Assembly: GCF_017086365.1 (NCBI RefSeq)
Contig: NZ_CP070969.1
Span: forward strand, 3,596,001 to 3,660,000
DNA length: 64,000 bases
Direction of reading: 5' to 3'
Source of the DNA: Paenibacillus tianjinensis
GTDB taxonomy: Bacteria; Bacillota; Bacilli; Paenibacillales; Paenibacillaceae
Position 1 is the stretch's first letter. Every line of letters begins with the position of its first letter. Shown in pieces: positions 1 to 64,000 of the stretch. The notes beneath the pieces are model-generated. The model saw nothing but the letters and a program-made list of their open reading frames with translations, did no database searches and was not told where the DNA came from. A program made the position numbers and the translations under genes.

Positions 1-527
1 TTCTTAGGGCTAATTTGGTACGCTACAATTTCATTATTAAAGAGATCTTTAATCGCTGAGAGGTAGAGTCTTTGCCCCTTAAAGATCAGATAGGTAATAT
101 CCGTGACCCACTTTTGGTTCGGCAGGTCTGCGTTAAACTCTCTGTTCAAGTGATTCTCAGAGATGACGTAAGCCTCTTTCTTGCCGTAGTAAGGTCTTTT
201 CCTCCGAATGACTGCCTGAATCCCCAGCTCACCCATAAGCCGCTGCACACGCTTGTGGTTCATGTGGATGGCATAGCTCCGCTTCAGCCAAATCTTCACT
301 CTGCGGTATCCGTAAATGCCTTTGAGTTTCTCATAACATTCGACTATTTTAAGTTTCATGGCTTCATCTTCGCGTTGCTTTGGTGAAACAAATGTTTGCC
401 GGTTCATCCATTTGTAAAATCCACTTCTAGATACCCCAGCTAACTTACATAATAGGATGAGGCTATATTTCTTCTGCAGCAGCTCCTTAATCACCTCGAA
501 TTTTTTGCTGCTCGGTACTGCCTCCAT
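1..527 (-). CDS. IS3-family transposase OrfB, N-terminal part (runs off the window)
   Basis: Translation in the -1 frame relative to orfA gives an open frame from the ATG at 527 to the window edge, about 175 residues. It contains an HTH_21-type segment (CKLAGVSRSGFYKWMNR, about residues 25-41), then the YGYRRV and MNHKRVQRLM motifs typical of IS150/IS3 OrfB, then WVTDITYL, which carries the first Asp of the DDE catalytic triad. The second Asp and the Glu would lie left of position 1. The frame is intact as far as it can be seen, so this copy could be active. An AAAGGAGG Shine-Dalgarno sits just upstream of the ATG. Confidence 0.85.
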   Translation of the reverse strand, partial: MEAVPSSKKFEVIKELLQKKYSLILLCKLAGVSRSGFYKWMNRQTFVSPKQREDEAMKLKIVECYEKLKGIYGYRRVKIWLKRSYAIHMNHKRVQRLMGELGIQAVIRRKRPYYGKKEAYVISENHLNREFNADLPNQKWVTDITYLIFKGQRLYLSAIKDLFNNEIVAYQISPK

Positions 528-535
528 TCCTCCTT

Positions 536-832
536 TCACATCTGTAAGAGCTTTTTTAGCATTTCATTTTCCGCTTCAAGGCGCTTAAGCTTGACCTCTG
601 GGTCTTCGGGACGTGTTCGGGGTCTGCCCATGCCTAGTCCTTTCGCTTTACCCCGTTTTTCTTCAAGTCCCTTCAATCCCTCCGCCTCAAAATGCCTCAC
701 CCATCGCCGAACTAAGGACTCGTTTATTCCCATTTCTCGTGCTACATTTTTATATCCAAGGCCCTTTTTGAGATAAAGGTCAACTGTTTTTTTCTTAAAC
801 TTCTCATCGTATGTTTTTCTCATTTCGCCCAT
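536..832 (-). CDS. IS3-family transposase OrfA (helix-turn-helix subunit)
   Basis: This 98-residue protein has an N-terminal helix-turn-helix (about residues 5-50, with GYKNVAREMGI and ESLVRRWVRHF) and a C-terminal leucine-rich heptad segment (LKRLEAENEMLKKLL) that in IS3 elements mediates multimerisation with OrfB. It supplies end-specific DNA binding. The slippery heptamer AAAAAAG lies at 551-557. A -1 shift there opens into the orfB frame with no intervening stop, so an OrfAB fusion transposase can be made. A GGAGG motif just before the orfB ATG may stimulate shifting or allow independent OrfB synthesis. Confidence 0.88.
   Translation of the reverse strand: MGEMRKTYDEKFKKKTVDLYLKKGLGYKNVAREMGINESLVRRWVRHFEAEGLKGLEEKRGKAKGLGMGRPRTRPEDPEVKLKRLEAENEMLKKLLQM
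551..557 (-). promoter_or_regulatory. programmed -1 frameshift site in IS3 orfA/orfB
   Basis: On the minus strand the run A AAA AAG follows codon CTA near the end of orfA. Slipping back one base enters the orfB frame (reading K-A-L-T-D-V-K) with no stop before the orfB domain. This is the standard IS3 mechanism for making the OrfAB transposase. The Shine-Dalgarno-like GGAGG downstream is close to the shift site. Confidence 0.7.
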
Positions 833-930
833 AAAAAAATCCCCTCCATAGTAGACAGATTAATCGGCTTGCTTTTTTCTGTCTACTATAAGGGGATCAT
901 ATCAGATCGCCCTGTCCTTCTTTACTTTAA

Positions 931-1719
931 CTAAATTTTTCTATTATATATTCTAACTGTAATTGGAGCGACAATCATAATAAGGAGTATGCCGATAAAG
1001 ATGGTCATTGATGCGCTTGAAGTGAACTCTCCATGATTAGCTAAATCTTTAAAGGCCGTGACCAAATAAGTAATAGGATTATGTTCAGCTACGCTCTGCA
1101 AAAAATGGGGCAACGTATCAATAGGCACGAAGGCGTTGGATAGGAACGACATCATCATGGTGACCATTGTCGAAATACTAGAGATCGTTGCTGCGGATTT
1201 GGATAGCAGACCAATCAATGCAAACACCCAACTGATTGCGCATGCGCCGAATATGGCCAAAAGCGAAGCGACGATCAACCACCCAAACCCGGCTTCCGGA
1301 CGCCATCCAAGAATGAAGCCCGTACCGATCGAGAAAAAAGCCGCCGCGACATATCGTAAAATATCTGATGCAACTAAACCAGCCAGTGGAGCAATCCGGA
1401 CAACGGGTAATGATTTAAACCGATCAAAAACGCCAGTATCCAAATCTTCCCTTAATTGCGTGCCCGTTGCCGCTGACGACATGACCAGTGTTTGAATTAG
1501 AATTCCCGGCACGATGATTGGCAAGTATCCTTGTACACCTCCAGCAATCGCACCTCCGAACAGATAAGAAAAGACGATCATGAAGAAAATAGGTATTACA
1601 GTTACATCGATCAATTTATCGGGATTATGTTTGATTTTCAGGATATTTCTTTTTGCCATTACAACAATATCATACAGAGCGCTCTTTAAGTTGTTTTGTT
1701 TACTTACCATGGATTCCAT
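931..1719 (-). CDS. ABC-2 type transporter permease (DrrB-like)
   Basis: This 262-residue integral membrane protein has about six hydrophobic segments. The cytoplasmic N-terminus contains KRNILKIKHNPDKL, typical of ABC-2 permeases, and the segment TGTQLREDLDTGVFDRFKSLPV matches the coupling region of the DrrB/antibiotic-resistance family. It is translated just after the ATPase gene (15-bp gap), so the two should form one exporter. The substrate cannot be read from sequence; the family exports hydrophobic drugs and antibiotics such as daunorubicin. The neighbouring MarR gene fits a drug-responsive exporter. Confidence 0.85.
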   Translation of the reverse strand: MESMVSKQNNLKSALYDIVVMAKRNILKIKHNPDKLIDVTVIPIFFMIVFSYLFGGAIAGGVQGYLPIIVPGILIQTLVMSSAATGTQLREDLDTGVFDRFKSLPVVRIAPLAGLVASDILRYVAAAFFSIGTGFILGWRPEAGFGWLIVASLLAIFGACAISWVFALIGLLSKSAATISSISTMVTMMMSFLSNAFVPIDTLPHFLQSVAEHNPITYLVTAFKDLANHGEFTSSASMTIFIGILLIMIVAPITVRIYNRKI

Positions 1720-1734
1720 GGTTATCCCCCCTAA

Positions 1735-2664
1735 TTATTTAGTTAGTTCCAAAAACACCTCATCAAGCGTCGGTTTTCTAACTGAAAACTCTTTGATTTC
1801 TATATCTTGCTGAGTTAAATCTAATAGTAACCTCGTCATCACTTTCGTGTCTGCCAGCTTAACGGTCAATTTGGTTCCTTCGGGTGAAATCATGGCCTCC
1901 TGAGCGATTTCAGCCTTGATTAGTCCTTTGGCTCTTTCGGCATCCCTCATATGCTCCAGAATAATTTCAAAATGGGTATCGCTTAACAAAGACTTCAATT
2001 CATTCGGCGTTCCCTGAGAAATGATTCTTCCATGATTAATTATCGCTAGTCGATCTGCTAGTTGATCCGCTTCCTCCAAATACTGAGTTGTCAGCAAGAT
2101 TGTTGCCCCATCGCTTGCCAAGTTGCGGATCACCTCCCACATCTCTCCTCGTGTGCGTGGGTCTAAGCCCGTTGTCGGTTCATCAAGAAAAATGAGTGGG
2201 GGCTTCACGATTAAACTCACCGATAAATCCAACCGTCTACGCATCCCGCCCGAAAATTCACGAATCGGTCGATCCTTTGCCTCGGTTAATGAAAACTGGT
2301 TGAGAAGTTCAAGAGCCCTCGCTTTGGATTGACTCGCTGATAAACCATTCAATTGCCCAAAGAGCTTCAAGTTTTCCATCGCGGTCAATTCCTCATCAAC
2401 AGTTGCATATTGGCCCGTCAAGCCAATCAAGCTTCGAACCTTTCGAGCATCTTTGGTGACGTCTTTGCCAAAAATCATTCCTTTGCCTTTTGACACTTTA
2501 GTAATCGTTGCAAGCATTCGTAAGAAAGTTGTTTTTCCTGCACCATTCGGACCCAGAATACCGAAGATCTCTCCTTTCTTAATATCCAAAGAAATACCAT
2601 CGACTGCTCGCTTGTTAGGAAATTCTTTAACGATCTCTTTAGTTGAAACGGCCAGATCTGTCAT
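1735..2664 (-). CDS. ABC transporter ATP-binding protein (DrrA-like)
   Basis: A 309-residue ATPase with Walker A GPNGAGKT, signature REFSGGMRRRLDLS and Walker B IFLDEPTTGLDP, followed by a C-terminal extension (residues ~230-309) seen in DrrA-type exporter ATPases. I place the start at the ATG at 2664 because AAGGGG lies 8-10 bases upstream; an ATG seven codons earlier has no comparable site. It energises the permease encoded next. The promoter and MarR-type operators are in the divergent region to the right. Confidence 0.88.
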   Translation of the reverse strand: MTDLAVSTKEIVKEFPNKRAVDGISLDIKKGEIFGILGPNGAGKTTFLRMLATITKVSKGKGMIFGKDVTKDARKVRSLIGLTGQYATVDEELTAMENLKLFGQLNGLSASQSKARALELLNQFSLTEAKDRPIREFSGGMRRRLDLSVSLIVKPPLIFLDEPTTGLDPRTRGEMWEVIRNLASDGATILLTTQYLEEADQLADRLAIINHGRIISQGTPNELKSLLSDTHFEIILEHMRDAERAKGLIKAEIAQEAMISPEGTKLTVKLADTKVMTRLLLDLTQQDIEIKEFSVRKPTLDEVFLELTK

Positions 2665-2685
2665 TTTGTTTTCCCCTTTGCACAT

Positions 2686-2771
2686 TTAGTAAGGTTACCT
2701 GATTAATAATATAAGGTACCCTGATTAAATTGTCAACAGCATGATTTGAATTACTTCGGTGACCTGATAAA
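2686..2771. promoter_or_regulatory. three MarR-type operators, AGGTnACCT core
   Basis: Three related 21-bp palindromes, consensus TTAnTnAGGTnACCTGATTAA, occur at 2686-2706, 2708-2728 and 2751-2771. Core matches are AGGTTACCT, AGGTACCCT and CGGTGACCT. Centres are 22 and 43 bp apart, close to two and four helical turns. They overlap the promoters on both strands, which suits a MarR dimer that represses both its own gene and the exporter. Confidence 0.7.
2708..2736 (-). promoter_or_regulatory. sigma-A promoter of the DrrAB-like exporter operon
   Basis: On the minus strand, TTGACA (2731-2736), a 17-bp spacer and TATATT (2708-2713) give a near-consensus promoter. Candidate MarR operator 2 (centre 2718) lies in the spacer and operator 1 (centre 2696) just downstream of the -10, so a bound repressor would block it. 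Confidence 0.75.
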
Positions 2772-2773
2772 AT
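2746..2773 (+). promoter_or_regulatory. promoter of the marR-type gene
   Basis: TTGAAT (2746-2751), a 16-bp spacer and TAAAAT (2768-2773) on the plus strand. The third palindrome (2751-2771) covers the spacer and most of the -10, which suggests autorepression. Confidence 0.55.
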
Positions 2774-2808
2774 AGAAGGGTACAGAGAACAAATAAGGGG
2801 AAATGATT

Positions 2809-3270
2809 GTGGACGAAAAACAATTAAACGTCGATATAACCACGAATTTTATGAAATATAATGATTTACTTACGGCGTTCTTAAAAGAAAATATACTTAA
2901 AGGCGGCAGCATGTTTACCTCTTTAAATCGAGGGCAAGGGAAAATATTGAGTATCCTTCAGCAGACACCAAGTATTTCCCAAAAGGAATTAGTCAATCAA
3001 TTGGATATGCGCCCGCAATCTGCTTCTGAAATGATTAAAAAGCTAGAGAAAAAGGGATTTATCGAGCGTTATAAATCTGAAGAGGATCAACGCGTGATGA
3101 TGATTACGCTAACTAAAGCCGGCAAAGTAGTTTTAAATCAAACCGGAGATTTTCAGCCTGTATTTTTAAATGTTCTAACGATGGATGAAAAACAACAATT
3201 TAATCGAATTCTCGAAAAACTTGTATCCGAAATTGAACCCGAAGTCGCGAAATTTCGAAGCAAGCAATAG
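2809..3270 (+). CDS. MarR-family transcriptional regulator
   Basis: A ~153-residue winged-helix regulator. The wHTH spans about residues 45-115 (SISQKELVNQLDMRPQSASEMIKKLEKKGFIERY, then the wing SEEDQRVMMITLTKAGK). An ATG at 2803 is in frame, but GGGG at 2797-2800 lies only 2 bases from it and 8 bases from the GTG at 2809, so the GTG is the likelier start. It is divergent from the DrrAB-like exporter, with three palindromes between them, so it most probably represses that operon and itself until a ligand binds. The ligand is unknown. Confidence 0.88.
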   Translation: MDEKQLNVDITTNFMKYNDLLTAFLKENILKGGSMFTSLNRGQGKILSILQQTPSISQKELVNQLDMRPQSASEMIKKLEKKGFIERYKSEEDQRVMMITLTKAGKVVLNQTGDFQPVFLNVLTMDEKQQFNRILEKLVSEIEPEVAKFRSKQ

Positions 3271-3346
3271 GGGCGTCATCTATAGATGCCGAAGGTGGTT
3301 ACTAGCTGCACGCCTGAATTTCCGGAGAAGGTAGGTTGCGAAAATC

Positions 3347-3392
3347 AAAGGGGAGCCGTCCCTAAGTCGATGATTTGGGGACGGCTCCCTTT
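3347..3392 (+). terminator. hairpin after the marR-type gene
   Basis: A long stem pairs GGGAGCCGTCCC (near 3351-3362) with GGGACGGCTCCC (near 3378-3389). The U-tract is short (TTT then ACTG), so termination may be imperfect. The rest of the 3271-3563 gap holds no gene I can support. Confidence 0.5.
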
Positions 3393-3563
3393 ACTGTTTA
3401 CCTCACTTTTCGCTTGCTATTAATTTTTTTTGGGACAATCCAACGTATTGCAGCGAGTGAATTTCGCCCTACTAATGATACGGTTCACCGCAATCAATCT
3501 CCACTGCGAAAAAGTCCGTTTCACCAGTAACTCCAACATCTGATATCTCTCTCTAGTCTCCCA

Positions 3564-3603
3564 CAAAAAAAGAACCCGATCAGCCACCGGCTTCTCGGGT
3601 CCC
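3564..3603 (-). terminator. Rho-independent terminator of the GH42 gene
   Basis: On the minus strand the stem GACCCGA...TCGGGTTC, with an inner GCCGG/CCGGC-like helix, is followed by seven T residues. It lies just past the stop codon of the beta-galactosidase gene. Confidence 0.85.
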
Positions 3604-3610
3604 TCATATC

Positions 3611-5683
3611 TTACTTCGCTTTGCGTTTCAGCATGGCCAGGCCATTGACCGGCAGTTCCAGCTCAGCGGGTGCCTCTGCGCCGGATTCCAGATCGGTATA
3701 ACCGCGTCCGTCCAGCTGGACTGTCTGTACATCACCGCTGAAATTCTGCACGAAAATATACTCATGCTCGCCGTCTGTGCGCAGCTGTGCAGTTACTCCC
3801 ACAGGCAGATCAGACTCCAGGGTACGGGTAATACCCGCTTTTGCTGTAATCGCTGCATATAGCTCCACGTAGAACGACAGATCCTTTACGCGCGTAGCCA
3901 GATGATACGCCTCACCTGCGCCAAGCTTGTTCACCGTGAGCGCCGGACGACCGGCATAGAAGTCGCTGCGGTAATGGCCTAGCGCCTCTGCACCTTCCAG
4001 ATGAATCAGCTCCGCAATTTCATGTGCATCGTAGTCACCGGACAGATTCAGAACATTCCCGCTTTCCAGCACCAGACCATTGAGATCGCGGCTATGCAGC
4101 CCTTCGGTCTCTTCAGCCCAGATCCCCAGTGTCTTGCGCAGCGGGCCTGGGAAGCCTCCGAGATGACAAAGATCGGTCTCACCGACAACTCCTGACCAGT
4201 AGGTAGCCAGGAATGTACCGCCCTGCTCTACATATTGTTCAATCCGCTGCCCGTTCTCTTCACTGATCAGATAGAGCATCGGTGCGATTACCAGCTTATA
4301 GCGGGATAGATCATCCCCCGAGCCGATCAAATCGACCGCAATACCCTGCTCCCACAGCGCACGATAATGCTGCAGTACAGTCTCTTCATATTTCAGGCCC
4401 GAATTGCGGATACCCTGGGCATCCTTGACCGCCCAGCGGTTATCCCAGTCATACAGGATGGCCGTCTCGGCAGGTGTCGAAGTACCGACTACTTCAGTTA
4501 AACCGGCCAGAATCTGACCCACTTCGGCCACATCCTTGAACACCCGGGTCTCGCCATGACCGCTGTGATCGAGTACGGCACCGTGGAACTTCTCACTGGA
4601 GCCGCGGCTTTTGCGCCACTGGAAGTACTGCACGGAATCTGAACCATGCGCAACCGCCTGCAGGGATGACAGCTTGTGCATACCCGGCCGCTTCAGCTTG
4701 CTCACCGACTGCCAGTTCGTCAGTGATGGCGTGCTCTCCATGAGCAGGAACGGCTTATGTTTGAAGCTGCGGAACAGATCATGATGCATCGCTGTCCAGG
4801 CGGCCAGGCGGGCATCGTCGCCGTCCTCGGTGTAGCCCCAGTCCGGATAGGCATCCCAGGAGACCACATCCAGAATTTTGGCCAGTTCACGGTAATCAAT
4901 TCCGTCGATCATGTGCATATTGGTTGTAACCGGCAGATCCGGGTTGTAGTCCCGTACGGAGTCAATTTCATGCCGGCAGAAATCAATCGTCCGCTCGCTG
5001 ACAAACCGGCGCCAGTCAAGGTTCAGGCCGTGTACCTGAGTCTCACCGTGCGGAGCCGGGGAATCAATCTGCTCCCATGAAGTGTACGTATGGCTCCAGA
5101 AGGTTGCCCACCAGGCATGGTTAAGCTCATCGAGGCTGCCTTTATATTTGACCTTCAGCCATTCCCTGAACGCATTCTGGCAGAGATCACAGTGGCATTC
5201 GCCGCCGAACTCATTGGAAATATGCCAGCCGATGACCGCCGGATGATTCGCATAACGCTCGGCCAGCTTGGCGTTGATCAACGCTGTCTTTTCCCGGTAG
5301 ACCGGTGAAGTGTAGCAGTGGTTATGACGGAAGCCATGCAGATTGCGGACACGGTTCCGTTCGACACGCAGTACCTCAGGATATTTCTCCGACATCCAGG
5401 CCGGACGTGCACCGCTTGGAGTCGCCAGGAAGGCATAGATGCCGTTCTCTGCAAAGGAATTCAGTACATTATCCAGCCACTCGAACGTGAACACGCCTTC
5501 TTCGGGCTCCAGTGACACCCAGGAGAAAATACCAACAGACATCACATTACAGCCTGCCAGCTTCATTAGCCGGATGTCCTCGCGGAGAACTTCCGGGTAT
5601 CTTAGCCATTGCTCAGGATTATAGTCGGCTCCGTGCAGCATCACGGGAACCTTGCTGCTGAATGCAGGGGATTTGAGACTCAT
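3611..5683 (-). CDS. glycoside hydrolase family 42 beta-galactosidase
   Basis: A 690-residue cytoplasmic enzyme with no signal peptide, predicted to hydrolyse terminal beta-galactosides. The catalytic TIM barrel (about residues 15-390) carries the acid/base Glu158 in HISNEFGG and the nucleophile Glu316 in LLMESTPS. Cys123, Cys163, Cys165 and Cys168 match the zinc-binding cysteines of GH42 enzymes. The trimerisation and C-terminal beta domains follow (ending GLAMLKRKAK). The length is normal for the family. The nearest good Shine-Dalgarno (GAGAGG) is about 14 bases from the ATG, an unusually long spacing. The divergent AraC-type gene is the likely activator; no sugar transporter is adjacent, so the natural substrate (lactose, galactan fragments) is open. 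Confidence 0.93.
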   Translation of the reverse strand: MSLKSPAFSSKVPVMLHGADYNPEQWLRYPEVLREDIRLMKLAGCNVMSVGIFSWVSLEPEEGVFTFEWLDNVLNSFAENGIYAFLATPSGARPAWMSEKYPEVLRVERNRVRNLHGFRHNHCYTSPVYREKTALINAKLAERYANHPAVIGWHISNEFGGECHCDLCQNAFREWLKVKYKGSLDELNHAWWATFWSHTYTSWEQIDSPAPHGETQVHGLNLDWRRFVSERTIDFCRHEIDSVRDYNPDLPVTTNMHMIDGIDYRELAKILDVVSWDAYPDWGYTEDGDDARLAAWTAMHHDLFRSFKHKPFLLMESTPSLTNWQSVSKLKRPGMHKLSSLQAVAHGSDSVQYFQWRKSRGSSEKFHGAVLDHSGHGETRVFKDVAEVGQILAGLTEVVGTSTPAETAILYDWDNRWAVKDAQGIRNSGLKYEETVLQHYRALWEQGIAVDLIGSGDDLSRYKLVIAPMLYLISEENGQRIEQYVEQGGTFLATYWSGVVGETDLCHLGGFPGPLRKTLGIWAEETEGLHSRDLNGLVLESGNVLNLSGDYDAHEIAELIHLEGAEALGHYRSDFYAGRPALTVNKLGAGEAYHLATRVKDLSFYVELYAAITAKAGITRTLESDLPVGVTAQLRTDGEHEYIFVQNFSGDVQTVQLDGRGYTDLESGAEAPAELELPVNGLAMLKRKAK

Positions 5684-5870
5684 AATTGGTTATTCATCCT
5701 CTCATTATCTTCCATGTTAGGATGGGAATTTTCTCTGATAGATATCATTCAGAGGTCCTGTCCATTTCACGGATATTCATTTATACTATTTATAATATAG
5801 GATAAAGGTTTCCTAGCTGTAGGAATAATCTCGCGATTACATAGTACAAAATGAATATGAGGTGAATATT

Positions 5871-6749
5871 ATGCTGCCCTTCTCCCTGGTGGAGCTGCCC
5901 CGCAATTCTGATGAATTCCCGCTCTATCCCTACTCGGTCGGCCGCCACATCCAGTACCATCACGTCCGTCCTTCCGGGTTCCCTGTGCATCAGATTTTCC
6001 TGATCCGCAGCGGCAGCGGGCTGTTCCGCGACCTTACTGACGGCACCGAGACACTGCTGACCCCCGGCATGGTCTTTGCCTATCCGCCAGACCGGGGGCA
6101 TGAATATTATCCTCTGTCCCACGAGCCTTGGATTGTCGGGTTTATCGGCTTACTGGGCAGCCAGTCGGGATCTGTGCTTGAGGGGCTGCGCCTGCTGCCC
6201 TCCGAGCCCTTTCTTACCGGACGTTTCGAAGAATGCTGGGAGGCCATCGCGGAAATCTGGCATACCGTGGACAAGCATAATGCCGCACGTCTGGATGAGC
6301 AGACCATGCAGGAGCTGTCTGTCACGCTGTACAGGCTAGTGCTGATGCTGCGGCGCAGTGAGCCGGGCGACAATCATGCTAACCGTCCGGAGGCCGAAAC
6401 GGTCCGTAACGAGGCACTGCAAAAGGCCGTCCGCCTGATCAACGAGCATTTTACCGAACCGCTGCTGATTGCCAATCTTGCTGCCGCCGTAGGGTATTCC
6501 GTGCAGCATTTCCAGCGCCTGTTCCTGCAGGAATACGGTGTCACTCCGCATAAATATCTGCAGAACCTGCGGCTGCAGCGCGCGCTGCAGATGATTACCG
6601 AAAGCCCGCAGCGGCCGGTACAGGATCTCGCACTGAACGTCGGCATGGAGACCAATTATTTTATCCGTGTTTTCCGTAAGACTTACGGTTGTACACCGGG
6701 TGTCATGCGCAGCAGGCTTAGTGGTGAGCGGGATATTCCTTTAACGTAG
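5871..6749 (+). CDS. AraC-family transcriptional regulator
   Basis: A 292-residue regulator. An N-terminal cupin-like sensing domain (residues ~10-160, with LIRSGSGLFRDLTDG and TPGMVFAYPPDRGHEY) is followed by a C-terminal double HTH (residues ~190-285: LIANLAAAVGYSVQHFQRLFLQEYG and VQDLALNVGMETNYFIRVFRKTYG). A GTG at 5862 is possible, but GAGGTG at 5859-5864 is correctly spaced for the ATG at 5871. It is divergent from the GH42 gene with about 190 bp between them, so it probably activates that gene in response to a sugar. Target and ligand are inferred from position only. Confidence 0.9.
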   Translation: MLPFSLVELPRNSDEFPLYPYSVGRHIQYHHVRPSGFPVHQIFLIRSGSGLFRDLTDGTETLLTPGMVFAYPPDRGHEYYPLSHEPWIVGFIGLLGSQSGSVLEGLRLLPSEPFLTGRFEECWEAIAEIWHTVDKHNAARLDEQTMQELSVTLYRLVLMLRRSEPGDNHANRPEAETVRNEALQKAVRLINEHFTEPLLIANLAAAVGYSVQHFQRLFLQEYGVTPHKYLQNLRLQRALQMITESPQRPVQDLALNVGMETNYFIRVFRKTYGCTPGVMRSRLSGERDIPLT

Positions 6750-6753
6750 TTTA

Positions 6754-7107
6754 TCAGGAAATTAATGTATCGCCACTGGCTTTATCAGGGTGTTTAGACG
6801 CATTCAGCAGCACCACACCGCCGATAATTGCGGCAATCCCGATAAAGGATACGACCGTAAAAGGATCGCCCCAGATGAGCACCCCGATCAGTGCAGTGAC
6901 TGCGGTGCCAACGCCTGACCATACCGCATATGCGAAGCTTAACGGAATGACTTTTAGACTCATCGATAAGAAATAAAAAGATAAACCCATCCCCATAATC
7001 ACGCCTATGCCAGGCAGCAGATTGGTAAAGCCATCCGATAATTTAAGCATCGTTGTACCGAATATTTCGCAGCAAATGGCCAGCGCCAGGTAGATATAAC
7101 TTTTCAT
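6754..7107 (-). CDS. small multidrug resistance (SMR) efflux protein, second of a pair
   Basis: A 117-residue protein with four transmembrane helices and the conserved SMR glutamate in helix 1 (LAICCEIFGTTMLKLSDGF). The GxG-type motif PLSFAYAVWSGVGTAVTALIGVLIWG is present. It lies 24 bp after the first SMR gene, and both follow a TetR gene, the arrangement of paired SMR systems such as YvdR/YvdS of B. subtilis. Paired SMRs work as heterodimeric proton-driven antiporters of small cations. The substrate is not predictable; no guanidine riboswitch is present. Confidence 0.88.
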   Translation of the reverse strand: MKSYIYLALAICCEIFGTTMLKLSDGFTNLLPGIGVIMGMGLSFYFLSMSLKVIPLSFAYAVWSGVGTAVTALIGVLIWGDPFTVVSFIGIAAIIGGVVLLNASKHPDKASGDTLIS

Positions 7108-7131
7108 ACGGTACTTCCCCCTCCCCTGCCG

Positions 7132-7461
7132 TTAATGAGTGCCGCCGGAAGCAAGCTTCAAAGTAATCACACCGCCGATAATCAGCAGCAATCCGAGTAT
7201 TTTTTTGATATTCATCCGCTCTTTGTAGACGAATACCCCCACCATTGCCGTTAACGCCGTACCGACCCCGGACCAGATGGCATAGGCGGTGCCGAGAGAA
7301 ATCGACTGGAGTGCCAGGGATAAGAAATAGAAGGCTGACCCCAGACCCGCCAGTACACCCAGGGAGGGAAACAGCCTTTTGAATCCGTTGGATAATTTGA
7401 GCAGCGAACTGCCGCAGACCTCAGAGACAATGGCAATAGCCAACCATACAAAAGGGTTCAC
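7132..7461 (-). CDS. small multidrug resistance (SMR) efflux protein, first of a pair
   Basis: A 109-residue four-helix protein with the essential helix-1 glutamate (IAIVSEVCGSSLLKLSNGF) and the SMR signature LGTAYAIWSGVGTALTAMVGV. It starts 13 bp after the TetR stop codon with AGGAGGAAAAGG upstream, so it is co-transcribed with the regulator. Its partner is the next gene in the operon. Confidence 0.88.
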   Translation of the reverse strand: MNPFVWLAIAIVSEVCGSSLLKLSNGFKRLFPSLGVLAGLGSAFYFLSLALQSISLGTAYAIWSGVGTALTAMVGVFVYKERMNIKKILGLLLIIGGVITLKLASGGTH

Positions 7462-7474
7462 AATCCTTTTCCTC

Positions 7475-8008
7475 CTAATTCGTCATTTTCAGCAGCTCCT
7501 GAATGACTTTTTCGCGCAGCTCTGCGTCCAGATTCCCCAAGGAGAACATTTCGGAGAACCAGAGGCCGTCAGCAGCCAATCTTACAATGGTGGACCGCAC
7601 AGGGTCGATCCCGTCATTCTCGATATCTTTTTGCCACAGCGCATACTGTTCCTGCAGTTTTCCGAGCAGCTCCGGCTTGCTGAAAAGTGACGCGGTAAGC
7701 GCGGTGCTGATCCCGCTCTCCTCCTGAATATCAAAAGCTACCGATTCCGTGTACGCCCTGCTCCACTTTCCCTTATCTTCAAAAGCATTTGCGGCTCGAT
7801 CCTGAACATCGGCGACAAAACAATCCGTCAGTTCTTCGACTAACCCTTGAATTAAAGCATTTTTATTCGGAAAATGATGAAGCAGTCCGCCTTTGCTCAC
7901 GCCCGCTTCCTTAGCCACCGCTTCGAGGGTAAGCTTCTCTACCCCCTGGCTCCTAATGACGGATGAAGCGGCTGTCAAAATAACAGACCGTTTCGAATTG
8001 CTGTTCAT
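7475..8008 (-). CDS. TetR-family repressor of the SMR pair
   Basis: A 178-residue regulator whose N-terminal TetR HTH is clear (ILTAASSVIRSQGVEKLTLEAVAKEAGVSKGGLLHHFPNK, residues ~8-50). The C-terminal half is the all-helical ligand and dimer domain. In-frame GTG and ATG codons lie up to three codons earlier, but AGAGG is spaced 8 bases from the ATG at 8008. It is the first gene of an operon with two SMR genes, and a perfect 14-bp palindrome sits in its promoter spacer, so it should repress its own operon and be induced by an SMR substrate. Confidence 0.87.
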   Translation of the reverse strand: MNSNSKRSVILTAASSVIRSQGVEKLTLEAVAKEAGVSKGGLLHHFPNKNALIQGLVEELTDCFVADVQDRAANAFEDKGKWSRAYTESVAFDIQEESGISTALTASLFSKPELLGKLQEQYALWQKDIENDGIDPVRSTIVRLAADGLWFSEMFSLGNLDAELREKVIQELLKMTN

Positions 8009-8027
8009 CTGCATCACCTCTGTATTT

Positions 8028-8057
8028 AGTATACCGTCCGGACGGTTTTGAAGTCAA
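8028..8057 (-). promoter_or_regulatory. TetR-SMR operon promoter with an internal palindromic operator
   Basis: TTGACT (8052-8057), an 18-bp spacer and TATACT (8028-8033) on the minus strand. The spacer contains the perfect palindrome ACCGTCCGGACGGT (8033-8046), the expected target of the TetR-type repressor. Confidence 0.8.
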
Positions 8058-8080
8058 AATAAATCACTGCTGAGTACATG

Positions 8081-8139
8081 AAAAAAAGTCGGCTGCCTTC
8101 CGGGCCTTAAGCTTCCAAGGTCCGGCGGACAGCCGACTT
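8081..8139 (-). terminator. Rho-independent terminator of the ABC exporter operon
   Basis: AAGTCGGCTG (8086-8095) pairs with CAGCCGACTT (8130-8139), with an inner CCTT/AAGG helix. On the minus strand the stem is followed by seven T residues. Confidence 0.85.
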
Positions 8140-8173
8140 ATATTGGTATATCATGCTACGGCTTCTTAACGTG

Positions 8174-9913
8174 CTACACCGCCGCAAACTGGCTGTTGTA
8201 CAGCTTGGCGTAGTGTCCGCCGCTGGCGAGCAGCCCTTCATGCGTTCCACTCTCGACAATGTCCCCATCCTTCATATAAAGGATAATATCCGACTCGCGG
8301 ATCGTGGACAGCCGGTGGGCAATTACGAAGCTGGTCCGGCCGGAGATCATCTTAAGAAAAGCCTTCTGGATGCGGATTTCGGTCAGCGTATCAATGCTGC
8401 TGGTCGCTTCATCCAGAATCAGCATCGGCGGGTCAACCAGCATGACGCGGGCGATGGTGAGCAGCTGCTTCTGCCCCTGCGACAGATTGTCGCCGGAGCC
8501 GCTGATCTTCGTATCGTAGCCGTCAGGCAGACGCTTAATGAAGCTGTGCGCATTCGCTGCCTTGGCGGCAGCGATCACTTCGTCCTCTGTCGCCTCCGGC
8601 TTGCCGTAAGCGATATTATCACGGATCGAACCGCCGAACAGCCATGTATCCTGCAGCACCATCCCGAAGTTCTGCCGCAGGCTGTCGCGGGTGATCGTTC
8701 GGATATCTACGCCGTCAATCCGGATGCTTCCGCTATCCACATCATAGAAGCGCATCAGCAGGTTGACGAGCGTTGTCTTCCCTGCCCCCGTCTGCCCGAC
8801 GATCGCCACCCGCGTTCCCGGCTTCACTTCGAGGCTGAAGCTGCGGATCAGCGGGCGTTCCGGTATATACGCAAAGCTGACCTTATCGAAGGTGATCGTC
8901 CCTTGGCTGATGCCAAGGACATGAGCGTCTGCAGCATCCGGAGTTTCCGGCGCCAGGTCCAGAATCCTGAAGATCCGCTGTGCTGAGGCCGTAGCCGACT
9001 GCAGCTGGGTAATCACGCCGGTAATCTCATTGAACGGCTTCGCGAACAGGCTCGAGTAGATCAGAAAGCTCGACAGATCCCCCACTGTAAAATGCCCGCC
9101 GATAACCAGCGCACTGCCGATCATGGCAATGACTGAAAAAGTAATATTATTGACCAGCCGGGTTGTCGGGTTGGCCAGCGAACCATAGAACTGGGATTTC
9201 ACACCGGTCTGGTACAGTTCGTTGTTGCGTTCCGAGAACCGCGCGAACGAGCGGTCCTCATAATGGTAAGCTTGCACCACTTTTTGCCCGCCGATGATTT
9301 CCTCAACGTAGCCGTTCAGCCCGCCGAGGATTTTGGCCTGCTCACGGAACAGACGCTGAGAGCGTGTAGTGATGAAGCGGGCGACAAAATAAGTCGCGGG
9401 TGCTGACAGCAGCACCACCACCGTCATGACCGGACTGATATAAAGCATTAGCCCAATTGCTCCGGCGATGGTGACAATGCCCGTCAGCAGCGTGGAGAAG
9501 CCCTGCAGCAGGCCATCAGAAACGGCATCCATATCATTAACAAAACGGCTGATGCTGTCCCCCTGCGGATGATTGTCATGGAATTTCAGCGGGAGAGTAT
9601 CCAGCTTATCGAATAAGTCGCGGCGCAAATCATAAACCGTTTTATACGCTATTTTGTTTGTGTAATAGGTGAGCAGCCAGCCGAAGAAGCTGCCGGCAAT
9701 ATAAACCGCGGCCAATAGCAGCAGCAGGCGGAGGATGGCCGGAAAATCCACATGGTCCGGTCCGATCATCTGATCGACCGCCCGGCCGATCAGGAGCGGA
9801 CCGATCAGGCTGGCAATCACACTCAAAATGGCGCAGAATCCTGCGGAAATGGCGATTCCCCGGTAATGTCTCGTATAATTCAACAGTCTCTTCCACGTAT
9901 CCGTAGTGTTCAT
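8174..9913 (-). CDS. ABC exporter half-transporter, catalytically competent subunit
   Basis: A 579-residue fused permease-ATPase with six TM helices (residues ~15-310) then an ATPase domain with Walker A GQTGAGKT, signature LSQGQKQ and Walker B MLILDEATSSID. It has the catalytic Glu (about residue 500) and the H-loop histidine (IAHRLST). Its start overlaps the stop of the upstream half-transporter by 4 bp, so the two are translationally coupled and should form a heterodimer. The upstream partner has a degenerate site. The class includes multidrug and lipid-like exporters; the substrate is unknown. Confidence 0.9.
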   Translation of the reverse strand: MNTTDTWKRLLNYTRHYRGIAISAGFCAILSVIASLIGPLLIGRAVDQMIGPDHVDFPAILRLLLLLAAVYIAGSFFGWLLTYYTNKIAYKTVYDLRRDLFDKLDTLPLKFHDNHPQGDSISRFVNDMDAVSDGLLQGFSTLLTGIVTIAGAIGLMLYISPVMTVVVLLSAPATYFVARFITTRSQRLFREQAKILGGLNGYVEEIIGGQKVVQAYHYEDRSFARFSERNNELYQTGVKSQFYGSLANPTTRLVNNITFSVIAMIGSALVIGGHFTVGDLSSFLIYSSLFAKPFNEITGVITQLQSATASAQRIFRILDLAPETPDAADAHVLGISQGTITFDKVSFAYIPERPLIRSFSLEVKPGTRVAIVGQTGAGKTTLVNLLMRFYDVDSGSIRIDGVDIRTITRDSLRQNFGMVLQDTWLFGGSIRDNIAYGKPEATEDEVIAAAKAANAHSFIKRLPDGYDTKISGSGDNLSQGQKQLLTIARVMLVDPPMLILDEATSSIDTLTEIRIQKAFLKMISGRTSFVIAHRLSTIRESDIILYMKDGDIVESGTHEGLLASGGHYAKLYNSQFAAV

Positions 9914-11649
9914 TGTGCCACCTCCCTGCTGGACAGCTGCGATTCACAGATTTCCCGGTAGACGCCGCAGTTCGCCAGCAGCTCCCGGTGAGTGCCAGTT
10001 CCGGCAATCCGGCCTTCATCGAAGACGATGATCATATCCGCCTGCTGCACGGTGCTGACCCGCTGGGATACCAGCAGCACCGTCATTTCCCGGCTGTGAA
10101 TCTTAAGCGCCTTACGTAAGGCGGCGTCAGTGGCGAAGTCGAGCGCACTGGAGGAATCATCGAGAATCAGGATCGGCGGCCGGCCGACAACCGCACGGGC
10201 GATCGTCAGACGCTGCTTCTGCCCTCCTGATAGATTCAAACCGCCGCGGGCCACCGGTGTATCCAGCCCTTCCGGCAGTTTGCGGATAAATTCATCCGCC
10301 TGGGCTACGGCAGCAGCCTGCATAAGCTCCTCCCGTGAAGCCTCCTGCTTGCCCCAGCGGATATTCTCGGCGATCGTGCCTGTGAACAGCAGCGCCTTCT
10401 GCGGTACGATGCCGATCCGGCTCCGCAGCTGCTCCAGCGGGTAGTCTTTGACATTCACTCCCCCGACTTTGATCTCACCCTCTACCGCATCATAAAAACG
10501 TGGAATCAGATTGACAAAGGTCGATTTTCCCGAGCCTGTGCTGCCGATCAGACCGACCGTCTGACCGCGCTTGATGGAGACCGACACATCCTGGAGTGCA
10601 AGCTCTCCAGTGCTGTTATAGCCGAAGGAAACATGCTCGAAGGAGATCGCCGGGGCATCATATTCTCCTGATACAGCAGCGGTATTCCCTTCATCCGAAA
10701 CCGAAGTGGCTGACGCCAGAACTTCACTTACCCGGTTCGCTGAAGAGGAAGCCTTGGTGAACAGGATAACCAGATTCGAGACAACAATCAGCGCCAGCAG
10801 AATCTGGGTCACATAGTTGATAAAAGCGATAATCTCACCCTGAGATAGCCGTCCGGCATCGATATGTCTGCCGCCTGACCAGAGGATGGCGATAATGGCC
10901 GCGTTCACGACCAGAGTCGTCATCGGACCGAGCCAGGCGGAGATCCGTCCGACCCGGATCGCGGTCGCGGTCAGATCATCCGATGCAGCATCAAAACGCT
11001 GCTTCTCCCGGCGTGACTCGGCAAAAGCGCGGATGACACGGATGCCGGACAGGTTCTCGCTGAGCACCAGCGCCAGATGATCCAGCTTCTGCTGATATTT
11101 GCGGTATAGCGGGGAGCTACGGGTGATGATGAAATACAGGATCACTCCAAACACCGGCGTTGCCGCTAGCAGAATAAGCGACAGCCGGAAATCCAGAATC
11201 ATCGACATAATGATCGCTCCGATACAGATAAACGGCGCCCGGACAACCAGTCTGATCAGCATGGCTACTGCCAGCTGCAGCTGGTTCACATCATTCGTGA
11301 TCCGGTTGATCAGCGAAGGTGTACCGAAGAGGTCCAGCTCTGCATAAGACAACGACGAGATATGCTTGAACATCTTGTTGCGGAGTGATGTGCCGAAGCC
11401 CTGGGATGCGCGGGCCGCATAATATTGGCACACCATCGAACAACCGAAGCCAAGCAGCGTCATTAACAGCATCAGTCCGCCCATCTTGTACACATAGGTA
11501 CTGTCATTCTTACCGATCCCGTTATTAACGATCAGCGCGACAATCGTCGGCAGCAGCAGCTCCAGTATCGCCTCAAGCAGCTTGAAGATCGGCCCGAGAA
11601 TAACCTCTTTTTTGTACGGTTTTAGAAAAACAGCCATTTTAAACATCAT
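9910..11649 (-). CDS. ABC exporter half-transporter, degenerate-site subunit
   Basis: A 579-residue fused permease-ATPase with N-terminal TM helices (residues ~15-300), Walker A GSTGSGKST and signature NLSGGQKQRLTIA. Walker B reads ILILDDSSSALD, so the catalytic Glu is Asp, and the H-loop position reads SQRVST, so His is Gln. The same pair of changes marks the degenerate ATP site of heterodimeric exporters such as TM287/288 and LmrCD. It is coupled by a 4-bp overlap to the competent subunit. Two adjacent ATGs (11649 and 11646) are possible starts; the second has better spacing to GAGG. It is divergent from a LysR gene. Confidence 0.9.
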   Translation of the reverse strand: MMFKMAVFLKPYKKEVILGPIFKLLEAILELLLPTIVALIVNNGIGKNDSTYVYKMGGLMLLMTLLGFGCSMVCQYYAARASQGFGTSLRNKMFKHISSLSYAELDLFGTPSLINRITNDVNQLQLAVAMLIRLVVRAPFICIGAIIMSMILDFRLSLILLAATPVFGVILYFIITRSSPLYRKYQQKLDHLALVLSENLSGIRVIRAFAESRREKQRFDAASDDLTATAIRVGRISAWLGPMTTLVVNAAIIAILWSGGRHIDAGRLSQGEIIAFINYVTQILLALIVVSNLVILFTKASSSANRVSEVLASATSVSDEGNTAAVSGEYDAPAISFEHVSFGYNSTGELALQDVSVSIKRGQTVGLIGSTGSGKSTFVNLIPRFYDAVEGEIKVGGVNVKDYPLEQLRSRIGIVPQKALLFTGTIAENIRWGKQEASREELMQAAAVAQADEFIRKLPEGLDTPVARGGLNLSGGQKQRLTIARAVVGRPPILILDDSSSALDFATDAALRKALKIHSREMTVLLVSQRVSTVQQADMIIVFDEGRIAGTGTHRELLANCGVYREICESQLSSREVAQ

Positions 11650-11753
11650 TACCTCACCAGCCTATACAATATGTAACCCCTATGAAATCGTGAAAAGACC
11701 CGTTATGATTATGTCATATCCGTTTGCATATTAATAATATTGGTTTCGTATCA

Positions 11754-11771
11754 ATGCGATATGAATTGCAT
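11754..11771. promoter_or_regulatory. possible LysR-type binding site
   Basis: An 18-bp imperfect palindrome, ATGCgAT...ATtGCAT, lies in the 145-bp divergent region between the ABC exporter and the LysR gene, 24 bp before the LysR start. The position suits an autoregulatory or divergent site, but the motif is not a textbook match. Confidence 0.35.
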
Positions 11772-11794
11772 ATATCAAACCCGGAGGTTTTCAT

Positions 11795-12661
11795 ATGGAT
11801 ATCAGACAGCTCAAATACTTTTTGACTATTGCCGAAGAAGGACAAATCACTTCGGCGGCAAGGAAGCTGCAAATGGCCCAGCCGCCGCTCAGCCAGCAGC
11901 TGAGGCTGCTGGAGGAAGAGCTCGGCGTGAAGCTCGTCGAGCGCGGTCCGCGCAGTGTACAGCTCACTGATGCCGGGGTGATCCTGCGCGGCCGGGCACA
12001 GCAGATCCTGGAGCTGGCAGACTCGACCACCCGGGAAATCAATGATTTCGTGAATGGGCTGCAGGGAACGCTCTCGGTTGGAACCGTCTCCTCTTCTGCC
12101 GCCACCCTGCTGCAGGACCGGCTCTTTGAATTCCACAAAATTTATTCCGGAGTCAAATTCGAGATCCATGAAGGCAATACGTATACGATTATTGACCTGC
12201 TGAATAAAGGAATCATTGAAGTAGGTATTGTCCGCACCCCGTTCAACAGCACCAGCCTAGAATGCGTGTATACAGCAGCTGAACCTATGATTGCCGTGAT
12301 GACCGCTGATTATGACTGGACCGGCGGAGAAGGCTCCATCGACATCGGCGAACTGAAAAACAGGCCGCTGATCATTTACCGCCGCTTTGAGCAGCTGATC
12401 CGCGAAACCTGCCTGGAGCATGGCTTCAATCCTGATGTGTTCTGCATGAACGACGATGCCCGAACGACCCTTCTCTGGGCCAATGCCGGGCTTGGTGTCG
12501 GAATTATCCCGAGATCCGCCTTTTCGCTTGCCGACAACAGCAACCTGGTCCGTAAGGAAATCCGCAGTGATTCATTGAACACACGGGTAGCTGCTGTCTG
12601 GATGAAAGACAAATACCTCTCCTCCCTGGCCGCGAAGTTTATTGAAAACTTTCAGAAATAA
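11795..12661 (+). CDS. LysR-family transcriptional regulator
   Basis: A 288-residue LTTR with an N-terminal HTH (MDIRQLKYFLTIAEEGQITSAARKL, with PPLSQQLRLLEEELGVKL) and a C-terminal substrate-binding domain with two Rossmann-like lobes from about residue 90 (TLSVGTVSSSAA, EVGIVRTPF, LLWANAGLGVGIIP). CGGAGG lies 8 bases before the ATG. It is divergently transcribed from the heterodimeric ABC exporter and may control it. The effector is not predictable. Confidence 0.9.
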   Translation: MDIRQLKYFLTIAEEGQITSAARKLQMAQPPLSQQLRLLEEELGVKLVERGPRSVQLTDAGVILRGRAQQILELADSTTREINDFVNGLQGTLSVGTVSSSAATLLQDRLFEFHKIYSGVKFEIHEGNTYTIIDLLNKGIIEVGIVRTPFNSTSLECVYTAAEPMIAVMTADYDWTGGEGSIDIGELKNRPLIIYRRFEQLIRETCLEHGFNPDVFCMNDDARTTLLWANAGLGVGIIPRSAFSLADNSNLVRKEIRSDSLNTRVAAVWMKDKYLSSLAAKFIENFQK

Positions 12662-12790
12662 CAACAATATTAGAAACTAAATATTTGGAGGTGTTGGAAG
12701 TGAGACGCCAAAGATAAGCAGTTGATTTATTTTACTGATCCGCATGTCCATAAGTTTGAATTTCATACAGGGACTGTTAATTTCCTAATC

Positions 12791-12827
12791 AAACAAAACC
12801 CGCCCCGGCCAGCGCCGGAAGCGGGTT
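12791..12827 (-). terminator. Rho-independent terminator of htpG
   Basis: On the minus strand AACCCGC pairs with GCGGGTT around a CCGGCGCTGGCCGG inner segment, followed by TTTGTTT. It lies 38 bp past the htpG stop. Confidence 0.8.
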
Positions 12828-12864
12828 ATTTCAGCTGCGCTCCGTTACAGGAATAACGTGCAGC

Positions 12865-14742
12865 TTACACCATGATTTTGCAAATATCGTTCGTGAACTC
12901 CACCGGATCATTGATCTGCAAGCCTTCGATCAGCAGCGCCTGGTTGTACAGCAGATTCGTGTATAGGCTCAGCTTCTCTTTGTCCCCTTCGGCAGCAGCC
13001 TTCAAGGATTTGAAGACGTCATGATTCACGTTAATTTCGAGCACCTTGTCCGCCTGCACCTCTTGGCCGTTCGGCATTGCTTTGAGGATTTTCTCCATCT
13101 CGATCGTCAGCTCACCTTCAGTGGACAGGCAGACCGGATGGGATTTCAGCCGCTTGGAGGCTTTGACTGCCTTCACTTTACCTGACAGGATGCCTTGCAT
13201 CGCTTCGAACAAGCCCTTGTTCTCATTTTCTTCCTCTTCCGACGGTTTGTCCGCTGCATCCTCGATCCCAAGGTCCCCGCTGGAAACGTTTTTGAATTCT
13301 TTTTCCTTGTAGGACATGATCATCTTGATCGCAAATTCATCGATATCGTCAGTGAAATAGAGGATTTCATAGCCTTTATCCGAAACCATTTCCGTCTGCG
13401 GCAGCTTCTCGATCCGTTCCACCGATTCTCCGGAAGCGTAATAGATATACTTCTGGTCTTCCGGCATTCTCTCGATGTATTCAGCCAGCGTAACCTGTTT
13501 CTTCTCCTTGGAGGAGTAGAACATCAGCAGGTCCTGGAGGGTTTCTTTTTCCATGCCGTAGTCATTGTATACGCCGAACTTCAGCTGTCTGCCAAAAGAT
13601 TTATAGAATGTCTCGTATTTCTCACGCTCGTCCTTCAGCAGGCTCAGAAGCTGGCTCTTGATCTTGCTCTTGATGTTCTTGGCGATCAGCGTCAGCTGGC
13701 GGTCATGCTGCAGCAGCTCGCGGGAGATGTTAAGCGAGAGGTCCTCGGAATCCACCATCCCTTTAACAAAACTGAAGTAGTCCGGCAGCAGGTCGCCGCA
13801 TTTGTTCATGATCAGCACGCCATTGGAGTACAACTCCAGGCCTTTTTCATACTCTTTGGTGTAATAATCAAACGGCGTATTCTCCGGAATGAACAGGATC
13901 GCGTTATAGACCACAGCACCATCGGCACTGATATGGATATGCTTAAGCGGCTTGTCGAAGCCATAACGTTTCTCCGAGTAAAAGTTATTGTAGTCCTCGT
14001 CGGTCAGCTCATTCTTATTCTTGCGCCAGATCGGCACCATGCTGTTGACGGTTTGCTCTTCCCTGGTTTCCTCGAACTCTCCTTCACTGCCTTCCTTCGG
14101 CTTACTTCCGGTGATATCCATCTTGATCGGGAAACGGATGAAGTCGGAATATTTCTTAATGATTGATTTCAGGCGGTATTCTTCCAGAAACTCGTCATAG
14201 TTGTCTTCTTCGGTGCTCTCTTTGATCTTCAAAATAATGTCGGTACCGACAGTCTCCTTCTCAGCAGGCTCAATCGTATAACCGTCCGCACCTTGCGATT
14301 CCCATTTGTACGCCTGGTCACTGCCCAGTGCCTTACTGATCACGGTAACATCTTCAGCAACCATAAAGGCGGAGTAGAAGCCCACCCCGAACTGTCCGAT
14401 GATGTTGTGGCCGTCCTTGGCTTCATTATCCTTCTTGAACGCAAAAGAGCCGCTGTTCGCAATAATCCCCAGGTTGTTCTCCAGCTCTTCCTGCGTCATC
14501 CCGATCCCGGTATCTGAAATCGTCAATGTCCGGCTAGCTTTATCAGCAGTTACTTTAATGTAATAATCCTCTTTATTGAACACCAGACCCTCATCGGCCA
14601 GTGCTTTGTAATAGATTTTGTCGATGGCATCGCTTGCATTCGAGATCAGCTCCCGCAGGAAAATCTCCCGCTGTGTATAGATGGAGTTAATCATCATCTC
14701 CAGCAGTCTTTTGGATTCGGCTTTGAACTCTTTTTTAGACAT
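12865..14742 (-). CDS. htpG: HtpG (bacterial Hsp90 chaperone)
   Basis: A 625-residue ATP-dependent chaperone, the usual length. The N-terminal GHKL ATPase domain (residues ~1-215) shows [22 protein letters not shown] and [15 protein letters not shown]. The middle domain contains NISRELLQ, and the C-terminal dimerisation domain follows. AAGGAGAT is upstream of the ATG. A perfect CIRCE operator and a sigma-A promoter precede the gene, so it should be repressed by HrcA and heat-induced together with groESL and dnaK. In B. subtilis htpG is a class III heat-shock gene not controlled by HrcA. Confidence 0.97.
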
Positions 14743-14792
14743 GAATATAGTAATCTCCTTTCAAAAATATCCTTCGGATTACTTCCGGATGA

Positions 14793-14819
14793 TTAGCACT
14801 CCACAATGATGAGTGCTAA
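14793..14819. promoter_or_regulatory. CIRCE operator (HrcA binding site)
   Basis: TTAGCACTC, nine bases, then GAGTGCTAA is an exact match to the CIRCE consensus. It lies between the htpG promoter and the htpG start, where HrcA blocks transcription in groE and dnaK operons. Confidence 0.95.
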
Positions 14820-14829
14820 CACTTCCTTT

Positions 14830-14859
14830 TATATACCATATTCACGTTTTTGATGTCAA
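14830..14859 (-). promoter_or_regulatory. sigma-A promoter of htpG
   Basis: TTGACA (14854-14859), an 18-bp spacer and TATATA (14830-14835) on the minus strand, immediately upstream of CIRCE. Confidence 0.75.
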
Positions 14860-14895
14860 TATCTTGCTGCATAGAGATTCATTTTTGCCGGATGA

Positions 14896-15528
14896 TCAGT
14901 AACGTACATGGAATCCTTCCAGAAGAGTTTTCCACAAATAATCATTATCGTGAAACTCATCGGGCACCAAGGGGATTTGCAGGGCACATACATTATGAAA
15001 TGGCCACGGGGTTTCCACAATTCCGCTTACCGGCGCATGATTAATCACGAGTAAATTGAATTCACCGGCCACCAGCGTGTTTAGCACGTCCAGCAGCTCC
15101 GCCGTTTCATGGATTGTCCCTTCGGTGCGGATAAACAGAATCCGGTTAGAGCTTCTGAGCGTTTCCAGAAACCGCGGGACACGCCGGGTGATTTTCTCCC
15201 TAAGCTCCGGGTAGCTCAGCAGCTGGGTTGGAGTATTCTCATGAAGCGGAAAGTCGTGGTGGGAGAAGATATGGTAGGCGGCATCCCTCACAATATAGCA
15301 GCCTGCATGTTCATTAATGCCGGTAATCGCCAGATTAGGGAACTCCATAAAATTCTTGAACTGATTCCGCAAAAGCTGGCTGACCCCCGGCAAAGCAGGT
15401 GACGCCACCCAGTCAAGGACGCCTCCGATTTTTCTGAGCATATGACGCGACAGTTGGTCTGCAACCAGACAATTTTGTCCCAAGCTGAAAATGACATCGT
15501 AAGTTCCTTTGATCCCATTGAAATCCAT
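14896..15528 (-). CDS. DUF1796 family protein (putative papain-like cysteine peptidase)
   Basis: A ~210-residue protein whose N-terminus (YDVIFSLGQNCLVADQL) matches the DUF1796 family, annotated as putative papain-like cysteine peptidases. The Cys in GQNC and the His residues in YHIFSHHDF and FHDNDY are candidate active-site residues. There is no signal peptide or TM segment. I choose the ATG at 15528 because GAGGGGG lies about 8 bases upstream; an in-frame ATG seven codons earlier has none. It is not clearly in an operon. Family members are often near glycosyltransferase or surface-polysaccharide genes, and a GT2 gene is divergent here. Function is unknown. Confidence 0.7.
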   Translation of the reverse strand: MDFNGIKGTYDVIFSLGQNCLVADQLSRHMLRKIGGVLDWVASPALPGVSQLLRNQFKNFMEFPNLAITGINEHAGCYIVRDAAYHIFSHHDFPLHENTPTQLLSYPELREKITRRVPRFLETLRSSNRILFIRTEGTIHETAELLDVLNTLVAGEFNLLVINHAPVSGIVETPWPFHNVCALQIPLVPDEFHDNDYLWKTLLEGFHVRY

Positions 15529-15687
15529 ATCGCATTCCCCCTCATCCATTTATCTATATTTAATTAATTCCATAGATAAAGGGTTTGGACTATCCGGACG
15601 ATATCCGGCCATCTGGTCTAGTATGCAGGTCAGCCTCCCTGATTCTTGCGTACTATAAATTCAGAAAAGTATAGGATGGTGAATATA

Positions 15688-16566
15688 TTGGTAAAAATAT
15701 CAGTGCTCATGCCGGTTTATAATATGGCTCCGTATATTGAAGAAGCGATCTGCAGTATATTAACGCAAACCTATTCAGATTTCGAATTGCTGATTATAGA
15801 TGACGGATCCACAGACGGAACCTTAGACATTATTAAAAAATTTGATGACAAGCGAATTAGAGCTATAGCGCATACAGTGAACTTGGGATTAATTGAGACC
15901 TTAAATCAAGGCATTGATTTATGTACGGGGGAGTATATTGCGCGGATGGATGGTGATGATATTGCTCTGCCCAACCGGTTTGAACGTCAAGTGAACTTCA
16001 TGGATGCCCACCAGCACTGCGGCGTTTGCGGTTCTCAGGTTTATTTGCTCGGTAAAGGCGGCGTCACCACGAAACCTATGAGTCATGATGCAATCAGATG
16101 CTGGCAGTTATTCCATTGCACCATCGTGCACCCAACGGTTATGATCCGCAAATCCGTACTGGAGCAGCATGGCATCAGATATCTCTACTACACGCATGCG
16201 GAGGATTATGAAATATGGAACCGGTTAAGCGCAGTTACCCAAATGGTTAATCTGCCTGAGGTACTGCTTATGTACAGACAACATCCAAATCAGATCTCTA
16301 GTATCCACCAAGGAATACAAGAGGTCCAATCTGAATGTATCCGCAGAGATCAGCTGCGTCTGCTCGGTATCGATCCCACTGCTGAGGAGTATCAGACCCA
16401 CTTGGATTTTTGCCACTTTAGAATACGGACAGGTGAACCCGAACCTTATAATCGGTGCTTGGCATGGGCCCACAAAATCCTGGAGGGTAATTTACGGCAG
16501 CAAGTATATGATCACCAGACCTTAAACTTGGTATTATCGCAATGCTTCAGTTTATCCAGATATTAG
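15688..16566 (+). CDS. family 2 glycosyltransferase
   Basis: A ~293-residue GT-A fold transferase. The nucleotide-sugar region VKISVLMPVYN begins at the N-terminus. LLIIDDGSTDGT, then ARMDGDDIALPNRFERQ with its DxD metal site at about residue 90, then HPTVMIRKSVLEQHG follow. An in-frame TTG at 15646 would add 14 residues, but GGTGA at 15679-15683 is well spaced for the TTG at 15688. Cytoplasmic. Donor and acceptor sugars are unknown. It may glycosylate a surface polysaccharide or protein. It is divergent from the DUF1796 gene. Confidence 0.85.
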   Translation: MVKISVLMPVYNMAPYIEEAICSILTQTYSDFELLIIDDGSTDGTLDIIKKFDDKRIRAIAHTVNLGLIETLNQGIDLCTGEYIARMDGDDIALPNRFERQVNFMDAHQHCGVCGSQVYLLGKGGVTTKPMSHDAIRCWQLFHCTIVHPTVMIRKSVLEQHGIRYLYYTHAEDYEIWNRLSAVTQMVNLPEVLLMYRQHPNQISSIHQGIQEVQSECIRRDQLRLLGIDPTAEEYQTHLDFCHFRIRTGEPEPYNRCLAWAHKILEGNLRQQVYDHQTLNLVLSQCFSLSRY

Positions 16567-16584
16567 GGACTTCTTATTTCAACT

Positions 16585-17481
16585 TTAAAGCGCCACTGAC
16601 TTCGCCTCAGCATCCGCCTGCAGCATCTGAATCAGGGATTGCAGCGGCAGTGACTTCCACTTCTTCGGATGAATGAGCAGCTGCAGATCAAAATGAATCT
16701 CCGGATGGGTAAAAGGCAGCTCGGCCAGATTCCCGCGTTCAATCTCTTCCTCAGCCACAATTCTTGGCAGAAGAGCAATACCCAGACCGTTCCGCACACA
16801 GCGTTTGATGGCTTCCAGGTTGGACAGCTCAAAACCGATCCGGAACACGATTCCGTGCTCACGGAGCAGATTCTCAAACAGGCTGCGGTAGATACAGCTC
16901 TCTTCGGAGACAATTAGCTCACAGTTGTTCAGATCCTGCAGGGTAATATTTGTAAGCTTCGCCAGCGGATGATCGGCGGGTGCCACCAGGACCAGCGGCT
17001 CATCCCGGATAATCGTCCGCTCCAGCAGCGAATCGGTCGTACTCCGGTCCAGCATCAGGCCAATATCCACCTCTCCTTCCCTGATCTTGGACACCAGATT
17101 CGCTTCCTGCTCTGTTTGCAGATGAATATTCAGTCCGGGAAATGTCGTCCGCAGCTGCTGCAGAAAAGGCGGGAGGTAAAAAGCGGCCAATGAATCAATT
17201 GTTCCGATAGTCAGCGTCCCGCCGATCTGCTGGGCAATGGTTTCTTTGGAGCGGTCATATAGATCAAGAATTTCCACGAATAGCTTAAGCAGCTCTTCTC
17301 CAGGCGGGGTCAGACGCAGGATACGTCCATGACGTTCCATTAGCGTGACCCCGTATTCTTTTTCAATCTTCTGTATCTGCATGGTTACACTGGACTGGGC
17401 GTACCCCAGTTCCTCTGCTGCACGCGTGAAGCTCTGTCGCTTCGCCACCTCGCGGAAGGTCCGCATATAGGTTAAATCCAT
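16585..17481 (-). CDS. LysR-family transcriptional regulator
   Basis: A 298-residue LTTR with an N-terminal HTH (MDLTYMRTFREVAKRQSFTRAAEELGYAQSSVTMQIQKIEKEYG) and an effector domain from about residue 90 (TLTIGTIDSLAAFYLPPFL, VDIGLMLD, VRNGLGIALLP). The ATG at 17481 is preceded by AGAGGG at 8 bases; an in-frame GTG three codons earlier is less likely. It is divergent from the dapA-like gene and a perfect LTTR-type palindrome lies between them, so it likely regulates that gene and itself. Confidence 0.9.
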   Translation of the reverse strand: MDLTYMRTFREVAKRQSFTRAAEELGYAQSSVTMQIQKIEKEYGVTLMERHGRILRLTPPGEELLKLFVEILDLYDRSKETIAQQIGGTLTIGTIDSLAAFYLPPFLQQLRTTFPGLNIHLQTEQEANLVSKIREGEVDIGLMLDRSTTDSLLERTIIRDEPLVLVAPADHPLAKLTNITLQDLNNCELIVSEESCIYRSLFENLLREHGIVFRIGFELSNLEAIKRCVRNGLGIALLPRIVAEEEIERGNLAELPFTHPEIHFDLQLLIHPKKWKSLPLQSLIQMLQADAEAKSVAL

Positions 17482-17509
17482 TCCTCTCACCCTCTTGACC
17501 GTAATATAA

Positions 17510-17526
17510 CATCAATAATATTGATG
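17510..17526. promoter_or_regulatory. LysR-type operator between the LysR and dapA-like genes
   Basis: CATCAATA-A-TATTGATG is a perfect palindrome with 8-bp arms and contains the T-N11-A LTTR core (TCAATAATATTGA). A second short inverted repeat, TGGAA-TG-TTCCA (17557-17568), lies near the expected -35 of the dapA-like promoter, whose -10 may be TATAAA (17580-17585). Lack of a good -35 suggests activator dependence. Confidence 0.7.
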
Positions 17527-17614
17527 ACCCATATCATTTATTATAGCTAACGCCGATGGAATGTTCCATGCTAAAGTAGTATAAAAGGATTTAAATATTT
17601 GGAGGACGATATTC

Positions 17615-18490
17615 ATGTTAACAGAAGAACAGATTTATGGAATCTATGTTCCCGTGGTAACACCGTTCAATGCCGCCGGCGAGATTGATCTACCTTCGTA
17701 TCAGCGTTATGTGAACAACATCATCAAGAACAAAATTCATGGTCTGGTCGTAAATGGAACCACTGGAGAATCGCCGACAGTCAACATACAAGAATTACAG
17801 ACACTGATTACTGCCTCACAGCAGCTGCTGCAAGGCAGCGATATTCCGCTGGTCATCGGTACAGGTACCAATGATACAATGTCTACCGTTGCCCGTACAG
17901 AGCTTGCTGCGAGCCTGGGAGCCGATGCTGCGCTCGTTGTCGTGCCTTACTACAGCCGTCCTTCTCAAGCGGGAATCATTGCCCATTTCCGCAAGGCAGC
18001 TGAAGTCGGCATTCCGATCATCGCCTATGACATTCCCGGCCGCGCCGGAGTCGGCATGACCGTCGATACCGCCCGCACCATCCTGGAAATGGACAACGTT
18101 GTCGGCCTGAAAGACTGCTCCGGTTCGCCGCTGCTCGTCTCTGAGTTGTCCCGCCTCGGCTCTAAGCCAGTCCTCTGCGGAGACGACCTAAGTTTCTTCG
18201 ACATGCTGGGCTGCGGAGCCGCCGGAGGCATGCTGGCTTCCGCCAACGTGCATACTGCGAAGTTCCTGAGCATCTTCGAACAATACAAAACCGGCCAGGT
18301 TGATGCTGCTAGAGCTGAATACGACCGGCTGGTGCCGCTCATGAAGCTGCTCTTCAAGGAATCCAACCCCGCCCCGATCAAATGGCTGCTCAGCGTACAG
18401 GGTGAGATTGCTTCAGATACCCTTCGCCTCCCGATGACCTCGATCAGCGAAGCGCTGCGTGAAGAACTGGGTGCTTATCTCGCCGGTTAA
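17615..18490 (+). CDS. dihydrodipicolinate synthase family aldolase (stand-alone DapA paralog)
   Basis: A 291-residue class I aldolase. Key residues align with DapA: the GTTGES loop (Thr49/Thr50), Tyr112 (PYYSRP), Tyr138 and Arg143 (YDIPGRAG), and Schiff-base Lys166 (GLKDCSG). Arg143 matches the DapA carboxylate-binding Arg138, so HTPA synthesis from pyruvate and aspartate semialdehyde is possible. A related pyruvate aldolase is also possible, because an operon-linked dapA lies at 43.9 kb. GGAGG precedes the ATG. It is followed by a strong terminator, so it is monocistronic, and a divergent LysR gene with an LTTR box suggests its own regulation. Confidence 0.88.
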   Translation: MLTEEQIYGIYVPVVTPFNAAGEIDLPSYQRYVNNIIKNKIHGLVVNGTTGESPTVNIQELQTLITASQQLLQGSDIPLVIGTGTNDTMSTVARTELAASLGADAALVVVPYYSRPSQAGIIAHFRKAAEVGIPIIAYDIPGRAGVGMTVDTARTILEMDNVVGLKDCSGSPLLVSELSRLGSKPVLCGDDLSFFDMLGCGAAGGMLASANVHTAKFLSIFEQYKTGQVDAARAEYDRLVPLMKLLFKESNPAPIKWLLSVQGEIASDTLRLPMTSISEALREELGAYLAG

Positions 18491-18526
18491 GTCCCTCGTC
18501 TAAATGATGATCTTAGACGCAATAAG

Positions 18527-18569
18527 CCGTATTGTTCACTCTTTAGAGAGCGTGCAATACGGTTTTTTT
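18527..18569 (+). terminator. Rho-independent terminator of the dapA-like gene
   Basis: CCGTATTG pairs with CAATACGG, followed by seven T residues on the plus strand. Confidence 0.9.
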
Positions 18570-18606
18570 GTATTCATTGGTCTGCCAAATTACATTATAT
18601 GTACAC

Positions 18607-18645
18607 AAAAAAACAGCGTCCTCCCCTAAAAGGAAAGGACGCTGC
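18607..18645 (-). terminator. Rho-independent terminator of the DEAD-box helicase
   Basis: On the minus strand GCAGCGTCC pairs with GGACGCTG, followed by seven T residues. It faces the terminator of the convergent dapA-like gene. Confidence 0.9.
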
Positions 18646-18665
18646 TTCATTGATACAGTAGCTGA

Positions 18666-20180
18666 TTATTGCGTTCTGCCGGCATTTACCGGAGCTTTAT
18701 TACCGTTGCGGTTCGGGCTTGACTGGCTGCCCGGTCTATTACCCTGCGATCCTTTGGCATATCCGCCAGATCTGTTCCCTTGAGAACCTTTAGCACCCGC
18801 GCCGGCTTTGCCTGCTCCTGCGCTTCTTGCTCCGGCTGGTCTGTCGTTTGCGCTTCCGCTAACCCGGCCGCCACTTCTGCTGCCCGAGTCCGGACTGGCT
18901 TGACCGTTAGTTCCACTCTTCGGCTTGTTCCCTTGCGTGAACCATTCCGATTTCGGCTTGCGCGGCGGATTCGCTTTGGATTTTGCAGCCGGTTTAGCCG
19001 GTGCTTTAGCCGGACGGTCATTCAGCAGGGCCGGTGTGCTTTTGGACATCGGATAGTCATGTTCCTTGACTTCCGGAATCGTCTTGCCGATCAGCTTCTG
19101 GATATCCTTCAGGTAAGGAATCTCTTCCTCTTCACATAATGAAATGGCAACTCCGCTCATTCCTGCACGGCCGGTACGGCCAATACGGTGGACATAGGTT
19201 TCCGGAATGTTCGGCAGGTTGAAGTTGATGACATGGGACAGCTCATCAATATCAATCCCCCGGGCAGCGATGTCAGTTGCCACGAGCACGCGGGTTGCAC
19301 CGCTCTTGAAATTGCGCAGCGCATTCTGGCGGTCATTCTGCGACTTGTTCCCATGAATCGCTTGTGCTGTAATATTGATTTTGGCCAAATCACGGGTTAC
19401 CCGGTCAGCGCCGCGTTTAGTGCGGGTAAAGACCAGTGCCGACACAATCGATTTGTCCTGCAGCAGTCGGTTCAGCTGATTCTGCTTATTGCCGTTTTGC
19501 AGCAAATACACAGACTGTTCGATACGGTCTACCGTGGAAGATACCGGGGTAATCTCAATTTTCACCGGATTCACGAGCAGCGTCTTGATCAGCTGTGAAA
19601 TCTCCGACGGCATCGTCGCGGAGAAGAACAAGGTTTGCTTTTTGCTTGGCATTTTGGCAATAATCCGTTTAACGTCATGAATAAAGCCCATATCCAGCAT
19701 CCGGTCGGCTTCATCCAGCACCAGAATCTGCACATATTGCAGGTCCACATGCTTCTGGGCAATCAGATCAATCAGCCGGCCCGGTGTAGCGATTAGTATG
19801 TCCGCTCCCTGGCTTAACGCCCGCTCCTGCGCCTTTTGCGATACACCGCCGACAATGGCTGTAGAACGGATACCGGTGAATTTGCTGTAGGCCTGGATAT
19901 TTTCATAGATTTGCAGCGCCAGCTCCCGGGTAGGGGTAAGAATCAGCGAACGAATGCGGCGTTTCCCGCTGGTAATAGCCGGCTGCTTGCTTAACAGCTG
20001 GATGATGGGCAAAGAAAAAGCAGCGGTTTTGCCTGTTCCGGTCTGTGCGCAGCCCAGTACGTCTCTACCGGCCAGAGCTGCAGGTATCGCTTCTTCCTGA
20101 ATCGGTGTTGGGGATGTATAGTTTTCCAGGCTTAACGCCTTGAGAATCGCTGGGTTTAAATCGAGCTCATTAAAAGTCAT
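18666..20180 (-). CDS. DEAD-box ATP-dependent RNA helicase (RhlE/CshA type)
   Basis: A 504-residue helicase that begins MTFNELDLNPAILKAL at the ATG preceded by AAGGAGA; an in-frame upstream extension lacks an RBS. The two RecA-like domains contain the Q motif (TSPTPIQEEAIP), AQTGTGKTAAF, PTRELALQI, VLDEADRMLDMGF, FFSATMP, ATDIAARGIDI and HRIGRTGRAG. After residue ~370 comes a basic, Gly/Ser/Asn-rich tail (GSQGNRSGGYAKGSQGNRPG) typical of RNA-binding tails of cold-shock and degradosome helicases. It probably aids RNA unwinding in ribosome assembly or mRNA decay. Monocistronic. Confidence 0.9.
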   Translation of the reverse strand: MTFNELDLNPAILKALSLENYTSPTPIQEEAIPAALAGRDVLGCAQTGTGKTAAFSLPIIQLLSKQPAITSGKRRIRSLILTPTRELALQIYENIQAYSKFTGIRSTAIVGGVSQKAQERALSQGADILIATPGRLIDLIAQKHVDLQYVQILVLDEADRMLDMGFIHDVKRIIAKMPSKKQTLFFSATMPSEISQLIKTLLVNPVKIEITPVSSTVDRIEQSVYLLQNGNKQNQLNRLLQDKSIVSALVFTRTKRGADRVTRDLAKINITAQAIHGNKSQNDRQNALRNFKSGATRVLVATDIAARGIDIDELSHVINFNLPNIPETYVHRIGRTGRAGMSGVAISLCEEEEIPYLKDIQKLIGKTIPEVKEHDYPMSKSTPALLNDRPAKAPAKPAAKSKANPPRKPKSEWFTQGNKPKSGTNGQASPDSGSRSGGRVSGSANDRPAGARSAGAGKAGAGAKGSQGNRSGGYAKGSQGNRPGSQSSPNRNGNKAPVNAGRTQ

Positions 20181-20359
20181 GTATGTCTCCTTAGTTTCTA
20201 ATACATATATTTTCAGATCACCCGGCTTTGCGGGATTACGTTTATTCCTGCGTTTCCACATAGCGCAGAGCTAAGTCATAACAAATAATGATACCACAGA
20301 TCCGGATATAAAATAACCCCGTAAAATAGAATCCCGGTATCGGACTCAGAAAACGCCAC

Positions 20360-20394
20360 AAAAAAAGGAGCGGAGGACTAATCCCCCACTCCTT
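20360..20394 (-). terminator. Rho-independent terminator of pduL
   Basis: On the minus strand AGGAG...GGA pairs with TCC...CTCCT, followed by seven T residues. Confidence 0.8.
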
Positions 20395-20411
20395 GCTTTA
20401 TAAAAATAAGA

Positions 20412-20984
20412 CTAATCTACAATTTCAGCTGTGTCGCCGTTGTTGGCACCTGCAGCATTGGCTTCGTCGGTGTCGATATGCATATCGAGTTTAAAGCTGT
20501 CGGATACACGTGCAAGCACGTTTTCAAGCACCAGACCGCGTTCACCGCCAAGGCGGACTTTGAGCATTTGCTTGTCGGCAATGCCCCAAGCTTCTGCTTC
20601 GGAAGTATGGAAGTGAATGTGACGGGCTGCAATAATAACGCCTGTTTCCAGTTCAACTTCACCGGCTGGTCCTTTAAGAGTAATGCCTGGTGTGCCCTCA
20701 ATATGTCCGGATTCACGGACAGGGGCTTTCACGCCGAGGCTGAAAGAATCGGTGCGGGAAATTTCGAGTTGCGATGCCGGACGGACAGGTCCGAGAATTC
20801 TTACTTTGTCGAACTTGCCTTTGCTGCCGATTACCGCTACTTGCTCGTTTGCTGCGAATTGTCCTGGTTGGGAGAGCGGTTTGAACTCAGTCAATTGATA
20901 GCCTGGGCCAAACAACGCTTCCACATGCTCCTGCGTAAGGTGAATATGTCGGGCCGACACACCTACGGGTACAGTCTTGCTCAT
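20412..20984 (-). CDS. pduL: phosphate propanoyltransferase (PduL-type phosphotransacylase)
   Basis: A 190-residue zinc enzyme that interconverts acyl-CoA and acyl-phosphate. The two PduL beta-barrel halves carry the metal-binding histidines His13 and His15 (ARHIHLT) and His122, His124 and His126 (ARHIHFHTSEAE). The ATG at 20984 follows AAGGAG; an in-frame ATG 15 codons earlier lacks a site. There is no N-terminal microcompartment-targeting extension and no pdu or eut genes nearby, so this is a soluble, stand-alone form that probably serves acetate or propionate metabolism. A TATAAT at 21035-21040 is a likely -10. Confidence 0.9.
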   Translation of the reverse strand: MSKTVPVGVSARHIHLTQEHVEALFGPGYQLTEFKPLSQPGQFAANEQVAVIGSKGKFDKVRILGPVRPASQLEISRTDSFSLGVKAPVRESGHIEGTPGITLKGPAGEVELETGVIIAARHIHFHTSEAEAWGIADKQMLKVRLGGERGLVLENVLARVSDSFKLDMHIDTDEANAAGANNGDTAEIVD

Positions 20985-21170
20985 TGTAAAGTCACTCCTT
21001 GTATTTTCTCTAGTATCTGTACAAGCCACTGAACATTATACCTCTTCTTACCCAAAAATAAAAAGGCCCTCTTCACAATGAGCGTCTTTTTTTCGGTATT
21101 CCACCGCATTTGAACCTTAATGTGTCACGGTTTCGCCATTTAATCTACCTTGTTCAGAAATGATATGACT

Positions 21171-22190
21171 TTAAGGCCTTGGTGGTAAATGCTCGCTCAA
21201 AAAGCGCAATGCATTGTCATACAACCAGCCCCGCACCTCTTCCTCAGGGTAATATTTTACCAGCAGTTCGGCAAACTCCGCATATTTCCCCGGATGCTCT
21301 AACCCCTCTACCCACGCATCAATTCCGTCAAAATCAGAGCCGAACATCAGCTGTCTTGTCCCCCCCAAGCTGCAGACATGTTCAATATGTCTCCGCACAT
21401 CATCACGGTTCGCTCCGCCTCCATCACGGACAAACCAGGGGACAAAGGTGAGGCCCATCCGCCCGTCCATTGCGATCAGCGCCTTGATCTGGTCGTCGCT
21501 CAGGTTGCGGGGATGGCCGCAAATGGCCACTGCATTGGAATGCGAGGCTATAAACGGACGTTTACTGCGCTCGGTCAGCTCCCAAAATCCTGCTGGCGCC
21601 AAATGCGACACATCCAGGAGCATTCCGCTTTTATTACACCATTCGATCAGCTGCCGGCCTTTTTCCGTAAACCCGCTATTTCTTGATTCCAGCACGCCGT
21701 CAGCCGCCCAGTTGGCATAATTCCACGTTATTCCGAACAATCGCACTCCCAGCTCAAAACACAGCTGCGCATAGAACAAATTGCCCTCCAGGCCGTCAAC
21801 CCCCTCCAGAGAGAGCACCCCCCCGGCCGTTGCCGCCGCAGTAACTTCTATTGTCTCCTCCTTCCAGCGCAGCCACTGCAATTGCTCTGAGCCAATGATC
21901 TTCTCCCGGAACAGATCGAGCTGGCCGAGCACACTTTCAAAGCTTGGTCTTCCTCTAGCCTCAGACAAGTAAATCGCGAAAACCTGCAGTCCTACATTTC
22001 CCGCAGCAAGCCGCTCCATAGTAACATCCAGCCGGCCGTCATTTTTAAAGCTGATCTCCTGACTTGCCTGCAGCTTACTCAGTACGTCACAATGAAAATC
22101 CGCTACTTTAAACCCACCCGCTGCCTTCATCTGTCCCCCCGCTTTCAACATCGTTTGCTGAAATTCTGCCTCTGGCCACATTATAATCAT
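21171..22190 (-). CDS. membrane-dipeptidase family (M19) zinc dipeptidase
   Basis: A metal-dependent dipeptidase of the renal dipeptidase family. Zinc-ligand motifs are visible: HxD in ADFHCDVLSK, the bridging Glu in SLEGVDGLEGN, and His residues in DVSHLAPAGF and IASHSNAVA, with Asp in FGSDFDGID. It has no signal peptide, so it is cytoplasmic. Two starts are possible: the 339-residue frame from 22190, or the ATG at 22130 (MKAAGGFKVAD), which has a G-rich AAAGCGGGGGG sequence 4-5 bases upstream. It probably cleaves dipeptides with a C-terminal D- or L-residue. Downstream of spoVS but separated from it by a terminator. Confidence 0.88.
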   Translation of the reverse strand: MIIMWPEAEFQQTMLKAGGQMKAAGGFKVADFHCDVLSKLQASQEISFKNDGRLDVTMERLAAGNVGLQVFAIYLSEARGRPSFESVLGQLDLFREKIIGSEQLQWLRWKEETIEVTAAATAGGVLSLEGVDGLEGNLFYAQLCFELGVRLFGITWNYANWAADGVLESRNSGFTEKGRQLIEWCNKSGMLLDVSHLAPAGFWELTERSKRPFIASHSNAVAICGHPRNLSDDQIKALIAMDGRMGLTFVPWFVRDGGGANRDDVRRHIEHVCSLGGTRQLMFGSDFDGIDAWVEGLEHPGKYAEFAELLVKYYPEEEVRGWLYDNALRFLSEHLPPRP

Positions 22191-22228
22191 AGTCTATGCC
22201 TATTATGATCCGCTTTTTCCTGTACAGC

Positions 22229-22257
22229 AAAAAACCTGTTTACTCGAAGTAAACAGG
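22229..22257 (-). terminator. Rho-independent terminator of spoVS
   Basis: CCTGTTTACT pairs perfectly with AGTAAACAGG around a 3-base loop, followed on the minus strand by six T residues. Confidence 0.9.
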
Positions 22258-22279
22258 CCCATCAGAATAAGTCTATTAA

Positions 22280-22540
22280 TTATCTGGGTTCAACAATCAG
22301 TTTAATCGCCGTCCGATCCTCTCCATCAATCACGATGTCAGTGAAGGCTGGAATGCAGATCAAGTCGACACCGCTTGGCGCGACAAATCCCCGGGCGATG
22401 GCAACAGCTTTGACTGCTTGGTTCAGCGCTCCTGCTCCAATAGCTTGCAGCTCGGCCGATCCACGTTCACGAAGAACACCCGCTAATGCGCCGGCAACGG
22501 AATTTGGATTGGATTTAGCTGATACTTTTAATACATCCAT
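22280..22540 (-). CDS. spoVS: stage V sporulation protein S
   Basis: An 86-residue ALBA-fold-like protein. MDVLKVSAKSNPNSVAGALAG, then the GAGALNQAVKAVAIARG core and C-terminal TAIKLIVEPR, are near-invariant in SpoVS. In B. subtilis it is needed for coat assembly and septation control. The ATG at 22540 is preceded by GGGGAGG; upstream in-frame codons belong to no conserved sequence. A sigma-H-like promoter precedes it, in line with early-sporulation expression. It follows rny-ymdB as in B. subtilis. Confidence 0.97.
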   Translation of the reverse strand: MDVLKVSAKSNPNSVAGALAGVLRERGSAELQAIGAGALNQAVKAVAIARGFVAPSGVDLICIPAFTDIVIDGEDRTAIKLIVEPR

Positions 22541-22594
22541 AGTAAGTACCTCCCCTGGGAAAAATGATGGTGTTCTTCCACTACTGTAGATGTT

Positions 22595-22621
22595 ATTCGC
22601 GGGAGAAGAAATAATTCCTTC
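22595..22621 (-). promoter_or_regulatory. candidate sigma-H promoter of spoVS
   Basis: GAAGGAATT (22613-22621) matches the sigma-H -35 (RnAGGAwww). Eleven bases later CGCGAAT matches the -10 (RnnGAAT) in all but the leading purine. The predicted start leaves a 48-base leader ending at the spoVS ATG. Confidence 0.65.
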
Positions 22622-22741
22622 TTTTTGCGGACTACTCTGGAGAAAATAGTACAAAAGATACTCTTTTTCGATATAAAAAATATCACACTTTACCCGAAAT
22701 CAGCGATTTTTCCCGAATTACCTACACCCTGATGTCCAGAT

Positions 22742-23536
22742 TTAGCTCATGACCCATTCATCTTCACGCAAGCGAATTTTCTCCAGACGTGTGGCTTTTC
22801 CCGTAGCCTCGTCAATCTCCGCGAATAACCCGTGTAACTGCCATTTGCCTTCATCCACCACAAACCGGGCCGGAAGCTGGGTAGTGAATTTATAAAGGAC
22901 CGCATCCTTTTCCATACCCAGAATTCCTTCTCTTGAACCAACCATCCCGGCATCAGTTAAGTAGGCGGTACCGCCAGGCAGGATCACATCATCATTACTC
23001 TGCACATGGGTATGGGTACCAACTACGATCGAAGCCAGTCCATCCATAAAATAACCCATGGCGATCTTTTCGGAAGTTGCTTCAGCATGAAAATCAACGA
23101 GGATGCATTTGTGATTCCGGCGAAGCTCCTCCACAATCTCTTCACCTATGCGAAACGGATCATCGATTGCCGGTAAAAAGGTGCGGCCCTGCAAATTCAC
23201 AATCGCCAGCTGTTTACCGTTGCCCTTAACGACCGTGTACCCTCTGCCTGGGGTTCCCGGCGGAAAATTAGCCGGACGGATCATCCGCGGCTCGTCGTCG
23301 ATAAATTCAAATATATCCTTGTTGTCCCAGGTATGGTTGCCCAGCGTAATGCCGTGAACCCCCCAGTTAAAAAACTCATTAGCAATCGCAGATGTAATCC
23401 CTCTGCCGGCTGCAGCATTCTCGCCGTTGACGATAATGATATGCGGCTGATATTTACTCTTCAGTGAAGGCAGCATTTCACGCAATGCTTTTCTGCCGGT
23501 ATTGCCTACAATGTCACCTATAAATAAAACTTTAAT
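22742..23536 (-). CDS. ymdB: YmdB metallophosphoesterase (cyclic-nucleotide phosphodiesterase)
   Basis: A calcineurin-like dinuclear phosphoesterase (TIGR00282) acting on 2',3'-cyclic nucleotides in B. subtilis and affecting sporulation and biofilm fate. Metal-site motifs: FIGDIVG, NGENAA, TLGNHTWD, DFHAEATS and GTHTHVQ. The only frame that keeps the essential N-terminal strand and Asp8 (IKVLFIGDIVG) has ATT as its first codon (23536-23534), with AGGAGGAG 6 bases upstream. This gives 264 residues, the B. subtilis length. A TTG at 23485 would remove 17 residues including that Asp. It follows rny. Confidence 0.9.
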   Translation of the reverse strand: MKVLFIGDIVGNTGRKALREMLPSLKSKYQPHIIIVNGENAAAGRGITSAIANEFFNWGVHGITLGNHTWDNKDIFEFIDDEPRMIRPANFPPGTPGRGYTVVKGNGKQLAIVNLQGRTFLPAIDDPFRIGEEIVEELRRNHKCILVDFHAEATSEKIAMGYFMDGLASIVVGTHTHVQSNDDVILPGGTAYLTDAGMVGSREGILGMEKDAVLYKFTTQLPARFVVDEGKWQLHGLFAEIDEATGKATRLEKIRLREDEWVMS

Positions 23537-23603
23537 ATCGTTCTCCTCCTAAAAGCGGTCTGTAAAGCTATACTTCGCTTACATTTACCTGATCTGTGTG
23601 AAA

Positions 23604-23628
23604 GAAAAAAGGCCCCGCACGGGGGCCG
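23604..23628 (-). terminator. terminator between rny and ymdB
   Basis: On the minus strand GGCCCCC pairs with GGGGCC around GTGC, followed by TTTTTTC. It lies 11 bp past the rny stop, so ymdB transcription depends on read-through or its own promoter. Confidence 0.8.
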
Positions 23629-23638
23629 ATTTCCTTGC

Positions 23639-25180
23639 TTATTTAGCGTATTCAACAGCGCGAGTCTCGCGGATAACGGTAACCTTAATGTGACCCGGAT
23701 AATCCAGCTCACTTTCGATCATCTTCGTAATGTCGCGTGCCAGACGGAAGCTTTCTGCATCATCGATCTTCTCAGGCTGTACCATCACGCGAACCTCGCG
23801 GCCCGCTTGGATAGCATAAGACTTCTCGACGCCTTCGAAGCTTTCGGAAATCTCTTCGAGCTTCTCCAGACGCTTGATGTAGGTTTCCAGTGTCTCACGG
23901 CGTGCGCCAGGGCGTGCTGCTGACAAGGCGTCAGCCGCTCCAACCAGCATCGCAATAACCGAAGTAGCTTCGCAGTCTCCATGGTGGGACGCAATACTGT
24001 TGATAACAACCGGATGTTCCTTGTATTTCTTCGCCAGTTCAACGCCAATCTCAACGTGTGAACCTTCCACTTCATGATCCAGCGCTTTACCGATATCATG
24101 GAGCAGCCCGGCACGTTTAGCAAGCACGATGTCTTCCCCAAGCTCACCGGCCATAAGTCCAGTCAAATAAGCAACCTCCATGGAGTGCTTGAGTACATTT
24201 TGACCGTAGCTCGTGCGGAATTTCAGACGGCCGAGAATTTTGATCAGATCCGGGTGCAGACCGTGAACGCCAACCTCGAAGGTTGCTTGTTCACCGTATT
24301 CGCGAATCCGCTCATCCACTTCTTTGCGGGATTTCTCCACCATTTCTTCAATCCGCGCCGGATGGATACGTCCATCAGCAACCAGCTTCTCAAGTGCCGT
24401 ACGGGCCACTTCGCGGCGAATCGGATCAAATCCCGACAAAATAACGGCTTCCGGCGTATCATCGATAATGAGATCAATACCAGTAAGAGTTTCCAGTGCA
24501 CGAATATTACGGCCTTCACGGCCGATAATCCGGCCTTTCATCTCTTCATTCGGCAGTGTGACCACAGACACGGTTGTTTCGGCAACATGATCAGCTGCAC
24601 AGCGCTGGATAGCCAGGGTAATAATTTCGCGGGCCTTCTTGTCCGCTTCTTCCTTGGCCTGCTGTTCAATTTCTTTGATCATCTGCGCAGTCTCGTGGCG
24701 AACTTCCTGCTCTACATTGCTTAGAATGATACTTCTGGCATCATCGATGCTCAAATTGGAGATGCGCTCCAACTCGGTAACCTGATTCTTGTAAATAACA
24801 TCAATTTGCTGTTGCGTTTCGTCAATTCGTTTCTCTTTGTTAGCTACTTGTTCTTCTTTTCGTTCAAGCGATTCCATTTTTTTATCCAGAGATTCTTCCT
24901 TTTGCAGCAAACGTCTCTCTTGCCGTTGGATTTCATTCCGACGTTCACGAGTTTCTTTCTCAGCCTCAGTACGGATTCTGTGGACTTCGTCCTTAGCTTC
25001 GAGTACCGTTTCCTTCTTCAGCGCCTCAGCCTCTTTCTTCGCGTTCTCCACGATGACGACGGCTTCTTTCTCAGCACTTGAAATCTTAGCTTCTGCAAGG
25101 GATTTACGAATAAAATAACCGAATCCAAAGAATATTGCAGCTACAACGAGAACGATTATGACCCAGATTGCAGGATGCAT
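23639..25180 (-). CDS. rny: ribonuclease Y
   Basis: A 513-residue membrane-anchored endoribonuclease that initiates mRNA decay. An N-terminal TM helix ([18 protein letters not shown], residues ~5-23) is followed by a long charged coiled coil (residues ~30-200), a KH domain ([19 protein letters not shown], ~205-265) and an HD domain ([12 protein letters not shown], ~350-440). The length matches B. subtilis RNase Y (520). It starts at an ATG behind AGGAGGTG. Its own sigma-A promoter lies about 270 bp upstream. Confidence 0.97.
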
Positions 25181-25487
25181 CTGTTCACCTCCTCGTTGGT
25201 TCCTCCAAGGAACAAGCCTTGGGAATTGTGCAGTTGTTAAACTATCCGTTCATCACCATACAAAAAACCGGTAATACACCGATTGCCATACTGCACATGC
25301 TGCACATGCACACTGCCCGCCTTATCCGGCGATTACATTTCATATGAGTTGTACGCGAACCGGTTCCTAAGAGTCAGCTTTTTGGGAAGGAAAAAGGATT
25401 CTTAGTTTATGCCGATTCATGTTATATTTTATTATTTATAAAAAGACATTGTCAAGAGAGTCGATAACGCCATTAAAGTCAAGAGAA
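25181..25487 (-). other. long 5' leader of rny
   Basis: This 307-bp stretch between recX and rny holds no supported gene. It contains the rny promoter (25426-25455), a short direct repeat TGCACATGC x2 near 25295-25313, and a short CGGT/ACCG hairpin with T6 (25263-25284) that may end recX transcription or attenuate rny. The leader of about 240 nt is long enough for post-transcriptional control. Confidence 0.5.
25426..25455 (-). promoter_or_regulatory. sigma-A promoter of rny
   Basis: TTGACA (25450-25455), an 18-bp spacer and TAAAAT (25426-25431) on the minus strand. Confidence 0.65.
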
Positions 25488-26222
25488 TCAGTCAGGATCG
25501 TAAAACTCTTCATCTTCACCTGCAAAATCCTCTTCCTCACGTAAAATATTCATAACCTGCCGGACCAAATCACCGGAAAAGCCGCGCCGCATCAGGAAAG
25601 CTCCTGTCTTTCTGCGTTTGTCGTTAACATCCCCGCGGATCATATTCCATTTCTTCCTTCCCGTCTGCAGAGCGCTCTCAAGCTCCTCTTCGGGCGAAAT
25701 ATTCTCAAGCGCTTCCGAGATCAGCGATTTATCGATCCCTTTCTCACGCAGTTCCTGGCGAATCCACAGTTTGCCCTTACGCTGATTCATAATGCGCTGT
25801 TCTGCCCATTGCTTAGCATATAATGGATCATCAATGAGACGCTCCTGCTGCAAGCGCTGCAGCACTTCGGCAATAATAGTCTCCCCTATTTCTTTCTCCC
25901 TTAAACGGCGGGCCATTTCCTGCGCCGTCCGCGGTTTGCGTTCCAAATATCGCAGTCCCTCAACGTACGCCCGCTGGCGTTCGTCGGCCACCACGATCTC
26001 CTCTAAATCATCCTTCATGAACGAACTGCCGGAAATCATCCGGTATTTAATCATGACATCCTCATGCACTGTCATGTTGTACTCGCCAAAATGTATGATA
26101 TAGCGGTGATCCGATTTCTTTTGCCGCTCTACTTTCGTTATAACAAGCAGTTCACCTTCCGGAAAATCGGACAGTGCCTGTGCTTCCTGTTCTTCAGGTT
26201 CAGGATTCAGTTGAATTACCAT
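25488..26222 (-). CDS. recX: RecX regulatory protein
   Basis: A 244-residue all-helical protein of tandem three-helix repeats that binds and modulates RecA filaments. Typical RecX segments are visible: YLERKPRTAQEMARRLREKE, DPLYAKQWAEQRI, KGKLWIRQELREKGI and KRRKTGAFLMRRGFSGDLV. The acidic C-terminus (EEDFAGEDEEFYDPD) is a variation. It lies directly downstream of recA, after a terminator, so read-through from the SOS-controlled recA promoter probably sets its lower level. Confidence 0.93.
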   Translation of the reverse strand: MVIQLNPEPEEQEAQALSDFPEGELLVITKVERQKKSDHRYIIHFGEYNMTVHEDVMIKYRMISGSSFMKDDLEEIVVADERQRAYVEGLRYLERKPRTAQEMARRLREKEIGETIIAEVLQRLQQERLIDDPLYAKQWAEQRIMNQRKGKLWIRQELREKGIDKSLISEALENISPEEELESALQTGRKKWNMIRGDVNDKRRKTGAFLMRRGFSGDLVRQVMNILREEEDFAGEDEEFYDPD

Positions 26223-26286
26223 CGTGCCCTATCACCTCATGCTATTTTCTTATATATAGATTGAACCTAAAGATTATTTTTTACAG

Positions 26287-26318
26287 AAAAACGCCCTGCT
26301 ACAATATTCACAGGGCGC
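26287..26318 (-). terminator. terminator between recA and recX
   Basis: On the minus strand CGCCCTG pairs with CAGGGCG, followed by TTTTTC. Partial read-through would supply recX. Confidence 0.75.
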
Positions 26319-26333
26319 CCTTAGCTAAATATA

Positions 26334-27398
26334 CTATTCGATTTCGAGCAGCAAGTTTTCTTCTTCCTCTTGTTCTGCCGCAATCTCTGACTCTGATGGC
26401 GCAGCTACAATCGTAGTTAAATTGCTTGCTTCACGGATCTTATTCTCAATCAGCAAGGCAATGTCCTGATGTTCCTTCAGGAATTGCTTGGCGTTCTCGC
26501 GTCCTTGACCCAGACGTTCACCTTCATAGGAATACCAGGCACCGCTCTTGTTGACGATATCCATTTCCGTTCCGATATCTACAAGGCTTCCTTCCTTGGA
26601 GATGCCTTCACCGTACATAATATCAACATCTGCCTGTTTAAATGGAGGTGCTACTTTGTTCTTAACGACCTTGATCTTCGTACGGTTACCCACTACATCA
26701 TTGCCCATCTTGATGCTCTCTACACGGCGTACATCAAGCCGTACCGAAGAGTAGAATTTCAAGGCCCGGCCGCCAGGGGTTGTTTCCGGGTTACCGAACA
26801 TCACACCAATCTTCTCACGAAGCTGATTGATGAAGATAGCGATTGTATTCGACTTGTTGATTGCACCTGACAGCTTACGCAAAGCCTGGGACATCAAACG
26901 AGCCTGCAAGCCGACGTGGGAATCCCCCATATCGCCTTCGATTTCCGCCTTCGGTACCAGCGCTGCTACAGAGTCCACAACGATAATGTCTACGGCACCG
27001 CTGCGAACCAGGGCCTCAGCGATTTCCAGCGCCTGTTCACCTGTATCCGGCTGAGACAGCAGAAGCTCATCAATGTTTACGCCAAGGGCATTGGCATATT
27101 TAGGATCGAGCGCATGCTCAGCATCGATGAAAGCAGCTTGTCCTCCAAGCTTCTGTACTTCTGCGATGGCATGAAGAGCAACCGTTGTCTTACCGGAAGA
27201 TTCCGGTCCGTATACTTCAATGATGCGGCCTTTGGGAAGTCCGCCAATACCCAGTGCAATATCAAGTGCTAAGGCTCCACTAGGGACAACTTCCACTTTC
27301 ATATGAGTGGATTCACCCAGTTTCATGATCGAACCTTTACCGAATTGTTTTTCTATTTGACGAAGCGCCATATCAAGCGCTGCACGACGATCTGACAA
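26334..27398 (-). CDS. recA: RecA recombinase
   Basis: A 354-residue DNA strand-exchange protein and LexA co-protease. It has Walker A GPESSGKT (residues 64-71), Walker [15 protein letters not shown], the MAW-like motif and loop L2 region [21 protein letters not shown]. The acidic C-terminus is typical. The start appears to be TTG (27398), with AAGGAAGTGG about 8 bases upstream. The order pgsA-cinA-recA is conserved. A LexA box and promoter lie upstream. Confidence 0.98.
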
Positions 27399-27430
27399 TC
27401 AGACCACTTCCTTCACTTGTTTATAGTAAT

Positions 27431-27459
27431 ATAATAACGTGTTTTGGAGGTCTTGCCAA
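27431..27459 (-). promoter_or_regulatory. sigma-A promoter of recA
   Basis: TTGGCA (27454-27459), a 17-bp spacer and TATTAT (27431-27436) on the minus strand, with the LexA box ten bases upstream of the -35. Confidence 0.7.
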
Positions 27460-27468
27460 GCTTTTTTT

Positions 27469-27482
27469 CGAACATACATTCG
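27469..27482. promoter_or_regulatory. LexA (SOS) box of recA
   Basis: On the minus strand CGAATGTATGTTCG fits the Gram-positive SOS box CGAAC-N4-GTTCG with one change (T for C). Its place just upstream of the recA -35 is consistent with LexA repression. Confidence 0.8.
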
Positions 27483-27626
27483 TTTTTTTTGTTTCCCTCA
27501 GGGATACTCCCTTTTATTGTAAGCCTCCTTCCGGTTTGATGCTTTCTACACAATCATTAACCAGCCGGAGAACAAGACTCACACACAAAGGAGCTGCCGG
27601 CAGGAAAACGCCGCAGTTATAAAAAC

Positions 27627-27662
27627 AAAAAACCGCAGCAAATGGTTCACAATGCCACGGTT
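27627..27662 (-). terminator. weak terminator of cinA
   Basis: On the minus strand AACCGTGG pairs imperfectly with CTGCGGTT over a long loop, followed by six T residues. The rest of the cinA-recA gap (27483-27697) holds no gene. Confidence 0.55.
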
Positions 27663-27697
27663 CTTCCGTATAGAGAATTATATAACGTTAATACCTG

Positions 27698-28987
27698 TTA
27701 TTGCAAGGCCGAACCTTCTAAAGGCGTCTCCACCTTGCGTTCCTCCAGCCTGCGCCAGAGACGGTACAGCAGCGCTTTGACAGAACGCAGGCGGATATTC
27801 TCACGTGTGCCTTTAAGATTAAGCTCAAAGACCTCGGTCTTCTGTCCACGTTCCGCCAAACCAACGAATACAAGTCCAACAGGCTTGCGTTCCGAATATC
27901 CCGGTCCCGCTACCCCGGTAACGGATAAGCCGAAGTCGCTGTCAGCCAGCATCCTTACCTGATCGGCAAGCACCTCTGCCACCTCACGGCTTACAGCACC
28001 GACTGCATCAGCACCTTCCAAATAAGAGGCAGGTACATTCAGCAGCTTCTTCTTCAGCTCATTGGAGTAACAGACAACGCCTCCTTTAAACATAGACGCG
28101 CTTCCTGGTATGTTCGTAATACTCTCCATCAATAAACCGCCGGTACAACTCTCCGCCGCACTAAGTGTCAATCCGGCGTCTGCCATCCAATCCACCAGAA
28201 GCTGTTCCAGCGGAACATCAATATTGGCATACATATGCTCAGGAAGAATCTCTTTGATTGTCTGCTCCAGTACATCCAGCTTTTCCATTGCTTCACGTTC
28301 AGAAGGCGCTTTAGTTGATATCCGTACCGTCACTTCGCCTTCCTTGGCATAAGGGGCTATCGTCGGATCACTCTGACCCCGAATCAGATCAATCAGCTTG
28401 TCCTCAAGCAGTGATTCACCGATACCGGCAAATTTAAGCATCTTGGAGTAAATCGGCATTTCATTCGTGAGCGCATGCTGCAGCAGCCATGGCTTGGCCT
28501 TGTCAATGAACATCGGCTTCATCTCCCGCGGCGGGCCGGGAAGCACGATGTAGTATTTATCCTCATGAGCAAAAGCAAGACCCACTGCCAGACCGATTTC
28601 ATTCGGCAGCGGTGTTGCTCCTTCGATAATGAGTGCCTGCTTGCGGTTGTTCTCCGTCATTACAATTTTGCGGTCATCGAAAAACCTCTGCACATGGTCC
28701 ATCGCAAGCTGGTCGATATGAACCGTACGGCCCAATGCTGCCGCCAGCGCTTCCTTGGTAAGATCATCTTCGGTCGGGCCGATTCCGCCGGTGAACAGGA
28801 TAATATCCGCTCGGCTCTTGGCAATTTCTATCGCTTGCTGGATACGGCTGCTGTTGTCCCCAACCACCGTTTGAAAATAGACGTCTATTCCCATCGCGGC
28901 CAGCTCTACCGATAAAAACTGCCCGTTGCTGTTTACGATTTGTCCAAGTAATAGCTCTGTGCCCACGGCAATAATTTCTGCTTTCAT
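27698..28987 (-). CDS. cinA: CinA (competence/damage-inducible protein, NMN amidohydrolase-like)
   Basis: A 429-residue protein with an N-terminal MoCF-biosynthesis-like domain (residues 1-170: AEIIAVGTELLLGQIVNSN, FTGGIGPTEDDLTKEAL) and a C-terminal CinA domain (residues ~250-415: TLSAAESCTGGLLMESITNIPGS, SVTGVAGPG). The C-terminal domain is a nicotinamide-nucleotide amidase in characterised members. It lies between pgsA and recA as in B. subtilis and streptococci, where it is linked to competence. Confidence 0.95.
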   Translation of the reverse strand: MKAEIIAVGTELLLGQIVNSNGQFLSVELAAMGIDVYFQTVVGDNSSRIQQAIEIAKSRADIILFTGGIGPTEDDLTKEALAAALGRTVHIDQLAMDHVQRFFDDRKIVMTENNRKQALIIEGATPLPNEIGLAVGLAFAHEDKYYIVLPGPPREMKPMFIDKAKPWLLQHALTNEMPIYSKMLKFAGIGESLLEDKLIDLIRGQSDPTIAPYAKEGEVTVRISTKAPSEREAMEKLDVLEQTIKEILPEHMYANIDVPLEQLLVDWMADAGLTLSAAESCTGGLLMESITNIPGSASMFKGGVVCYSNELKKKLLNVPASYLEGADAVGAVSREVAEVLADQVRMLADSDFGLSVTGVAGPGYSERKPVGLVFVGLAERGQKTEVFELNLKGTRENIRLRSVKALLYRLWRRLEERKVETPLEGSALQ

Positions 28988-29031
28988 AGCTGGTTTCTCC
29001 TCCTGGCTATAGGGTGGATGAGTATTTTAAT

Positions 29032-29619
29032 CTAAGCGTTATGCAGCTCCAGCAATTCCTTGTTTTTCACGAAGTAATCAACCCCGGAGTAGATCGTGAT
29101 GATAGCTGCAGCCCAAATGGCGATATCATCCAGAGGGATGCTGACGAACTGAAACGGGAAGTTGTTGAGCAGTAGTAGTGAAATAGCGACAATCTGTGTT
29201 ACCGTCTTAATCTTGCCCCATTTGCTGGCAGCTACTACCTTGCCTTCAAGCAGTGCCACCTGGCGCAGACCGGTAACCGCAAACTCGCGGCTGATGATTA
29301 CGATCGCAATCCATGAATCGCATCTTCCCAGCTCCACAAGCGAAATCAGTACTGCGGAGACCAGCAGCTTGTCCGCGAGCGGATCGAGCAGCTTGCCAAG
29401 ATTGGTGACCATGTTATATTTGCGGGCAATGTAGCCGTCTATACCGTCCGTGCTGGCGGCAAGAAGGAAGATCACAGCTGCAATCAGATGATTAACCGAC
29501 AGCTGAAATGACCCCCAATGGATGGGCTCCGGATAAAACTTAAAATTCACCAGCAAAAAAAACATCATAATCGGGATAAGACAAATACGTGCGAGCGTAA
29601 TGCGGTTGGGCAAATTCAC
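29032..29619 (-). CDS. pgsA: CDP-diacylglycerol--glycerol-3-phosphate 3-phosphatidyltransferase
   Basis: A 195-residue membrane enzyme making phosphatidylglycerophosphate. The CDP-alcohol phosphotransferase motif (DG..AR, then G...D...D) is complete across DGYIARKYNMVTNLGKLLDPLAD (read with gaps at about residues 61-83). Four to six hydrophobic helices follow. ATG with GGGGAGG upstream. Conserved neighbour of cinA and recA. Confidence 0.96.
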   Translation of the reverse strand: MNLPNRITLARICLIPIMMFFLLVNFKFYPEPIHWGSFQLSVNHLIAAVIFLLAASTDGIDGYIARKYNMVTNLGKLLDPLADKLLVSAVLISLVELGRCDSWIAIVIISREFAVTGLRQVALLEGKVVAASKWGKIKTVTQIVAISLLLLNNFPFQFVSIPLDDIAIWAAAIITIYSGVDYFVKNKELLELHNA

Positions 29620-29712
29620 TGAAGTTCCTCCCCTGATCCTTACAAATTACGAGATTCCACAAATTTCTTCAAAACTGCTTAGGCTAGTATATTATAGCCA
29701 TATGTAGGTGTC

Positions 29713-29762
29713 AAAAAAACTGAAAGCACCCCGCAAGGATAAGTGCGTAAGCACTGCGGGGT
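29713..29762 (-). terminator. Rho-independent terminator of the YajQ-family gene
   Basis: On the minus strand ACCCCGCA pairs with TGCGGGGT around an inner AGTGC/GCACT helix. A TTTTTTT run follows several bases after the stem. Confidence 0.75.
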
Positions 29763-29773
29763 ACCTCATCAGC

Positions 29774-30265
29774 TTACTTTAAATTGTTAAACTGCAAATC
29801 AAGCGGCAAATCGGCTTTTCGTAGAATTTGGATAATCTGCTGCAGATCATCCCGGCTTTTGCCGGTTACGCGGATTTGATCTCCTTGAATCTGGCTTTTC
29901 ACCTTCAGCTTAGAATCCCTGATGAGGATATTGATCTTTTTGGCATTTTCCTGATCAATTCCCTGTTTAAGACCCAGACGCTGACGGACCGTTCCTAGTG
30001 AAGCCGGCTCCACTTTGCCGAAATCCAAATTTTTGAGTGTAATCCCGCGTTTAACCATCTTGGATTGTAAAATATCAATGACAGCATTCAGCTTATATTC
30101 ATCCTCAGAGGCAATAATAAGCGCGTCCTTCTCCAGCTTAAGACTACTCTTGCTGTTCTTGAAGTCAAACCGGTTATCGATCTCCTTCTCAGTCTGGTGA
30201 ACAGCATTCGTTAATTCCTGCATATCCATCTTGGATACAATGTCAAATGAACTTTCCGAACTCAT
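29774..30265 (-). CDS. YajQ family cyclic di-GMP-binding / nucleotide-binding protein
   Basis: A 163-residue UPF0234 protein with the conserved start SSFDIVSKMDMQELTNAV, the segment NRFDFKNSKSS and the C-terminal IRVTGKSRDDLQQIIQILR...LPLDLQFNNLK. The family has two ferredoxin-like domains; some members bind c-di-GMP and act with LysR regulators. It lies alone between the 53-residue membrane protein gene and pgsA, with its own terminator. Confidence 0.92.
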   Translation of the reverse strand: MSSESSFDIVSKMDMQELTNAVHQTEKEIDNRFDFKNSKSSLKLEKDALIIASEDEYKLNAVIDILQSKMVKRGITLKNLDFGKVEPASLGTVRQRLGLKQGIDQENAKKINILIRDSKLKVKSQIQGDQIRVTGKSRDDLQQIIQILRKADLPLDLQFNNLK

Positions 30266-30354
30266 TATTCCACGTCCTTTGCTACAATTATTCTTTTCCT
30301 ATTATATGAGAAAGGGCAGATGAAGTCTATTTATGGAAGCTGCCCGGCACGCAA

Positions 30355-30398
30355 GAAGAAACGGCTGTGCTTCTCTTATAAAGAGAGCACCCGTTTCT
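30355..30398 (-). terminator. hairpin after the 53-residue membrane protein gene
   Basis: GAAACGG pairs with CCGTTTC around TGCTcTCTT/AAGAGAGCA, giving a long near-complete stem, followed by TTCTTCTT on the minus strand. Nothing else is seen in 30266-30485. Confidence 0.6.
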
Positions 30399-30485
30399 GT
30401 GAAAAATAACTGTTTGTTCAAGGCTCCGCAGGCACAAACACGTCCCCCGGCGAACTCTCTTCCGGGAGACGCTGAACAGGCACTT

Positions 30486-30647
30486 TTATCTGCTGCGTGC
30501 GGGAGCCCGGAACATATCCAGAATCCCCAGCACAATATGCGCCAGTCCAAAGCCCAGAATTCCATAGCCCCAGGCGCTCGGTGTCAGATAATACCCGAGG
30601 AGACTGACGATAATGCCCAGCCCTGTTACGATCCAGCTAACGGTCAT
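30486..30647 (-). CDS. 53-residue membrane protein of unknown function
   Basis: A short gene with GTGAGGTG about 9 bases before its ATG. The product has two hydrophobic helices separated by a short loop (SWIVTGLGIIVSLLGYYLTP and GYGILGFGLAHIVLGILDMF) and a basic tail (RAPARSR). It lies on the operon strand about 80 bp downstream of the RodZ-like gene and is followed by a hairpin. The clean RBS, helix pattern and positive-inside tail argue for a real gene. An overlapping 87-residue frame (30302-30565) looks non-coding. I do not recognise a family. Confidence 0.7.
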   Translation of the reverse strand: MTVSWIVTGLGIIVSLLGYYLTPSAWGYGILGFGLAHIVLGILDMFRAPARSR

Positions 30648-30729
30648 TAGTGAATACACCTCACTTTGGCGTAAGAACTGTAATTCACTCTTAGGTTCTC
30701 CAGATTACCAAAATCTATACTCTGCTGCC

Positions 30730-31725
30730 TTATTCACCTGAATTGCTACTGTCACCTTCAGTAGCGCCATCGGTACCTGCGTTTGTAGTCTCTGCATTAT
30801 TAGTAGGAGCGGAGGTGCCGTCATCCAGTTCTAGCAGCAGCCGTGATGAGGTCTTGCCGTCTGTAATTGCCTGTCCATTCACCGTAATAGTTGTCGCAGG
30901 AGAATATCCTGATTTGATATACATTCCTTCGGCACCAAGTGTAAAGCTCTTTGTGTCGCCTGCAGCGGTATTCCCGAAGCTGAGTTTCTCACCTTTGGAA
31001 TTTTCGCCTTTGTATACTTCAAGCCAGCTTACACCGGTAGCAGCAATCTCTACCTGTACAGCACTGCCTGTAGGAGCAGTCACTTTAAAAATCGTCGTTT
31101 TACCCGATTTACGGTCCTCCGTAACCGTAACCGGCATATCAGACGGTGAAGGAATTGGTGTAGCTGTAGGAGCTACAGTAGCTGTGGCTGTCGCTTCACC
31201 CGCCCCGGCACCCTCTGAAGCTGTAGGTTCGCCCCCGACAATTCCGCCGCCCACCGCCGTTGGCGACGGCTGAATCTTGGAGGGATCCTGCTGCTCATTC
31301 GTCAGATTGGCCGAATCCACCTTCTCAGGATCAGCCTTGTCCATGTTCGATGAGGCGTACAAATAAATCACTACGATAATCAACACGGGGAAAGTCCACA
31401 TCAGGACTGTCGGCAGCCACTTCGCGTTCCGTTCGGTTTCAGGTCTGCGGCTGCGTTTCTGAATAACTGTCTCCAGCGTTGTATCCACGGGAGCCGCAGG
31501 CACATTGCCGTGCTCCTCCATCAGCTCGTCCGGATTAACTCCGACCGCTTCTGCATAGGTTTTGATAAAGGCCCGGACATAAAAACTTCCCGGGAGCACC
31601 TTGTAATCCCCCGCTTCGATGGCTTCTAAATATTTCTTACGGATTTTCGTTACTTCCTGGACATCGTCAAGACTCATCCCTTTTTGCAGACGTGCCTCCT
31701 TCAAATGCCGACCCAGTTCCGACAT
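30730..31725 (-). CDS. RodZ-like cell-shape protein (YmfM type)
   Basis: A 331-residue single-pass membrane protein. A cytoplasmic HTH_25 domain (residues ~3-70: LGRHLKEARLQKGMSLDDVQEVTKIRKKYLEAIE) is followed by one TM helix (residues ~104-124), a long Thr/Ala/Pro-rich linker and a DUF4115 domain (residues ~210-300). This is the RodZ architecture, which links MreB to the membrane. Its place next to ymfK and pgsA matches B. subtilis ymfM. Starts at an ATG behind AGGAGGTG. Confidence 0.92.
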   Translation of the reverse strand: MSELGRHLKEARLQKGMSLDDVQEVTKIRKKYLEAIEAGDYKVLPGSFYVRAFIKTYAEAVGVNPDELMEEHGNVPAAPVDTTLETVIQKRSRRPETERNAKWLPTVLMWTFPVLIIVVIYLYASSNMDKADPEKVDSANLTNEQQDPSKIQPSPTAVGGGIVGGEPTASEGAGAGEATATATVAPTATPIPSPSDMPVTVTEDRKSGKTTIFKVTAPTGSAVQVEIAATGVSWLEVYKGENSKGEKLSFGNTAAGDTKSFTLGAEGMYIKSGYSPATTITVNGQAITDGKTSSRLLLELDDGTSAPTNNAETTNAGTDGATEGDSSNSGE

Positions 31726-31807
31726 ACCATCACCTCCTGAATGTTTGTTCTTCCTTGATGAGCTTCGTTCAAGACTCTTTCGGGAAGCACATGCTTAGTT
31801 TTTGAAG

Positions 31808-32575
31808 TTATAGATCATCACTGTAGCTCGTCGTAAACGAGTCGTACAATATCTCTTCTGCAGGGTTATTGCGCAGCTCGATAATAATATCGAAGTCGTC
31901 AAAGGTATACTCGGATTCCCGTACAAAAATATCCGGATGCTCAATCACCTTCGTGCTCGGCATACCCATAACTTGCTGCAGCAGATTATAATGCTTCTCG
32001 TTAGAGCGGATTGTGCTTACAATTCCGTCAATAATGAAGACATTATGCGGGTTCATTTCATCCTCAGCCAGCTGGCTGCGCACGGTTTGCCGCAAAAGTG
32101 TTGATGATACAAACGTCCAGCGCTTCTGAGCGCAGACACTGCCGGCGATAATAGATTCCGTTTTGCCTACACGCGGCATGCCCCTTAGTCCTATAACCTG
32201 ATTGCCTTCCCTTTTAAACAATTCACCGAGGAAGTCCACGAGCAGCCCCAGCTCATCCCGGGTAAAGCGGAATGTCTTGCGGTCATCCGAATCCCGGTCA
32301 ATATATCGTCCATGACGGACGGCCAGCTTATCCACAAGACGTGGAGAACGCAGTGCCGTAACCGTAATATTATCCACTTTTTTGAGCATTTCACCCATCA
32401 GCATAATCTTTTCGTCATCGCTTGTTTCAAGCAGCATTCCGCGGGTTTTGCCTTCCACACCGTTAATGGTCAGGATATTGACTTCCAGCATTCCGAGCAT
32501 CGAAGCGATATCTCCAAGCAGACCGGGTCTGTTCTTATGTATCTTGTACTCCATATACCACTGTTTATATTCCAC
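31808..32575 (-). CDS. ymfK: YmfK-like DUF3388 protein
   Basis: A 255-residue protein whose N-terminus resembles an ACT domain (KIHKNRPGLLGDIASMLGMLEVNILTINGVEG). It is followed by a segment with an ATPase-like loop (GLRGMPRVGKTESIIAGS, about residues 129-146) reminiscent of a P-loop. Start is GTG at 32575 with GAGGTG 9 bases upstream. It sits between ymfJ and the RodZ-like gene as in B. subtilis. Biochemical role unknown. Confidence 0.88.
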   Translation of the reverse strand: MEYKQWYMEYKIHKNRPGLLGDIASMLGMLEVNILTINGVEGKTRGMLLETSDDEKIMLMGEMLKKVDNITVTALRSPRLVDKLAVRHGRYIDRDSDDRKTFRFTRDELGLLVDFLGELFKREGNQVIGLRGMPRVGKTESIIAGSVCAQKRWTFVSSTLLRQTVRSQLAEDEMNPHNVFIIDGIVSTIRSNEKHYNLLQQVMGMPSTKVIEHPDIFVRESEYTFDDFDIIIELRNNPAEEILYDSFTTSYSDDL

Positions 32576-32673
32576 TGATTTTGCACCTCATTGATTCCTT
32601 TTCCCGTCACGGGTCATGTTAATGATATATAAAATGAAAATGAAAGGCAAGGTCACTGCTGTAATAATTGCAG

Positions 32674-32696
32674 AAAAGCTCCCGCGAGGGGAGCTT
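32674..32696 (-). terminator. Rho-independent terminator of ymfJ
   Basis: On the minus strand AAGCTCCC pairs with GGGAGCTT around CTCGC, followed by TTTTC. Confidence 0.75.
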
Positions 32697-32707
32697 GTTC
32701 CGCATGC

Positions 32708-32968
32708 CTATGCGTTTTTCTTCGCCAGCTTGACCATGAGCCCAGCAATGGTGTGCTTCTCATCGTCCGTACCGACATCCCACAGCTCTTTGATCGCACG
32801 GTTAGAGTAGTTGCCCGGATCGACTTTTTTGTCGAGGAATTCCCCGATTTCAAAAGCCAGCTTGGTGATGGTTTCATCGCTCATCCCCATTTTTTCAGCC
32901 TGAATGACCCGTTCACCCAAAAAGCTCTTCCATGTATCAAAGTTCTTCACTACGGTTTCTGTTGACAT
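32708..32968 (-). CDS. ymfJ: YmfJ, DUF3243 protein
   Basis: An 86-residue helical protein (VVKNFDTWKSFLGERVIQAEKMGMSDETITKLAFEIGEFL...NRAIKELWDVG) matching DUF3243. ATG with AGGAGG upstream. A textbook sigma-G promoter precedes it, so it should be made in the forespore; B. subtilis ymfJ is also reported in the sigma-G regulon. Function unknown. It is flanked by a terminator, so it is probably its own unit during sporulation. Confidence 0.92.
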   Translation of the reverse strand: MSTETVVKNFDTWKSFLGERVIQAEKMGMSDETITKLAFEIGEFLDKKVDPGNYSNRAIKELWDVGTDDEKHTIAGLMVKLAKKNA

Positions 32969-33051
32969 CTTAAATCCTCCTTCATGTTTACGGTCCGCCC
33001 GCCTGATTCAGGTGACAGCCGCCTTACGTGATGATTTAAAAGCAACAGTAT

Positions 33052-33081
33052 TAATATGTCTCGTACGTATTCTTCTTATGC
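33052..33081 (-). promoter_or_regulatory. sigma-G promoter of ymfJ
   Basis: GCATA (33077-33081), 18 bases, CATATTA (33052-33058) on the minus strand exactly fits the sigma-G consensus GnATR-N18-CATnnTA. It gives a leader of about 77 nt. Confidence 0.8.
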
Positions 33082-33110
33082 TGGAGCATTTCTCCAAACC
33101 GGGCCGGGTA

Positions 33111-33878
33111 TTATGTAATCCAGCCGCCGTTCGGACTGATTACCTGACCCGTGATATAGCCGGATTCCGGAAGGGCAAGAAAATAAACAAGCGAAGCCAC
33201 TTCCTCCGGTGTAGCCAGACGGCCCGCAGGGATTTCGTCCTCCAGCATCCGCAGCTCATCTTCCTGCAGATTGTTCAGCATGGCTGTGTTGACTGCTCCG
33301 GGAGCCACAGCATTCACCGTTACTCCTGAAGGAGCCAGCTCCTTGGCCAGCGCCTTTGTAAAAGCATTCACACCGCCCTTGCTGGCGGAATAAGCCACCT
33401 CACAGGAAGCGCCGGAAATCCCCCAGACGGAGGATACATTAATGATCCGGCCGTACCGCTGGGAGATCATGTAGGGCATGAAGATCTGGCTGCACAAAAA
33501 AGTCCCCTTTAAATTGACCGCCATAACCTCATCCCATTCTTCCTCCGTCACATCAGCAAGCATGCCATAATGCGCCTTTCCGGCATTGTTGACCAGAATA
33601 TCAGGAAGCATACCGCTGCTTTCCAGCCTTTCAGCCATACGTAAAAGCTGGCTGCGGTCTTTCATGTCCGCAGCCACTGTCATTACCTTGGCTCCCAGCG
33701 CCAGGCAGCGCCGGGCTACATCATTTGCCGCTTCATGCGAATGCATATAATGAATGACAATGTTCATCCCGACAGAAGCAAAGCGTTCAGCGATGGCTCC
33801 GCCAATCCCCCCGCTGCCCCCTGTAATGAGCACTGTCATTTCCCCTATTGGTTTACTGCTCTCTCCCGGTAAGGCCAT
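33111..33878 (-). CDS. ymfI: YmfI, short-chain dehydrogenase/reductase (EF-P 5-aminopentanone reductase)
   Basis: A 255-residue classical SDR with the dinucleotide site TGGSGGIGGAIAERF (residues ~19-33), NNAG, and the catalytic Ser (NVSSVWG) plus YSASK. The ymfI position, next to ymfF and ymfH, supports the role assigned in B. subtilis: reducing the 5-aminopentanone adduct on elongation factor P. It starts inside the ymfH stop codon (TAATG, 1-bp overlap), so the two are translationally coupled. A start 13 codons later is possible. Confidence 0.9.
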   Translation of the reverse strand: MALPGESSKPIGEMTVLITGGSGGIGGAIAERFASVGMNIVIHYMHSHEAANDVARRCLALGAKVMTVAADMKDRSQLLRMAERLESSGMLPDILVNNAGKAHYGMLADVTEEEWDEVMAVNLKGTFLCSQIFMPYMISQRYGRIINVSSVWGISGASCEVAYSASKGGVNAFTKALAKELAPSGVTVNAVAPGAVNTAMLNNLQEDELRMLEDEIPAGRLATPEEVASLVYFLALPESGYITGQVISPNGGWIT

Positions 33879-35158
33879 TAAGGACTCACCACAAGCGACA
33901 CCGCAAGCTGTTCCCAGTCCACATGTTCATGCAGGCGGGTATTGACCTCATCCAGTGTAATTGATTCATAAATTGGAAGCACTTCGAACAGGTCTCCGCC
34001 GCGGAACTGGTAACGTGTGAATTCGTGGGCAATACTCTCCGGTGAATTCAGCATCCGCAGATATCCGCCGATTTTCTTTTTGCGTGCCCGTTCAAAGTCC
34101 TTCTCCGCAAACCCTGATTCAAGAACCGCATTGATTTCTTCTTTGATCCGCTCTAGGAGCATACCCGGGTCTTTGGTATCTCCGCCAATCGCTGAGAAAG
34201 CATACTGCGGGGAACTGTTAAATTCATGCCCGAAGCTGTCAGAGATCAGTTCTTCATCGTATAGCCTCTGATATAGCGCTGTGCTGCTTCCAAGCAGCAG
34301 ATCGAGCATCAATTTGGTTATCAGGTCACGCCGTACTGCCGCTTCCCCGGTCAGGCCTTCCACCTTTTCCTTAAATCCGAACAGGCATTTCGGCATAGAC
34401 ACGGCCAGTCGGCTTTCTTGATGCTTCTCCGCAACCTGGACGGGTTCTTCTTCGAATATACGGGTGATTTCGCCCTGCTTATCGTAAGACTTGGCTGCCT
34501 GGTTATTGCGGATCAGCTCAAACACCTGCTCAGGATCTACACCGCCAACAACGAAGAGCAGCATATTGCTGGGATGATAGAAGGAGTTGTAGCATGTATA
34601 CAGCGTTTCTTTGGTGATTGTAGCTATAGAATCGATTGTACCTGCAATATCAATATGGACCGGATGTTTAGCATACATCGCTTCGATCAGACCGAAGTAT
34701 ACGCGCCAGTCCGGATTATCTGCATACATATTGATTTCCTGCCCAATGATCCCCTTTTCCTTCTCTACATTTTCATCCGTGAAATAAGGGCGCTGCACGA
34801 AATCAACCAGCGTAGTAAGATTGGTTTCAATATTTTCGGTAGCCGAGAATAGGTATACGGTCTGATCAAAGCTGGTAAAAGCATTTGCCGATGCACCGTT
34901 AGAAGCAAATGTGGCAAAAATGTCGCCTTCCGGCTCCTCAAACATCTTATGCTCCAGGAAGTGGGCTATACCGTCAGGAACTGTTGTCTCTTCCCCGCCA
35001 GCCACCTTGAAATGATTGTCTACCGAGCCATATTTCGTTGCAAAGGTGGCGTAGGTTTTTTTGAAGGCTGGCTTCGGAAGCACATAGACCTGCAGACCGT
35101 TATCCATAACCTCGTGATAAAGCGTTTCTTGCAGTTTGTCGTAATGGATCTGTTTCAC
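33878..35158 (-). CDS. ymfH: YmfH, M16-family zinc peptidase (active-type subunit)
   Basis: A 426-residue M16 peptidase that keeps the inverted zinc motif HxxEH (His66-Glu69-His70 in AHFLEHKMF). It follows ymfF by 2 bp, and the pair is expected to form a two-subunit peptidase in which only YmfH is catalytic. Reported in B. subtilis as part of the ymfFHI operon. Cytoplasmic, no signal peptide. Substrate unknown. Confidence 0.93.
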   Translation of the reverse strand: MKQIHYDKLQETLYHEVMDNGLQVYVLPKPAFKKTYATFATKYGSVDNHFKVAGGEETTVPDGIAHFLEHKMFEEPEGDIFATFASNGASANAFTSFDQTVYLFSATENIETNLTTLVDFVQRPYFTDENVEKEKGIIGQEINMYADNPDWRVYFGLIEAMYAKHPVHIDIAGTIDSIATITKETLYTCYNSFYHPSNMLLFVVGGVDPEQVFELIRNNQAAKSYDKQGEITRIFEEEPVQVAEKHQESRLAVSMPKCLFGFKEKVEGLTGEAAVRRDLITKLMLDLLLGSSTALYQRLYDEELISDSFGHEFNSSPQYAFSAIGGDTKDPGMLLERIKEEINAVLESGFAEKDFERARKKKIGGYLRMLNSPESIAHEFTRYQFRGGDLFEVLPIYESITLDEVNTRLHEHVDWEQLAVSLVVSP

Positions 35159-35160
35159 TG

Positions 35161-36438
35161 CTATTCCCCCTTCCCTGTCAGGAAATAAATCGTATCAAGC
35201 TGGAAGGTGTCGGCAGCCGCCTTCACTTCCTCCGCGCCGATGCCGTCCACCTCTGCAAGCAGCTCCTGGGCAGAACGGTCTTTTCCGGACAACTGGCGGT
35301 TGAAATCGAACGAAATCAGTTCAAAAGCCGAGTCTTGAATTTCAGACAGCAGATTACGGATCATCGCCTTGGTCTGACTCAGCTCAAGGTCACTGATATT
35401 TCCGGATTTCAGCTCATCGAGCTGCTTGCGGATAATATCAACGGCCTTGCCGTAGTTTTGGGTTTCAATACCCGACTGGATGGTACCAATGCCCTTATGC
35501 CCGTCATACCGGGACGAAGCGTAATAGGCCAGACTCTCTTTCTCACGCACATTGACGAAGAGTTTGGAGTGCGGATAACCGCCCAGGATCCCGTTGTACA
35601 TCAGTGCAGAAGCATATCTGTCGTCTTTGTAGGTAATTGAGGTGCGAAGTCCCATGTTCAGCTTGCCTTGATTAACGTCCAGCTTCTCTTCCACCGTACG
35701 AACTTCCTGTACAGTAACCGGTTTGAAGTTGGAGGTATAGGATTCACTCTGCTTGTGTGCACGGCCGAAATGGCAGATGACCAGTTTCTCGACTTCTTCC
35801 GGTGTCGTGTCCCCGACCACATATAAATCAAGAATCGCACCGTTTAACCATGCAGTATATGACTCATACAGGTTCTCAGGGGTGATTCCGTCAAGATCGG
35901 CTCTCTGTCCAAGCGGATGCAGACGGTAAGGCTCCTGGCGGCACATTTCCTCAATGCAGCGCTCGGCGGCATAACGTATTTTGTCGTTTACGATCGCTTC
36001 CAGCTTCTTGCGTACCGTTTCCCGCTCTGTTGCAACATAGGAGGCACGGAAGCTTCCATTCTCCAGGAGCGGGCGGGTCAGCACCTCGCCGAGAAAAGCA
36101 AACGACTCGCCAAGCAGACTCTCCTTGCTCTGCACAAACGAATCATTGATCGTATCCATCCGGAACTGGACAATCTGATAGTCCCCCCGTTTGTAGATGT
36201 CGAAACCAAATCCGGCCCCATACAGCTCCTCCAGCCGCTCACGGAATTGTGTCGTTTCCGGATATGTAGCCGTACCTCTGCGAAGGACAAAAGGCGCGAG
36301 TGCCGTTGATGTCACCGTGCTTTCATCAAGCGGTACACCGGCATAGAGAGAGATGGCGAATGTTTTAAACGCCTTTGTCGGTAATACGTGGATACGCATA
36401 CCGGCAGCGTTGCCATGTTGAAATCCATTATTTGTCAA
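35161..36438 (-). CDS. ymfF: YmfF, M16-family peptidase-like protein (non-catalytic subunit)
   Basis: A ~425-residue M16 protein (FAISLYAGVPLDES...FRERLEELYGAGFG). Where active members have HxxEH this one reads APFVLRRGTATYPE, so it cannot bind zinc in the usual way. It should act as the structural partner of YmfH. Two TTG starts are possible (36444, 36438); AAAGGAG is 3 bases from the first and 9 from the second, so I prefer 36438. First gene of the ymfFHI operon. Confidence 0.92.
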   Translation of the reverse strand: MTNNGFQHGNAAGMRIHVLPTKAFKTFAISLYAGVPLDESTVTSTALAPFVLRRGTATYPETTQFRERLEELYGAGFGFDIYKRGDYQIVQFRMDTINDSFVQSKESLLGESFAFLGEVLTRPLLENGSFRASYVATERETVRKKLEAIVNDKIRYAAERCIEEMCRQEPYRLHPLGQRADLDGITPENLYESYTAWLNGAILDLYVVGDTTPEEVEKLVICHFGRAHKQSESYTSNFKPVTVQEVRTVEEKLDVNQGKLNMGLRTSITYKDDRYASALMYNGILGGYPHSKLFVNVREKESLAYYASSRYDGHKGIGTIQSGIETQNYGKAVDIIRKQLDELKSGNISDLELSQTKAMIRNLLSEIQDSAFELISFDFNRQLSGKDRSAQELLAEVDGIGAEEVKAAADTFQLDTIYFLTGKGE

Positions 36439-36523
36439 GTCCAAAACTCCTTTACGGCGTGGATAGATGCTTTACAACAAGTTTATGAAGTATTATCCAT
36501 TCTAAACCATTCCAAAGTAAGGA

Positions 36524-36552
36524 AGCAACCGGAAGAAAGCGTACCGGTTGCT
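36524..36552 (-). terminator. Rho-independent terminator of sleB
   Basis: On the minus strand AGCAACCGG pairs perfectly with CCGGTTGCT, then TCCTTACTTT. The U-tract is interrupted. Confidence 0.65.
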
Positions 36553-36609
36553 CTTGGTCGGTTTATGCATTGTGAACAGCTAAGGGTGTGCCTGTATCTG
36601 CTCCAGTTC

Positions 36610-37464
36610 TTACATGCAGAAAATATGCTCTCCGATTGTTTTGACCTGCGGACGGGACCATATCCATTTGGAGGTAGCCGTTTTAGGATTAAAATAATAC
36701 AGGCATCCGCCAGAAGGGTCCCAGCCGTTAAGCGCCTGCTGAACTGCTTTACGGGCCTGCTCATTTGGCTCCAGATAAATTTGACCGTCAGCTACGGCCG
36801 TAAAGGCTCCAGGCTGGAAGATTACGCCGGAAGGCGTATTCGGAAAGCTAGGAGATTTCACACGGTTCAGAATAACCGCAGCAACCGCCACCTGGCCTTC
36901 AAACGGCTCACCCCGTGATTCACCATATACAGCATTAGCCATAATCTTCAGGTCATTTTCGGATAAGCCCATCGTATTGCCTGAAGACAGCTCTGCTGTA
37001 GTATTCTTTTTACCGGAATCGGCTGTAGCAGTGTTACTGTTGGCAGTATTCTTTTTAGCAGTAGTGGTTGAAGGCTCTGTCGGCTTCCAGGCTTTGGTGG
37101 CATTGTACAGCTTCAGCTTTGTTTTTGCCCCTACTACACCATCAGCTTTAATTCCAAATTTCCACTGGAACCAGGTAACCGCATTTTTCGTTTTTGTACC
37201 AAACTGGCTGTCTATCTTGCCTGCGTAATATCCCAGGTGCTTCAGTCTTCCTTGCAGTTCATAAACATCTTGGCCTGATGAGCCTACCTTCAGCGGGGTA
37301 GTTCCAAAGGCTGGCAGCACCTCTTCCTCAGAAACAGTCATAACAGATGCAGCTTGCCGGGGATTGGCATATACGCCGTGATCCTTAAAGAATAACCCCG
37401 CAAACGGTGCGGCTGCCAGTGCCAGGGTCAGTAAGACAAAAATCCACTGATTATGTTTTCTCAT
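36610..37464 (-). CDS. sleB: spore cortex-lytic enzyme SleB (germination amidase/transglycosylase)
   Basis: A ~284-residue exported protein. The signal peptide (WIFVLLTLALAAAPFAGLFF) is at residues ~6-25. A peptidoglycan-binding domain (about 55-125: VYELQGRLKHLGYYAGKIDSQFG) is followed by a Thr/Asn-rich linker and a SleB-type hydrolase_2 domain (about 165-284: ANAVYGESRGEPFEGQVAVAAVILNRV, with the conserved Glu). It cleaves cortex muramic-delta-lactam peptidoglycan during germination. An exact sigma-G promoter precedes it, so it is made in the forespore. The usual partner gene ypeB is not next to it. The ATG at 37464 fits the predicted 43-nt leader. Confidence 0.9.
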   Translation of the reverse strand: MRKHNQWIFVLLTLALAAAPFAGLFFKDHGVYANPRQAASVMTVSEEEVLPAFGTTPLKVGSSGQDVYELQGRLKHLGYYAGKIDSQFGTKTKNAVTWFQWKFGIKADGVVGAKTKLKLYNATKAWKPTEPSTTTAKKNTANSNTATADSGKKNTTAELSSGNTMGLSENDLKIMANAVYGESRGEPFEGQVAVAAVILNRVKSPSFPNTPSGVIFQPGAFTAVADGQIYLEPNEQARKAVQQALNGWDPSGGCLYYFNPKTATSKWIWSRPQVKTIGEHIFCM

Positions 37465-37513
37465 TGGGGTCGCTCTACCTTTCTCTTGTAAGTTCAACAT
37501 GGATGGCTAAAGT

Positions 37514-37543
37514 TATTATGAGGACCGGGAGGACATCCTATGC
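37514..37543 (-). promoter_or_regulatory. sigma-G promoter of sleB
   Basis: GCATA (37539-37543), 18 bases, CATAATA (37514-37520) on the minus strand is a full match to the sigma-G consensus. The predicted start is about 43 nt before the ATG. Confidence 0.85.
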
Positions 37544-37595
37544 ATGAACTGGCCGGAACAGTAATTTTGCGGGTGAACAATCCTCGACTCGCAGC

Positions 37596-37630
37596 AAAAA
37601 AGCACCCTTTCCGCAAAGAAAGGATGCTTA
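37596..37630 (-). terminator. Rho-independent terminator of spoIIIE
   Basis: On the minus strand AAGCATCCTTTC pairs with GGAAAGGGTGCTT, followed by six T residues. Confidence 0.85.
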
Positions 37631-37643
37631 GTCTAAAAAACTG

Positions 37644-40298
37644 TTATGAGCTGATCCGGTTATGCTGATACTGTTCAAGTGACATCAGCACTTCACGAGG
37701 CTTGCTTCCCTCGTAAGGACCGATAACCGACCGGGCTTCCATGGCATCAATAAGACGGGCAGCACGGGTGTAGCCTACACGCATACGGCGCTGAAGCAAT
37801 GATACAGAGGCTTGCTTCGCTTCCAGTACGATCTGAACCGCCTGTTCATACAGTTCATCCTGCGGCTCCTGATCTTCGGAGATCATTTCATCCACCTCCG
37901 GAACAAGGGATTCATCGTATTCGGCTTCTCCCTGGCTACTGACGAATTGCACAATCGCTTCAACTTCCTGATCGCTCATGAAGGCACCCTGTACCCGGAC
38001 CGGCTTGGAAGCGCCCATCGGCAGGAAGAGCATATCGCCGCGTCCCAGCAGCTTCTCGGCACCCGGCATATCAAGAATTGTCCGTGAATCGACGTTCGAA
38101 GATACCCCGAAGGCAATCCGCGATGGAATGTTGGCTTTGATCAGACCTGTGATAACATCAACTGACGGCCGCTGAGTAGCAATGATCAGATGAATCCCTG
38201 CGGCGCGCGCCATCTGCGCCAGCCGGCAGATGGCATCCTCTACATCGTTCGCTGCAACCATCATTAAATCGGCAAGCTCGTCCACAATAACGACGATATA
38301 TGGAAGAATGGCAGCCGGGTTGTCCTTCATCAGATTGTTATAGCCTTCGACATTACGCGTCCCCGATTTGGAGAAGAGCTCATAACGTTTCTCCATCTCC
38401 ACTACAATCTTCTTCAAGGCCAGACTTGCCCGCTTGGGATCCGTGACAACCGGGGCCAGCAGATGCGGAATACCGTTATAGACATTAAGCTCAACCATCT
38501 TCGGGTCAACCATGAGGAACTTAACCTCGTCAGGTTTGGCTTTATACAAAATACTGGTGATAATTCCGTTAATACAGACGGATTTACCGGATCCTGTCGC
38601 ACCCGCAACCAGAAGGTGAGGCATCTTAGCAAGATTGCCGACGATCGTCTGGCCGGAAATATCACGACCGAAGGCAATCGACAAGCGTGATTCGGCATCT
38701 TGGAAAATTTGGGTCTCCATCACCTCACGCATCGTGACAATGGAGACTTCAGGGTTAGGCACCTCGATGCCGATCGCCGACTTGCCGGGAATCGGCGCTT
38801 CCATACGGATATCCTTGGCAGCAAGCGCAAGAGCAATATCATCGGTCAGGTTGACGATCCTGCTGACCTTCACACCAATGTCAGGCTGAATCTCGTACCG
38901 CGTAACAGCCGGTCCGCGCACCACTTCAAGCACCTTGGCCCGGACACCGAAACTTTCCAGTGTGGCTTCAAGCTTGCGGGCAGTCTGCATATAATCGTTC
39001 TGGTCACCCGCTTTACCTCCGCTGTTCGGTTTGGCAAGCAGCCGGAAAGGCGGAAGCTTATAGGGCTTGGGCGGCGGCGGAAGCGGCGGTGCCGGAACCG
39101 GTTCGCCACTCTCAGCCGTTGCAAGAAGCCCGTCAAGCTCAACAGTTACATCCTCCTCCGGAACCTCACCGGAAGCAGGCTGAGCTGTTGCCGGACTTCC
39201 CTGCATCCCGGGACTCCGGCTGCCGCTGCGGGCGGCCGGAGAGAATTCGCCCCACTCATCCCGTTCCTCTTCGCTTAAGCCTTCTGAACGGATATGTTCG
39301 AAGAAGTCACGGATAATAGGGGTAACCGGCTCCAAATCATCCTCCGGAAATTCGGGCCCGAGATCATCGGAATGAGCTTGTCTTCTGTCCGCTTCCATTC
39401 CTGTAATAATTGGAAGACCAGGTGAACCTGAACCGGACAAAAGAATTCCGGATGACTCGTCCTCCTGATCCTCTTCCCCGCGATTGTCCGCCTGGGAAGT
39501 CCCGCTAAGCCAGCCTCCGATTCTCCGGAAGAACAGCGGCTGGCTCCTTCTTGGCAATGACGGCTCGTCCTCTTCATCCTCGTCATCATCCGCCGCAGGC
39601 GGCGGTACCGGTGCTCTGCCGGTTCTGGAAGAACGGGGCGGAATCGGAACCGCAGCCGGACGGTTAGCGGCCTTTAGCCTTATGCCTTCCACCAGCTTCA
39701 CCGAACGGATCCGCAGTAACGCAAACAGCTCGACATAGGAAAGATTCGTTACAAGCATGAAGCTGATTGCCAGCATCACGATCATAATCAGCTTGGCACC
39801 CAATGTCCCGAAGAGCCACAGCAGCGCCGCGAACTCCAGTGCCCCGATGTAGCCCCCGCTAATATCCTTGCCCAGCATATAAACGCCGCTGTCGCTGGAT
39901 CCGGGCTTCAGTGCCCCGGAAAGATCATTATGTATTTGCGACAGTACATTGCCGGGATGCAGCATCGATATGGGTCCAAGCTTCTGCTGCATGGCTGAAA
40001 TCGAGCTCATAAGGCATAACGACAGCACAAGCAGCACTGCCCCAGTATAGCGGCTGTTCCAGCCGGACGGCCATTTTCGGTGGATCATAACCATCAGACC
40101 ATAAATAATGCCAAACAGCGGCAGCACAAAATAAAATCTGCCCAGCAGATATCCTGCCATACTGGACAGAGAACGCCCTACAGCCGCTTCGCCGGATAAG
40201 GCAATTACGGAAATCGTAATAAGCATAATACCGTAAATCTCATATTTTAAAACGCTGCCAAGCAGCGCTTTTTTCTTTTTCTTCTTTCGTTTAGCCAC
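37644..40298 (-). CDS. spoIIIE: SpoIIIE/FtsK DNA translocase
   Basis: An 884-residue septal DNA pump that moves chromosome into the forespore. The N-terminus has four TM helices (residues ~20-165), then a long acidic, Pro/Ser-rich linker (to ~390), then the FtsK/SpoIIIE motor with Walker [11 protein letters not shown] (~565) and Walker [14 protein letters not shown]. The C-terminal gamma winged helix ([22 protein letters not shown]) reads SRS sequences. I place the start at the GTG at 40298, behind GGGGGTGG; an ATG seven codons earlier lacks an RBS. Order tepA-ylzJ-spoIIIE matches B. subtilis. Confidence 0.95.
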
Positions 40299-40387
40299 GC
40301 CAGCCACCCCCGGCAACATTATACCATATAATGGCGTGGCGTACCTATGTTCTCTTTTGTCAAAAAATACATCTTTTTGGTTATCCG

Positions 40388-40603
40388 TTATTTACTAAAA
40401 TCTATGACTGTTCCAGGAGCAAAAGCCGGATCAAGATACTTGTCCAAGGGACACCCAAGCAGTCTTACAATCCGTGCCTGTCCGCTCTCAAGCTGCTCAA
40501 CTTGCATTAACATTCCCTGAATGTTCACTTCCATCGTCGGCTGAGCAGTGCTGATAGCCCCCTCGAAAATCTGCTCCAGCGGCAGCACTGTATAAAAGGT
40601 CAT
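40388..40603 (-). CDS. ylzJ: YlzJ-like protein
   Basis: A 71-residue protein ([15 protein letters not shown]...[28 protein letters not shown]) matching the YlzJ family. Its ATG overlaps the tepA stop by 4 bp (ATGA), so the two are translationally coupled. Function unknown. Conserved between tepA and spoIIIE. Confidence 0.9.
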
Positions 40604-41382
40604 TGAGTCAGCCCTCCCTGCATCGGATCACCGGATACATTCGAAGCAGACATGCCGGCAATCATAGTATTAAGATGGGCCAGGGCAGCCCCTATCCCGC
40701 CTACCTCATCCATTAGGCCATATTTAACGGCATCATAACCTCCAACTGCTGTACCGATATCGCGGTTAAGCTCACCTGTTTTGAACATCAGATCCTTAAA
40801 TTGCTGTTCACTGATCCGGGAATGAGAGGTGACAAACCGGACCATCCGCTCCTGCATGCGCTCCATATATTCAAACGTCTGCGGTACACCGATCACCAGC
40901 CCGTTCATGCGGATCGGATGAATTGTCATCGTCGCGCTTTCCGCAATGATTGAATAGCTTGAGGCTACAGCGATAGGCACACCGATGCTATGACCGCCGC
41001 CGATGACCACAGTAACAGTTGGCTTGGATAAAGAAGCTATCATCTCGGCAATTGCCAGCCCTGCCTCCACATCGCCCCCGACGGTATTGAGAATGATCAG
41101 AAGGCCTTTGATATTCTTGTTCTGCTCCGCCGCAACGAGCTGAGGAATGATGTGCTCATATTTGGTTGTCTTATTATGTGGCGGCAGCACGAAATGCCCT
41201 TCGATCTGGCCGATAATTGTCATGCAGAAAATATCCGGTTCCCCGCTCGGGACCACCGTCTGCCCCAATTCTTTCAGTACCCCGACCGTTCCGGGAAGAA
41301 TTGGTTCTTGAGAGGCAGGTTTTACCTCCTCCGGCTGAATTCCCTCGTTATTGCTCATATTTGATCCATACGTGTATTCCAA
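40600..41382 (-). CDS. tepA: TepA, ClpP-like serine protease
   Basis: A 260-residue ClpP-fold protease. Characteristic segments: [25 protein letters not shown], the nucleophile Ser in [17 protein letters not shown], and the catalytic His in ATMTIHPIR. The product is thought to degrade spore small acid-soluble proteins during outgrowth in B. subtilis, where it is made in the forespore. Start TTG (41382) behind AAAGGGTGAG. A sigma-G-like promoter lies about 55 bp upstream. Coupled to ylzJ. Confidence 0.92.
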
Positions 41383-41443
41383 TGCAGCTCACCCTTTCCG
41401 CTTGCAGCTTCTAGCCGCTGCAGCCAGCCATACTAACTTTTCT

Positions 41444-41474
41444 TAGTATGACATTCTGAGGGACCCCCTTATGC
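41444..41474 (-). promoter_or_regulatory. candidate sigma-G promoter of tepA
   Basis: GCATA (41470-41474), 19 bases, CATACTA (41444-41450) on the minus strand. Both boxes match sigma-G; the spacer is one base longer than usual. The -10 is one arm of a perfect 8-bp inverted repeat CATACTAA...TTAGTATG (41429-41450). Confidence 0.6.
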
Positions 41475-41538
41475 AGACACCCCCAATAAAATGTCCGCCT
41501 GAACGCCGTCTTGAATTACCAGATTTCAGCAATATACT

Positions 41539-41594
41539 AAAAAGCCCCTCCACCCCAGGAAACCGTCCAATATTTCCGGGGAGAGGGGCTTTTA
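41539..41594 (-). terminator. Rho-independent terminator of rnjB
   Basis: On the minus strand AAAGCCCCTC...CCCCGGAAA pairs with TTTCC...GGGG...GAGGGGCTTT, ending in TTTTT. Very strong. Confidence 0.9.
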
Positions 41595-41632
41595 GGCCCT
41601 GCTTATTTATGTTTTGAGAAGAAGCAAGCTTC

Positions 41633-43312
41633 TTACACTTCCATGATAATTGGCAAAATCATCGGTCTGCGGCGTGTCTGTTCATACAGGAAACGGCCGA
41701 GCGAATCTTTTACGCTTGTTTTGAGCGAAGCCCATTCATTGACCTTCTCGCTCATCAGGCGCTGAAGCGTGCCGGAAACAATCCGGTTAGCTTCATCCAG
41801 GAGCCCTTCGGACTCACGGACATATACAAAGCCGCGGGAGATGATATCCGGTCCGGAGACAATGGCTCCGTTCTGCTTGCTCAGCGTTACAACAACCACG
41901 AGGATACCGTCCTGAGACAGCAGCTTACGGTCACGCAGTACGATATTACCTACATCGCCTACACCCAGACCGTCGATCAGCACGTTGCCTGCTGTAACCT
42001 TACCGGCTCTGCGCGCTGCTCCGCCCTGAATTTCAACAATTTCACCAATTTCTGTTATGAAAATATTGCTCGATTCCACCCCTACGGATTCTGCCAGCAG
42101 TGCATGTCTGCGCTGCATCCGGTATTCACCGTGGATCGGAATGAAGTATTTCGGCTTCATCAGGTTGAGCATCAGCTTGAGCTCTTCCTGGCTACCGTGT
42201 CCGGATACGTGAACACCGGAATTGGATCCGCTATAAATGACGTTGGCGCCTAGGCGGAACAGTTCGTCAATTGTACGGCCGACATATTTCTCATTGCCCG
42301 GAACCGGAGTTGCCGCAATGATAACAGTATCGCCCGGCAGAATGTCCACCTTGCGGTGACTGGAGCGTGCCATGCGGGTAAGAGCCGACATCGGTTCGCC
42401 CTGGCTGCCTGTGCAAAGCACCACCACGCGGTTGCCAGCCATTCTGTTCATTTCTTCCGGTTCAATCAGCATGCCGTCCGGCACGTGCAAATATCCCAGC
42501 TCGGAAGCAATTGCGACAACATTCACCATACTGCGTCCGATAACCGTAATCTTGCGTCCGGTGGATTCAGCGGCGTTCACCACCTGCTGAATACGGTGTA
42601 CGTTCGATGCAAAAGTAGCAACTACAACGCGCTGATCGGCTTTGCGGAAAATATCCTCCAGTACGATGCCGACATTTTTCTCTGATGGTGTGAAGCCCGG
42701 TTTCTCGGCATTGGTACTGTCGGACATGAGTGCAAGTACACCTTTTTGCCCAATTTCAGCCATCCGGTGCAGGTTAGCAAATTGACCGTTGACTGGTGTA
42801 TGGTCAAATTTGAAGTCACCTGTATGAACGACATTGCCTTCCGGAGTCTCGATGCATACGCCGACTGAGTCAGGAATACTGTGGTTGGTTCTGAAGAACG
42901 TCACCCGCAGGGAAGTCCCCAGTTCAATCTCAGAATCTTCATTGATCAGAATCCGCTTGGTTTCGCCAAGCAGATTGGCTTCCTTGAGCTTGTTCTCAAC
43001 AAGGCCCAATGTAAGTCTTGTCCCGTACACCGGAACATTCAAATTCTTCAGCACATACGACAGACCGCCAATGTGATCTTCGTGTCCATGAGTGAGTACA
43101 ATACCTCTTACTTTGTCTCGGTTCTCCGTCAAGTACGAGATATCGGGGATAACAATATCAATACCGAGCATGTCCTCTTCCGGGAACTTCAATCCCGCAT
43201 CCACGACCACAATGTCGTTTCCGTATTGAACTACATACATGTTTTTCCCGATTTCTCCGACTCCGCCTAAAGCGAAAATCATCAATTTATCGTTGTTATT
43301 TTTTTTGGACAA
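41633..43312 (-). CDS. rnjB: ribonuclease J (RnjB position)
   Basis: A 559-residue metallo-beta-lactamase/beta-CASP ribonuclease acting as 5'-3' exo- and endonuclease. The zinc motif HGHEDH is at residues 75-80 (VLTHGHEDHIGG), with HTGDFKFDHTP, the beta-CASP ATFASNVHRIQQV, and the C-terminal domain. Start TTG with AGGAGGG well spaced. Its place next to dapA and tepA matches B. subtilis rnjB (ymfA). It has its own promoter with a leader of about 340 nt. Confidence 0.95.
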   Translation of the reverse strand: MSKKNNNDKLMIFALGGVGEIGKNMYVVQYGNDIVVVDAGLKFPEEDMLGIDIVIPDISYLTENRDKVRGIVLTHGHEDHIGGLSYVLKNLNVPVYGTRLTLGLVENKLKEANLLGETKRILINEDSEIELGTSLRVTFFRTNHSIPDSVGVCIETPEGNVVHTGDFKFDHTPVNGQFANLHRMAEIGQKGVLALMSDSTNAEKPGFTPSEKNVGIVLEDIFRKADQRVVVATFASNVHRIQQVVNAAESTGRKITVIGRSMVNVVAIASELGYLHVPDGMLIEPEEMNRMAGNRVVVLCTGSQGEPMSALTRMARSSHRKVDILPGDTVIIAATPVPGNEKYVGRTIDELFRLGANVIYSGSNSGVHVSGHGSQEELKLMLNLMKPKYFIPIHGEYRMQRRHALLAESVGVESSNIFITEIGEIVEIQGGAARRAGKVTAGNVLIDGLGVGDVGNIVLRDRKLLSQDGILVVVVTLSKQNGAIVSGPDIISRGFVYVRESEGLLDEANRIVSGTLQRLMSEKVNEWASLKTSVKDSLGRFLYEQTRRRPMILPIIMEV

Positions 43313-43666
43313 ATGAATCTAACCCTCCTATGATGTTGGACGTCATACTTTTATTTCACAAATAATTAAGCTCCATATTTCAGCGGCGCTGAACACATCG
43401 TTCAAATTGCCGATAGCTTCCAAATCCACAGAGATATTCCGCCTAAGTCTGAAAAATTGCGCAATGCGAAAAATCCCGAAACCCGAACAGTGAGTAGCTT
43501 CTTGAAACGGATATCACCCGTCAACCTTCACTGCCGCGCCCCTCGCGCGAAAAATCGGCAGCAATAGCACAGACTTATACAAGGACCTATCCTGTCTCAC
43601 AATGTAAAAAAACATTGACGGAAGATTACCGCATATTTAATTAACCGCACCCAGTCACTTAAGAAC
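43313..43666 (-). other. long structured 5' leader of rnjB
   Basis: About 340 nt separate the predicted transcription start (near 43660) from the rnjB start. No coding frame is convincing. The leader contains a hairpin (43531-43561) in which CTGCCG pairs with CGGCAG around CGCGC/GCGCG, and the inverted repeat CAATGT/ACATTG (43600-43617). It may be an RNA element for autoregulation of RNase J. Confidence 0.45.
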
Positions 43667-43696
43667 ATTATACATGATTTTTTTGGCAAAAGACAA
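43667..43696 (-). promoter_or_regulatory. sigma-A promoter of rnjB
   Basis: TTGTCT (43691-43696), an 18-bp spacer and perfect TATAAT (43667-43672) on the minus strand. From 43697 to 43868 I see nothing else. Confidence 0.7.
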
Positions 43697-43870
43697 GTCA
43701 TCGGCTTCGTAACGTTATTCTTTCCTTAAAATACAAGCATTATTTGAGGAAAAGTTTGATCGGGGAACGAAGAAAAAGAGGCTTTGAAAGCATTTTGGGA
43801 CTGCCCTCTAGGAACACAGATTTTCAGAAATGTAATATGTGAAAAGGAGACTAAAATAAATTATTCATAC

Positions 43871-43902
43871 AAAAAACCGGCAATCCCTACCGGATGCCGG
43901 TT
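43871..43902 (-). terminator. Rho-independent terminator ending the dpa-dap operon
   Basis: On the minus strand AACCGGCA pairs with TGCCGGTT, followed by TTTT. It closes the operon after dapA. Confidence 0.85.
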
Positions 43903-43934
43903 TAATACAGAAGTTCTTGCTATACGCATGAAGC

Positions 43935-44810
43935 CTATTTCAGCAGGGCCTGAATAAATGCGGCCTCTGCTTCATTCGGCCCCACCAGGGGTAGCCGCAC
44001 AGAGCCTACATCAATTCCGCGCAGTCCGAGGGCGTATTTAACAGCAGCAGGGTTGGGCAGCGGCTGAGGACATTCAAAAAGCCCCTTGAACACCGGAAAC
44101 AGCTGACGGTGCTTCGCGCCTGCGCGCTGCACATCACCGGAGAGAAAAGCATTAATCATCTCAGACATTTGCGCACCGATCACATGGCTGGCCACGCTGA
44201 TAATACCATGCCCGCCGACGGCAAGTGTAGCCAGACCTGCAGAATCATCACCGGAATACACATGAAAATCATCAGGACAAGACGTTGCGATCAGTGTAAT
44301 CTGATCCACGGATACACATTCCTTCGTGGCAACGATATTCGGTATCTCTGCCAGCCGGAGCGTTGTGGCAGCGCTCATGCTAACAGTTGTACGGCTGGGA
44401 ACATTATAAAGAATACAGGGCAGCGAAGTATCCGCAGCAATTGCCGAGAAGTGCTGATACAGCCCCTCCTGATTCGGTTTGTTGTAGTAAGGAACGACAA
44501 GAAGCACCCCGTCTACGCCGAGTTTCTCTGCTTCCTTCGTAAGATGTATGGAATGTCTGGTGCTATTGCTGCCTGTTCCGGCGATGATCTTACAGCGTCC
44601 GTCTGCTTTTTTCAGAACATAAGAGAACAACTGCAGCTTCTCCTCGTCGGTTAAGGTGGGGGATTCCCCGGTCGTTCCGCAAACCACCAGTGCTTCGGAT
44701 TTCTGCTCTTCAATCAAATAATCCACTAACCGGGAAGTTGCTTCCCAGTTGATTTCTCCATCCCCGTCAAAGGGTGTTACCATCGCAGTGATTAATCTAC
44801 CGAAATCCAC
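43935..44810 (-). CDS. dapA: 4-hydroxy-tetrahydrodipicolinate synthase
   Basis: A 291-residue class I aldolase condensing pyruvate with aspartate semialdehyde to give HTPA, a precursor of lysine and of dipicolinate. Active-site residues: Thr46/Thr47 (CGTTGES), Tyr109 (PYYNKP), Tyr135 and Arg140 (YNVPSRT) and Schiff-base Lys163 (ATKECVS). It starts 15 bp after dapG with AGGAGG. Being last in the dpaA-dpaB-dpaA-dapG-dapA operon, it is the copy devoted to feeding dipicolinate synthase in the mother cell as well as lysine. Confidence 0.95.
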   Translation of the reverse strand: MDFGRLITAMVTPFDGDGEINWEATSRLVDYLIEEQKSEALVVCGTTGESPTLTDEEKLQLFSYVLKKADGRCKIIAGTGSNSTRHSIHLTKEAEKLGVDGVLLVVPYYNKPNQEGLYQHFSAIAADTSLPCILYNVPSRTTVSMSAATTLRLAEIPNIVATKECVSVDQITLIATSCPDDFHVYSGDDSAGLATLAVGGHGIISVASHVIGAQMSEMINAFLSGDVQRAGAKHRQLFPVFKGLFECPQPLPNPAAVKYALGLRGIDVGSVRLPLVGPNEAEAAFIQALLK

Positions 44811-44825
44811 TTTGAATTCCTCCTG

Positions 44826-46046
44826 TCAGCGGTGCAATTCAAATTTGGCATGCAGCGCACGCAGCGACTGCACCATATCTTCTTTCTTCACAAGAACCCA
44901 AATAGTGGTATTCGAATCTGCCGACTGCAGAATCTGGATATTTTGCGAGCTCAGTGCTTCAACGATCCGGGCCATGATTCCAGGCACACCGTTAATACCG
45001 CCGCCGATGACCGATACTTTGGCGCAGCCGGACAGGCTTTTGGGCCGGAGTCCAAGCTCCTGGAGCGCAGCGATCGCCTGCTCTGATTTGTCGTCATTCA
45101 CAGTATAAAGTGCTTCCGACGGTGTTACATTGATAAAATCTACACTGATGCCGCTGTCGGCCATACTCTTGAATATCTGCAGCTGCACTCCCGTGCCGTT
45201 CCCGTCAGGACACTCCACGGATATTTGCGTAATATTGCTTACATACGCGATACCCGTCACAAAACGGTCTACAATGCCGTGGGAAACGTCACTGAACCCT
45301 TCAGGATGGGTGACCAATGTTCCTTCTGCTTCAGAGAACGTAGAACGCACACGCACCGGAATTTGGGCCTGCATAGCAATCTCCACGGCACGCGGATGAA
45401 TGACCTTAGCCCCCTGGTATGCCATATTACAGATTTCTGTATAACTAACATAGGTCAGCGGCTTCGCATCTTCCACAATCCGCGGATCAGCAGTAAGAAT
45501 TCCATCCACATCGGTATATATATCGACCATATCCGCACGAAGTGCAGCTCCCAGCGCCGTGGCTGAGGTATCGCTGCCGCCTCTTCCCAGAGTTGTGAAA
45601 TCCCCGGCTTCGGTCTGACCCTGAAACCCGGTTACTATTACTACTTTATGCTCACGCAGTTCCCGTAGAATCCGTTCTGTACGCACATCCAGAATTCTTG
45701 CATTGCCGTAGCTGCTGTCAGTCAAAAAGCCCGCCTGAGCCCCTGTCAGCACGGTGGAACGGATGCCTTCCTGCTCCAGCAATCCGCATAGCGTAGTTGC
45801 AGAGATGATCTCTCCGCAGCACATCAAAAGGTCCTTCTCGCGGTCCGGCAGCGAATTGCCGTTCTGCACGGCCCAGTCCAGCAAGGTGTCCGTAGCATAG
45901 GGCTCGCCTTTGCGCCCCATGGCTGACACTACAACAACAAGGCTGAATCCGCTGGCAAGTTCCCGTTTGACATGGCGGATAACATGCTCTCTGGCCATCG
46001 GAGTGGAAAGTGAGGTACCGCCGAATTTTTGCACTAAAATACCCAT
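44826..46046 (-). CDS. dapG: aspartokinase I (DapG)
   Basis: A 406-residue aspartate kinase, first step of the aspartate pathway. KFGGTS at residues 7-12 binds ATP. The kinase domain (to ~240; GRGGSDTSATALGAAL) is followed by two ACT domains (~265-406) expected to bind the feedback inhibitor, diaminopimelate for DapG in B. subtilis. Start ATG with GGAGGAA upstream. In B. subtilis asd lies directly before dapG; here a second dpaA occupies that place. Confidence 0.95.
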   Translation of the reverse strand: MGILVQKFGGTSLSTPMAREHVIRHVKRELASGFSLVVVVSAMGRKGEPYATDTLLDWAVQNGNSLPDREKDLLMCCGEIISATTLCGLLEQEGIRSTVLTGAQAGFLTDSSYGNARILDVRTERILRELREHKVVIVTGFQGQTEAGDFTTLGRGGSDTSATALGAALRADMVDIYTDVDGILTADPRIVEDAKPLTYVSYTEICNMAYQGAKVIHPRAVEIAMQAQIPVRVRSTFSEAEGTLVTHPEGFSDVSHGIVDRFVTGIAYVSNITQISVECPDGNGTGVQLQIFKSMADSGISVDFINVTPSEALYTVNDDKSEQAIAALQELGLRPKSLSGCAKVSVIGGGINGVPGIMARIVEALSSQNIQILQSADSNTTIWVLVKKEDMVQSLRALHAKFELHR

Positions 46047-46180
46047 TATATAATTCCTCCATTACTTCTCTAAGCAAGCACACTGATGATGCGCAGAAGA
46101 ACTGTCGAAATCCAAAGAAACGGCTCTTATTACGCCAGGTCTATACTTTGATACACAGAATAAACTGCCATCCTTACTAT

Positions 46181-47074
46181 TTACAGCCGGTTATGCAAAG
46201 CCTCGTCCGATATTGACTGTACCAGAGCACTCCCTATAATCATTCCCGCTGTTCTCGGAGCAACAATACCCGGAAGTCCCAGTGCAGGAATGGCCTTGAT
46301 CCCATGCTGCTCCGCATACCGGAAATCACATCCCCCGGGGGCAGAGGCCAAATCAATAATGACGCAATGTTTGGGGATTCTCGATAGCACCTCAGCTGTA
46401 AGGATCATGCTCGGTATGGTATTAAAGATGAGATCGGCTTCCTTCACCTGCTCCATCAGTGAATCAGTTATAAAGGGCTTCCAGCCCATCTCCTCTGCGC
46501 GCGCGTAATGCTCCAGCTTCCTGACACCCATCTTGACACGGGCACCCAGACCTTGCAGCGATCTGGCCATCGTAAACCCGATTCTGCCCATTCCAAGCAC
46601 CACCGAGCACGAACCATGAATGGTAAAATCGGTATTCTGAATGGCCACAACCAGCGCGCCTTCTGCAGTCGGAATAGAATTGTAGATAGCCACATCATCC
46701 CGGCTCATCAACTCAACCAGTCTAAGCGAATGGCTGGCGCACAGGCTTCGCAAATAGTTTTTGGCTATACCAGTATACACCGTACAGCCTGTTGGCAGCG
46801 CTGCAAAATGTTCCTCCAGCAGCCGCATGGGTCCGGAAGAATACGCCGCGGCCAGGTTTCCCTCTTCGTCACAGCCCGCCGCCGGCAGCACGAGTACATC
46901 CGCGCAGCCCAGCAGTTCCGAAGAGAGCGGCTCCAGCTTCACATCTGGAATAGGGGTTTCCCACTTTTCAAACCCGGCTGCATAGACGGTAGCATCCATT
47001 TCGACACATTTGCGGATCACTTCCAGCTGTCTTGCGTCCCCGCCCAGGAACACGGTCCTGATGCCAGTCAGCAT
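46181..47074 (-). CDS. dpaA: dipicolinate synthase subunit A, second copy
   Basis: A 297-residue Rossmann-fold oxidoreductase subunit with VVLGMGRIGFTMARSLQGLG (nucleotide site, ~150-170), IFNTIPSMIL and IIDLASAPGGCDFRYAE. It is roughly three-quarters or more identical by eye to the copy at 47798-48694, including the RBS leader GGAGCGTCATCCCT before the ATG. No frameshift or lost motif is seen, so it may be functional. It stands where B. subtilis has asd. Divergence is concentrated at residues ~40-110 and the C-terminal tail. Confidence 0.9.
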   Translation of the reverse strand: MLTGIRTVFLGGDARQLEVIRKCVEMDATVYAAGFEKWETPIPDVKLEPLSSELLGCADVLVLPAAGCDEEGNLAAAYSSGPMRLLEEHFAALPTGCTVYTGIAKNYLRSLCASHSLRLVELMSRDDVAIYNSIPTAEGALVVAIQNTDFTIHGSCSVVLGMGRIGFTMARSLQGLGARVKMGVRKLEHYARAEEMGWKPFITDSLMEQVKEADLIFNTIPSMILTAEVLSRIPKHCVIIDLASAPGGCDFRYAEQHGIKAIPALGLPGIVAPRTAGMIIGSALVQSISDEALHNRL

Positions 47075-47121
47075 AGGGATGACGCTCCTCTCAAATTACA
47101 ATTCCAATTCCGGGATTGCTG

Positions 47122-47156
47122 AAAAAAGTGTTGAACCGCCCTCAGAATGAGGACGG
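47122..47156 (-). terminator. possible attenuator between dpaB and the second dpaA
   Basis: On the minus strand CCGTCCTCA pairs with TGAGGGCGG (one G-U and one mismatch) followed after 8 bases by TTTTTT. It could reduce transcription entering the second dpaA, dapG and dapA. Confidence 0.4.
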
Positions 47157-47201
47157 CAGATTTGAAGCCTATGATCAGGTCTGCTCCGGCAGACTTTCAT
47201 G

Positions 47202-47798
47202 CTATGCTGAATGAAACCGTTCGATAATCATCGGCTGCAGCTGTTTGCCCTGCAGGGCCGCGTAGCAGGCCTCGGGAATGAGTTCCATGCGCGCTACAAG
47301 CGAATTAGGCTTGCCTTCAGGGTTATCCTGGCCGAACGGTACAAAATAAATATGTTTGGCTACCAGTAGCTTCGCAATATTCGCTGCGTTCAGGCCTAGA
47401 CCATCATTAGTGGAGATCGCCAGCACAAGCGGACGGCCATTACGCATCTGCGATTTGGCTGCCATCAGTACAGGGCTGTCAGTCATCGCGTTTGCCAGTT
47501 TGCTCGTTGTATTCCCTGTGCAAGGAGCAATGGTGAGCACATCGAGCAGCTTGGATGGTCCCAGCGGTTCCGCTTCAACAATTGTAGAAATGATATCATT
47601 CCCCGTTATATCTTTCAACTGTTTTAGCCAATTTTCCGATGTGCCGAAGCGTGTGTCCGTGTTCAGCACAGATGCCGAAACAATCGGCACCACATTGGCC
47701 CCTCCGTCCATAAACCGTTGAATCTGCGGCATCACCTCAGCAAACGTGCAATGTGAGCCAGTGATGGCATAACCTACTGTTTTTCCATGCCAATCCAT
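47202..47798 (-). CDS. dpaB: dipicolinate synthase subunit B
   Basis: A 198-residue flavoprotein-like subunit (family PF02441), starting KTVGYAITGSHCTFAEVMPQ with LTIAPCTGNTTSKLANAMTDSPVLMA. With DpaA it oxidises dihydrodipicolinate to dipicolinic acid, the major small molecule of the spore core, in the mother cell. It overlaps the first dpaA by 1 bp, so it is translationally coupled to that copy. Confidence 0.95.
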   Translation of the reverse strand: MDWHGKTVGYAITGSHCTFAEVMPQIQRFMDGGANVVPIVSASVLNTDTRFGTSENWLKQLKDITGNDIISTIVEAEPLGPSKLLDVLTIAPCTGNTTSKLANAMTDSPVLMAAKSQMRNGRPLVLAISTNDGLGLNAANIAKLLVAKHIYFVPFGQDNPEGKPNSLVARMELIPEACYAALQGKQLQPMIIERFHSA

Positions 47799-48694
47799 TA
47801 TTGGTCCCCCTTGTTTAAAGTCTCCTCCGAGATCGACTGTACCAGCGCACTTCCCATAATCATCCCGGCACTTTTCGGGGCTACAATCCCTGGCAATCCG
47901 GGTGCAAGCATAGCCTTGATTCCCCGCTTCTCCGCATAACGGAAATCACAGCCGCCCGGAGCTGAGGCCAAATCGATAATGACGCAATGCCTAGGTATTC
48001 TGGAGAGCACCTGCGCCGTGATAATCATGCTCGGTATAGTATTAAAGATCAGGTCGGTATCTGTCACCTGCTGCAGCAGCTCACCGGTCATAAAGGGCTT
48101 CCAGCCCATCTCTTCCGCACGGGCATAGTGGTCCTGCTTCCGGACACCCACTTTTACAGTAGAGCCTAATCCCTGCAATGCCCTTGCCATCGTAAAACCG
48201 GTCCGGCCCATGCCCAGCACCATCGAGACGGAACCGTGGATCGTAAAATCGGTATTCTGAATGGCCATGACAAGTGCGCCTTCCGCTGTCGGAATGGAAT
48301 TATAAATCGCTACATCATCCCTGTTCAGCAGCTCTACGAGCTTCAAGGAATACTTAGCGCACAGACTGCGCAAATAACTTTTGGCCATACCGGTATATAC
48401 GGTTGCGCCTTGCGGGAGTGCTGCAGCATGCTCATCCAGCAGCTGCAGGCGTCCGGTGGAGAACAACGCGTTGATATTCCCTTCCTCGTCACATCCTACC
48501 GTAGGCAGCACCAGTACATCCGCACTGCCGAGCAGCTCCGGCGACAGTTGTGCCAGGTTCACCCCCGGGCTAGGGGCTTCCCATTTTTCGAACCCGGCGG
48601 CGCTTACCGTCGCATCCATTTCCACGCATTTTCGAATCACTTCAAGCTGTCTCGCGTCCCCGCCCAGGAACACGATCCTGATGCCAGTAAGCAT
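47798..48694 (-). CDS. dpaA: dipicolinate synthase subunit A, first copy
   Basis: A 298-residue NAD(P)-type dehydrogenase subunit with VLGMGRTGFTMARALQGLG, NTIPSMIITAQVLSRIP and LASAPGGCDFRYAE. The ATG at 48694 (MLTGIRIVFLGGDARQ) follows the same GGAGCG leader as copy 2; an in-frame GTG nine codons earlier is unlikely. It is first in the operon and coupled to dpaB, so it is the canonical subunit. A candidate sigma-K promoter lies 40-70 bp upstream. Confidence 0.94.
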   Translation of the reverse strand: MLTGIRIVFLGGDARQLEVIRKCVEMDATVSAAGFEKWEAPSPGVNLAQLSPELLGSADVLVLPTVGCDEEGNINALFSTGRLQLLDEHAAALPQGATVYTGMAKSYLRSLCAKYSLKLVELLNRDDVAIYNSIPTAEGALVMAIQNTDFTIHGSVSMVLGMGRTGFTMARALQGLGSTVKVGVRKQDHYARAEEMGWKPFMTGELLQQVTDTDLIFNTIPSMIITAQVLSRIPRHCVIIDLASAPGGCDFRYAEKRGIKAMLAPGLPGIVAPKSAGMIMGSALVQSISEETLNKGDQ

Positions 48695-48735
48695 AGGGAT
48701 GACGCTCCTTTCCACATACACTATCGACTATAGAG

Positions 48736-48764
48736 CATCTTATGCCGGGGCCGCCGGATGGGTG
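48736..48764 (-). promoter_or_regulatory. candidate sigma-K promoter of the dipicolinate operon
   Basis: CACC (48761-48764), 16 bases, then GCATAAGATG (CATA at 48741-48744) on the minus strand resembles sigma-K (mACm-N16-gCATAnnnTA) with one -10 mismatch. In B. subtilis dpaAB is transcribed by sigma-K. The predicted leader is about 35 nt. Confidence 0.55.
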
Positions 48765-48877
48765 ATGAGCGGAGAAGAATTCCTGGGCGAATATCTCGGG
48801 TAACGTGCGGGAGGGCAAACCCTTGAAGCGGCGGAGTGCCGGGGCAGATGTATATGAAAAAACCACCGTCCGAAAAT

Positions 48878-48928
48878 AAAAAAAGCTTGCGGATTGCGCC
48901 CGGCAAGGGGCGGATTATCCGCAAGCTT
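48878..48928 (-). terminator. Rho-independent terminator of dut
   Basis: AAGCTTGCGGAT pairs perfectly with ATCCGCAAGCTT around an inner GCCC/GGGC helix, followed on the minus strand by seven T residues. It separates the ylxY-mlpA-dut unit from the dpa operon. Confidence 0.92.
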
Positions 48929-48951
48929 TTAGTATAGAAATTTAGAATACT

Positions 48952-49404
48952 TTACTTCCCTGTATGACCAAAGCCGCCGGCACCGCGTTCGGTTTCAGAC
49001 AGCTCTTCAACTTCGACCAGTGTCACAGCGGGAACAGCCTGGAAGACCATCTGGGCAATCCGCTCATTGCGGGCAATCGCAAAGGGCTCCTGACCCAGGT
49101 TAATCAGCAGCACCTTGATTTCACCGCGGTAATCAGCATCAATGGTGCCTGGTGTGTTCAGGCAGGTAATGCCATGCTTAAAGGCCAGGCCGCTGCGCGG
49201 GCGGATTTGCGCCTCCAGCCCGTCCGGCATCGCCAGGGCGATTCCTGTAGGGATCAGCGCACGCTCACCCGGAGCAAGCACCACCTGCTCGGCTACAGAG
49301 GCATACAAATCGTATCCGGAGGCCTGCTCCGACATTTTGCGCGGCAGCAGCACATCCTCATTTCCCGGAAGCTTGTTAATTTGAACGTAATAAGACAAGA
49401 TCAT
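48952..49404 (-). CDS. dut: deoxyuridine 5'-triphosphate nucleotidohydrolase (dUTPase)
   Basis: A ~150-residue trimeric dUTPase with all five motifs: [39 protein letters not shown] and the C-terminal [10 protein letters not shown]. It hydrolyses dUTP to dUMP and PPi. The start (ATG 49404, or TTG 49398, which has better spacing to AGGAG) lies inside the end of mlpA, so the reading frames overlap by about 25 bp and are coupled. It occupies the place of B. subtilis ymxH. Confidence 0.93.
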
Positions 49405-50641
49405 CTCTCCTAACATTGGCAATCGCTTTATCTGTGGAGCCGACCATCGCCAGTGCGAGAGGTTCAGCAAACATTTGGTCCAGCAGCTGGTTCACATCAT
49501 CCATCGTTACACGCCCGATTTTATCAATCATGTCATCCAGTGTATCATGTCTTCCCAGCATCAGCTCGTTTTTACCGATCCGGTTCATCCGGCTGCTGGT
49601 ACTCTCCAGGCTTAGGATCAGACTGCCTTTGAGCTGCTCCTTGCCTTTTCTCAGCTCATCTTCACTGATGCCCTTTACAGCAAGCTCATGCATCATTTCC
49701 TTAATCAGCACCGTAACCTCTTTGGTCTGCTTCGGCGCTGTCCCCGCATATACGGTGAACAGGCCGCTGTCCACCTGGGAGCTATGATAAGAATACACGG
49801 AGTAGGCCAGTCCGCGCTTCTCCCGGATCTCCTGGAACAGGCGTGAGCTCATGCCACCGCCAATAGCGTTGTTTAAGAGCACCATCGGATATTGCAGCGG
49901 TCCGCCGCTCTGAACACCTGGCAGGGAAATGCAGATGTGGTTCTGCTCCGTTTTTTTACGGTGGAACAGCAGCTCGCCATGGAATTCAGGTGCTGTCAGC
50001 GCAGCAGCCTCACCGTGATTGTCAAAAGAACCAAAATGGCGCTCCAATAGTCCGGTAAGATTATCATCAATGTTGCCCGCTACGCTGATCACCGTATTTT
50101 CAATAGTATACTGAGCCTTCATATAGGCACGCAGATCATCAGGGGTCATTGCCAGCAGGCGTTCCTTAAGGCCAAGAATCGAATAAGCCAGCGGGTGTTC
50201 CCCGTAAGCGGCTGCGCACATCAGGTCATGGACCAGATCATCCGGCGTATCCTCGCACATGGAGATCTCCTCGAGGATAACATTCTTCTCCTTCGCCAAT
50301 TCTTCGGCGTCCATGCGTGAACGGAAGAACATATCGGAGAGCACATCCACTGCAATCGGGAGATGCTCATCGAGCACTTTTGCGTAATAGCATGTATATT
50401 CCTTCGAGGTGAATGCATTGACGTTGCCGCCAATCGCATCAAACTGCTCGGCAATATCCTTGGCGCTGAAGCGGTCAGTGCCCTTAAACAGCATATGTTC
50501 AATAAAATGAGAAATCCCGTTATTCAAGGGGTTCTCATTGCGGGAGCCCGTTTTGACCCAGATTCCAAAGGAGACGGATCGGCCGGTGGGAATTTTCTCT
50601 GTCACCACTCGCAGGCCGTTTGATAATACGATTTTTTCCAA
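49376..50641 (-). CDS. mlpA: MlpA/YmxG, M16-family zinc peptidase
   Basis: A 421-residue processing-peptidase-like M16 enzyme with the zinc motif HFIEH (His45, Glu48, His49) and a downstream glutamate helix. Start TTG behind AGGAGG. Located between ylxY and dut, where B. subtilis has mlpA, implicated in extracellular protease regulation. Cytoplasmic, no signal peptide. Substrate unknown. Confidence 0.94.
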
Positions 50642-50722
50642 TTCTAAGTCCTCCTGGCACAGCCTTGTTTCTGTCCTGTAGATTTATTAAGCGCGACTCT
50701 AATCCTACCAGAAATTAACGAC

Positions 50723-51709
50723 TCACTCAACTTCGGTGGGCATCAGCCGCTCCGCCGACAACGTCTGGCTGACTGTTCCAAGCTGCAGATCTTTTGCTCT
50801 GATCGCCCGTATCATGCCCTTCAGTGCCTTGGAGGAAGATGCCGTCGGATGCATCAGTATCAGCGTTCCTGGCTCAGTCTTGGCACTTATCTTAGCAATT
50901 ACAGATTCCGGGGAAGGATTCCTCCAATCGACTGTATCCAGCGTCCACAGCACTGTTTTCAGCCCCAAGGATGCAGCTATGTCCACCGTTTCCTGATCAA
51001 AATCGCCTGAAGGGGGAGCGAACCACTGATTCGTCACTCCCAGGCTCTCCTTGAGGAGGATTTGAGTCTTCTGGATTTCCGCAGTCGCCCGCGCCCGGCT
51101 TAATGTACTCATATTCGGATGAGTGTACGCATGATTCTCCATTTCATGACCACGCTTCAGCATCTCTGCAGCCAGTTCTTTATTTTTACTGAGCCAGCTT
51201 CCATCGAGAAAAAAGGTCACCTTCACCTTCTCCTCATCCAGAATGTCCAGCATCGGTTCAATATACTGATTGCCCCAGGCCACATTAATCATCAGCGAGA
51301 CCATGGGTTTGGCCGGATTGCCCCGGTAGATCGGATACGCCCCGAGATCATTTAAGGAGACCTTAGGCCGGATTTGGCGGTAAACCAGCTTAAGGCCGTC
51401 ACCAGGACCTGTCAGCAGTGCATTTCGATACGTTGCTTCTTCATCTACCTCGAGCCCGTTATAACCCGGAATGGCCTTCCAAATACGGTCTACAGTGGCA
51501 TCTACAGGGGCTGCATTCAACTTGGCTGCCTCGCTCTGAACCAGTAAACGCAGCTCCTCATTTTGTTCCTTGGGATGATTAGCCATTACTGCCAGTCCAT
51601 CCTCAGGCTTAAGCTGGGCCAGCATTTCCTTCACGGGTCTGTATGTACTGCCAATACCGATTACAACAGCAATACAGGCCAGTACAAGTGCCGCTTTGTC
51701 CGTCTTCAT
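50723..51709 (-). CDS. ylxY: YlxY-type sporulation polysaccharide deacetylase-like protein
   Basis: A 328-residue protein with a hydrophobic N-terminal segment (AALVLACIAVVIGIGSTY, signal peptide or anchor) and a NodB fold from about residue 130. Metal-binding histidines are present (NHAYTHPNM). The catalytic TFDDG motif is replaced by MINVAWG, and the Arg of RPPxG is Ala (FAPPSGDF), so deacetylase activity is doubtful. It belongs to the spore-former-restricted YlxY family. A sigma-E-like promoter precedes it. It is first of the ylxY-mlpA-dut unit. Confidence 0.92.
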   Translation of the reverse strand: MKTDKAALVLACIAVVIGIGSTYRPVKEMLAQLKPEDGLAVMANHPKEQNEELRLLVQSEAAKLNAAPVDATVDRIWKAIPGYNGLEVDEEATYRNALLTGPGDGLKLVYRQIRPKVSLNDLGAYPIYRGNPAKPMVSLMINVAWGNQYIEPMLDILDEEKVKVTFFLDGSWLSKNKELAAEMLKRGHEMENHAYTHPNMSTLSRARATAEIQKTQILLKESLGVTNQWFAPPSGDFDQETVDIAASLGLKTVLWTLDTVDWRNPSPESVIAKISAKTEPGTLILMHPTASSSKALKGMIRAIRAKDLQLGTVSQTLSAERLMPTEVE

Positions 51710-51755
51710 GACGATTTTCCTCCCCGCGCACAGTTCGTACAGGACTCTTTGTCCC

Positions 51756-51784
51756 AGACTATGAATGACAGGAGTAAAATATGC
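51756..51784 (-). promoter_or_regulatory. candidate sigma-E promoter of ylxY
   Basis: GCATATT (51778-51784) matches the sigma-E -35 kmATATT fully. Fourteen bases later CATAGTCT (51756-51763) matches CATACAnT in five of seven fixed positions. It gives a leader of about 40 nt. Confidence 0.5.
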
Positions 51785-51807
51785 TTCTTACCCGGCTTAA
51801 GCACGCC

Positions 51808-51854
51808 AAAAAGAAACGGAATTACCGCCCTGACCGGGAAGAAAATCCGTTTCT
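51808..51854 (-). terminator. second terminator after pnp
   Basis: On the minus strand AGAAACGGA pairs perfectly with TCCGTTTCT around a CCCGG-containing loop, followed by TTTTT. It is a back-up to the terminator at 51883. Confidence 0.8.
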
Positions 51855-51882
51855 GCAAATAATCTGAGAATATAACCTATTT

Positions 51883-51918
51883 AAAAAAAGAGCCAGACGC
51901 AATTGCTTCTGTCTCTTC
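51883..51918 (-). terminator. Rho-independent terminator of pnp
   Basis: On the minus strand AAGAGACAGAAGC pairs with GCGTCTGGCTCTT (with wobble) around AATT, followed by seven T residues. Confidence 0.85.
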
Positions 51919-51961
51919 TTAAAAATATCCACAAAGCCTGCTGCAAAAAGCAATGCGTAAC

Positions 51962-54064
51962 TTACGCTTTCGCTCCGGCTTCCGAAGTCAATACCGCTTT
52001 GCGCGACAAGTTGACGCGGCCCTGCTGGTCAATTTCGGTTACTTTTACAGTAATCGTATCGCCGATGGCCACAACATCTTCTACTTTCGCTACGCGCTCT
52101 GTGGACAGCTGGGAGATGTGTACCAGCCCGTCTTTGCCGGGAATCAGTTCAACGAAAGCACCGAACTTCTCGATGCGGCGAACCGTACCTACATAGATTT
52201 CACCAACTTGGACTTCCTTCACAATGCCTTCGATGATGCCACGGGCTTTTTGGATCATGGCTTCGTCGGAAGAGCCGATAAATACGCGTCCATCCTGCTC
52301 GATGTCGATCTTTACGCCGGTTTCCTCAATGATCTTGTTGATGATCTTACCGCCGGCACCAATAACATCACGGATTTTGTCCGGATTGATGTTGATAATA
52401 ATGATCTTAGGCGCATATTGGGACAGGCTAGGTCTTGGCTCAGAGATAGCTTCCATCATTTTGCCGAGGATGAACAAACGTCCTTCTCTGGCTTGCTCCA
52501 ACGCTTCCTTCAGAATCTTGCGGTCAATCCCGGCAATCTTGATATCCATCTGAATTGCGGTTACACCTTCTGCAGTTCCCGCTACCTTAAAGTCCATATC
52601 ACCCAGATGATCTTCCATACCCTGGATGTCTGTCAGAATGGAGACATGCTCTCCGTCTTTGATCAGACCCATAGCTACGCCGGCTACAGGTGCCTTGATA
52701 GGTACCCCTGCATCCATCATTGCCAGGATACTGGCGCAGATACTTGCCTGGGAAGTCGAACCGTTAGATTCAATCGCTTCCGAGACCAGACGGATCGTGT
52801 ACGGGAATTCAGTTTCACTAGGAATAACTTTGGAAAGAGCGCGTTCACCCAGTGCCCCGTGGCCGATTTCGCGGCGTCCCGGTGCTCTAAGCGGGCGGGC
52901 TTCCCCTACGCTGAACGGCGGAAAGTTGTAATGATGCATGAAACGTTTGGTTTCAGTCGGATCGATACCGTCCAGAATTTGCACATCACCAAGCGCACCA
53001 AGTGTACAAACGCTGAGAATTTGTGTTTGCCCGCGGGTAAATAGTCCGGAGCCGTGCGTACGCGGCAGGAGTGCGGTATCACATTCAATCGGACGGATTT
53101 CATCCAGCTTACGGCCATCCGGACGCACCTTGTCATGCGTAATCAGGCGGCGCACTTCATCCTTAACGATGTCATGCAGTACTTCCTTCACGTCTTTCAG
53201 AAGCTCTGGTGTCTCTATGTATTTCTCAACGAAATACTCCACCGTTTCACTGTTGATCAGATCGATAGCATCCTGGCGTGCATGCTTCTCGGCAATCTTG
53301 ACAGCTTCTACCAGACGACTCTGCGCATAAGCACGAACCTCTGTGTTCACGTCAGCATTTACCGCGTGCAGCTTTACAGCCATTTTTTCTTTACCGGCAA
53401 CGGCTACCAGCTCTTCAATCACTGCTACGATCTTGCGGATTTCTTCGTGTCCGAACATGATTGCTTCCAGCATCACGTCCTCCGGCACTTCGTTCGCTTC
53501 CGCTTCAACCATCATGATGGCATCTTTCGTTCCGGCAACCACGACATAAATGTCGCTGGCTTCCTGCTGGGCAACGTCCGGATTGATGACGAATTCGCCG
53601 TTGACTCGTCCAACCGCCACTCCGCCGATCGGCCCGTCAAACGGCACATCGGAGATGCTCAGGGCAGCAGACGTACCAATCATAGCCGCGATATCCGGGG
53701 CACAATCCTGGTCCACACTCATGACCATGTTCAGTACCTGAACATCGTTACGGAAGCCTTCCGGAAACAATGGACGAATTGGACGGTCGGTCAGGCGGCT
53801 GGACAGAATTGCTTTCTCACTCGGTCTGCCTTCCCGCTTGATAAATCCGCCAGGGATTTTACCTACTGCATATAATCTTTCTTCATAGTTAACCGTAAGC
53901 GGGAAAAAATCCAGATCTTTAGGTTCACTGGAAGCTGTAACCGTACACAATACTGCAGTATCTCCGTAGCGTACCATAACAGCGGCATTTGCCTGTTTGG
54001 CAAGGCGGCCGGTCTCCAGCACCAGGCGTCTTCCGCCAAGCTGCATTTCTACACGTTGTTCCAT
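51962..54064 (-). CDS. pnp: polynucleotide phosphorylase
   Basis: A 700-residue 3'-5' phosphorolytic exonuclease. Two RNase PH domains (residues ~10-215 and ~310-545; [22 protein letters not shown] and [22 protein letters not shown]) flank the helical linker. KH (~555-620, [19 protein letters not shown]) and S1 (~622-690, [21 protein letters not shown]) domains follow. Start ATG behind AGGAGGGG. It is separated from rpsO by a terminator and preceded by a second terminator-like hairpin in the leader, a place where PNPase genes are autoregulated in other bacteria. Confidence 0.98.
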
Positions 54065-54187
54065 AAAACCCCTCCTTGAATAGTAGTAAGCCCGCTATCG
54101 AACCGCAGGCTGTAGCGTAGCTCTTCATGAACCGAAAGCCTGCCCGAGGTTATCAGATCACGGTCCGGTTCTGTATGTTCTACAAGC

Positions 54188-54228
54188 AAAAACGGCTTGT
54201 CCTCTCAAAAGAGGTGAAATAGCCGTTT
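54188..54228 (-). terminator. terminator-like hairpin in the pnp leader
   Basis: On the minus strand AAACGGCT pairs with AGCCGTTT around a CCTCT/AGAGG helix, followed by TTTTT. It lies about 125 bp upstream of the pnp start and could act as an attenuator or RNA-processing site. Confidence 0.55.
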
Positions 54229-54276
54229 GTGCGAATCATATCCATTTGCCTCTGTAAAAGTTTTCCCTAAATTTTC

Positions 54277-54343
54277 AAAAAGCAACCCGGCTGTCCCGCT
54301 GTCGATCGTAAGAAGGACATACGGTATACAACCAGGCTGCTTT
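54277..54343 (-). terminator. terminator of rpsO
   Basis: On the minus strand AAAGCAGCCTGG pairs with CCGGGTTGCTTT (two G-U wobbles) over a long loop, followed by TTTTT. Confidence 0.7.
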
Positions 54344-54363
54344 AAGGTTACTCTTATGGGAAA

Positions 54364-54633
54364 TTAACGACGCAATCCCAGTTTCTCGATCAGGGCGCTG
54401 TAACGTCTGATGTCTTTGTTCTTCAAATACGCCAGCAGTTTACGACGTTGTCCAACCATCTTGAGCAGTCCGCGACGGGAATGATGATCTTTCTTGTGCG
54501 TACGCAAGTGGTCAGTCAAATTAACGATGTTCTCCGTAAGGATAGCAACTTGCACCTCAGGGGATCCGGTATCGGATTCATGAGTTTTGTGCTCGTCGAT
54601 CAATTGGTGTTTACGTTCTTGAGTCAATGCCAT
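54364..54633 (-). CDS. rpsO: 30S ribosomal protein S15
   Basis: An 89-residue protein with the highly conserved sequence pattern MALTQERK...[20 protein letters not shown]...[15 protein letters not shown]. It binds 16S rRNA at the central domain. The ATG at 54633 follows AAGGAGGTG; an in-frame upstream start lacks a site. It has its own promoter, and in many bacteria S15 also represses its own translation. Confidence 0.98.
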
Positions 54634-54736
54634 CCTGTTCACCTCCTTCATTATAATCGCCAGTAGCCTCGTCGCCGTCGGTGAGAACGTGCAACCAAGC
54701 TAAGGTTATGATGCTGTCATTCCAGCAACGTTAATC

Positions 54737-54765
54737 AGTATAGCATCTTCGAAGACAAAAGTAAA
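54737..54765 (-). promoter_or_regulatory. promoter of rpsO
   Basis: TTTACT (54760-54765), a 17-bp spacer and TATACT (54737-54742) on the minus strand, giving an S15 leader of about 95 nt. Confidence 0.6.
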
Positions 54766-54782
54766 CGCATGTCCAAAGAAGA

Positions 54783-55730
54783 TTATGAAGGATATCCCAG
54801 CAGCGCTTTGGCTGTCTCAGCATCCTTGGAGATTTGCGAGATCAGGGCATCAATGGACTCGAATTTCCGTTCAGGACGGATAAAGCCCTCAAGTTCTACT
54901 TTAAGCTCCTGTCCATAGATATCTGCGGCAAAATCAAACAGGTGCACTTCAAAACTCGGTGCCACCATCCCATCATGGAATGTGGGCTTAACCCCAACGT
55001 TCATTACCCCATACAAAACTTCTTCCTTAAAGAAGACCTTCACTGCATAGACTCCCTTGGCCGGGATGACATACCGGTCTTCCAGTTGAAGATTGGCGGT
55101 GGGGAACCCGATGGTGCGCCCGCGCTTCTCACCATGTCCGACGATTCCGCGCAGATGATAACAGCGTCCAAACCAGCTATTCGCAAGGGCCAGATCACCG
55201 CTTTGCAAGCTCTTACGGATTCCGGAGCTGCTTACCTTCTCTCCATCAAGAAGGAACGGAGGAACCGTCTCCACACTCATTGCCCCAAGCCCCAGCTCAC
55301 GGAGCATGTCCGAATCGCCTTCGCCCAGGTAACCGAAGCGGAAATCAAACCCGACTACTGCAGTTATAATCTGCAGGGGCAGCAGCATAATGGAGACAAA
55401 ATCCTGCGGGCTGACCCGGGAAAGCTGCTCATTAAAATCAATTATATACAAAATATCGACACCCATACCAGACAGAAGCTCCTGCTTATCCTTCGGCGGG
55501 GTCAAATATCCATCATAGTCGCCTTTGCCCATGACATCCTTGGGATGAGGATGAAAGGTCATCACTGCAGCCGGTACACCTTGTCTCCGGGCCAGAGCTA
55601 CAGCGGATGTAATGACGCTGGCATGTCCGCGGTGCAGTCCGTCAAACTGGCCCAGTGCAGCTACTTGGGGCTGTGCCCACTCGGCTGCTGTCTCCGGCGG
55701 CATTGGATAGCTTAAGGTTACGGTTCTCAC
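54783..55730 (-). CDS. ribF: bifunctional riboflavin kinase/FAD synthetase
   Basis: A ~315-residue enzyme making FMN then FAD. The N-terminal nucleotidyltransferase domain (VAALGQFDGLHRGHASVI, about 25-42, and SSSGIRKSLQSGDL) precedes the C-terminal riboflavin kinase (VGHGEKRGRTIGFPTANL, about residue 195). GTG at 55730 has AGGTGAG 7 bases upstream; an in-frame GTG at 55742 is less well placed. It follows truB by 27-39 bp. No FMN riboswitch is seen. Confidence 0.95.
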   Translation of the reverse strand: MRTVTLSYPMPPETAAEWAQPQVAALGQFDGLHRGHASVITSAVALARRQGVPAAVMTFHPHPKDVMGKGDYDGYLTPPKDKQELLSGMGVDILYIIDFNEQLSRVSPQDFVSIMLLPLQIITAVVGFDFRFGYLGEGDSDMLRELGLGAMSVETVPPFLLDGEKVSSSGIRKSLQSGDLALANSWFGRCYHLRGIVGHGEKRGRTIGFPTANLQLEDRYVIPAKGVYAVKVFFKEEVLYGVMNVGVKPTFHDGMVAPSFEVHLFDFAADIYGQELKVELEGFIRPERKFESIDALISQISKDAETAKALLGYPS

Positions 55731-55769
55731 GCTGTTTCTCACCTACAATTCACAAATGAAATAAATAAA

Positions 55770-56684
55770 TTAACCTTGTGCGAAGACTTTAACAGGTGCA
55801 ATAGCCCCCGTATCTTCCAGCTTGTAAATACCCAGGAATTCTCCCTGAAGATCGTAAAGCCGGAAGTCACCGCCCTGCTTCACTTCGGGTGCCACATACC
55901 GGATCGAAAGACGTTGACCCTGCATGGCAGCCTTCTTCTTCTCATCGATCACGGAGTGCCGCGGCAAATGGGATATGGCCTCGTCTGCCGCAATCAAATG
56001 CTGCTCAAGTGTGCCTGCTTCCTTATGTTCAGCAATCTGCTCGAGGGTCAGGCAATGGCTGGCAGAAATCCCGGCAGACATCGTACGCGTAAGCTCGACC
56101 ATTACACCGGGAAGTCCAAGCGCACGGCCAATATCCACACATAGTGTACGGATATAAGTGCCCTTCGAACACAATACACGGAAAGTAATATCAGGATGAT
56201 TGCCGTTCCAGACCATATCCGTCATTTCAATTTCATAGATCTCCACTTCACGGCTTTTGCGTTCGACTGTTTTGCCTTCTCGGGCCAGCTCATAAAGACG
56301 CTTACCGTCAACCTTGACCGCCGAATACATTGGTGGAACCTGGGAGATCACTCCTTTGAACGAGTTCAGCACCTCAAGCACTTCGGCTTCGGTAACATGA
56401 ACTTCATCCACCGTCTCCGTAATCGTACCAGTCATATCTTCTGTATCACTGGATAAGCCGAGTCTGAGGGTCGCAACATATTCCTTGGGCAGCTCCTGGA
56501 TATATTCCACCACCCGGGTAGCCCGTCCAAGACAAAGCGGAAGCACTCCGGTCACCTGAGGATCAAGTGTACCCGTATGACCAATCCGTTTCATACCGAG
56601 AATTCTCCGGGCTTTGGCTACAACGTCATGTGAAGTGTATCCTGCAGGCTTATAGACCGCCAAAACACCTGTGAGTTCACTCAT
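55770..56684 (-). CDS. truB: tRNA pseudouridine(55) synthase
   Basis: A 304-residue enzyme making pseudouridine 55 in tRNA. The start GVLAVYKPAGYTSHDVVAKAR and the catalytic Asp motif GHTGTLDPQVTGVLPLCLG (Asp at about residue 40) are clear. A C-terminal PUA-like domain follows from about residue 240. It overlaps nrnA by 4 bp (ATGA). Confidence 0.96.
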   Translation of the reverse strand: MSELTGVLAVYKPAGYTSHDVVAKARRILGMKRIGHTGTLDPQVTGVLPLCLGRATRVVEYIQELPKEYVATLRLGLSSDTEDMTGTITETVDEVHVTEAEVLEVLNSFKGVISQVPPMYSAVKVDGKRLYELAREGKTVERKSREVEIYEIEMTDMVWNGNHPDITFRVLCSKGTYIRTLCVDIGRALGLPGVMVELTRTMSAGISASHCLTLEQIAEHKEAGTLEQHLIAADEAISHLPRHSVIDEKKKAAMQGQRLSIRYVAPEVKQGGDFRLYDLQGEFLGIYKLEDTGAIAPVKVFAQG

Positions 56685-57658
56685 AAATGACGTCTGACCT
56701 CCTCAAGCACCAGCGGAATAGCCTGTTCCAGTGTTGCCTCAAGACGGGCACCAGCAGCACGGGTATGACCCCCGCCACCGAATACTTGCGCAAGTGCTGC
56801 GACATCAACTTTGCCGGCTGAGCGTAAGCTTACTTTCACAGCATGCTCATTGATCACCTTGAAAAGAAGACCAACCTCAACCCCGCGGATATTGCGGGGA
56901 TAATTCACTATACCTTCCAAATCTTCATTGGCTGCGCCACAGTCAAGCATATCCTGCGGCGTTACATGCACCCAGGCAATGTCACCTTCGGGGGACAGCT
57001 GTAGTGTATTCAATGCACGGTTCAGCACTTTCACCTGAGGCAGGGTCATTTCCTCCAGCAGGTTCTCCGCCAGTTCCGGACCGTTAACGCCCATTGCCAG
57101 CAGTTCAGAGACCGCCGCCATCACTTTGGGTGAGGTATTGGAATAGCGGAATCCGCCGGTATCCGTCAGCAGTCCCGTATAAAGCGCCGTGGCAATATCG
57201 AGGCTCCATTCCACCTGAAACGTCTTCAGCAGGTCGAACAAAATTTCCGCAGTCGCAGCAGCATCCGGCTTAATGAGCGTCACGAAACCATAACCGTTAT
57301 TGGTAGGATGATGGTCAATATTCACGATGAGCGCATCACTGGCAAAATATCGCTGGGTTAGCCCCACACGCTGAAAATCAGCACAATCGACGCAAATTAC
57401 ATTGCTGTATTGGCGCTGCAGCTCACGTTCCGCCAAATTGATAATTTCACCGGCATGCCATAAGTATTCCATCCGCTGCGGAATTGGACCTTCATTCAGC
57501 ATAGTATATTTTTTGCCCAGACATGAGAGAAGCCAGCCCACCGCGAGGGTGGAGCTGACTGCATCTCCGTCCGGCTGAACATGCGACACTACAAGATAAT
57601 CGTCGTGTTCCAGCAGAAACTTACGGGTCTGCTGGAGACTTTGTTCATAGCTCTGCAT
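56681..57658 (-). CDS. nrnA: DHH-family oligoribonuclease/pAp phosphatase (NrnA)
   Basis: A 325-residue bifunctional enzyme degrading nano-RNA and 3'-phosphoadenosine 5'-phosphate. DHH motifs: SHVQPDGDAVSSTLA, VDCAD and NIDHHPTNNGYG. The DHHA1 domain ends GGGGHTRAAGARL. Start ATG behind AAAGGAG. In B. subtilis nrnA lies elsewhere; here it is between rbfA and truB, an order common in many Firmicutes. Confidence 0.94.
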   Translation of the reverse strand: MQSYEQSLQQTRKFLLEHDDYLVVSHVQPDGDAVSSTLAVGWLLSCLGKKYTMLNEGPIPQRMEYLWHAGEIINLAERELQRQYSNVICVDCADFQRVGLTQRYFASDALIVNIDHHPTNNGYGFVTLIKPDAAATAEILFDLLKTFQVEWSLDIATALYTGLLTDTGGFRYSNTSPKVMAAVSELLAMGVNGPELAENLLEEMTLPQVKVLNRALNTLQLSPEGDIAWVHVTPQDMLDCGAANEDLEGIVNYPRNIRGVEVGLLFKVINEHAVKVSLRSAGKVDVAALAQVFGGGGHTRAAGARLEATLEQAIPLVLEEVRRHL

Positions 57659-57679
57659 TCGCCGTCTCCTTTATGTTTC

Positions 57680-58030
57680 CTAGCTTTCTTCGTGCTTGAT
57701 CTCGCCCAGCAGCTTCTCAATATGACTTCCGTATGCAACGGATTCATCAATTTTGAAGATCAGCTCAGGCGTATGACGCAGGCGGATCGCCTTGCCAAGC
57801 TCAGAACGGAGAAAGCCGTTGGCTTTCTCAATCGCTTTGAGTGACCCTGACTGCTGCTCCGCATCCCCGAACACGCTCAGGTATACTTTGGCCTGAGATA
57901 GATCGTTCGTTACGTCTACCCCGGTTACGGTAACGAAACCAATGCGCGGGTCTTTCAATCCGCTCTGGATGAGCTGGCTCAGCTCTTTCTTGATCTGCTC
58001 GCCAACCCGTCCGGCTCTGATTTTAGACAT
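57680..58030 (-). CDS. rbfA: ribosome-binding factor A
   Basis: A 116-residue KH-like 30S assembly factor with [15 protein letters not shown] and [27 protein letters not shown]. It follows infB by 18 bp. The small gene ylxP, which separates infB and rbfA in B. subtilis, is missing. Confidence 0.96.
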
Positions 58031-58048
58031 CTGTATTCACCTCTTCGC

Positions 58049-60724
58049 TTAGCGCTCTACCTTTTCCATGATGAACGCTTCGATAATGTCCCCCTCTTGG
58101 AGGTCATTATAGCGTTCCAAAGTTATGCCGCATTCATAACCCTGCGCCACTTCTTTTGCATCATCCTTGAAGCGCTTCAAGGTATCGATCTTGCCTTCGA
58201 AGACAACGATTCCGCTGCGGATCAGGCGCAGCTCGGCATTGCGGGTAATTTTGCCGTCTGTAACCATACAACCTGCAACACTGCCCACTTTGCTGATTTT
58301 GAAGACGTTGCGCACTTCGGCATGACCGATGATATTTTCTTTGAAGACCGGATCGAGCATGCCCTTCATGGCACTTTCGATTTCTTCAATTACGTTGTAA
58401 ATGATGTTGTGCAGACGCACATCAACCTTCTCCTGCTCTGCAGCAGCTTTGGTCTGAGCGTCCGGACGAACGTTAAAGCCGATTACGATCGCATTTGATG
58501 CTGCCGCGAGTGTAATATCGGATTCCGTAATCGCACCTGCACCGCTGTGAATAATCTTCACGCGAACGCCTTCAACCTCGATCTTCGCCAGGGAGCTCTT
58601 GAGCGCCTCTACCGAACCTTGTACGTCACCTTTGATGATTACGTTCAGGTCTTTGATCTCGCCATCCTTGATGTGCTTGAACAGGTCATCCAGTGTAACA
58701 CGGGTATTGGTGTTCAGCTCGGACTGGCGCTGGGTTGTGGAGCGTCTGTCGGCGATTGCACGGGCTTTGCGCTCGTCTTCGAAGGCCATGAACGGATCGC
58801 CCGCCTGCGGCACTTCAGTCAGACCGGTAATTTCCACCGGAGTGGAAGGGCCCGCTTCCTTGATTTTGCGTCCCTTGTCATTCACCATGGCGCGGACACG
58901 GCCGAAGCAGTTACCCGCTACAAAAGCGTCTCCGACCTTCAGTGTACCGTTCTGAACGAGAATACGGGCAACCGGTCCGCGGTTCTTATCAAGCTCGGCT
59001 TCTATTACTGTACCGCGTGCCCGTTTGTCCGGGTTCGCTTTGTACTCGTTAACTTCCGCTACGAGCAAGATCATTTCCAGCAGCTCTTCCAGGTTAATGC
59101 GCTGTTTGGCGGACAGGTTGACGAAGATGGTGTCTCCGCCCCACTCTTCCGGTACCAGCTCATAATTGGTAAGCTCCTGCTTAACACGGTCCGGATCAGC
59201 ACCCGGCTTGTCGATCTTGTTAACTGCAACAATGATCGGAAGTCCAGCAGCCTTGGCGTGGTTAATCGCTTCTACCGTCTGCGGCATAACACCGTCATCA
59301 GCAGCTACAACGATAATGGTCATATCCGTGACCTGTGCACCGCGGGCACGCATGGCGGTAAACGCTTCGTGACCCGGAGTATCCAGGAACGTAATTTTCT
59401 TGTGGTTGATTTCGACCTGGTACGCACCGATGTGCTGCGTAATCCCGCCGGCTTCGCCGCCGGTTACGTTCGTTGAACGGATCGCATCCAGCAATGTTGT
59501 TTTACCATGGTCAACATGACCCATGATCGTAACAACCGGAGGACGGGTCTGCAGATCCTCTTCGGAATCGTTCTCTTCCACGGTTTCGAAGCTGTCTTCG
59601 TCCACAGGGATCTTCACTTCTACTTCTACGCCGAATTCACCCGACAGAAGCAGGATGGTGTCGATATCAAGCTCCTGGTTAATGGTCGCCATAACGCCCA
59701 TCAGAATCAGCTTCTTGATCACTTCAGAAGCATCCTTATGCAGCAGCTTGGCTGTTTCACCGACCGTCATATTACCGCGGACAATAATCTTCTTCGGTGT
59801 ATTGTCAATCTTCTCACGGTGTACGACCGGCTGGTTTCTGCCGCCGCGGCTATTCTTGCCGCCGCGGTTGTTGCGGAAATTGCCGCCGCCTTTACCGTCT
59901 TCAAAGCGCTTCTGGCTGCCGTTGTTGTTCGGTCTGCCGCCGGAAGTGTTCTTCTTTGGACCTCTGTCTCCGCCGCGGGAGAAATCACCGCCGCCTTGTC
60001 CTTGCGGACGGCTGTCTGTGCGCGGAGCGCTGCTCTGCGGACGGTCACCAGTACGTGGTGCACTGCCTTGACCTTGCGAACGGTTGCCGCCGGTGGAGCT
60101 GCCTTGCGGACGGCTGCCGCCGGTGGAGCTACCCTGCGGGCGGTTGCCGCCGGTGGAACTGCCCTGTGGACGGTTGCTGCCGGTGGAGCTGCCCTGCGGA
60201 CGATTGCCGCTGGTGGAGCTACCTTGCGGGCGGTTGCCGCCGGTGGAGCTGCCCTGCGGGCGGTTGCCGCTGGTGGAGCTTCCTTGCGGACGGTTGCCGC
60301 TGGTGGAGCTGCCTTGCGGGCGGGAATTCTGTGTTGATCCTGATGTACTTCTGCGGGAATCTTGTCCGCTTTGGGGCCTTGGGGACGTCGTCGATTGGTT
60401 GTTGTTTTGGTTACTGTTCATACCTACCTGCTTTTCCGGTTGATTTTTGTTGGCATTCTGAGCACTCTGCGGTTCGGCTGTTACCGTTCCGGTAGTTGCC
60501 GGACGGCTGCTGGTGCCGGTGTCACGCTTGGCTGCAGCGTTTGATTTAATATCCTTAAAGAATTGCTCCACTTTTGTTACCGAGCTATTCTCCATCACAC
60601 TCATATGATTATTCACAGGAACATTCAAACGCTTCAGAATTGTAATAATTTCTTTACTGCTCATGTTCAGAGATTTCGCGTATTCATACACGCGCAGTTT
60701 ATCCTTATTGTCTTCTTTAGTCAA
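58049..60724 (-). CDS. infB: translation initiation factor IF-2
   Basis: A ~891-residue GTPase that brings initiator tRNA to the 30S subunit. The N-terminal IF2_N module (residues ~5-55) is followed by a low-complexity linker with eight copies of a 10-residue repeat (RPQGSST plus GN or SN; residues ~135-214), a second IF2_N ([21 protein letters not shown]) and the G domain (GHVDHGKT near residue 400, [12 protein letters not shown]). Domains II-IV complete it. TTG at 60724 sits behind GGAGGTGGAG and overlaps the ylxQ stop. Confidence 0.96.
60081..60320 (-). repeat. eight tandem 30-bp repeats inside infB
   Basis: The 30-bp unit (plus strand CGGTTGCCGCCGGTGGAGCT...) repeats eight times in perfect register, with changes mainly at third positions and one codon alternating between GGN and AGN (Gly/Ser). 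It encodes a disordered Gly/Ser/Gln-rich linker. The region is GC-rich and likely to vary in copy number. Confidence 0.9.
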
Positions 60725-61040
60725 TAACTCCACCTCCGACAGTATCTCCAAGCGTTCTGGAGATCATTTCCGCGAATCCTTTATCCGTAACGGCCAGCAC
60801 TACGCGCTGGTCTTTACCAATACTTGCACCGAGTTCATCCCGGTGAAATGCGATTACTAGTGGAATATCGTAGGTCCCGCATTTATCACGGAACTTTTTT
60901 TGGGTATTATCTGAAGCGTCACCTGCTAGGACGACCAGCTTCGCCTCCGATGACCGTACTGCCTTAAGTACAGCCTCGTCGCCGGTGACAATCTTGCCTG
61001 CTCTCATGGCAAGCCCTAAATAAGAAAGTGTCTTACTCAT
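60717..61040 (-). CDS. ylxQ: YlxQ, L7Ae-family ribosomal-like protein
   Basis: A ~107-residue RNA-binding protein of the L7Ae/L30e family ([43 protein letters not shown]). It recognises kink-turn RNA in related members. ATG at 61040 overlaps ylxR by 8 bp; GTG at 61049 is an alternative. Part of the nusA-ylxR-ylxQ-infB unit. Confidence 0.92.
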
Positions 61041-61341
61041 TGTCCTCACTATCCTTTGCTGCTAAAAACTCTTCTTCCACGGATGCAAAATCCCTGGCTA
61101 GCTGAGCATAGATTTCAGGACTCACTTGACATTTTAACGCACGGTCAAGTGCTTTGTTCTTTTGTGCCAGTTTAAAGCATTCCAGTTTACCGCAGATGTA
61201 AGCCCCCCGGCCTGACTTCTTGCCTGTCAGATCGATCAGCACTTCGCCCTCAGGTGTGCGAACCACGCGAATCAGCTCTTTTTTGGGCATCATCTCCTGG
61301 CTGGCAACACATTTGCGCAGCGGTACCTTTTTTTGCTTCAT
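61033..61341 (-). CDS. ylxR: YlxR (DUF448) RNA-binding protein
   Basis: A 102-residue basic protein with the DUF448 pattern RKCVASQEMMPKKELIRVV and GRGAYICGKLECFKLA. YlxR is an RNA- and RNase P-associated protein in other Gram-positives. It lies 31 bp after nusA. Confidence 0.93.
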   Translation of the reverse strand: MKQKKVPLRKCVASQEMMPKKELIRVVRTPEGEVLIDLTGKKSGRGAYICGKLECFKLAQKNKALDRALKCQVSPEIYAQLARDFASVEEEFLAAKDSEDNE

Positions 61342-61372
61342 TCTAATCGCCTCCCGTCAGTCAGCAGCTTAA

Positions 61373-62470
61373 TTAATCAATGGAGACGGAATCCTGATGC
61401 ATTTCATCGCTAATTGTTTTCGGTCTGCCGTATTCCTGCTCCGCTTGAGTTTCGCTCTTGATATCAATTTTCCAGCCGGTCAGTTTGGCCGCAAGGCGGG
61501 CATTTTGCCCTTTGATGCCGATAGCCAGCGACAATTGATAGTCAGGAACGATGACACGGGCCATTTTCTCAGCTTCAAAGACTTGAACCTCAAGCACTTT
61601 GGACGGGCTGAGTGCATTAGCCACATATTCCTGCACCGCATCTGAATAACGCACAATATCAATCTTCTCGCCGCGAAGCTCTGTAACGATGGTCTGCACG
61701 CGTGTCCCTCTTGGGCCAACGCAGGAGCCGACCGGATCCACCTCTTCATTACGCGAGAATACAGCGATCTTAGAACGGAAGCCTGCTTCACGGGCCACAG
61801 AACGAATCTCAACAACGCCGTCAAAAATCTCAGGAACCTCCAGCTCGAACAGACGCTTCAGCAGACCCGGATGACTGCGGGACAGCATAATTTGCGGTCC
61901 TTTGGTCGTATTCTCCACTTTGGTGATATAGGCCTTGATCCGCTCGCTCTGCTTGAACTTCTCACCCGGCATCAGCTCGCTCAGCGGCAGAACCGCTTCG
62001 ATTTTGCCAAGATCGACATAAATATTCCGCATATCCTGACGCTGTACAAGGCCGGTAACAATATCATCTTCCTTGTCAATAAAAGCGTTATAGATAAGTC
62101 CGCGCTCCGCTTCACGAATACGCTGAGTTACAACCTGCTTGGCGGTTTGCGCCGCAATCCGGCCGAAATCGCGCGGTGTTACTTCAAGCTCTGCAACATC
62201 CTCCAGCTGGAAATGAGGGTTGATCTCTCTGGCTGCCGGCAGGGAAATTTCGGTCCGGGTATCCAGAACCTCCTCGACAACCAGCTTACGGGCGAATACT
62301 TTGATTACGCCTGTGTTGCGGTTCATGTCCACACGCACGTTCTGCGCCGCATTGAAGTTGCGTTTATAGCTGGAAATCAGCGCAGCTTCGATGGCTTCAA
62401 ACAGCACATCCTTGCTGATGCCTTTCTCCCTTTCCAGTTCATTCATAGCTTCGATAAAATCCATACTCAT
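61373..62470 (-). CDS. nusA: transcription termination/antitermination factor NusA
   Basis: A 365-residue RNA polymerase-associated factor. An N-terminal domain (residues ~1-125: MDFIEAMNELEREKGISKDVLFEAIEAAL) is followed by S1 (~135-200; GLVQRQDMRNIYVDLGKIEAVLP) and two KH domains (~200-345; SCVGPRGTRVQTIVTELRGEKID and AIGIKGQNARLAAKLTGW). Start ATG behind AAAGGGGGA. The acidic repeats of E. coli NusA are absent, as is normal in Firmicutes. Confidence 0.97.
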   Translation of the reverse strand: MSMDFIEAMNELEREKGISKDVLFEAIEAALISSYKRNFNAAQNVRVDMNRNTGVIKVFARKLVVEEVLDTRTEISLPAAREINPHFQLEDVAELEVTPRDFGRIAAQTAKQVVTQRIREAERGLIYNAFIDKEDDIVTGLVQRQDMRNIYVDLGKIEAVLPLSELMPGEKFKQSERIKAYITKVENTTKGPQIMLSRSHPGLLKRLFELEVPEIFDGVVEIRSVAREAGFRSKIAVFSRNEEVDPVGSCVGPRGTRVQTIVTELRGEKIDIVRYSDAVQEYVANALSPSKVLEVQVFEAEKMARVIVPDYQLSLAIGIKGQNARLAAKLTGWKIDIKSETQAEQEYGRPKTISDEMHQDSVSID

Positions 62471-62496
62471 GAAATTCCGGTCCCCCTTTCAAGACG

Positions 62497-62964
62497 TTAA
62501 AAAATAATGGCCAATCTCGCGCTGGCGACTTTGGCATACGGCACTACATGTTCTTTTTTGCCCGCGGAGATGAGCAGTTCCTCGTTCTCGAACGAGAGCA
62601 AACGGCCTTCGAATTCTTTGAGGCCTTGAATCGGCTCATAAACCGTTACATATACGTCCTTGCCTACCGCTTTGGCGACATCTGCAGCTTTCTTGAGCGG
62701 GCGTTCTGCGCCAGGAGAAGAAACCTCCAGGAAATAGGCTTCAGAGATAGGATCATTCTCATCCAGTTTTGAACTGAAATATTCGCTAATGGCACCACAG
62801 TCATCAATATCAATGCCGCCTTCTTTGTCTACGAATATGCGCAAAAACCAGTTGGAGCCTTCCTTCACGTATTCAACGTCCACCAGTTCGAAACCATTGT
62901 CCTCGAGATAGGACCCGAGCATCTGCTCTACCGTTTGTTTAATTTTGGATTTGGGTGTGCTCAA
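62497..62964 (-). CDS. rimP: ribosome maturation factor RimP
   Basis: A 155-residue 30S-assembly factor with an N-terminal alpha/beta domain (IKQTVEQMLGSYLEDNGFELVDVEYVKEG...LRIFVDKEGGIDIDDC) and a C-terminal SH3-like domain. The start is TTG at 62964 behind GGAGG, giving the B. subtilis length; a longer in-frame ATG form has no RBS. First gene of the nusA-infB operon. Confidence 0.95.
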   Translation of the reverse strand: MSTPKSKIKQTVEQMLGSYLEDNGFELVDVEYVKEGSNWFLRIFVDKEGGIDIDDCGAISEYFSSKLDENDPISEAYFLEVSSPGAERPLKKAADVAKAVGKDVYVTVYEPIQGLKEFEGRLLSFENEELLISAGKKEHVVPYAKVASARLAIIF

Positions 62965-63010
62965 AAGAAAATTACCTCCACGAACTTGTCTTTTGCTATA
63001 TACCAAAGAT

Positions 63011-63034
63011 AAAGAGTGGGTTTCCCCACTCTTT
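63011..63034 (-). terminator. leader hairpin before rimP
   Basis: On the minus strand AAAGAGTGGG pairs perfectly with CCCACTCTTT, followed by ATCTTTGG. The U-tract is poor. It lies between the promoter and rimP, so it may be an attenuator or NusA-sensitive pause site rather than the polC terminator. Confidence 0.5.
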
Positions 63035-63067
63035 ACACAACGGACTTATCTCATTATTACCAAAAAA

Positions 63068-63096
63068 ATTATACCATAGTGCATCTGCACTGACAA
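63068..63096 (-). promoter_or_regulatory. sigma-A promoter of the rimP-nusA-infB operon
   Basis: TTGTCA (63091-63096), a 17-bp spacer and perfect TATAAT (63068-63073) on the minus strand. Confidence 0.8.
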
Positions 63097-63128
63097 GTGC
63101 TGGCCCTTGACTCCCTATTTGGAGCCTG

Positions 63129-64000
63129 TTAAAACAGGGACAGCTGGTTGCTCTCCGGAAGTCCCCGGAAGCAGCCCATGCCGGTCAGCAGCTCAATCAC
63201 AGTCTTACTCGCTTTGGATTTCTGCTGGAAATCCTCAATCGACAGGAACTCTCCCGCATCCTTGGCGGCAGCAATATTGATGGCCGCATTCTCACCGATT
63301 CCCGCAAGCGCGGAGAACGGCGGAATCAGGCTGGTGCCGTCAACCGTAAAGCGGTTCGCATCGGAACGGTACAGATCGATGTTCTTGAAGGTGAACCCGC
63401 GCGCCGTCATCTCCAGTGCCATCTCGAGCACAGGCAGCATTGCTTTTTCCTTAGGCAGCGCCTGGAAGCCCTTGGCTTCGATCTCGCCGATCTGGCGGTT
63501 GATTGCTTCATAGCCCTGGCAGCAGAGCTCGATGTCAAAGTCAGCAGCACGTACCGAGAAGTAGGTCGCATAATATTCAATCGGATGATACAGCTTGAAG
63601 TAGGCGGTCCGCACTGCAGAGATTACATACGCAGCAGCATGCGCCTTAGGGAACATGTACTGGATCTTCAGACAGGAATCAATGTACCATTGCGGTACCT
63701 TGCATTTCTTCATCTCTTCGATCCATTCGGGCGGCAGCCCTTTTCCTTTACGCACGCTTTCCGTAATTTTAAAGGCCAGACTGGCATCCATACCTGCCTT
63801 ATAAATCAGATAGAGCATGATATCGTCACGACAGCCGATTACGGTCTTAATATTGCAGGTGTTGTTTTTGATCAGTTCCTGTGCATTGCCCAGCCATACG
63901 CCGGTACCGTGTGACAGTCCTGATATCTGCAATAAGTCGGCAAAGCTGGACGGCTTCGATTCGATCAGCATCTGCCGGACGAATTTGGTCCCCATTTCCG
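63129..64000 (-). CDS. polC: DNA polymerase III subunit alpha, PolC type (C-terminal part)
   Basis: The last ~290 residues of the Gram-positive replicative polymerase; the gene runs off the right edge. Visible are [42 protein letters not shown] and [26 protein letters not shown], typical of the PolC fingers/thumb and C-terminal helix-hairpin-helix region. The final residues QLSLF form the beta-clamp binding motif. It precedes rimP-nusA as in B. subtilis. Confidence 0.97.

Follow-up and report, generated by a model that had tools for sequence, protein, structure and literature searches.

A second, diverged dpaA gene in the dipicolinate synthase operon of Paenibacillus tianjinensis and some of its relatives

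Introduction

The wet-heat resistance of spores is set in large part by dipicolinic acid, whose synthase has, to our knowledge, so far been treated as consisting of a single A and a single B subunit. Why does the dipicolinate operon of Paenibacillus tianjinensis carry two dpaA genes on either side of a single dpaB, and what might a second A subunit contribute? We examined this in a 64,000-nt stretch of the genome (the window; contig NZ_CP070969.1, positions 3,596,001 to 3,660,000) and across related genomes. Both dpaA and dpaB are named among sporulation genes (PMC3533761), and dpaAB of P. sonchi is described as functioning as a dipicolinate synthase in C. glutamicum (PMC9024752, PMC10789242), the former report characterizing paenibacillar dipicolinate synthases as little known. 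The P. sonchi DpaA was recovered in our homologue search (P0028), in which the best 120 of 4718 homologues were compared. Searches of open-licence PMC papers returned no title or abstract opening on a duplicated dpaA.

Results and Discussion

Operon structure and comparison of the two DpaA proteins

On the minus strand of the window, the genes were ordered dut, dpaA1, dpaB, dpaA2, dapG and dapA, with a gene that we take to be of RNase J type further on. The first operon copy, dpaA1 (spoVFA; 47798..48694, minus strand; 298 aa), scored 360.2 bits against TIGR02853 (cut-off 319.65) and 385 against NF006162 (cut-off 261). Its stop codon overlapped the start of dpaB (spoVFB; 47202..47798, minus strand; 198 aa; TIGR02852, 295.6 bits, cut-off 229) by one base (TAATG), in line with the coupling noted in the initial annotation. 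The second DpaA gene, dpaA2 (46181..47074, minus strand; 297 aa), started 127 nt downstream of dpaB, and so lay beside it as a DpaA gene should, and scored 343.6 and 371.6 bits against the same two curated models, over both cut-offs. Downstream were dapG, encoding an aspartate kinase (44826..46046, minus strand; NF006068, 592.6 bits, cut-off 474), and dapA, encoding 4-hydroxy-tetrahydrodipicolinate synthase (43935..44810, minus strand; TIGR00674, 324.7 bits, cut-off 206.15). Coordinates and open frames thus bore out the initial reading of two intact dpaA genes flanking dpaB in the order dpaA-dpaB-dpaA-dapG-dapA, with no asd between dpaB and dapG.

Four further elements, all on the minus strand, framed these genes. 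A putative sigma-K-type promoter of the operon, AC-N17-CATAAGAT (48737..48763), lay upstream of dpaA1 only. Between dpaB and dpaA2 was a conserved hairpin identified by pattern match (47135..47157), with a GC-rich stem, GCCGTCCTC-loop-GAGGGCGGT, and a late T run. The ribosome-binding leader of dpaA2, GAGAGGAGCGTCATCCCT (47075..47092), was the same as that of dpaA1, and the conserved dapG leader (46047..46078), near-identical in most of the single-copy relatives aligned, formed the downstream boundary of the dpaA2 insertion.

The copies had been judged roughly three-quarters or more identical; alignment gave 231 identical residues of 297 (78%) and 76% nucleotide identity over aligned codons, with dN of 0.136 and dS of 1.21 (NG86). 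GGDARQLE and GGCDFRYAE were kept in both proteins, and the GxGxxG nucleotide-binding loop read GMGRTG in DpaA1 and GMGRIG in DpaA2, so both motifs of the second copy were intact as first described. DpaA2 matched the DpaA/SpoVFA families over their full length and aligned along nearly the whole length of both solved DpaA chains (2rir_A, 3d4o_A). As in known DpaA systems, it neighboured dpaB, dapG and dapA; unlike them, the window adds a copy diverged by 22% on the far side of dpaB, with residues replaced at some otherwise constant positions.

Expression signals

Upstream of dpaA, we searched 100 nt for a pattern based on the sigma-K consensus (AC-N15..18-CATAnnnT) and used 5000 shuffled leaders as a control. 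The pattern occurred in 99 of 100 dpaA1 leaders of the genus and in 70 of the 5000 shuffled leaders, and directly upstream of dpaA2 in none of nine. Neither was a sigma-A-type promoter found before dpaA2 at 47075-47201 on the minus strand, in a scanned region that gave seven sites where 4.5 were expected. A scan of the coding strand returned no canonical terminator before dpaA2, and the T run of the hairpin began only after 8 nt. Expression of dpaA2 is most likely, and most simply, by read-through from the predicted dpaA1 promoter past the hairpin.

The conserved hairpin and the loss of asd

In B. subtilis, the operon is ordered dpaA-dpaB-asd-dapG-dapA. The window shared with it the order dpaA-dpaB-dapG-dapA and the type of promoter upstream of dpaA, and differed in having no asd and in carrying another dpaA after the hairpin and before dapG. 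The initial annotation had accordingly placed the second DpaA in the position of asd, and we compared the operon across Paenibacillus by taking it from all 100 genomes of a genus survey and reading gene order by tblastn. An intact operon asd (TIGR01296, over cut-off) was present in 17 of 100 genomes, and fragments persisted in the dpaB-dapG interval of nine (G003, G011, G012, G024, G033, G036, G062, G070, G071). The remaining 74, all nine genomes with an intact dpaA2 among them, had no detectable operon asd. Among the 91 genomes without intact dpaA2, operon asd was intact in 17, a broken remnant in nine and undetectable in 65, so its loss is wider than the presence of dpaA2.

Position relative to the hairpin pointed the same way. 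In near outgroups the hairpin lay between asd and dapG (G097 and G076, both matched by the pattern, and G098, recognized by eye because its loop exceeds the length that the pattern allows), and in all nine dpaA2 genomes it lay upstream of dpaA2. Asd thus preceded the hairpin and dpaA2 followed it, so dpaA2 does not occupy exactly the asd slot and the positional claim did not hold. Replacement of asd by dpaA2 was ruled out by the survey together with the gene order in the outgroups, and the operon's loss of asd was an event distinct from the gain of a second dpaA.

The window's genome had no TIGR01296 match over cut-off, and a search for asd elsewhere, as the initial annotation had suggested, located an EA-type asd (TIGR00978) at 351.3 bits (cut-off 301.2; G000:C1:2605241-2606287). 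The nine genomes with asd remnants, which showed several stages of decay and had an Asd-like match outside this operon, are a case of gene displacement by EA-type Asd.

By pattern, 61 of 100 genus genomes, including all nine with dpaA2, had a matching hairpin between dpaB and dapG, and the sequence of the window's hairpin had a single site in the window's genome at up to three mismatches. Pairing was kept in 96.9% of cells over 25 typed variants, as against 37.8-57.8% in slid controls, which makes pairing plausible; covariation was modest, a single pair having both its sides changed. No Rfam family matched the hairpin above its gathering threshold; the only match, below threshold, lay elsewhere on the other strand.

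Distribution of dpaA2

All 100 genus genomes had dpaA, and nine (G000, the window's genome, with G006, G008, G029, G040, G041, G056, G059 and G090) had an intact dpaA1-dpaB-dpaA2-dapG arrangement, with dpaA2 open over its full length in each. In a tenth (G081), a decayed dpaA2 stood at the same place, residues 54-84 being encoded in one frame and 85-154 in another. P. pedocola and P. auburnensis both appear to carry dpaA2. The operons of near relatives with a single dpaA, such as P. typhae, P. camerounensis, P. jilunlii and P. sonchi, shared with the window the leader, the hairpin, the leader of dapG and the order of the genes, and differed in having no dpaA2. In six genomes of the nearest sister group (G009, G060, G064, G078, G088, G095), the hairpin tail was joined directly to the leader of dapG, with gaps of 114-121 nt, a joint such as a deletion of dpaA2 would leave, which is suggestive only.

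A survey of 394 genomes of the family, 294 of them outside the genus and with up to six candidates scored per genome, returned a dpaA match in at least 377. Outside the genus, among the matches listed, more than one dpaA match occurred only in G151, G249 and G291, and the extra genes were solo copies away from the operon. G151 was considered as a second case of the dpaA-dpaB-dpaA arrangement and rejected, since its two dpaA pieces are solo, follow a repeated DUF1805 gene and have no dpaB with them.

Solo paralogues of dpaA, with about 46-55% identity to those of the window and no dpaB or dapA match nearby, occurred in 10 of 100 genus genomes as well as in these three (loci L135 in G029 and L228 in G151, and also L136-L145). 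At L135 and L228 the solo gene was near genes for SpoVAE, SpoVAC and SpoVAD and DUF421-DUF1657 genes, and we take these loci to resemble a spoVA2mob-type spore heat-resistance element with its own dpaA. No paper treating such an element together with dpaA was found in the open-licence literature. All 16 genomes of one family genus (g17; G375-G390) were without dpaA over cut-off, fitting a non-sporulating genus.

Origin and age of the duplication

DNA and protein trees were built from the same 36 dpaA1 and nine dpaA2 rows. The nine dpaA2 formed one clade on the DNA tree (support 95/94); on the protein tree the clade had support of 69/93, rising to 96/97 without the G056 copy, and in a larger protein tree it had support of 88. 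This larger tree and the homologue tree were quick searches. The hosts fell in three places, both on an rpoB tree of 40 genomes (G090 had no rpoB match) and on a dpaB-dapG-dapA-rnj tree of 53 genomes, and likewise by their own dpaA1. Since the nine dpaA2 group together while their hosts fall in three lineages, we favour, without regarding it as proven, one old duplication followed by several later losses. On the host trees a single origin requires at least three losses and one decay, and the rpoB tree requires four changes if the G081 remnant is counted as presence.

The alternative, that three host lineages gained dpaA2 separately into the same gap or passed it horizontally among themselves, seems to us rather doubtful, though it is the one to be taken most seriously. 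It would account directly for the three positions of the hosts on both host trees, and a duplication confined to the window's lineage was not rejected (p-AU 0.136 on DNA, 0.16 on protein). Two DpaA2-like proteins among the best 120 of 4718 homologues (P0002, P0003), carrying part of the DpaA2 signature without L263P or P265L, also show dpaA2 in uncultured relatives. Against it stand the dpaA2 clade, the identical place of insertion and the rare residues held in common: eight residues present in at most two of 36 DpaA1 were common to the DpaA2 of the window's and the G059 lineages, whereas two control triples of DpaA1 shared 0-2 per pair. A duplication confined to the G059 lineage was rejected (p-AU 0.0025 on DNA, 0.034 on protein), and one confined to G056 was rejected on DNA (0.040) and not on protein (0.457). 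Synonymous distances between hosts were alike for the two genes (G000-G059, 1.34 for dpaA1 and 1.30 for dpaA2; G000-G056, 1.09 and 1.35), and this equal age argues against recent transfer only. Parts of dpaA2 were at least as close, and in places slightly closer, to the dpaA1 of the same genome than to any other dpaA1 compared, which may reflect a degree of gene conversion or a later origin.

Selection on dpaA2 and its possible role

A codon model run with our own script on 18 sequences and a fixed topology gave omega of 0.159 for dpaA2 and 0.069 for dpaA1. Omega of 1 for dpaA2 was rejected (2dlnL 385), as was equal omega for the two genes (p 3e-7), and pairwise omega within host groups was 0.12-0.19 for dpaA2 and 0.05-0.11 for dpaA1. 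DpaA2 is therefore under purifying selection, and this selection is looser than on DpaA1. Together with dS of about 1.2 and the same layout in 9 of 100 genus genomes, these values uphold the earlier suggestion that the duplication was old enough to diverge and that both copies were kept. This second DpaA is real, old and under selection; it belongs to a known operon and has a patchy distribution in a single genus.

DpaA2 probably represents an old paralogue that provides a second A subunit for the single DpaB and is expressed by read-through. As trees and layout show, within the limits described above, a dpaA copy with its ribosome-binding leader and without the promoter was inserted between the hairpin after dpaB and the dapG leader, probably once, in an ancestor of a sub-clade of the genus; it was afterwards lost or decayed in several branches and retained in at least three. 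Its expression would most likely fall late in sporulation, in the mother cell, with transcription reading through from the sigma-K-like dpaA1 promoter and including dapG and dapA. As a second isoform sharing one DpaB, DpaA2 would increase the amount of A relative to B or enter mixed assemblies with DpaA1. Its looser selection, and the replacement of a few conserved residues in the window's lineage, point to an isoform whose properties differ somewhat rather than to a plain dose copy, and two subunit forms might affect dipicolinate yield, timing or dosage, as the initial annotation supposed. Counting against this account are the hairpin between dpaB and dpaA2 and the looser selection itself. 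Natural paired variants (with dpaA2, without it, and one with it decayed) can be used to test what limits dipicolinate synthesis.

The residue changes raise an alternative that we regard as unlikely, namely that catalysis has been lost or altered in window-lineage DpaA2 and that this protein serves as a neofunctionalised subunit with a modulating or structural role. In 136 columns, at least 97 of the 100 DpaA1 had the same residue, and 19 of these columns were changed in at least one of the nine DpaA2; departures numbered 9-10 in DpaA2 of the window's lineage, 5 in other DpaA2 and at most 7 in any of the 100 DpaA1. In the window these included T165I, R257H, L263P (L263A in G006), P265L and K274R, most constant residues being kept. 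T165, L263 and P265 were each constant in 119 of the best 120 of 4718 homologues, the sole exception (P0001) being itself a DpaA2 of the window's lineage, and K274 was constant in 102 of these 120. Since window-lineage DpaA2 has changed residues that are constant in near relatives, an altered function is possible. The solved structures weaken this, 3d4o having V at the T165 column and 2rir Q at the R257 column; L263, P265 and K274 agree in both, so that only L263 and P265 were constant beyond the genus in the sequences compared. The glycines of the NADP loop and GGCDFRYAE were also intact, and omega was not raised on window-lineage DpaA2 branches relative to other DpaA2 branches (p 0.22 and 0.53), giving no support for a separate episode of positive selection there. 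Judged from the alignments, catalysis of DpaA2 in the window's lineage may be kept or altered. A three-component synthase, in which one DpaB would work with two specialised A subunits and a changed substrate- or cofactor-side loop (L263P, P265L, T165I) would let window-lineage DpaA2 modulate DpaA1, is a speculative extension to which we give little credence.

More improbable still is that dpaA2 is a redundant copy in slow decay with no function of its own. Its decay in G081, its absence from 90 of 100 genus genomes, an omega 2.3 times that of dpaA1 and the failure to find a promoter of its own would fit such a copy, but the rejection of neutrality for dpaA2, the nine open frames of nine and retention through dS above 1 between lineages argue against this. 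That the arrangement is an assembly artefact, for which no evidence was found, can practically be dismissed, given dS of about 1.2 between the copies, exactly two dpaA matches in a single-contig genome of 6.27 Mb and the same layout in eight other assemblies.

The shared leader and the conserved start of dpaA

The second subunit gene carried the GGAGCG-containing leader of dpaA1, as had been pointed out. This sharing was real; as a mark of recent copying it failed, since near relatives show almost no variation in the leader and the first 45 nt of dpaA. The first 45 nt of dpaA2 were equally near to dpaA1 of other species, and with dpaA1 sites frozen there, gene conversion is not needed to explain the near-identical 5' end; small gene conversion elsewhere in dpaA2 is possible. 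In the first 15 codons of dpaA1 (48650-48694, with the leader extending to 48713), conservation of synonymous (fourfold) sites was 0.97, against 0.55-0.66 in codons 31-297, across 36 dpaA1 genes. The start of dpaA1 is nearly frozen, as might be expected if it overlapped a signal in the RNA or DNA.
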